A stretch of 32,200 bases of DNA, taken from the NCBI GenBank assembly GCA_029212835.1, contig JARGPE010000012.1, positions 1 to 32,200 of the forward strand, in the 5' to 3' direction. The position numbers and the translations under genes were made by a program. A model generated the notes under the pieces. The model was not told the DNA's origin, did no database searches, and was given only the letters and a program-made list of their open reading frames with translations. This document shows, one piece after another, positions 1 to 32,200 of the stretch; position 1 is the stretch's first letter, and each line of letters starts with the position of its first letter. Origin of the DNA: Alphaproteobacteria bacterium (GTDB lineage: Bacteria > Pseudomonadota > Alphaproteobacteria > UBA8366 > Aestuariispiraceae).

Positions 1-2
1 GT

Positions 3-242
3 AAAGACCTGGCAAAGCCGGTTTTGGACTATCTGAAACGTCGGGGACTCACAGCCGAGCATATAAATCACTCCCGCAGTGGTCACGCTGGCGAGGAGAT
101 TTTGGACATGGCCGATGAAGTCAAGGCAGACCTGATTGTCATGGGCGCCTATGGGCATACATCAGTCCTGGATAAACTTTTCGGATCAGCCAGCCGATAC
201 GTTATCGGCCATTCTGACGTGCCTCTTTTAATGTCACATTAA
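3..242 (+). CDS. Universal stress protein family, C-terminal part (5' truncated by window edge)
   Basis: Frame open from the window edge (KDLAKPVLDYLKRRG...); UspA C-terminal motif 'ADLIVMGAYGHTSVLDKLFGSASRYVIGHSDVPLLM'. Confidence 0.9.
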   Translation, partial: KDLAKPVLDYLKRRGLTAEHINHSRSGHAGEEILDMADEVKADLIVMGAYGHTSVLDKLFGSASRYVIGHSDVPLLMSH

Positions 243-252
243 AACGAATGTT

Positions 253-1707
253 TTAAGCGAAAAACAGGATCGTTATCAGCCCGAACAATGGCACCAAAAT
301 GAAGCCAGACCACAGCATGTAGCCAAAGAAGCTAGGCATTGCGATGCCACGCTCTTCGGCAATTGACCGCACCATAAAGTTTGGCGCATTCCCAATATAG
401 GTATTGGCCCCCATAAACACGGCTCCGGCGGAAATCGCCAATAAGGTATTGGCCATCGGCCCCATCAGTTGTTCCGCATCACCGCCCGCAGTGTTGAAAA
501 ACACCAGATAGGTTGGCGCGTTATCCAGGAAGCTGGACAGGAATCCTGTGGCCCAGAAATACATCGTATTCACGGGTTCGCCATTATGAGTTACCAGAGA
601 TACGACAGGTTCCAGAGCACCAGCTGTGCCCGCTTTCAGGATCGCAATTGCAGGGATAATTGTGATGAAAATCCCGGCAAACAACTTTCCAACCTCAAGG
701 ATCGGGAACCAGCTAAATCCATTCGCATCCCGGCTCTCCCGGGAGGTCAGTATCCAAGACAAAACCGCAATGGCCAGCAAGGCTACATCCCGAACAATAC
801 TCTGCAAATCGATGGCGACATGATAGATGACAAATTCAAGGCCCGGCTTCCAAATGCCAGACACCAGAACCGCTGCCACGACACCACATAATAGAAGAAT
901 ATTAATCCCCCCCTCCAGTCGGATTGGGTGACGGTCCTCCTCAGCCGGTGTTTCAACATGCAAGCCTTCCTGCTTTTCTTTGCGATACAGGAAGCTGTCG
1001 ACAATAAAGTACCCCACCAGCAAAATACTGGCCGCTACCATCATTGGCAGGAACATATGCACCGTCGGCCAGAAGAAGGATACGCCCTTCAAAAAGCCTA
1101 AAAACAGAGGCGGATCACCCAACGGCGTTAAGGACCCACCAATATTAGCGACCAGAAAGATAAAGAAAACAATGGTGTGAACCTTATGTTTACGCTCTTC
1201 ATTAGCGCGGATCAAAGGACGGATTAGTAACATTGCCGCACCGGTTGTCCCCATCAGGCTGGCCACAAAGGTACCAATTAACAGGATGCCTACATTCACA
1301 ATCGGCGAACCCTGCAAATAACCTTTCACCCGCACGCCCCCTGCGACTGTGAACAATGACAGTAACAGAATGATAAAGGGGATGTATTCCAGAGACATCA
1401 CATGAACCAGCTCATACAATGCCAATTCAAAGCCATAAAAAATCGTGAACGGAACCAAGAACAAGAGCGCCCAAAATGCCGAAATCTTCCCAAAATTATG
1501 ATGCCAGATATTGGGAGCTACCAAGGGGAACAGGGCAATCGATAGAAGGATACCAGCAAAAGGGACAACCCAAAGAAGTTGCAAATCCGCACCATTTAAA
1601 TGCGGTTCCCCTGCCCCTGCCGCAAAGGCCGTGCTGAGAAAGGATGTCAGCAGATAAACGACAAGGCCGCCCAATGCGGTGAAACCAATCCTGTTCGAAT
1701 TCAGCAC
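253..1707 (-). CDS. NhaD-type sodium:proton antiporter (ArsB/CitM superfamily)
   Basis: Multi-TM protein with 'GGSLTPLGDPPLFLGFLKGV', 'SFLDNAPTYLVFF' and 'ANTYIGNAPNFMVRSIAEERGIAMPSFFGYM'. Likely GTG start near 1707 (V of VLNSNRIGFTAL) after a GAGAGGG Shine-Dalgarno-like stretch. The ORF-track extension to 2013 overlaps the MFS gene out of frame and looks non-coding. Confidence 0.85.
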   Translation of the reverse strand: MLNSNRIGFTALGGLVVYLLTSFLSTAFAAGAGEPHLNGADLQLLWVVPFAGILLSIALFPLVAPNIWHHNFGKISAFWALLFLVPFTIFYGFELALYELVHVMSLEYIPFIILLLSLFTVAGGVRVKGYLQGSPIVNVGILLIGTFVASLMGTTGAAMLLIRPLIRANEERKHKVHTIVFFIFLVANIGGSLTPLGDPPLFLGFLKGVSFFWPTVHMFLPMMVAASILLVGYFIVDSFLYRKEKQEGLHVETPAEEDRHPIRLEGGINILLLCGVVAAVLVSGIWKPGLEFVIYHVAIDLQSIVRDVALLAIAVLSWILTSRESRDANGFSWFPILEVGKLFAGIFITIIPAIAILKAGTAGALEPVVSLVTHNGEPVNTMYFWATGFLSSFLDNAPTYLVFFNTAGGDAEQLMGPMANTLLAISAGAVFMGANTYIGNAPNFMVRSIAEERGIAMPSFFGYMLWSGFILVPLFGLITILFFA

Positions 1708-1802
1708 TGCTTTATTACCCTCTCGACCGTTGTTTCTGGTCGCGCCTCCCCGGTGGGCGCTTATATGATGGTCTTTGTGTCTAATACCCTTGTACCGATA
1801 TA

Positions 1803-3077
1803 TCAAGCCGACCGGGTTGAGGCTTCTCGTTCTGCATTTTCTTCCTCTAGGCTGGGCGATGCATCGGAGCGTGGATCCAGTTCCACCGCCGCTGGTGTTG
1901 ATTTTGGCACCGGTTGAAAGCCTTCCCCCATTGGCTCCGCACGCCCTGGACGTTGGCGCATCCGAAACAGGATATAAAAACCCATTCCACCATGCACGGA
2001 TGCAGTCCACCAAAAGAGGGAATGATAATCAAATATATCCATTAGGGTCGCTGCTGGCAGTGCACCAATCAGGGCCCCCACCCCATACAACAGCAATAAC
2101 CCGCCGCTGGTGGATACAAAATCCTCTGGCTCGGCGCGATCCCCAGCATGGGCAACCAGAATAGCGTAAATGGACTGAGCAAAAGCGCCATAGATGGCTG
2201 CAACGGCAAGCGTCAGAAAAATCCCGTTAATAAACGATAGAGTCAGGCCAAGGATTGCCGCGCCAAAGAAGCAAATCAGGACAGGAATGCGTCGGTCCAA
2301 TTTATCCGACAACCATCCAATAGGCCATTGCAGGATCGCATTACCCAGAATAACCGCAGTGATGAACATACCAACCGATTGTGTCGAAAGGCCTGCGCCC
2401 TGCGCATAGAGCGGGGATAAGCTCCAGAAGGCCCCATTTGCAAGGCCGACCCCTAAACATCCCAGTGTCGCCACAGGTGATGTGCGGTAAAGCGGGCCCA
2501 GTTTTAGTTTGGCCGTTCGCAACGGGGCTGGCGTCTGTGATGTGGTCAGGGCAATTGGCACCAGGGACAAACAAACCACAATGGACGCGACCATAAACAG
2601 CGTCGAATCCTTTGCAGGAACGAAGAAAAATAACTGTTGGCTGGCGATTTGTGCCCCGATGTAACACAACGTGTATATCGCCAGGACGCGTCCACGATTT
2701 GACACACCGGCTCGTTCGTTCAGCCAGCTTTCCACAACCATGATCAGCCCCGCGCCGACCACACCGTAGATAAATCGAAAACCAATCCATGCGACCGGAT
2801 TTAAGAACAGGATGAAACACAGGCTGCTGCTGGCTGCGATTGCCGCCATGGCCCCAAAGGCACGAATATGCCCTACCCGTCTAACCAACCAGGGCGTTAG
2901 CTGGCATCCCAGAATGAAGCCGATAAAATAACCGGTCCCCATGCCGCCAACAAACAGCGCACTGAAGCCTTCCTGTCCTGCACGCACCGGTAACAAAGTT
3001 CCCATCAGGGTATTGCCGCCGTACAGCAGTGCTATGCTGGAGAGTAATGCAAAAAAGGACCCGAAGAGTCCGGGCAT
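1803..3077 (-). CDS. MFS transporter (YcaD-like)
   Basis: 12-TM-like hydrophobic pattern; 'FVGGMGTGYFIGFILGCQLTPWLVRRVGHIRAFG', 'ESWLNERAGVSNRGRVLAIYTLCYIGAQIASQ', 'GWLSDKLDRRIPVL'. Confidence 0.85.
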   Translation of the reverse strand: MPGLFGSFFALLSSIALLYGGNTLMGTLLPVRAGQEGFSALFVGGMGTGYFIGFILGCQLTPWLVRRVGHIRAFGAMAAIAASSSLCFILFLNPVAWIGFRFIYGVVGAGLIMVVESWLNERAGVSNRGRVLAIYTLCYIGAQIASQQLFFFVPAKDSTLFMVASIVVCLSLVPIALTTSQTPAPLRTAKLKLGPLYRTSPVATLGCLGVGLANGAFWSLSPLYAQGAGLSTQSVGMFITAVILGNAILQWPIGWLSDKLDRRIPVLICFFGAAILGLTLSFINGIFLTLAVAAIYGAFAQSIYAILVAHAGDRAEPEDFVSTSGGLLLLYGVGALIGALPAATLMDIFDYHSLFWWTASVHGGMGFYILFRMRQRPGRAEPMGEGFQPVPKSTPAAVELDPRSDASPSLEEENAEREASTRSA

Positions 3078-3168
3078 AAAAAACTCCTTACCGAAATGGG
3101 AAACCCCACGACGTTACTGTAACCAATGAAAATGGATATGGGAAAGACTTAGCTGACGGCCTGCGACA

Positions 3169-3684
3169 TTATCCCTGACGCAGGACAGGCTTTGCCGTAG
3201 GAGTCCATTTTCGCAAAATTCGACCATCTGACGTTTTGACCTGAGATTTAGGCTCTGGCTTTTGCGTGAAGTGTTGCGCGATCTGTTCAAAGGGAATCAC
3301 GGTCCCGACTTCCTTGCGATAGGCGCGCCGGTATACGTCATTATAGGTCATCATACGATTGAGGTAATCCGCAGAATGGTGGCCATATTTGCTCCAAATC
3401 CGATTCAGAAAATTATCGGCCACAGGCACCATCTTGCGCATCATGATCTGTGGGCGGCTGTCTTCAAAGGCATGAAAAACAGTCGGTTCAGTCGGGCCGG
3501 TTTCCTCAGCAACAAAGGTGGCAGGCATCAACATACGGCCATGATTTTCCGCCGCATACAGGCCTTGGGCAATCCACAACAATCGTTGCAATTTCTGCGC
3601 GGGCATATGCTTGTCGTCGCGGCGCGATTGGTCAAAAAACCACAGCGCCACGTCCAAGGCAGAGGGAACAACCGGTACTGTCAT
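3169..3684 (-). CDS. Panacea/SocA-like (DUF4065) domain protein
   Basis: 171 aa; 'LDVALWFFDQSRRDDKHMPAQKLQRLLWIAQGLYAAENHGRMLMPATFVAEETGPTEPTVF...FLNRIWSKYGHHSADYLNRMM' matches the general layout of DUF4065/Panacea proteins (KLQ-LL--AQ--Y, A-E-GP--P-V, FL---W--YG--SA--L). Confidence 0.65.
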   Translation of the reverse strand: MTVPVVPSALDVALWFFDQSRRDDKHMPAQKLQRLLWIAQGLYAAENHGRMLMPATFVAEETGPTEPTVFHAFEDSRPQIMMRKMVPVADNFLNRIWSKYGHHSADYLNRMMTYNDVYRRAYRKEVGTVIPFEQIAQHFTQKPEPKSQVKTSDGRILRKWTPTAKPVLRQG

Positions 3685-3801
3685 GCCTTATTCGTCTCCC
3701 GATTTTCAAATCCGTTCCAGATTGGTATAGCAAATGGGGTGCCAAGTGGCGATATTCATGAGAAGAACGAATGAACGCGACGAAATGAAAGGGAATATCT
3801 G

Positions 3802-4566
3802 ATGGAAATGACTGGCGAGTATCGAATTCCGGCGGCGCGTGAAACCGTATGGGAAGCCCTGAACGATCCAGAAGTTCTGAAAGCCTGCATTGCGGGCTGC
3901 CAATCCCTGGATCGTACCGATGAAGGAGGCTTTGAAGCCACGGTGAAGGCCAAGGTTGGCCCTGTCAGCGCGACCTTCAAAGGGGCGGTTCGACTGGAAA
4001 ATGTTAACGCGCCCGAAAGCTATACCATTGTTGGCGAAGGCAAGGGCGGCGCGGCCGGCTTTGCCAAGGGCGGTGCAGATGTGAAGCTCGTTGAAGACGG
4101 CAGTGACACAATCCTAACCTATATCGTGAATGCTCAGGTCGGCGGCAAATTAGCGCAGATCGGTGCTCGGTTGGTCGATTCGACAGCCAAGAAATATGCA
4201 ACAGACTTTTTTGATAAGTTCGTTGTCATCGCGAAAGAACGTGATTCCGGTGCAACAGATGCGACGGTTACCCCATCGGACGCGGCACCGGAAGAGCCAA
4301 CTCAGGCGGCAGCGTCTGGGACTGCGGAAATGCACCAACCAGAAGAAGAACAACCACCCCGACCTGCCCCACAAAAGCCTGAAACCGTGGATAGGGACGC
4401 CATCAAGGCCGATGCAAAACGGGCCGCTGTAGACGCTGTTCACAAGCAAACGGCGAAGCGCTGGGGACTGACCCCAATGCAATGGATCATGATCCTGGTC
4501 TTGATCATGCTGGGCCTATCCTTGGTTTTCGGGAATGATGCACAAATGCCCGGCACCGGAAAATAA
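3802..4566 (+). CDS. coxG: CoxG-like SRPBCC protein with C-terminal membrane anchor
   Basis: 'MEMTGEYRIPAARETVWEALNDPEVLKACIAGCQSLDR...EATVKAKVGPVSATFKG' is typical of CoxG; Glu/Pro-rich linker and terminal hydrophobic helix 'MQWIMILVLIMLGLSLVFG'; directly upstream of coxS. Confidence 0.9.
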   Translation: MEMTGEYRIPAARETVWEALNDPEVLKACIAGCQSLDRTDEGGFEATVKAKVGPVSATFKGAVRLENVNAPESYTIVGEGKGGAAGFAKGGADVKLVEDGSDTILTYIVNAQVGGKLAQIGARLVDSTAKKYATDFFDKFVVIAKERDSGATDATVTPSDAAPEEPTQAAASGTAEMHQPEEEQPPRPAPQKPETVDRDAIKADAKRAAVDAVHKQTAKRWGLTPMQWIMILVLIMLGLSLVFGNDAQMPGTGK

Positions 4567-4680
4567 GTCACCAAGCATGGATTTTTACAGCGGTCCTGCT
4601 TGTCATCATGAATTCACAATATCGCGGTCTCAACCGGTCTTGACCGCACGCGCCGTCGGTTACACACTCATTGGTAAGAA

Positions 4681-4700
4681 CATGGCTCGTTATAGCCATG
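4681..4700. promoter_or_regulatory. Perfect inverted repeat (7+6+7) in coxS leader
   Basis: CATGGCT-CGTTAT-AGCCATG, about 30 nt upstream of the coxS ATG (4730), followed by AGGGAGG Shine-Dalgarno. Confidence 0.5.
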
Positions 4701-4729
4701 CATATCACGTCATAAGGGAGGATTAATCT

Positions 4730-5218
4730 ATGCCATCCGTTTCAATGACGGTGAACGGGAAGCAAGTATCAGGCACTGTTGAGCCCCGGACTCTGCTCGT
4801 CCAATTCATCCGCGAAAATCTGCATCTGACAGGAACTCATGTCGGTTGTGACACCAGCCAATGTGGTGCCTGTGTGGTTCATGTAGATGGCGCCTCGGTC
4901 AAATCCTGTGCAATGCTGGCCATCGAAGCCGATGGCTCCACGGTCACCACAATTGAAGGTCTGGCGGGTGATGGAGATGTTCTTCATCCGATGCAGGAGG
5001 CTTTTCGCGACAATCATGGACTGCAATGTGGCTTCTGTACGCCAGGCATGGTGATGAGCGCGATTGATCTGGTAAACAACAATCCCGCGCCGTCTGAGCA
5101 TGAAATCAGGGACTGGCTGGAAGGCAATATCTGTCGCTGTACCGGCTATCATAACATCGTCAAATCAATCACCGCTGGTGCGGCCGCAATGAAAGGCCAA
5201 AAGGCTGCCGCAGAGTAG
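4730..5218 (+). CDS. coxS: CO-dehydrogenase-like (xanthine dehydrogenase family) small subunit, two [2Fe-2S] clusters
   Basis: '[20 protein letters not shown]...SC' and '[15 protein letters not shown]...[17 protein letters not shown]' cluster motifs. Confidence 0.95.
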
Positions 5219-5317
5219 TCACAGGATTATCCGCGCGCCTTAAGAGGGCTTATCAAGAGCTCCGGCGCCGCAATCAGGCAGTCCCGCATAGACGGGATCA
5301 CCCAAGGGAGAAACGTC

Positions 5318-7693
5318 ATGAGTGCAACTGGGATCGGCGCCTCTGTGAAGCGCAAAGAAGATTTCCGTTTTCTAACCGGACGCGGCAATTACACTGACGA
5401 TATCAACCAACCCAATCAGACATATGCCTATATCCTGCGCAGCCCCCATGCCCATGCGAAAATCAAGGGCATTGATACGGCCGCTGCAAAATCGGCCTCT
5501 GGCGTTGTTGCGGTCTTCACGGGCGAAGACATGCAGGTTGGCTCCATCCCCTGCGGATGGGGGGTCAACAATAAAGACGGCAGCCCAATGAATGAGCCGT
5601 TCCACCCTGCCCTGGCCCAGGGCAAGGTCCGCCATGTTGGCGATCAGGTCGCCGTCGTTATCGCTGAGACCTATTCCCAAGCAAAAGACGCAGCAGAATT
5701 AATCGAAGTTGATTATGAAGAGCTGCCTGCTGTCACCAATTCGGAAAAGGCCATCGCGCCCGGTGCACCGCTGGTCCATGACGACGCCGCCCCCAACAAC
5801 ATGTGCTATGACTGGGAATTGGGGGACGAGGCGGAAGTGGATGCGGAATTTAAAAATGCCGCCCATGTCGTATCGATTGATCTGACCAATAACCGACTTG
5901 TCCCGAACGCCATGGAGCCCCGCGCCGCCATTGGTGATTACAACAAAGGGACTGGTGAATATACACTCTACACCACCAGCCAGAACCCTCATGTCATTCG
6001 GCTGTTAATGGGCGCTTTCGTGCTGCAATTGCCGGAGCATAAACTGCGCGTTGTTGCCCCTGACGTGGGCGGTGGGTTCGGGTCCAAAATTTATCACTAT
6101 GCCGAGGAAGCGATTGTCACCTGGGCAGCCGGAAAGGTGCGCCGCCCGATCAAATGGACGGCAGAACGCTCCGAAAGTTTCCTATCAGATGCCCATGGGC
6201 GGGATCACATCTCCCATGCCGATCTGGCGTTGGACAAGGACGGGAAGTTCCTGGGCCTTAAGGTCTATACAAAGGCAAATATGGGGGCTTATCTCTCCAC
6301 CTTCTCCACCTGTGTGCCTACATATCTGTATGCCACATTATTGGCGGGCGTATATACAACGCCGAAAATCTACGTCAATGTGAAGGCGATTTTCACCAAT
6401 ACCGTGCCGGTCGATGCCTATCGTGGCGCGGGCCGTCCAGAGGCAACTTACCTGCTGGAGCGTCTGGTGACCAAGGCCGCCAAGCAATTGGGCATGGATC
6501 AGGTCGCCATTCGTCAGAAAAATTTCATTCCCGCAGACGCCTTCCCCTATCAGACCCCGGTCGCCCTGCAATATGACAGTGGTAACTATGAGGCGACGCT
6601 GAAAAAGGCGATGGAACTGTCGAAATGGGATGAATTCCCGCAACGGAAAGCAGAGGCTGCCAAACGCGGTAAGCTGCGTGGTATTGGGATTTCGACCTAT
6701 CTGGAAGCCTGTGGTATCGCCCCATCTGCGGTTGTTGGTTCATTGGGTGCACGGGCAGGTCTGTTCGAATCTGCCAATGTGCGAGTCCACCCGACTGGCT
6801 CTGTCTCGATCTATACAGGGTCGCACAGCCATGGTCAGGGACACGAGACGACATTTGCACAATTGGTCTCAGAAACCCTCGGTATCCCCTTGGAAAATAT
6901 CAATATTGAGCATGGGGATACGAATCGGATCGCCTTCGGGATGGGCACCTATGGGTCCCGCTCTCTCGCCGTAGGCGGTGAGGCAATCATGAAGGCGCTT
7001 GGCAAAGTGGTCGACAAGGCCAGTAAGATTGCGGCGCACTTAATGGAAGCTTCCGTCGAGGATGTTGAGTTCAAGGATGGCAAATTTACAGTGGCCGGCA
7101 CGGATAAAGAAGTTGATTTCGGAACCGTGGCGCTGACCGCCTATGTTCCGCACAACTATCCGCACGAAACGCTGGAGCCGGGTCTGGAAGAAAACGCGTT
7201 CTACGATCCAATGAATTTCACTTATCCGGGCGGATGCCATATCTGCGAGGTAGAGATCGATCCGGATACCGGAACGACCCAGATTGTCGGCATGACTGCC
7301 GTCGATGACGTTGGACGCGTTATCAATCCAATGATCGTTGAAGGTCAGATCCATGGCGGTCTGGCTCAAGGCATTGGGCAGGCCTTGCTGGAATCCTGTG
7401 AATATGACGACAGCGGTCAGCTTACGTCCGGGTCTTACATGGACTATTGCATGCCCCGGGCGGATAATCTGCCTAACTTCATGGCAACAACGGAATCGAC
7501 CCTATGCGCCCACAATTCCCTGGGCGTGAAGGGCTGTGGTGAAGTTGGTGCGATCGGCTCTCCACCCGCGGTAATCAATGCCGTTTTGGATGCATTGCAT
7601 GAATTGGGGGTTGAAGATATCTCCATGCCTGCAACACCGCAGAAAATATGGCAGGCAATTCAGGCCGCCTCAATGCCTGCCGCGGCCGAATAA
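5318..7693 (+). CDS. coxL: Form II CO-dehydrogenase-like molybdopterin large subunit
   Basis: 791 aa; '[18 protein letters not shown]', '[11 protein letters not shown]', active-site-loop motif 'AYRGAGR' (form II; not AYxCSFR), '[21 protein letters not shown]'. Confidence 0.93.
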
Positions 7694-7722
7694 GCCCGGC
7701 GCGGATAGAAAGGAAGACAAAC

Positions 7723-8511
7723 ATGTACGAATTTTCCTATCACAAACCTAGCTCTGTCGCCGATGCGGCAAAGGCCATGGGCTCGGCGGATGACCCAAAA
7801 ATCTTGGCAGGCGGGCAAACCCTGCTGCCAACAATGAAGCAACGCCTCGCCTCCCCCAGTGATGTCGTCTCCTTGCGAGGATGCCGTGATTTGGTTGGGA
7901 TCTCCTCAGATGGATCAACCCTGACCATCGGGGCAATGACGACCCATGCCGCGGTTGCGGCCTCTGGGGATGTCCAAAAGGCAATCCCGGCTTTGGCCGC
8001 GCTGGCGGGCAATATCGGTGACGCCCAAGTGCGCAACCGAGGCACGATCGGTGGATCACTGGCCAATAATGATCCAGCTGCGGATTATCCCTCGGCGGCT
8101 TTGGCTCTGGGGGCAACCATTGTCACAACCAAGCGGGAATTATCAGCCGATAATTTCTTCACGGGCATGTTTGAAACCGCCTTGGAAGAAGATGAAATCA
8201 TTACCTCCATCCGCTTCCCGGTGCCGCAGGCCGCCGCCTATGCAAAGTTTGACAATCCTGCCTCTCGCTATGCTCTGGTCGGTGTATTCTTTGCAAAGAC
8301 TTCGGACGGTCCCCGCGTAGCCGTGACGGGCGCGTCCCAAGGCGGTGTATTCCGAGCAAAAGATATTGAGGAACAGATTGCCGCCGGGAAAACCCCGGAC
8401 AGCAGCGGTATCGCCGAAAACAGCCTGAACGCCGATATCCACGCCACTGCTGCCTATCGCAAGCATCTGATCGGTGTTATGGCCAAACGTGCTGTTGCGG
8501 CGGCTGGTTGA
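7723..8511 (+). CDS. coxM: CO-dehydrogenase-like medium (FAD) subunit
   Basis: 'MYEFSYHKPSSVADAA...KILAGGQTLLPTMKQRLASPSDVV', 'RNRGTIGGSLANNDPAADYPSAALALGATI'. Start set to ATG 7723 rather than 7648, which overlaps coxL. Confidence 0.92.
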   Translation: MYEFSYHKPSSVADAAKAMGSADDPKILAGGQTLLPTMKQRLASPSDVVSLRGCRDLVGISSDGSTLTIGAMTTHAAVAASGDVQKAIPALAALAGNIGDAQVRNRGTIGGSLANNDPAADYPSAALALGATIVTTKRELSADNFFTGMFETALEEDEIITSIRFPVPQAAAYAKFDNPASRYALVGVFFAKTSDGPRVAVTGASQGGVFRAKDIEEQIAAGKTPDSSGIAENSLNADIHATAAYRKHLIGVMAKRAVAAAG

Positions 8512-8538
8512 TCCGATCACAAGATCATTTAAGAAGCG

Positions 8539-8579
8539 GCCCCGTTGCGTATATACGCGGCGGGGCTCTTTCTTTTTCC
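8539..8579 (+). terminator. Rho-independent terminator after coxM
   Basis: GCCCCGTTGCGTA-TA-TACGCGGCGGGGC: long stem with two G.U wobbles (loop realistically TATA), followed by TCTTTCTTTTTCC. Confidence 0.85.
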
Positions 8580-8629
8580 AGCATAGGTCGGCACACTGTC
8601 CGAATGGACATTTCCACTGGATCCTAACT

Positions 8630-8818
8630 ATGCGGCCGTATCCGTTTCCCCTTCTCTGCCTGATAACATGGCTGATTGGCAGTGCCTCTGCAGTGGCGCA
8701 GTCCGTTGATGAGCGGGAAACGTTGTGCCGAGCCACAGATACAGCTGCAGAACAGCGACTGAGCGCCTGTGGCAGCCTGATAGAAGGCGCGGCGTACACC
8801 ACCGCGGAATTGCGCTGA
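8630..8818 (+). pseudogene. N-terminal fragment (signal peptide) of TPR protein; frame ends at TGA 8816-8818
   Basis: 'MRPYPFPLLCLITWLIGSASAVAQSVDERETLCRATDTAAEQRLSACGSLIEGAAYTTAELR*'; the C..LI pattern is typical of the N-terminus of periplasmic TPR proteins whose repeats continue in another frame immediately downstream. Confidence 0.55.
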
Positions 8819-9438
8819 TGCAGACCGGTGCCCTGGATGCCGCGATGACAGATTTGGATACCGCGTTAGATTATGACCCCTATCTCTATAAGGCCTATAT
8901 CCAAAGAGGCATGGTTCTGTTGTTTAAGAACGATCCCTATCGCGCGATCCTGGATTTCAGTGTCGCTGCGGGGTTGGAGCCACTGATCGCAGAACCCTAT
9001 GCCCAGCGTGCCCTGGCCTTATTTGCGAATAAGGAATATGCAGCAGCCATCAAAGATTTGGAAACCGCGCTTAACTATGATCCGACCAATGTATCCGCAC
9101 GGCGTTCGCTCGCCTGGATGCTGTCGGTCAGCCCCGATCGCAGTCTCAGAGATGGCACGCGTGCGCTTGGCCTTGTGGATCAACAAGGCGCGCAGTCAAA
9201 TCAAGTCGTCTATGCAGCCGTCCAGGCGGAATCCGGCGATATCGATGGGGCTATGAGCACCTACCGCACAGTGGCTGGTCAGGATCCACGCGCCGGACAA
9301 AAGTTTCAAAGCTACCTGAATGCCGCTGGTTATTATAAGGGGCCGCTTGATGGGTCCTTTTCGTCTCTGGTGGAAGAGGCGCTGAAACAATGTCTTCTGG
9401 CGGGCTGCCGCATTGGCGGACCGATCATTCGTCCATGA
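8818..9438 (+). CDS. TPR repeat protein (main part; out of frame with 8630-8818)
   Basis: 'RGIALMQTGALDAAMTDLDTALDYDPYLYKAYIQRGMVLLFKNDPYRAILDFSVAAGLEPLIAEPYAQRALALFANKEYAAAIKDLETALNYDP' shows successive TPR units; ATG 8818 overlaps upstream TGA (TGATG). Confidence 0.75.
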   Translation: MQTGALDAAMTDLDTALDYDPYLYKAYIQRGMVLLFKNDPYRAILDFSVAAGLEPLIAEPYAQRALALFANKEYAAAIKDLETALNYDPTNVSARRSLAWMLSVSPDRSLRDGTRALGLVDQQGAQSNQVVYAAVQAESGDIDGAMSTYRTVAGQDPRAGQKFQSYLNAAGYYKGPLDGSFSSLVEEALKQCLLAGCRIGGPIIRP

Positions 9439-12401
9439 CAGAAAAACCCGACCCAGAACTCAAAATCGGCGATCGGCTGATAGAGGAAGAAACGCCAGAG
9501 GGTCGAGGTTTTCGCCGCTGGTTGTGGCTTGGCCTACGCTCCGCCCTGATTCTTCTTATAATCCTTGGCGTATTGTTGGGGCTGGGGTGGTTGTTTCGGT
9601 TGCCCATGGCAAACTCTGTCCTGCCAATCCTGCTGGAAAGCGTTTTAGATCAGCCTGTTACATTGAAGGTCACAAAGATTGAGTCAACTGAAGTTAAGAT
9701 TGAGAACTTTGCGATTCAGAATGGCCCCAGCATCGCCCATATTGATCTGGTGCCGAATCTATCGATTGCGGATGGCACCTATCTGGACTCTCTGACTCTC
9801 GATGGTATTCGTGCGCAAATGCATGTGACAGAGGCTGGAGGCACGGAGATAAATGGACTGGATACGCTATTTGTGTCCGACACATCTGATAACACAGAAC
9901 TCACCCTCCCCCAGATCCCCATAAAGAATATCAAGGTTTCAGACATCCAGATTGAGGCAACGACTCCGATCGGCCCACAATTGTTGACCGGTAATCTGGC
10001 AATCTCCCTGGACGCCGCGCCAAGCCTGATGCCCATGACATTAACGGCTCATCTGAATGCCCCAGACAGCCAAAGCGCCATTCTGGCGACAATCACAGCC
10101 GGTTCCCGAGGATTGGTGGCAAATGCGACTGTGGACCTATCCCTCGCTCACTGGCTACCTTTCCTGCCAGGCATTGAGGTGGCAACAGGTCGCACAACGG
10201 CAACACTGGATATGACCAGCGGTCCTTTAAACACAGACCAGTTTGAGGAAATCGGTTTGCCCGGTCTGATGGCGGCCCTGACAGGATCAGCAGAAATCGC
10301 CTGGAGCGGCGCAAGTGTGAAGCCTTACGATTGGTCAACTTTGACACCAGATGATGGCATCGGCCTGATCACGATTGAGGGGGGGCGTCTTCAGCTTACC
10401 CTACCCACCGACATTGAAGTAGAAAGCGGGCCAATTCCAGACAATCTGCGCCACACCCTACCTGATGCAGTGAATGCCTATGCGGATGGCAACCCGCAAC
10501 TAACCCTATCCCAGACAGATGACCGGCCAGCCCTTATCCTGCGCCCCGATGCTGGCGGAGGGTGGCGCACGGAATTCGCGTTGGATGCCGGTATCGCCCT
10601 GGGACCGCTTTCAACCCGCGTCACTCCGGAAAGCCTGACTCTGTCAGATCAGTTCGCCCCGCGCAGGATGACTCTGTCATCTGCCAGTATTGATATGGTG
10701 CGGGGCTTGGATCTTCCCCGAGAAATCACTGGACATGTCGATATTGGATCCCTCGCGGTCGATCTTCCACTTCTGATATCCTCCCCCTCTGCACATCCAG
10801 CCTTTGATATCCCCTATCAGGCTGAAGTAATGGTATATGGCGATATCTTTCCCCCGATCTGGGCCCGCTCCTCTGCATTGAAATCCGCAGGCACTGCACA
10901 TCTTAGACAGAGTTTGGAGGGCTTGGACTTAACCGTAGATCGTGGCAGTCAATTGAAGCTGGACGGGCTGACAGGGACCGGTGATGTGAGACTGTCCCCA
11001 CGATTGCGTCTGGATGTTGCGGGGCGTGATCCATTGCGGGTTGGATTGGATTTTGCTGACCCCATCAACAGTCTTTCAGTTGAAGGGGCCTTTCGCCTGG
11101 GTGCGCTGAGCCTCGCAATCCCCAGTGCAGACCCGCCCCTATCCCTTGAACTGGACCGACAGCCCGTCTCCCTGCGCTATCAAAAAGGAGCCGCGACCTT
11201 AGCCATGGGACCTGTGGATGTGACAGTGCCGGAATTGGATGCATCCCTGAGTCGCGCCGTGCTGCATATCGACTATGGTGGTAAATCAGGCACAGCCACC
11301 CTATCCGCTGATGGAATAAAGATCGCAGGTAAACCCCTATTGCCCGGCACGCTGACAGCCAGCATGGCGATGAATGAATTGTCGGACGGAACCTTAACCG
11401 TTGATGGGCCTATTTCTCTGGCAGAAGGACGCGTTACGGCCAGCCTATCTGCGTCCCACACGCCCGCCGGTATCAGTCACATTACACTGAAAGCAGCACC
11501 CATTCAGTTTGGCCCGGAAAATCTGGCCCTGGGCGATGTTGTACCTGCGGCTACTTTGAATGCAGATCAGAAACTGCCCTTGGTAACCGGCCAGATCGAC
11601 GCCGAGCTGGATATGACGCTGACACAAGCCGGACAATCCGGCGATTTAACCATCGCATTGGATAATGTCGGCGTTATGGATGCGGAAATCGGGCCAAAAT
11701 CCATTAATGGAACCGTGCTGTTTGATATGTCCTCTCCCGGCGCAACCCAGGGAATTCAAAAACTGACAGGTATCCTGTCCGCACCCGGCCTGCCCGATAT
11801 GCCAACTGCGATCACATTTTCCATCGACCCATCTCGTGTTGTGCAGATCAAGGAAGCAACACTCGACCTCTTTGATGGGGAGATTGCCTTAATCGACGCA
11901 CAGTTAGACCCGGCAGAGGTCAGCCTGAACGGCACTTTACGCCTGCGCCGGGTCGACCTGCAGCAGGCATTGCAACATTTGGAAATTGAGGGGGTCGAGG
12001 GAACCGGCAAGATTTCCGGGCTGATGCCAGTTCGTGTGACCCAGGGGGATATTATCCTGAATGATGGCAGCCTGGCAGCCGAGGGCGGTGGTGTTCTGAA
12101 GATCGACAATGAAACCGTCAATCAAGCCTTGTCCAGTGATCAGCAGGAAGTGCAACTGCTGTCCGAGACCTTAAAAGATTTCCATTATGACGGCCTGACT
12201 GCCACCGTGGCATTACCCGCCGGGAAGAACGGCCATATCGGATTATCTCTCAGCGGACGAAATCCGGCAGTAATGGATGGCTATCCCTTCCAGATCAATG
12301 TCAATTTAGAAAGCGACTTCAGGAACTTATTCCAGATACTTCTGGCATTCATGGAAGCTTATGGTTCGGTTTTAAACTCGGCTAATTTATCGTCGCCCTG
12401 A
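9435..12401 (+). CDS. ydbH: YdbH family protein (AsmA/TAM-like intermembrane phospholipid transport family)
   Basis: About 988 aa with one N-terminal TM helix ('LRSALILLIILGVLLGLGWLF') then a long beta-rich region; C-terminal 'GTGKISGLMPVRVTQGDIILNDGSLAAEGGGVLKID...LKDFHYDGLTATV' as in YdbH; followed by YnbE and YdbL homologues. ATG overlaps TPR stop (ATGA). Confidence 0.85.
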   Translation: MTEKPDPELKIGDRLIEEETPEGRGFRRWLWLGLRSALILLIILGVLLGLGWLFRLPMANSVLPILLESVLDQPVTLKVTKIESTEVKIENFAIQNGPSIAHIDLVPNLSIADGTYLDSLTLDGIRAQMHVTEAGGTEINGLDTLFVSDTSDNTELTLPQIPIKNIKVSDIQIEATTPIGPQLLTGNLAISLDAAPSLMPMTLTAHLNAPDSQSAILATITAGSRGLVANATVDLSLAHWLPFLPGIEVATGRTTATLDMTSGPLNTDQFEEIGLPGLMAALTGSAEIAWSGASVKPYDWSTLTPDDGIGLITIEGGRLQLTLPTDIEVESGPIPDNLRHTLPDAVNAYADGNPQLTLSQTDDRPALILRPDAGGGWRTEFALDAGIALGPLSTRVTPESLTLSDQFAPRRMTLSSASIDMVRGLDLPREITGHVDIGSLAVDLPLLISSPSAHPAFDIPYQAEVMVYGDIFPPIWARSSALKSAGTAHLRQSLEGLDLTVDRGSQLKLDGLTGTGDVRLSPRLRLDVAGRDPLRVGLDFADPINSLSVEGAFRLGALSLAIPSADPPLSLELDRQPVSLRYQKGAATLAMGPVDVTVPELDASLSRAVLHIDYGGKSGTATLSADGIKIAGKPLLPGTLTASMAMNELSDGTLTVDGPISLAEGRVTASLSASHTPAGISHITLKAAPIQFGPENLALGDVVPAATLNADQKLPLVTGQIDAELDMTLTQAGQSGDLTIALDNVGVMDAEIGPKSINGTVLFDMSSPGATQGIQKLTGILSAPGLPDMPTAITFSIDPSRVVQIKEATLDLFDGEIALIDAQLDPAEVSLNGTLRLRRVDLQQALQHLEIEGVEGTGKISGLMPVRVTQGDIILNDGSLAAEGGGVLKIDNETVNQALSSDQQEVQLLSETLKDFHYDGLTATVALPAGKNGHIGLSLSGRNPAVMDGYPFQINVNLESDFRNLFQILLAFMEAYGSVLNSANLSSP

Positions 12402-12487
12402 TGTTGCCCTTTTCTATTGCGATAAATCAGTTGTAGAGTCCCTGTAACGACTTTGACCGCATACGATCGGATGGACACCCCGTGTTA

Positions 12488-12682
12488 ATGGCCCCCAGAA
12501 AACTTGGCCTTGCTGCTGCTCTGCTGAGCCTTTCGCTCGCATCGGCCTGCACGCCGACCGTTCAGTTAGAGGCCCCGCGGGAGCCGATCACAATCAATCT
12601 CAACGTCAAGTTGGACGCAGATGTCCGCTTACGGCTGATTCAAGAGGCGCAAGAAGATGTTAAAGCAAATCCGATATTCTAA
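12488..12682 (+). CDS. ynbE: YnbE family lipoprotein
   Basis: Signal peptide ending in 'LASAC' lipobox then 'TPTVQLEAPREPITINLNVKLDADVRLRL', the YnbE signature. Confidence 0.85.
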   Translation: MAPRKLGLAAALLSLSLASACTPTVQLEAPREPITINLNVKLDADVRLRLIQEAQEDVKANPIF

Positions 12683-13052
12683 CACCCTGTCTGCGCAAGA
12701 TTTTTCGCGTCGCCGCGTAATGATTGCTTTTGCTGCGCTGTTGTTTGCGGCTCCGATGCTTTTTGGAAACCTGCCTGGGGCACAAGCCGCAGATTCGCTG
12801 GATGGCCCTCGATCTGCGGGTACAGTCGGTGAACGTTATGACGGTTATGCCGTGGTTCGGGATGGCGCTGAGGGAGATGTCCAGCAGTTGGTCGCTTCCA
12901 TCAATGCAAAGCGCAAAGAATTCTATCAATCTAAGGCGACCGAACAGGGCGTCGATATCACCGCTATTCAAGCGATTTATGCCAAGGCCATCTATGACAA
13001 GGCTCCCTCCGGCTGGTGGTTCCTGACCGAAAGTGGTTGGGTACAGAAATAG
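12657..13052 (+). CDS. ydbL: YdbL family (DUF1318) protein
   Basis: 'SAGTVGERYDGYAVVRDG...QQLVASINAKRKEFYQSKATEQGVDITAIQAIYAKAIYDKAPSGWWFLTESGWVQK' matches YdbL layout. Start could be ATG 12657 (26-nt overlap with ynbE) or ATG 12720. Confidence 0.85.
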   Translation: MLKQIRYSNTLSAQDFSRRRVMIAFAALLFAAPMLFGNLPGAQAADSLDGPRSAGTVGERYDGYAVVRDGAEGDVQQLVASINAKRKEFYQSKATEQGVDITAIQAIYAKAIYDKAPSGWWFLTESGWVQK

Positions 13053-13144
13053 TCATCATCGCCGTTGGGTTACACCAAATCGGTTGAGGCTGACGCCCGG
13101 AACCCTATATCGTGGGGCAGTGATTCTTTATTTCGTGAGGTTTT

Positions 13145-14074
13145 ATGTCTGGCACCCTTCCCCAATCCGTTGATGAAACACAGAAACTTCTATCCGATGG
13201 TCGTTATGTCGCGGATCGGTCGCTTTCAACGGCACTTTTTCTGTCGCTCAAGCTGCACCGCCCTTTATTCCTAGAGGGGGAAGCAGGAACCGGAAAAACG
13301 GAAATTGCCAAAGTCCTGTCCGAAACACTGGATCGCCCATTGATTCGTCTGCAATGCTACGAGGGGCTGGATATTTCATCCGCTGTTTACGAGTGGAACT
13401 ATGCCCGCCAGATGATGGAAATCCGCCTTTCTGAAGCGTCTGGTGGGGGTGATCGTGCTGCGCTGGAAGCCGATCTGTTTTCTGAACGTTTCCTCATAAA
13501 ACGACCGATCCTACAGGCTCTGGAATCTGCCAAGAAAGGCAAAGCACCGGTCCTGTTGATCGATGAGTTGGACCGCACGGATGAACCCTTTGAGGCCTTT
13601 CTGCTGGAAGTCCTCTCAGACTTTCAGGTCACGGTTCCGGAATTTGGCACTGTGAAGGCAGAAGAGCCACCTTTGGTCGTTTTGACCTCGAACCGAACCC
13701 GTGAAATCCATGACGCGATAAAGCGGCGCTGTTTCTATTACTGGGTCGATTATCCTGATGCTGAACGGGAATTGGCTATTCTGGCGATCAAAGCCCCCGA
13801 GGCACCAGAAGCCCTGAGCCGTCAAATCGTCGCCTTCGTTCAGAAAATCCGCACCATGGACTTATTCAAGTTGCCGGGTGTTGCGGAAACCATTGATTGG
13901 GCTCAAGCACTGACACAATTGGATCGGCTAGCACTGGACCCCGATACGATTAACGATACGCTGGGGGCCTTGCTGAAATATCAAGATGACATCGCACGTC
14001 TGCGTGGCTCGGAAGCGGCGCGCATTCTGGAAGAAGCAAAAGTTGAACTCGCCCAGGCGGGCTATGCTGCGTGA
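13145..14074 (+). CDS. coxD: MoxR-like AAA+ ATPase (CoxD-like)
   Basis: Walker A 'LEGEAGTGKTEIAK', Walker B 'PVLLIDELDRTDEPFEAFLLEVLSDFQVTVPE', 'VVLTSNRTREIHDAIKRRCFYYWVDYPD'. Confidence 0.92.
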   Translation: MSGTLPQSVDETQKLLSDGRYVADRSLSTALFLSLKLHRPLFLEGEAGTGKTEIAKVLSETLDRPLIRLQCYEGLDISSAVYEWNYARQMMEIRLSEASGGGDRAALEADLFSERFLIKRPILQALESAKKGKAPVLLIDELDRTDEPFEAFLLEVLSDFQVTVPEFGTVKAEEPPLVVLTSNRTREIHDAIKRRCFYYWVDYPDAERELAILAIKAPEAPEALSRQIVAFVQKIRTMDLFKLPGVAETIDWAQALTQLDRLALDPDTINDTLGALLKYQDDIARLRGSEAARILEEAKVELAQAGYAA

Positions 14075-15345
14075 CCAAAAAGGTCGTGACCCCAGAGGCA
14101 TCTCAACCAGCTGCCAATTTGGTTGTCGGCCAGGCTGATGGCGGTCGTTTGGCCGAAAACATCATGTATTTTGGGCGCGTCCTGCGTGCGGCGGGCCTGC
14201 CCGTTGGCACTGGCAAAGTACTGGATGCGATTGAAGCCGTTAGTGCGGTGGGTGTCGACAGCCGTAAGGACTTTTACTGGACCCTGCACGCAATATTCGT
14301 AAATCGCCGCGATCAAAGGGAAATATTTGATCAGGCCTTCCACTTTTTCTGGAAGAATCCCAATCTCTTAGAAAAGGCGATGGCGATGCTGTTGCCCGCC
14401 ATGAAGGGGGAACAGCAGCCAGAAAAGGCCGAAATGTCGACCCGACTGGCGGAGGCCCTGACTAAGGAACGCCCCCCTGCGCCGGAGAATGAGGCCGACG
14501 AGGAAGAAGAGGAAGAATTCGACATCGACGCATCCCTCACCTTCTCCCGCAAAGAGGTTCTGACGGAAAAAGACTTTGAGAAAATGAGCACGGCAGAGCT
14601 GGAGGCTGCCCGCAAGGCGATTCAGAGGATGCATCTCGCCTTTAATCCTATTCCAACACGGCGTTTCTATCCTGACCCCAAGGGACGCCGCACCGATCTT
14701 CGCGCCACCCTGCGCCGTGCCGCACGATCCGGTGGGGATCTGTCGCAACTGAGCATGCGCAAGCGCCGCCGTCGCGTGCCGCCATTGGTGATCCTGTGTG
14801 ATATTTCAGGCTCAATGGATCGTTATGCCCGCATGATGCTGCATTTCATACATGCCTTGACCAATGACCGGGACCGGGTCTCCAGCTTCCTATTTGGAAC
14901 ACGCCTGACCAACATCACGCGCACTATGCGGCGCAAAGACCCCGATGTCGCCATTGATCAATGCGCCGCCCAGGTGGAAGACTGGGCTGGTGGCACCCGC
15001 ATCGGCATCACCTTGTCAGAATTTAACCGCACATGGTCTCGCCGGGTGATGACCCAGGGGCCAATTGTCCTGCTGATCACAGATGGCCTGGACCGTGATG
15101 GCGCAAAGGGGCTGGAGGCAGAGATGGAGCGCCTGCATAAGTCTTGTCGCCAGTTGATCTGGCTGAATCCGCTGTTGCGATGGGATGGTTATTCTCCAAA
15201 GGCCAGTGGAGCAAAGGCGATGATCCGTAATGTCGACAGCTTCCGCCCTATCCACAATCTGGACTCCCTCTCAAAACTGGCAGATGCTCTGAGCACAGAA
15301 ACCCCGGTGCAAAATTTGTCGCGCTGGAAGGAGATGGCAGCATGA
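14071..15345 (+). CDS. coxE: VWA domain-containing protein (CoxE-like)
   Basis: MIDAS-type motif 'LVILCDISGSMDRYARMMLHFIHAL'; GTG start overlaps coxD stop (GTGA). Confidence 0.92.
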   Translation: MTKKVVTPEASQPAANLVVGQADGGRLAENIMYFGRVLRAAGLPVGTGKVLDAIEAVSAVGVDSRKDFYWTLHAIFVNRRDQREIFDQAFHFFWKNPNLLEKAMAMLLPAMKGEQQPEKAEMSTRLAEALTKERPPAPENEADEEEEEEFDIDASLTFSRKEVLTEKDFEKMSTAELEAARKAIQRMHLAFNPIPTRRFYPDPKGRRTDLRATLRRAARSGGDLSQLSMRKRRRRVPPLVILCDISGSMDRYARMMLHFIHALTNDRDRVSSFLFGTRLTNITRTMRRKDPDVAIDQCAAQVEDWAGGTRIGITLSEFNRTWSRRVMTQGPIVLLITDGLDRDGAKGLEAEMERLHKSCRQLIWLNPLLRWDGYSPKASGAKAMIRNVDSFRPIHNLDSLSKLADALSTETPVQNLSRWKEMAA

Positions 15346-15665
15346 GTGACCTCATTGATCCCTTAACCCAAGCGAAAGAATGGCAGGATCAAGGGCTAAA
15401 AGTCGCTGTGGCAACGGTTGTTGAGACTTGGGGGTCATCCCCTCGCCCCGCTGGCAGTCAATTGGTAGTCAATGAAGAGGCTGGCTTCGAAGGCTCCGTT
15501 TCTGGTGGCTGTATCGAAGGGGCTGTCGTGACCGAGGCGCTGGATATCATGGAAAGTGGCACGCCCAAGCTAATGGAATTTGGGGTGTCCGATGCCATGG
15601 CCTGGGAAGTGGGCTTGGCCTGTGGCGGCACGGTGCGGGTTTTCGTCGAAAAGCTGGAGGCGTAA
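15342..15665 (+). CDS. coxF: XdhC/CoxF family protein, N-terminal-domain type
   Basis: 'VAVATVVETWGSSPRPAGSQLVVNEEAGFEGSVSGGCIEGAVVTEAL...FGVSDAMAWEVGLACGGTVRVFVEKL'; ATGA overlap with coxE. Confidence 0.9.
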   Translation: MSDLIDPLTQAKEWQDQGLKVAVATVVETWGSSPRPAGSQLVVNEEAGFEGSVSGGCIEGAVVTEALDIMESGTPKLMEFGVSDAMAWEVGLACGGTVRVFVEKLEA

Positions 15666-15672
15666 CGACGCC

Positions 15673-16365
15673 ATGAAGCGGTCTCTTCTGGAACAATTGC
15701 AATCCGCCCGCGATGCTGTCCTGCCCACCGTGTTGATCACGCGGCTGGAGGATGGGGCGCAGGCCCTGATCGTGGAGGACACGGTCGTCACAGGGGACCT
15801 GGCCCCCGACACCGCGCTAAAAGATGCCGCCAAAGACTGTCTGCGTCAGGACAAGTCCCGAATGGTGGATGGCTGTTTTTTGCAAATATTTAATCCGCCT
15901 TTACGCCTGATTGTAATTGGCGCAGTCCATATCGCCCAAGCTCTGGTGCCTATGGCAACCCTTGCTGGCTATGCCGCCACAGTCATTGATCCGCGGGGGG
16001 CCTGGGCCAGTGAGGCACGCTTTCCTGGCGTTGCGGTGCTGCAGGATTGGCCAGAAGAAGTGATGGTTGCCCTGAAGCCAGACCGCCGCACCGCGATAGT
16101 GGCGCTGACCCATGACCCGAAGCTGGATGATCCGGCCCTGGCCGTCGCCTTGAAATCCGATGCTTTCTATATCGGCGCCTTGGGCAGCAAAAAGACCGCT
16201 GCAGCGCGTGCCGAGCGCCTGAAGGCTGGCGGCAGTGATCCCGACGCTATCGCAGGAATTGACGGACCGATTGGATTGAATATTGGCGCGGTCTCTCCAG
16301 CAGAGATCGCTGTCTCTATTCTGGCAAAAATGACCCTGGCTCTGCGGGGACCGAAGGGGAGCTGA
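15673..16365 (+). CDS. XdhC family protein, C-terminal Rossmann-domain type
   Basis: 'LRLIVIGAVHIAQALVPMATLAGYAATVIDPRGAWASEARFPG', 'IVALTHDPKLDDPAL', 'YIGALGSKKTAAARAERL', 'IGLNIGAVSPAEIAVSILAKM'. Confidence 0.9.
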   Translation: MKRSLLEQLQSARDAVLPTVLITRLEDGAQALIVEDTVVTGDLAPDTALKDAAKDCLRQDKSRMVDGCFLQIFNPPLRLIVIGAVHIAQALVPMATLAGYAATVIDPRGAWASEARFPGVAVLQDWPEEVMVALKPDRRTAIVALTHDPKLDDPALAVALKSDAFYIGALGSKKTAAARAERLKAGGSDPDAIAGIDGPIGLNIGAVSPAEIAVSILAKMTLALRGPKGS

Positions 16366-17975
16366 TGGAATTCGGTCCTATTTCCGCTGATACCGCCACA
16401 GGCGCGATCCTGGCGCATTCCATTCGCTTGTCGGATCGGGCGCTTAAAAAAGGCCATTGGCTGACAGAAGAGGATGTGGAGGCGCTGAAAGCCGCCGGTA
16501 TCACCTCTGTCACGGTCTGTCGCCTGGCTCCCGATGATGTCCCTGAAAACGATGCTGCAGATACCCTGGCCATGGCCGCGACAGGAGATGGATTTAGCCG
16601 CAGCGCTGCCTTTACCGGTCGTGTGAACCTGATCGCGCAACAGGATGGCATTCTGGTTTATGATCCTGTTCTTCTGGACGCATTGAACCGTGTGGATGAG
16701 GGGATCACCTTTGCCGCCCTGCCACCTTATTCCAGGGTGGCTGCACGGCAGATGGTGGCGACAGCCAAGATCATTCCCTTTGGTGTGCCAAAACAAATGC
16801 TTCAGGCAGCCTGCCCCAAATCCCCGCTGTTTCGGATCGCCGCATTCCAATCACTGTCTTTGGGATTGATCCAAACCATCCTTCCTGGCGTGAAGCCCAG
16901 TGTTTTAGACAAGACCGATCAGATTATGAACGCGCGCGCGGCCAGCCTTGGCGCGGTTCAAATTACGCCCGTCCGCTGCAAACATTCAGAAGATGACCTA
17001 ACCTTGGCGCTGGCAGCGATGACCGCGGAAAAAGTTGCGATCATCACCATTGTCGGGGCATCTGCTATTGTAGATCGCCGCGATGTAATCCCGGCCGCAA
17101 TCTCTCAATGCGGTGGAACCGTAGAGCATTTTGGTATGCCTGTTGATCCGGGGAACCTGCTGTTATTGGGGAGAATTGGCGATATTCCAGTGATCGGTGC
17201 CCCAGGCTGTGTGCGGTCACCCAAGCCAAATGGCTATGATTGGGTACTGGAACGACTGGTTGCGGGCCTGCCTGTCGATGGACCCGGCATTATGGCAATG
17301 GGATCTGGCGGGTTTCTGAAAGAGATACCCGTGCGGCCCCTGCCCCGTGCCGAAGCCGCGCCCAAACAGGCAACAAGCCATGCACCCTGCATAATCGGTC
17401 TGATGCTGGCAGCCGGGCAATCCCGCCGTATGGGCAAGGCGAATAAGTTGCTGGAAAATCTGGATGGGAAGCCGATGCTGCGCCACTCTCTGGAGATACT
17501 CCTGGCAGCACAGATCGACGGTGTCACTGTTGTGACAGGGCACGAGGCGGAACGAGTCCGTCAAGCGATCTCAGACCTGCCTGTCTCCTTCACCGACAGT
17601 CCCGACTATGCCAGTGGTTTGGCGGAAACCGTGAAACGTGGCATTGCCGCCCTGCCTGAATCAGCAGACGGGGTCCTTATTTGCCTGGGCGATATGCCCC
17701 GCGTGAAAACCGAAACGTTAAACCGCCTGATCGCGGCCTTCGATCCCACAGAGGGACGCACGATTTGTGTTCCTGTCCATCTTGGCAAGCGTGGCAATCC
17801 CGTCCTGTTCGGCAGACGCTTCTTTGCCGAAATCATGGACCTTTCAGGCGATACCGGGGCAAAATCTCTGATCGGGGCCTATGAGGAACAAGTCGCGGAA
17901 ATCGTCGTCGATGACCCAGGCGTGCTGTTGGATCTGGATACGCCAGACGCTCTTAGAATGGCGCAAAATCGTTAG
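16365..17975 (+). CDS. Fusion: MoeA/MPT-binding-like domain + MocA/MobA-like NTP transferase
   Basis: N-terminal molybdopterin-binding-like region ('IVGASAIVDRRDVIPAAISQCGGTVEHFGMPVDPGNLLLLGRIGDIPVIGAPGCVRSPKPNGYDWVLERL') plus C-terminal 'IIGLMLAAGQSRRMGKANKLLENLDGKPMLRHSLEILL...CLGDMPRVKTETLNRL'. TGATG overlap with upstream gene. Confidence 0.88.
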   Translation: MEFGPISADTATGAILAHSIRLSDRALKKGHWLTEEDVEALKAAGITSVTVCRLAPDDVPENDAADTLAMAATGDGFSRSAAFTGRVNLIAQQDGILVYDPVLLDALNRVDEGITFAALPPYSRVAARQMVATAKIIPFGVPKQMLQAACPKSPLFRIAAFQSLSLGLIQTILPGVKPSVLDKTDQIMNARAASLGAVQITPVRCKHSEDDLTLALAAMTAEKVAIITIVGASAIVDRRDVIPAAISQCGGTVEHFGMPVDPGNLLLLGRIGDIPVIGAPGCVRSPKPNGYDWVLERLVAGLPVDGPGIMAMGSGGFLKEIPVRPLPRAEAAPKQATSHAPCIIGLMLAAGQSRRMGKANKLLENLDGKPMLRHSLEILLAAQIDGVTVVTGHEAERVRQAISDLPVSFTDSPDYASGLAETVKRGIAALPESADGVLICLGDMPRVKTETLNRLIAAFDPTEGRTICVPVHLGKRGNPVLFGRRFFAEIMDLSGDTGAKSLIGAYEEQVAEIVVDDPGVLLDLDTPDALRMAQNR

Positions 17976-18052
17976 AAAAGTCGCTTGAGACGGTCCCCTT
18001 GCCAATGCCATAGTCGCGCATCTTAAAATCTTCTAGCGGAAACAGGTGCAGT

Positions 18053-19357
18053 ATGGCTGAGCAATTTGATGCAATTGTGATTGGGGCGGGCGTGATTGGC
18101 GCCGCTGTTGGATTGGAACTGACCCGCAAGGGATACAAGACCATCAACATTGATAAGCTGCCAGCGGCTGGCTATGGCTCGACGTCTGGCTCTTGCGCCA
18201 TCATTCGTACCTATTACTCTACTGTCGATGGGTCCGCTTTAGCCTATGAAGGCTATTACTATTGGAAAAATTGGCAGGAATATCTGGGACTTGGCGATGG
18301 TGAGGACTTGGCTTATTTCCACGAAACCGGCACCATGGTGATGAAGGTCGAAGAAAATGGCTTCATGAAAAAAGCCATGAGTATCGCGGATGAAATTGGC
18401 GTTCCTTACGAGGAATGGACCAATGACGATATCCGCAAGAAAATGCCTCATTACGACCTGAACTGCTTCCACCCCCCAAAACGCCCTGAACAAGATGGCT
18501 TTGGCGAGCCGACCGGCGGCGAAGTTGGCGGTGCGGTATTCTTCCCCAAAGGCGGGTATATCAACGACCCTCAGCTCTCTGCTCAGAACATTCGTAAGGC
18601 GGCAGAAAAGCTCGGTGGCAGCTTTAAGTTCAATGCGGAAATAACTGAAATCAGAAAGAATTCAGATGGCTCCATCACAGGTGTTTCTTTAAAGGATGGC
18701 ACCCAGATCGATGCACCGATCCTGGTTAATGTCGCTGGTCCTCATTCCGCCAAGGTCAATGCCATGGCCGGTGCGCTGGACGACATGAATGTCAAAACCC
18801 GTGCCCTGAAACAGGAAGTCACCCATATCCCCATGCCGGTCGAAGGCTGGTATGAGAATGGGTTCGTAACCTCAGACAGCGATATCGCCTGCTATACCCG
18901 CCCGGAAAAAGGTAACTTCCTGCTGATCGGCTCAGAAGATCCGCCTTGCGATACCCAGATTGAGGTCGATCCAGACAATTGGGATCGCAATTTCAGCGAA
19001 CAATGGCGCATTCAGGCACTGCGCGTGGCACAACGCATTCCGTCACTGGGCATTCCCAGCGTCATGAAGGGCGTGACGGAACTTTATGACGTATCAGATG
19101 ACTGGATTCCAATATACGATAAGTCTCAGGTGCCGGGCTTCTATATGGCAATCGGTTCTTCAGGTAATCAGTACAAGAATGCACCTGTTGCCGGAAAGAT
19201 GATGGCGGAGTTGATCGACAAAGATCAAAAAGGCCAGGACCATGATAAGGACCCGGTCATTTTCCACATGGATTACACCAATCGTGACCTCAACCTGGGA
19301 TTCTTCTCCCGTCGGCGGGAAATCAATAAAGACAGCACCTTCTCCGTGCTGGGTTAA
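18053..19357 (+). CDS. FAD-dependent oxidoreductase (DAO family)
   Basis: N-terminal dinucleotide-binding 'FDAIVIGAGVIGAAVGLELTRKGYKTINIDK'; 'GFYMAIGSSGNQYKNAPVAGKMMAELI' C-terminal FAD motif. Confidence 0.88.
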   Translation: MAEQFDAIVIGAGVIGAAVGLELTRKGYKTINIDKLPAAGYGSTSGSCAIIRTYYSTVDGSALAYEGYYYWKNWQEYLGLGDGEDLAYFHETGTMVMKVEENGFMKKAMSIADEIGVPYEEWTNDDIRKKMPHYDLNCFHPPKRPEQDGFGEPTGGEVGGAVFFPKGGYINDPQLSAQNIRKAAEKLGGSFKFNAEITEIRKNSDGSITGVSLKDGTQIDAPILVNVAGPHSAKVNAMAGALDDMNVKTRALKQEVTHIPMPVEGWYENGFVTSDSDIACYTRPEKGNFLLIGSEDPPCDTQIEVDPDNWDRNFSEQWRIQALRVAQRIPSLGIPSVMKGVTELYDVSDDWIPIYDKSQVPGFYMAIGSSGNQYKNAPVAGKMMAELIDKDQKGQDHDKDPVIFHMDYTNRDLNLGFFSRRREINKDSTFSVLG

Positions 19358-19365
19358 TTGAGACA

Positions 19366-19965
19366 ATGGCGCGGAAGGTAGAGTTGATTGAACGGGAAAT
19401 TCCCTTCAAGGGTTACTTCCAGATCAGTCGCTATCATCTGCGCCATTGTCAGTTCAAAGGCGGAATGGGGCCTCGAATCAGTCGCGAGGTCTTTGAGCGA
19501 GGCCACGCTGTCTGCGTGGTCCCTTATGACCCGATCAGAGATGAAATTGCCTTAATCGAACAATTTCGCCCCGGTGCTTATGCTGCGGGCGATTCCGATC
19601 CCTGGATGATTGAGGTTGTTGCCGGGATTATTGACTCCGATGAGTCCCTGGAACAGGTCGCACGACGAGAATCCAGCGAGGAGACAGGCCTGACGATCAC
19701 GGACCTAAATTACCTGGGCAAGCATTATATGACGCCCGGCGGCAGTTCTGAAACAATTGCTATGTTTGTGGGACGTGCAGATTTCTCCACTTTGGGCGGC
19801 GTGCATGGACTGGACGAAGAAGGCGAGGATATCCGTGTTTTCTCTACTTCAGCCGATGAGGCAATCGCCATGGCGAGAGATAATCGCATCCGAAATGCAA
19901 TGACAGCCCTTGCCCTTTTGCTGTTCGATGGACGGCGGGAGGTCTTGCGTCAGGACTGGCGGTAA
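19366..19965 (+). CDS. NUDIX hydrolase, ADP-ribose pyrophosphatase-like
   Basis: 'EVVAGIIDSDESLEQVARRESSEETGLTITDLNYLG' NUDIX box; 'MTPGGSSETIAMFVGR'. Confidence 0.9.
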   Translation: MARKVELIEREIPFKGYFQISRYHLRHCQFKGGMGPRISREVFERGHAVCVVPYDPIRDEIALIEQFRPGAYAAGDSDPWMIEVVAGIIDSDESLEQVARRESSEETGLTITDLNYLGKHYMTPGGSSETIAMFVGRADFSTLGGVHGLDEEGEDIRVFSTSADEAIAMARDNRIRNAMTALALLLFDGRREVLRQDWR

Positions 19966-20021
19966 CCTATTTACCATTCAACTAAGAGGGTATTTAGGAA
20001 TTCACACAAAGGAACCGGACA

Positions 20022-21023
20022 ATGACTTTCCGCAGCGACTTCACCGATGCCGTGGGCAACACACCGCTGATCAAACTGAAACGCGCGTCTGAAGAGACGG
20101 GCTGTACCATTCTAGGCAAGGCGGAGTTCCTCAATCCCGGTGGCTCCGTAAAAGACCGCGCGGCAAAATACATTATTCTGGATGCTGAAGAGCGGGGCGA
20201 ACTGGAGCCCGGTGGCTTGATCGTCGAAGGTACGGCTGGCAATACCGGCATCGGGTTGGCCAGCGTTGGCAATTCCAGAGGATATCGTACCCTAATCGTC
20301 ATTCCGGAAACACAAAGCCAGGAAAAGAAAGACGCCTTGCGCCTGCTGGGGGCCGAATTGGTGGAAAATGTCGCTGTTCCCTTCAAAGACCCGCGCAACT
20401 ATGTCCATACCGCGCAGCGCATTGCTGAAGAGCGCAAGGCGACGGAACCCCACGGGGCCATCTATGCCAACCAATGGGACAACCTGTCCAATCGGGAGGC
20501 GCATATCCGCTCCACAGGCCCAGAGGTATGGGAACAACTGCAAGGCAAGGTCGACGGATTTTCCTGCGCTATGGGGACTGGCGGCACATTGGCTGGCATG
20601 AGCCTGTATCTGAAGGGCAAAAACAAGGATGTCAAAATCGCGGCAGCGGACCCTATGGGGGCCGCAATGTATAACTGGATCAAGACCGGTGAGTTGAAGG
20701 CAGAAGACGGCGGCTCCATCGCAGAAGGCATTGGTCAGGGTCGAATTACCGGCAATATCGATGGGGCCGTGTTTGATGATGCCTATAAAATCCCTGATGC
20801 CGAAGCCTTGCCGATCGTACATCGTCTATTGAAAGAAGAAGGGCTGTGCATGGGCCTGTCGACAGGCGTTAATATTGCCGGTGCCATTCGCCTGGCCAAG
20901 GATTTGGGCCCAGGCCATACCATCGTCACCATCCTGTGTGACTGGGGCCATCGATATATGGGCAAAGTTTGGAACCCGACCTTCCTGAAAGAAAAAGGCC
21001 TGCCCTTCCCAGATTGGCTGTAA
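20022..21023 (+). CDS. Cysteine synthase (PLP-dependent OASS family, TAGNTG variant)
   Basis: 'GNTPLIKLKRASEETGCTILGKAEFLNPGGSVKDRAAKYI', 'EGTAGNTGIGLASVGNSRGY', 'MGTGGTLAGMSLYLK'. Confidence 0.9.
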   Translation: MTFRSDFTDAVGNTPLIKLKRASEETGCTILGKAEFLNPGGSVKDRAAKYIILDAEERGELEPGGLIVEGTAGNTGIGLASVGNSRGYRTLIVIPETQSQEKKDALRLLGAELVENVAVPFKDPRNYVHTAQRIAEERKATEPHGAIYANQWDNLSNREAHIRSTGPEVWEQLQGKVDGFSCAMGTGGTLAGMSLYLKGKNKDVKIAAADPMGAAMYNWIKTGELKAEDGGSIAEGIGQGRITGNIDGAVFDDAYKIPDAEALPIVHRLLKEEGLCMGLSTGVNIAGAIRLAKDLGPGHTIVTILCDWGHRYMGKVWNPTFLKEKGLPFPDWL

Positions 21024-21176
21024 GAGGCCAAAATCCTATTTGGGCATTCCATTGCATCCGCATGTGAGCTGCTGGAGAACTTCCAGGGTAAGGGAATTGC
21101 TGTGCGAATTGCCTTTCTGGCAAAATCGCACTGGCATTCTCCGGCTCTATGACTAGGCTGTTGGAAACAATTTGTT

Positions 21177-21908
21177 ATGGGGATGAACGGTGTGACAAAC
21201 CGAACGGACGAACTTTACCGGGATGATTCCTATCTGAAATCGTGCGAAGCCGTTGTCGTAGAGGTCACGGATCGCGGTGCGGTCATTCTGGATCGCACCG
21301 TCTTTTATTATACAGGCGGCGGACAGCCCGGCGATTCAGGAACCCTGACATTTGATGGCGGATCGGTGCAGATTGCGACCACAATTAAGGTCGATGACGA
21401 CATCCTCCATATCCCGGAAGAAGGTCAGGTACTGCCCGCCGTTGGGGCCAAAGTCACCGCGGAGATTGATTGGGACCGTCGCTATTCCCTGATGAAGATG
21501 CACACCGCAATGCATTTGTTATGTGCCCTTGTTCCCTGTGGCGTGACCGGTGGGCAAGTTGGCGAGGACAAAAGCCGTCTGGATTTTGATGTCGGCGACC
21601 ATACGCTGGATAAAGACGCCCTGACGGAACGACTCAACGCGTTGATTGCGCAAGACCATACCCTGGAAACGATGTGGATCAGCGATGCTGAACTGGATAA
21701 CAATCCAGAACTGGTGCGCACCATGTCCGTACAGCCGCCCCGGAATGCCGGGCGCATTCGTCTGGTGAAAGTCGGCGAGTCGGTTGATCTGCAGCCCTGT
21801 GGTGGCACCCATATCGCCCATACGGGGGAAATCGGAGCCCTGCGTATTGGGAAAATCGAAAACAAGGGCGCAAAGAACCGCCGTGTGAATATCCATCTGG
21901 AGGGATGA
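21177..21908 (+). CDS. Alanyl-tRNA editing protein (AlaX-like)
   Basis: 'TVFYYTGGGQPGDSGTL', 'MHTAMHLLCAL' (HxxxH), 'LQPCGGTHIAHTGEIGALRIGKIENKGAKNRRV'. Start could be 21177 or ATG 21183. Confidence 0.9.
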   Translation: MGMNGVTNRTDELYRDDSYLKSCEAVVVEVTDRGAVILDRTVFYYTGGGQPGDSGTLTFDGGSVQIATTIKVDDDILHIPEEGQVLPAVGAKVTAEIDWDRRYSLMKMHTAMHLLCALVPCGVTGGQVGEDKSRLDFDVGDHTLDKDALTERLNALIAQDHTLETMWISDAELDNNPELVRTMSVQPPRNAGRIRLVKVGESVDLQPCGGTHIAHTGEIGALRIGKIENKGAKNRRVNIHLEG

Positions 21909-21913
21909 TTGGA

Positions 21914-21935
21914 CGCGGGCGGCTTCCTACCCGCG
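21914..21935 (+). terminator. Possible hairpin after alaX-like gene (no strong U-tract)
   Basis: CGCGGG-CGGCTTCCTA-CCCGCG followed by AATATTTACT. Confidence 0.3.
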
Positions 21936-21971
21936 AATATTTACTCCCTAACTCTTTGAAAGTACCATTCT

Positions 21972-22832
21972 ATGTCTCACTTTCCGCTCGTTTCCGTTCA
22001 ATGGCTAAAAGGTGCATTGTCCGACCCGAAGGTCGTTGTCCTGGATGCCACATATCATCTACCGACCGTATCAAGGGATGCACGGGCAGAATATATAGCG
22101 GGTAGAATTCCAGGTGCGCGCTTCTTTGACGTTGATGGAGTCGCAGACCCGACAGACCCCCTGCCCCATATGGTTCCAACCCCGGAACAGTTTGGGGAAA
22201 TGATGGGTGCCCTTGGTATTTCCAATGACAGCCATGTCGTTTGCTATGACAGTTATGGCATTTTTTCTGCCGCACGGCCTTGGTGGCTGTTTCGTCTGTA
22301 TGGCCATGAAAATGTATCCGTCTTGGATGGTGGTCTGCCCGCATGGCAGGCGGCTGGCTATGAAACGGAATCGGGTCCGGCGCCCGTACCAGAGCCAACA
22401 GAATTCAGCCCAAGTTTTCGTCCGGAACTGCTGCGCCGCGTTGCGGAGGTTCAGGCCAATCTGGAGGGTGGTAAAGAGGTTGTGCTGGATGCCCGCGCCG
22501 CCAATCGATTTGACGGCAGCGCCCCCGAACCCCGCCCCGGCACTCGGTCCGGTCATATTCCAGGATCATTGAACTTGCCTTTCACGACCTTGTTGGATTC
22601 TGACACTAAGAAAATGCTCAACGTTCATGGGTTGGAATCCGCCTTTCGCAAAGCGGGTATCAAATTGGGCCGTGACAAGGTTGTGACCAGTTGTGGCTCT
22701 GGCGTTACAGCCTGTGTCCTGGCATTGGGGCTACATTTGCTGGGTGATGATACGGTTGCCGTTTATGATGGGTCCTGGTCAGAATGGGGCACGCGCAGCG
22801 ATACCCCGATAACAAACCCTTCGAAAGCTTGA
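21972..22832 (+). CDS. sseA: 3-mercaptopyruvate/thiosulfate sulfurtransferase (two rhodanese domains)
   Basis: 'VVLDATYHLPTVSRDARAEYIAGRIPGARFFDVDGVADPTDPLPHMVPTPEQF', active-site 'VVTSCGSGVTACVLALGLHLLG'. Confidence 0.93.
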   Translation: MSHFPLVSVQWLKGALSDPKVVVLDATYHLPTVSRDARAEYIAGRIPGARFFDVDGVADPTDPLPHMVPTPEQFGEMMGALGISNDSHVVCYDSYGIFSAARPWWLFRLYGHENVSVLDGGLPAWQAAGYETESGPAPVPEPTEFSPSFRPELLRRVAEVQANLEGGKEVVLDARAANRFDGSAPEPRPGTRSGHIPGSLNLPFTTLLDSDTKKMLNVHGLESAFRKAGIKLGRDKVVTSCGSGVTACVLALGLHLLGDDTVAVYDGSWSEWGTRSDTPITNPSKA

Positions 22833-22842
22833 GACGATCCCC

Positions 22843-23862
22843 ATGAAAATTCGCCCCTGCACCCCGGCGGACATTCCGCATGTCATCAATCTATGGAAGG
22901 CCTGTGGCCTAACCCGCCCCTGGAATGATCCAGCAAAAGACATGGAAATGGCTCTGGAATACAGCGCCTCGACCGTTCTGCTGGGTGAATTCAATGGGGC
23001 CATTATTGCCAGCGTTATGGCTGGATTCGATGGTCACCGCGGATGGCTGTATTATGTCGCTGTGCGTCCTGATCTACAGGGCAATGGGTATGGTCGGCAA
23101 ATTATCACGGCGGGTGAGGATTGGCTGCGCGGACAAGGATGCCCGAAGATCCTTCTAATCATCCGGGCTGACAATCAGAAGGTTCTCGATCTCTATGCAT
23201 TGCTGGACTATGTCCAAGAACCCCGGGCGATGATGTCGAAATGGCTGATCGAGCCTCCGGCGCAATCCCCTGACATGGCACCTCCGCGCAAGCTGAATGT
23301 GACCATCACCTTTCTGGAAATGACCGCGCCACCGCCGCGTCCGCCGCGGGCTGCACCAATCACGCCCAAGCCGCTGGCGCTACAACGGGTTCACAATCCC
23401 ACGGTTTCCTACTACCGATATCTACAGCACACGGTGGGCGACCCCTGGCTGTGGTGGGAACGCCGCGCCATGCCGGACGAGACCATCGCGCGGATTGTGC
23501 AGGATCCGAAGGTTGAGCTTTATACCTTAACCATGGGGGGCGTTCCGGCTGGCTTTGTCGAACTGGATTTCCGTAATATGCCAGAAACAGCTGATATTGC
23601 TTATTTCGGCCTTCTGCCCGAATTCATCGGCCATGGATTGGGACCCTATCTACTGGAATGGAGCATAGACTGCGCCTGGAATCGCGATCCGGCACCACAG
23701 CGCCTTTTGGTCAATACATGCACCCTGGACCACCCAAAGGCGCTGAGCGGTTATCAGCGGGCGGGCTTCGAAGTTGTCGATCAGGTGAAAAAACAGACAG
23801 GTGACCCCGTGGCAGAAGGCTACATCCCAAAATCTGTCCGCATCCTCAGCCCAGGCTATTAA
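22843..23862 (+). CDS. Tandem GNAT N-acetyltransferase (YpeA-like domain fused to second GNAT)
   Basis: Domain 1 'MKIRPCTPADIPHVINLWKACGLTRPWNDPAKD...YYVAVRPDLQGNGYGRQII'; Pro-rich linker 'APPPRPPRAAPITPKP'; domain 2 'ADIAYFGLLPEFIGHGLGPYLLEWSIDCAW...HPKALSGYQRAGFEVV'. Confidence 0.9.
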   Translation: MKIRPCTPADIPHVINLWKACGLTRPWNDPAKDMEMALEYSASTVLLGEFNGAIIASVMAGFDGHRGWLYYVAVRPDLQGNGYGRQIITAGEDWLRGQGCPKILLIIRADNQKVLDLYALLDYVQEPRAMMSKWLIEPPAQSPDMAPPRKLNVTITFLEMTAPPPRPPRAAPITPKPLALQRVHNPTVSYYRYLQHTVGDPWLWWERRAMPDETIARIVQDPKVELYTLTMGGVPAGFVELDFRNMPETADIAYFGLLPEFIGHGLGPYLLEWSIDCAWNRDPAPQRLLVNTCTLDHPKALSGYQRAGFEVVDQVKKQTGDPVAEGYIPKSVRILSPGY

Positions 23863-23932
23863 AAACCACAATTCGGTTACGTTTATTCCAAACCCACTGG
23901 AATCCTGTGGATAAACAACATATATTAAGTTT

Positions 23933-24598
23933 ATGATAACAATTGATGTGTTTTCCGACCCTATATGTCCCTGGTGCTATATTGGTAAAAAGCGCCTGGA
24001 TGCTGCGCTTGCGGCGCGCCCTGACCTGCCAGTTTCTGTGCGTTGGCGCGCGTTTCAGCTCAATCCGGATATGCCGCGCGACGGCATGGACCGGCAGTCC
24101 TATCTGTCTGCCAAATTTGGCGGCGAGGATCGAGCCTCTGAAGTCTACGGGCAAATTCAGCGCGTTGGCGCACAGGTTGGCATCGACTTTCAGTTTGATC
24201 GTATCCCCCGCACGCCCAGCACATTGAATGCCCACAGATTGATCCGCTATGCACAGCGCCCCGATGTGGACAAAGCAGAGGGACTGATGCCCGCCTTGTT
24301 CCAGGCCTATTTCATGGAGGGCAAGGATATCGGGGATATTTCTGTCCTACTGGATATCGCCGAAAGCCTTGGACTCAATCGACCAGAAGTTCAGGAATAC
24401 TTGAACAGCCGCGCAGAAGAAGATGAAGTCCAGGCAGAAGACGTCTTTGCCCGCCGCCTTGGCATTGGGGGTGTGCCCTGTTTCATCATCGACGGTAAAT
24501 ACGCCCTGTCTGGTGCCCAAGAACCTGAAGCCTTCCTGCCCCTACTAGACATGGCGGTTCAAGAGCAAGCAGCTGGTCAGAGTTCAGTTGAAGGTTAA
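23933..24598 (+). CDS. DsbA family oxidoreductase (FrnE-like)
   Basis: 'ITIDVFSDPICPWCYIGKKRLDAAL' CPWC motif; 'FARRLGIGGVPCFIIDGKYALSGAQEPEAF'. Confidence 0.93.
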   Translation: MITIDVFSDPICPWCYIGKKRLDAALAARPDLPVSVRWRAFQLNPDMPRDGMDRQSYLSAKFGGEDRASEVYGQIQRVGAQVGIDFQFDRIPRTPSTLNAHRLIRYAQRPDVDKAEGLMPALFQAYFMEGKDIGDISVLLDIAESLGLNRPEVQEYLNSRAEEDEVQAEDVFARRLGIGGVPCFIIDGKYALSGAQEPEAFLPLLDMAVQEQAAGQSSVEG

Positions 24599-24633
24599 TT
24601 TGCAACCATCTGATTTGAAAAACATATCAATTT

Positions 24634-27600
24634 TTACAAATCCTGCACGTCGACAATACCTGCGATGGATTTGATTGCCTGTCGGAAGGCAGCATTGACC
24701 TGATAGGGCTTGTCCAGCGTGAAGTCGACATCGCCTTCCACGGTGTTTAAGGCGCGAATTTCAATGCGGCCACGACCTGGTTTGGCATGCCCTTCAAATA
24801 CTTTACGTAGGGCCTCAATCGGGTCGGTCGTGTCCAGAACGATGCGCATGCCCTTGGCGGCTTGGGCGGCTTCCTCATCCAGGGATTTCACAGAACTGGC
24901 GGTCAGGCGCAATTCCGCATCCGCGCCCTCGCCCTTTTTATCAATATTGACCGTGACCAGCAGCGGCTGACCGGAGTCCAAAATCTCCCGCGCGGTCCCC
25001 AGCGTTTCCTGGAACATCGTAACTTCGTAATTGCCGCTGGCATCCGACATGCTGACGAAGGCCATTTTTGAGCCGCGCTTTGTCGTCATGATGCGTTTGG
25101 AACTAACCAGCCCTGCCAGTTTCACCCCTTGAGAGACGCGCACCCGTCCGGCCTGAACATCCACCCATTGGCTGATGCCAAGTTTTCCAAAATTGGCGGC
25201 ATAGGCCTCAAGCGGGTGAGACGACATGTAAAAGCCGATGGCATCCAGCTCATAGGCTAGTTTATCCGTCGGACCCCATTCCGGTACATTTGATAGTTTC
25301 GGACGGTTGACCGTAGCCATATCACCGCCAAACAAGGCAGCCTGAGCGCTGACCTTATCAGCCTGCAAGGCGGCCCCGTGTCCCAAGACGCTTTCCAGAC
25401 TTTCGACCAAGCGTCGGCGATTGCCATCCAGACTGTCAAAGGCTCCGGCCTTGATCAGGTTTTCGACAGATCGCTTGTTCAGGGCCTTTGGCTCCACCCG
25501 TTCGGCAAAGTCGAAGACATCCTTAAAAGGACCGCCTTCAGCGCGGGCACGGATGACGCCTTCCATCGCGCCAGCGCCAACATTCTTCAGTGCGGCCAGA
25601 GCATAGCGCACACAGCGCACCCCGTCCTCCGTCGTCTCCACGGAGAAATCGACAGCGGATTTGTTCACATCCGGCGGCAACAGACCAATTTCCAGTCGTG
25701 CAATCTCTTCCCTGAAAACATTTAACTTGTCGGTATTGTGCATATCCAACGTCATGGAGGCCGCCATGAACTCAACCGGATAATTCGCCTTCAACCAAGC
25801 CGTTTGATAGGCGACCAGGGCATAGGCGGCAGCATGCGATTTGTTGAACCCATATCCAGCAAAAGCATTAATCAAATCAAATATTTCATTGGCCTTGGGG
25901 GCATCGACATCCGAATGTTCTTTTGCACCGGTGACGAACAAGGCGCGTTGTTGATCCATTTCTGACTGGATCTTCTTCCCCATAGCCCGACGCAGCAGAT
26001 CTGCCCCGCCCAATGTGTATCCAGACAGAACCTGGGCCATCTGCATGACCTGTTCCTGATAGATCGGAATACCAAAAGTCTCGGCCAGCACAGGCTCCAG
26101 CTTTGGATGCGGATATTTGGGCTCTTCCTGGCCATGCTTACGGCGGATATAGGTGGGAATATTCTCCATCGGCCCTGGACGATATAGGGCCACAACGGCG
26201 ATTAGATCCTCCAACCTATCGGGCTTCAGGGTCTTCAAAACATCGCGCATGCCAGAGCTTTCCAACTGGAACACGCCAGTTGAAATGCCTTTGCACAGCA
26301 TTTCATAGCTTTTGGGATCATCCAGTGGGATTTTGGCAATATCCAGCGGCTCGGTTCGGTCCGGGCGCTGGTCAATCAGCTTTCGCGCCTTGTCGATAAC
26401 CGTCAGGGTTTTGAGACCCAAAAAGTCAAACTTAACCAAACCGGCTTGTTCGACATATTTCATGTTGAACTGGGTGACCGGTATTTCAGACCGAGGATCG
26501 CGATACAGAGCGACCAATTCATCCAGCGGGCGATCACCGATCACCACCCCGGCGGCATGGGTTGAGGCATGGCGATACAGGCCTTCCAAGGCCTTTGCCA
26601 TCTTCACAAGGCGAGCGACAGCCTCGTCCTCGTATATCTGCGCCTGTAGCAGCGGCTCGCCTTCAATCGCCTGGGTCAGAGTCACCGGATTGGCTGGATT
26701 GTTTGGCACCAACTTACAAATGCGATCAACCTGACCATAAGGCATCTGCAACACCCGCCCGACATCGCGCAGAACAGCGCGTGCCTGAAGCTTTCCAAAG
26801 GTTATGATCTGCGCCACCTTTTCGGCACCATATTCCTTCTGGACGTAGGAAATCACCTCATCGCGGCGGTCCTGACAAAAGTCGATATCGAAGTCAGGCA
26901 TGGAGACACGTTCAGGGTTCAAAAACCGCTCGAACAGCAAATTATAGCGCAGGGGATCCAAATCCGTGATGGTCAGCGCCCAGGCCACTACCGACCCAGC
27001 CCCGGACCCACGCCCCGGTCCCACAGGAATCTCCTGTGCCTTGGTCCATTGGATGAAGTCCGCAACGATCAGGAAATAGCCAGGGAATCCCATCTGCCCG
27101 ATCACGTTCAGCTCAAAATCCAACCGCTCCTCATAGGGCTTGGCGGTCGCAATGCGGGCGGCCTCATCCATATCGGGTGTGTAGACTTCTTCTTCCAATC
27201 GAACCTTAAGCCCTTGGACGGACAGGTCTTTCAGAGCCTCTTCCGCCGTGCGATCACCGCGCTTGGTATACTCTGGCAGCAGCGGTTTGATCTTCTCTGG
27301 CATATAGGCGCAGCGCTGGGCGATGATAACTGTATTATCAACGGCTTCTGGCAGATCGGAAAACAACGCCCGCATCTCTTCGGCACTTTTAAGACGGTGA
27401 TGGGCGGTCAGCTTTCGGCGGTTTGGATCAGTGATGACGGTCCCTTGTGCGATACATAACAGGGCATCATGAGCCTCAAACATTTCCTCTTTCGGGAAAT
27501 AACAGTCGTTGGTAGCAACCAAGGGCAGATCATGCCGATAGGCCAGATCGATTAATTCTGGCTCAATCTTATCTTCCTCAACCAGGTGGTGACGCATGAT

Positions 27601-28143
27601 TTCAACATACAGACGCCCAGGGAAAATCGAGGCCAAGTGGGTCAGGCATTCCTCTGCCGCCTCAGATTGACCATCTCCCAAAAGACGACCGATGGGACCT
27701 TCCGGTCCTCCCGTCAGGAAAATCAGTCCCTGATTGTGGGCTTCTAGATCCGGAATGCCGATCTGGGGCGTCTCGCCCGGCGTGGTCTTCAGATAGGCTG
27801 CGCTGACCAGCTTCATCAGATTCATATAGCCAGCTTCATCTTGAGCCAGCAGCACAATCTTATCCGGTGGCGGACGGATACCGCCCTGAAGGCCCGTACC
27901 AGCCCCTTCCCGCTCTTCCCGGCGCAAACTTAATTGCACCCCGGTAATTGGCTGAACACCAGCGCCAGAAGCTGCCTGTGCGAATTCCAAACCACCGAAC
28001 ATATTATTCGTATCTGTGACCGCGACCGCCGGCATCTTCTGCTCGGCGCACAGCTTCACCAGATCCTTGATACGAATCGCCCCTTCCGCCAATGAATAGG
28101 CAGAGTGGACACGCAAATGAACGAATTGAGCATGGTTTGTCAT
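24634..28143 (-). CDS. dnaE: DNA polymerase III alpha subunit
   Basis: PHP domain 'FVHLRVHSAYSLAEGAI', 'GPGRGSGAGSVVAWALTITDLDPLRYNLLFERFLNPERVSMPDFDIDFCQDRRDEVI', 'YRHASTHAAGVVI', 'YGFNKSHAAAYALVAYQTAWLKANYPVEFMAA'. Start set to ATG 28143 (MTNHAQFVHL). Confidence 0.97.
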   Translation of the reverse strand: MTNHAQFVHLRVHSAYSLAEGAIRIKDLVKLCAEQKMPAVAVTDTNNMFGGLEFAQAASGAGVQPITGVQLSLRREEREGAGTGLQGGIRPPPDKIVLLAQDEAGYMNLMKLVSAAYLKTTPGETPQIGIPDLEAHNQGLIFLTGGPEGPIGRLLGDGQSEAAEECLTHLASIFPGRLYVEIMRHHLVEEDKIEPELIDLAYRHDLPLVATNDCYFPKEEMFEAHDALLCIAQGTVITDPNRRKLTAHHRLKSAEEMRALFSDLPEAVDNTVIIAQRCAYMPEKIKPLLPEYTKRGDRTAEEALKDLSVQGLKVRLEEEVYTPDMDEAARIATAKPYEERLDFELNVIGQMGFPGYFLIVADFIQWTKAQEIPVGPGRGSGAGSVVAWALTITDLDPLRYNLLFERFLNPERVSMPDFDIDFCQDRRDEVISYVQKEYGAEKVAQIITFGKLQARAVLRDVGRVLQMPYGQVDRICKLVPNNPANPVTLTQAIEGEPLLQAQIYEDEAVARLVKMAKALEGLYRHASTHAAGVVIGDRPLDELVALYRDPRSEIPVTQFNMKYVEQAGLVKFDFLGLKTLTVIDKARKLIDQRPDRTEPLDIAKIPLDDPKSYEMLCKGISTGVFQLESSGMRDVLKTLKPDRLEDLIAVVALYRPGPMENIPTYIRRKHGQEEPKYPHPKLEPVLAETFGIPIYQEQVMQMAQVLSGYTLGGADLLRRAMGKKIQSEMDQQRALFVTGAKEHSDVDAPKANEIFDLINAFAGYGFNKSHAAAYALVAYQTAWLKANYPVEFMAASMTLDMHNTDKLNVFREEIARLEIGLLPPDVNKSAVDFSVETTEDGVRCVRYALAALKNVGAGAMEGVIRARAEGGPFKDVFDFAERVEPKALNKRSVENLIKAGAFDSLDGNRRRLVESLESVLGHGAALQADKVSAQAALFGGDMATVNRPKLSNVPEWGPTDKLAYELDAIGFYMSSHPLEAYAANFGKLGISQWVDVQAGRVRVSQGVKLAGLVSSKRIMTTKRGSKMAFVSMSDASGNYEVTMFQETLGTAREILDSGQPLLVTVNIDKKGEGADAELRLTASSVKSLDEEAAQAAKGMRIVLDTTDPIEALRKVFEGHAKPGRGRIEIRALNTVEGDVDFTLDKPYQVNAAFRQAIKSIAGIVDVQDL

Positions 28144-28262
28144 AGTCGACAGTGTAGGACTGATTCTGGCGCTGTCATGAGGAACCGTCGTGAACAAACC
28201 CGTTTTATCGGGATAAGCCGGGGGATAACTTCAGCCCCGTTCCGGGTTGCGTTACAATCAGT

Positions 28263-29159
28263 CTAGGACTCTTCACATTCCACCATCAAACTGCGGATGT
28301 AGGTGGGCATTTCATGCGCCTGAACCTTTGCGGCACGCACCAAAGAGTCAAAATGATCCGACAGCGTTCGGATATGCTCTCGCGTGTTGAACACGAAATA
28401 CATCTGGCCCAGGAAAATTGCGGCACGTCTGGGACCAAACACTGTATAGGGGACCGCATAGACCTTTCGCCCATCGAACAGGAACAGGCGGACACGGGGA
28501 TACAGCTCACTGAGCAAGGATGCCATATAATCCAATTGCTCCAGCCGAACACTTTTCGGAAACTCATCCCAGACCCCCTGACCAAGGGCGAAGGTGCGCA
28601 AGGCCTGCCAGGACAAACAGATTTCCATTTCCATCTCTGGAATACGGGACAAAGCCAAACGGTTCTGAATGGAGTTTTTTGCATCCTCTGTCGTTTTGGC
28701 CTGATAAATCGAATATTCCAAAGCCAATACCGCATCGGTCTTTACCAAATCTGGCAAGGATGAGGGAACGTAGCGCACCTTATAGCCGACAGCATCCTTA
28801 TGCCATTGCTCCAACAAAGCATCAGAGCCATTAAAGGTATCCGGTCGCGCAATCTCAATAGATTCCCGCAGGATTGCGGCACCCTGCCCAGGCTCTTCCG
28901 CCAGGCCCAAAAGCCAATCCGTACTGACCTGCAGGGCAACAGCCATCGCCGCCACCGTATCGGCGCGGGGCAGCCGATCCGCGCTGCGGGACAATAACTG
29001 CGATAGTGTCGATCGATCGACACCAATTGCCCGCGCCAGTCCAGACTGATTGATGCCAACATCGGTCATCGCGCTTTCCAGCCGCCCCCGAAAGGAGGAA
29101 ACCGTTTCACGTCGATCCAGATTACGTCCTGCTGCGGCTTCCGATGATCTATTCACCAT
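28263..29159 (-). CDS. XRE-family HTH transcriptional regulator with conserved C-terminal domain
   Basis: 'FRGRLESAMTDVGINQSGLARAIGVDRSTLSQLLSRSADRLPRADTVAAMAVALQVSTDWLLGL' HTH_3; start chosen at ATG 29159 (MVNRSSE). Confidence 0.88.
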   Translation of the reverse strand: MVNRSSEAAAGRNLDRRETVSSFRGRLESAMTDVGINQSGLARAIGVDRSTLSQLLSRSADRLPRADTVAAMAVALQVSTDWLLGLAEEPGQGAAILRESIEIARPDTFNGSDALLEQWHKDAVGYKVRYVPSSLPDLVKTDAVLALEYSIYQAKTTEDAKNSIQNRLALSRIPEMEMEICLSWQALRTFALGQGVWDEFPKSVRLEQLDYMASLLSELYPRVRLFLFDGRKVYAVPYTVFGPRRAAIFLGQMYFVFNTREHIRTLSDHFDSLVRAAKVQAHEMPTYIRSLMVECEES

Positions 29160-29167
29160 TGCTCCAA

Positions 29168-29205
29168 TGTTTATAATTATCAACATATAATATAAAATAT
29201 AAACA
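29168..29205. promoter_or_regulatory. 8-bp inverted repeat flanking AT-rich core, candidate operator between XRE regulator and desaturase
   Basis: TGTTTATA (29168-29175) ... TATAAACA (29198-29205) in the divergent intergenic region, right upstream of the regulator start. Confidence 0.45.
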
Positions 29206-29308
29206 CATGATACTTTATGATGACAAGTAACTTATTTTCAAAACACGACAATCACATGAATGTGTTAGTGCGCCGCACAATAATGCTGACTGTTCATAAA
29301 GGATATAT

Positions 29309-30247
29309 ATGGCTTCCCTCGCCGGCTCCTCTCCCAATCTCGCCCCCAATCCGGTTCAATCGCGCGGACGGGCCGCATTGGCGGAATGGCCTACCTGGAT
29401 GGTATGGGGCGGGGTTTATGGCGGGTTCTTTGCCCTTACAGCCTTCTGGACATCGGTCAGCCCCTGGATCACAATTCCGGTCCTGGCCTATCTGATCTGC
29501 TGGAACGGCCATTTGATGCATGAAGTCCTGCACGGCCATCCAACCCGCAGCAGACTGATCAATCGACTGCTGGTATTGCCTAATCTAATTGGATGGATCC
29601 CTTACGAAATCTATCGTGACAGCCATATCGCACATCATGAGACGGATCATCTGAGTCACCCGACCCTGGATCCGGAAAGCTATTACCTGATGCCCGGGCA
29701 ATGGGACAAAACCTCTCGCCTGATGCAACTTATTCTGCGCGCAAATAACAGCCTGATCGGGCGCATGGTGATAGGTCCAGTTCTGATGGTCAGTCGCTTC
29801 TGGTTTTCCCAAATTCGGCGTTTTGCCGGAGGGGACACCCGATATATCGGGGCTTGGATCATCCTGTTGATCAGCAATTTAGTCCTGGGATATTGGCTTT
29901 TCGTGGTCAGCGCTCTTCCCGTCTGGCACGTGGTATTAGCTATCTATGGCGGTTTAGCCTTGGGAACAGTGCGATCCTTTACCGAACATCGCCCGGCGGA
30001 AAATCAAGACGCACGCTGTGCCGTAGTTGAATCAGGTCCAATGATGCAGTTGCTGTTTCTGAACAACAATTTTCACATTGTACATCACACCCATCCCTCT
30101 ATGCCGTGGTATGACATTCCCGGAGCCTATTACAGCAATCGAGATTACTGGATTGCAAAGACTCAGGGGCATTGGTTCAGCACCTATTGGGATGTCCTGC
30201 GTCGCTGTGCCTTTACGGCGAAAGACAGCCCGCGGTTTCCAGAATAG
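29309..30247 (+). CDS. Fatty acid desaturase / hydroxylase-like membrane protein
   Basis: Histidine boxes 'HLMHEVLHGH', 'DSHIAHHETDH', 'NNFHIVHHTHPSMPWYDIP'; hydrophobic segments. Confidence 0.88.
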   Translation: MASLAGSSPNLAPNPVQSRGRAALAEWPTWMVWGGVYGGFFALTAFWTSVSPWITIPVLAYLICWNGHLMHEVLHGHPTRSRLINRLLVLPNLIGWIPYEIYRDSHIAHHETDHLSHPTLDPESYYLMPGQWDKTSRLMQLILRANNSLIGRMVIGPVLMVSRFWFSQIRRFAGGDTRYIGAWIILLISNLVLGYWLFVVSALPVWHVVLAIYGGLALGTVRSFTEHRPAENQDARCAVVESGPMMQLLFLNNNFHIVHHTHPSMPWYDIPGAYYSNRDYWIAKTQGHWFSTYWDVLRRCAFTAKDSPRFPE

Positions 30248-30250
30248 ATT

Positions 30251-32200
30251 TTAAGCGACCACCCGCGCCAACGCTTCTGCGATTTTGCGCACCCCAGACA
30301 AACGGCGTTCGGAGTCACTCCACGCCCGCATGATAACCATCTTGTGATCCGGGCGCAGCTTCGCGGCCCCTGCCATCTTCTGAATAAAGCCGATTAACCC
30401 GCCAGGATTGGCGAAGTCATCATTGCGGAAGGATATCAACGCGCCCTTTGGCCCTGCATCGACCTTGGAAATGCCTGCTGCCTTGCACGCCTGCTTGATC
30501 GCAACAATCTGCAACAGGTTGGCAACTTCGTCGGGCATTGGACCAAAACGATCCACCATCTCAACCGCAAAGCGATCAATCTCCCGCGAATCCTTCAAGT
30601 CAGACAGGCGGCGATACAGGCCTAGGCGCACCGACAGATCCGGCACATATTTCTCAGGAATCAGCACGGCGATGCCGACATTAATGGTGGGCGTCCAGGT
30701 TTCTTCAATCTCATCGGCGGCAACGTGATCGCGGGCGGCCGCGACGGCCTCTTCCAACATGCGCTGATACAGCTCTACGCCAACTTCCTTGATATGGCCT
30801 GACTGTTCCTCACCCACCAAATTGCCTGCACCCCGAATGTCCAGATCATGGCTGGCCAATGTGAATCCCGCCCCCAGACTGTCCAGGGTCTGCATCACAT
30901 CCAGGCGCTTGCGAGCGGTTTCGGTCAGGATCTTGCCCGGCGGCAAGGTCAGATAGCAATAAGCCCGCTGCTTGCCGCGCCCGATGCGCCCGCGTAATTG
31001 ATACAACTGCGCCAGACCAAACATATCGGCTCGGTGAATGATCATCGTATTGGCATTGGGAATATCCAGGCCGCTTTCAACGATGTTTGTGGACAGCAGG
31101 ATATCGTATTTCCCAGCCACGAAATCCGTCATCACGTCTTCTAATTCCCGCGCAGCCATGCGGCCATGGGCCATGGCGACGTTAGAATCTGGCGAGAGTT
31201 CACGAATACGCTCCCGCACACGATCCATATCGGCAAGTCGGGGACAGACAAAGAAGATTTGACCGCCGCGATACCGCTCCCGTCGGATGGCCTCGCGCAG
31301 GACGACAGGGTCATAGGGCAATACGAAGGTACGAACCGCCAGACGATCCACTGGCGGGCTGGCGATGATCGACATTTCGCGCACCCCGGCCAGGGCCATC
31401 TGCAAGGTCCGCGGAATGGGTGTCGCAGTCAGGGTCAGCACATGAACATTGGCGCGTAATTGCTTCATGCGCTCCTTCTGCTGCACACCGAAATGCTGTT
31501 CCTCATCGACGATCAATAGACCCAAATCGCGGATTTTGATGGATTTCGCCAACAAAGCATGGGTGCCCACCACGATATCAATGGTACCATCGGCCAGGCC
31601 TTCTTTGACTGCCTCGGCCTCTTTCCCTGTCACAAGGCGGGAAAGTTGCCGGACACGCACAGGCAAGCCTTCAAATCGTTCCTTGAAGTTCCGGAAATGC
31701 TGGCGAGCCAACAAGGTTGTCGGCACGACGACAGCGACCTGCTTGCCGGACAAAGCCACCAGGAAGGCCGCACGCAGTCCGACTTCGGTTTTGCCAAACC
31801 CAACATCCCCGCAGACCAGACGGTCCATCGGCTTACCAGAGCCCAGATCCTCAAACACATCCTGAATGGCGCGCAACTGGTCTTCGGTTTCAGTGAATGG
31901 GAAACGTGCGCAGAATACGTCGTAGCCCCCCGCTAGTGGGACGACGGGGTCGCCTATTCGCAGGGCCCGCACCGCCGCGATTTTCATCAACGACTCGGCA
32001 ATCTCCCGAACACGTTCCTTCAGCCGCGCCTTCCGGGCCTGCCAAGCGGCACCGCCCAATTTATCTAACTGGACACCCGAATCTTCTGAACCATAGCGTG
32101 ACAGCACTTCCAAGTTCTCGACCGGCAAGAACAAGCGATCATCACCGGAATAGAGAATGCGTAGGCTATCATGGGGTGCCCCGTCTTCACTCTGAGTTTC
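30251..32200 (-). CDS. mfd: Transcription-repair coupling factor Mfd, C-terminal part (N-terminus beyond window)
   Basis: 'CGDVGFGKTEVGLRAAFLVALSGKQVAVVVPTTLLARQHF', 'DEEQHFGVQQKERMKQL', 'TLTATPIPRTLQMALAGVREMSIIASPP', 'QLRGRIGRGKQRAYCYL'. Frame stays open upstream of the ORF-track start (TTG at 32134) to the window edge. Confidence 0.96.
   Translation of the reverse strand, partial: ETQSEDGAPHDSLRILYSGDDRLFLPVENLEVLSRYGSEDSGVQLDKLGGAAWQARKARLKERVREIAESLMKIAAVRALRIGDPVVPLAGGYDVFCARFPFTETEDQLRAIQDVFEDLGSGKPMDRLVCGDVGFGKTEVGLRAAFLVALSGKQVAVVVPTTLLARQHFRNFKERFEGLPVRVRQLSRLVTGKEAEAVKEGLADGTIDIVVGTHALLAKSIKIRDLGLLIVDEEQHFGVQQKERMKQLRANVHVLTLTATPIPRTLQMALAGVREMSIIASPPVDRLAVRTFVLPYDPVVLREAIRRERYRGGQIFFVCPRLADMDRVRERIRELSPDSNVAMAHGRMAARELEDVMTDFVAGKYDILLSTNIVESGLDIPNANTMIIHRADMFGLAQLYQLRGRIGRGKQRAYCYLTLPPGKILTETARKRLDVMQTLDSLGAGFTLASHDLDIRGAGNLVGEEQSGHIKEVGVELYQRMLEEAVAAARDHVAADEIEETWTPTINVGIAVLIPEKYVPDLSVRLGLYRRLSDLKDSREIDRFAVEMVDRFGPMPDEVANLLQIVAIKQACKAAGISKVDAGPKGALISFRNDDFANPGGLIGFIQKMAGAAKLRPDHKMVIMRAWSDSERRLSGVRKIAEALARVVA

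Follow-up and report, generated by a model that had tools for sequence, protein, structure and literature searches.

Why should genes for an envelope lipid bridge stand between the structural and the maturation genes of a molybdenum hydroxylase? The partners and regulation of AsmA-like bridges such as YdbH are little known outside Escherichia coli. The question is raised by a 32,200-nucleotide stretch of an alphaproteobacterial draft genome (the window), in which coxGSLM, then ydbH-ynbE-ydbL (the trio), then coxDEF-xdhC-mocA follow one another on the forward strand. This order and strand, proposed in a preliminary description of the DNA, are borne out by matches to Pfam-type profiles (Table 1). 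That description had offered either a chance insertion or a link between envelope lipid transport and the hydroxylase as the reason for the arrangement.

Table 1. Features of the window, and genes that occupy the coxM-coxD interval in related loci
Feature	Coordinates	Strand	Evidence or remark
SocA/Panacea-like protein, divergent from coxG	3169..3684	-	PF13274 5.4e-6
coxG: SRPBCC domain (residues 5-139) and C-terminal membrane anchor (about 221-249)	3802..4566	+	PF06240 5.2e-36; hydropathy segment from 221
coxS: small subunit, two [2Fe-2S]	4730..5218	+	PF01799 1.2e-34, PF00111
coxL: Mo-binding large subunit	5318..7693	+	PF20256 1.1e-94, PF02738 7.9e-77
coxM: FAD subunit	7648..8511	+	PF00941 3.3e-47; start is first ATG of the ORF, true one may be later
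Intrinsic-terminator-like hairpin (13 pairs and T-run) closing the coxGSLM unit	8538..8567	+	
TPR and peptidoglycan-binding-like secreted protein, broken	8630..9438	+	31-nt deletion, stop at 8816-8818, frame change
ydbH: 988 aa, inner-membrane anchor (TM about 28-60), long periplasmic beta-groove	9435..12401	+	PF11739 1.7e-52
ynbE: 64-aa lipoprotein, lipobox LASA-C21, conserved EPITINLNVK strand	12488..12682	+	PF13617 2e-10
ydbL: DUF1318 protein, N-terminal hydrophobic segment	12657..13052	+	PF07027 1.5e-21
coxD: MoxR-type AAA+ ATPase	13145..14074	+	NF047784-like and AAA_5
coxE: VWA protein, 4-nt overlap with coxD	14071..15345	+	PF05762 (VWA_CoxE) 5.3e-66
coxF/coxI-like protein, XdhC N-terminal domain	15342..15665	+	PF02625 2.1e-24
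XdhC Rossmann-domain (C-domain) protein	15580..16365	+	PF13478 1.1e-38; likely start about 15673
MocA-like Mo-cofactor cytidylyltransferase with N-terminal extension	16365..17975	+	TIGR03310 4.5e-45, residues 346-529
Varied genes in the coxM-coxD interval of related loci	L032:10094-12127, L060:10242-12011, L040:11739-13775, L062:12433-13638		cNMP-binding, TPR-glycosyltransferase, AlaDH/PNT

CoxL carries AYRGAGR, the form II motif, at residue 367, and with its S, L and M subunits the locus encodes a form II CoxL-type molybdenum hydroxylase. Enzymes with a form II CoxL occur widely, and no substrate is known to be established for them. The motif (A/S)YRCS(F/L)R of form I, the proven CO dehydrogenase (PMC13240472), is absent from the CoxL active site. 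CO dehydrogenases are the closest solved structures of CoxL by sequence; because AYRGAGR is the form II motif, CO oxidation is not implied, and we rejected it as an unsupported role for the enzyme. CoxG serves as the membrane anchor of its enzyme (PMC4240915), and PMC13240472, citing Kropp 2025, reports it as a quinone-binding protein; the membrane anchor previously suggested for CoxG was recovered here as a hydropathy segment from residue 221. Among the maturation genes, CoxD and CoxE form a MoxR-VWA pair, an AAA+ ATPase adjoining a VWA_CoxE protein, and the TIGR03310 match of the MocA-like protein falls short of that model's curated cut-off. The SocA/Panacea-like gene upstream is kept at the same place in genomes of families f1, f2 and f3, and may encode a cox regulator.

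Next, we looked into the trio itself. Profile PF11739 covers YdbH nearly whole (profile positions 3 to 876 of 893), and an AlphaFold2 model built with 34 homologues (mean pLDDT of 84.7, pTM of 0.58) showed N-terminal helices, an unbroken series of beta strands extending for about 900 residues, and a helix at the C terminus. The protein combines an N-terminal inner-membrane helix (hydropathy, residues 28 to 60) with a continuous periplasmic beta-groove. Foldseek comparison of the model with solved structures gave weak, low-TM matches, the best being the lipid carriers ApoB100, the bridge-like LPD-3 complex and LptD. The protein scores weakly against the NCBI equivalog model for E. coli YdbH, and YdbH identity is about 20% even among alphaproteobacterial homologues. 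The start of ydbH is probably at 9435 and not at 9390, since the later start overlaps the TPR stop as ATGA, an overlap kept in a congener. The lipobox of YnbE reads ...SLASAC with Cys as residue 21, and ynbE and ydbL share 26 nt where one ends and the other begins. In E. coli, the one species for which phospholipid transport by this system is known, YdbH acts redundantly with TamB and YhdP in outer-membrane lipid homeostasis (PMC8593681), and an interaction of YdbH with YnbE, a lipoprotein of the outer membrane, is described (PMC12977461). By analogy, window-type YdbH-YnbE-YdbL orthologues would transport lipid.

The same draft genome holds a second, distinct YdbH-YnbE-YdbL set on a 4.2-kb contig (L001, G000 contig C10), whose YdbH belongs to a different clade, near f32. 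Because congeners carry one set only, this contig may be contamination. A first scan of the genome contigs with whole-length YdbH as query found nothing.

The TPR gene upstream of ydbH had been described as a member of the cassette and as a single ORF from 8630. The 8630 frame ends at 8816-8818; a different frame, which runs to 9438, encodes the TPR domains. Alignment with two congeners, in which the TPR proteins are intact (286 to 342 residues), showed that 31 nt are missing from the window's copy, which is therefore a pseudogene or an assembly error. At this place the gene is limited to the window's genus; being lineage-specific as well as broken, it was dropped from the conserved cassette.

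We surveyed gene neighborhoods, as the preliminary description had proposed, and found that the adjacency of ydbH and cox genes recurs across about ten families. In 44 genomes of the window's order, ydbH adjoins coxM, coxD or coxE in 20 of the 23 that bear YdbH, across three families (f1, f2 and f3). Among 289 well-assembled genomes of Alphaproteobacteria, YdbH was present in 84 and a strong CoxE in 138, and co-carriers were matched by hand. At least about 50 genomes carry both, and in at least 15 of these no more than about 5 kb separates ydbH from coxE. Chance would account for about 0.2 such cases, given genomes of about 4.5 Mb with one or two CoxE genes each, so the adjacency far exceeds random expectation. 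The adjacent cases span at least eight families (f1, f29, f33, f35, f59, f86, f102 and f130), to which f71 adds a coxGSLM-ydbH arrangement. Judged from gene order, the adjacency is thus conserved over about ten family-level groups of Alphaproteobacteria, well beyond the genus, and is not confined to this strain or its immediate relatives. Among 259 sampled Pseudomonadota genomes, none outside Alphaproteobacteria showed ydbH next to cox genes. In these neighborhood calls, labels from the CoxF query were ignored, its profile having drifted onto CoxE.

A survey of named taxa with a YdbL profile built from a 9-row alignment gave 40 loci. The trio has cox neighbors in about 14 of them, including those of Pacificispira spongiicola, Marivibrio halodurans, Hwanghaeella grinnelliae and Pelagibius litoralis, and in Kiloniella, Zavarzinia and Enhydrobacter the trio had no flanking cox genes. 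Unlinked YdbH loci showed no shared neighbor as widespread as the cox genes. A literature search, with most subscription papers outside its reach, found no paper joining YdbH with cox genes.

Three loci call for separate mention. In G072 (f33), short fragments of coxD and coxE lie between ydbH and xdhC (L090:8021-8912), which suggests decay of the maturation genes. In G109, a large molybdenum hydroxylase subunit directly follows the trio (L070:6344-12446); this locus, having no coxDEF, represents a different ydbH-molybdoenzyme pairing and was counted apart. The record CP051228.1, titled Mesoflavibacter sp. isolate ih5, bears this alphaproteobacterial locus (L113), and its organism label looks wrong.

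These surveys separate the two halves of the original alternative. Because the adjacency spans at least ten family-level groups whose YdbH proteins are only about 20% identical, the idea that chance recently inserted the trio in this strain is refuted; the conserved association stands. The window makes up a single complete contig of a 3.9-Mb draft in 323 contigs, and its TPR gene is broken, which might point to a strain-level accident or an assembly artefact; closed genomes and named isolates show the same order, however, and refute such an origin, which we consider exceedingly improbable. Both surveys, of the order and of the class, reject a strain-only insertion.

We then asked to which part of the cox locus the trio belongs. 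The strong terminator reported after coxM is there, as a hairpin with a T-run; the trio's embedding in one cox unit was not upheld, because this terminator precedes it. GC-rich hairpins follow coxM in many genomes, some of them without the trio (a strict terminator scan missed several that were evident by eye or in a looser scan, the window's own among them). Linked genomes have the order coxG-S-L-M, ydbH-ynbE-ydbL, coxD-E-F-xdhC-mocA; from ydbL to coxD the distance is in most cases 22 to 190 nt, with only a few weak terminator matches, and a 4-nt overlap of coxD and coxE is usual. In Hwanghaeella (f1), f35, f86 and one f29 genome the locus is split: the trio remains with coxDEF-xdhC-mocA, and an orthologous CoxL, 67 to 78% identical to the window's, is encoded elsewhere in the genome. 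The trio is therefore, in gene order, the head of the maturation unit and not an insert in one operon; with the coxM hairpin so common and the locus splitting there, we rejected a single continuous cox operon containing it. From this layout we infer that the trio and coxDEF are co-transcribed, with the trio leading in transcription too.

The explanation that we favor, and hold to be somewhat probable, is that an ordinary YdbH-YnbE-YdbL lipid bridge is co-expressed with CoxDEF in an old arrangement kept by shared regulation. YdbH would be anchored in the inner membrane with its beta-groove in the periplasm, the outer-membrane lipoprotein YnbE would dock on its C-terminal end, and YdbL would serve as a small accessory protein. 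The trio would supply the first genes of a transcription unit running into coxD-coxE-coxF-xdhC-mocA, and coxGSLM would form a separate upstream unit, usually ending at the terminator hairpin. Selection would then act on the shared expression of two inner-membrane-linked functions, presumably not on a physical complex.

The linkage is not obligate. Many trios are found apart from cox genes or in genomes that have none, and coxM stands directly before coxD in members of the same families (G006, G010, G038 and G019). In other relatives the coxM-coxD gap holds genes for a cNMP-binding or an AlaDH/PNT protein, an inverted TPR-glycosyltransferase gene or a TPR gene (Table 1). Since the interval receives such varied genes, it is a permissive insertion site, and part of the trio pattern could therefore be neutral. 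Two genomes in which we found no ydbH retain its companions directly before coxD, ynbE-ydbL in G017 (L065:5742-6418) and ydbL alone in G011 (L062:11562-12014), which is unexpected for an obligate bridge. The weak equivalog score of the window's YdbH likewise counts against the favored explanation. In the YdbH tree (75 rows in the full set, under a model simpler than a mixture model), linked proteins lie mostly in one region with unlinked ones nested among them, as expected from one old linkage with later losses. An old insertion past the coxM terminator, inherited or lost with no functional tie, would account for the unrelated genes at the site, the direct coxM-coxD junctions, the loose co-occurrence and the nesting. 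It accounts poorly for the trio being the sole inserted gene set that recurs across families, for its staying with coxDEF in four lineages whose locus separated, and for the want of an equally widespread neighbor at unlinked YdbH loci; we regard purely neutral hitchhiking as unlikely.

The trees also bear on a closer tie. A single clade of all linked YdbH rows was rejected (AU test, P value = 3e-5). The f3 YdbH proteins were placed with those of f86, f102 and f71, and one YdbH clade of f1, f2 and f3 was strongly rejected (P value = 4e-55). The CoxD-CoxE tree, in contrast, keeps f1 to f3 together (support of 94), with a P value of 0.026 for the YdbH-like grouping. This discordance could mean that the trio was replaced at the site or joined to it more than once; with YdbH identities near 20% and uneven composition, it is a lead only. 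Repeated joining would suit a direct partnership, in which one pool of lipid or quinone in the inner membrane would be shared by the trio and the Cox system: CoxG would draw membrane quinone for the hydroxylase, CoxD-CoxE would work at the membrane, and the bridge would supply or remove lipids or the hydrophobic substrate or product of the enzyme. Such a partnership is also consistent with conservation of the adjacency across large divergence, with the membrane anchor and the quinone binding ascribed to CoxG (PMC4240915, PMC13240472), and with RavA-ViaA, another MoxR-VWA pair, whose action at the inner membrane extends to a respiratory enzyme (PMC9489729, PMC10585395). Against it, each of the two, cox locus and trio, commonly occurs without the other, the trio tracks coxDEF and not coxGSLM, and the tree discordance may be an artefact or hidden paralogy. 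We think a direct partnership improbable.

That lipid transport is functionally tied to the hydroxylase is thus unproven, because the trio and cox each occur alone, the trio goes with coxDEF, and a terminator usually parts it from coxGSLM. The narrower proposal that the cox-linked trio is a specialized lipid or quinone conduit, operating at the inner membrane together with CoxD-CoxE or the hydroxylase that CoxG tethers, strikes us as decidedly doubtful; if true, it would make a molybdoenzyme and an intermembrane lipid bridge one physiological system. Under the favored reading of shared regulation, an ancient operon joining form II CoxL maturation to an AsmA-like bridge would give both fields a testable lead in named isolates.

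Each part of the locus resembles a known system. The ydbH-ynbE-ydbL locus of E. coli, of the AsmA-like superfamily to which TamB and YhdP also belong, has the same three families in identical order, and the window's trio likewise combines a membrane helix, a long beta-groove, a small outer-membrane lipoprotein and a small secreted DUF1318 protein. It differs in being strongly diverged, matching the equivalog model only weakly, and in heading a cox maturation operon. We know of no ydbH link for RavA-ViaA. That system shares the two-protein architecture of CoxD-CoxE, a MoxR AAA+ protein with a VWA partner, and its action at the inner membrane is documented (PMC9489729); it belongs, however, to another subfamily, and its operon has no molybdenum enzyme. 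The coxBCMSLDEFGHIK cluster of Oligotropha carboxidovorans, which encodes a form I CO dehydrogenase, shares with the window the enzyme subunits, the AAA+ protein CoxD, the VWA protein CoxE, CoxF and CoxG (PMC4240915), whereas the window has the form II motif AYRGAGR, another gene order, additional xdhC and mocA genes, and the ydbH trio before coxD.
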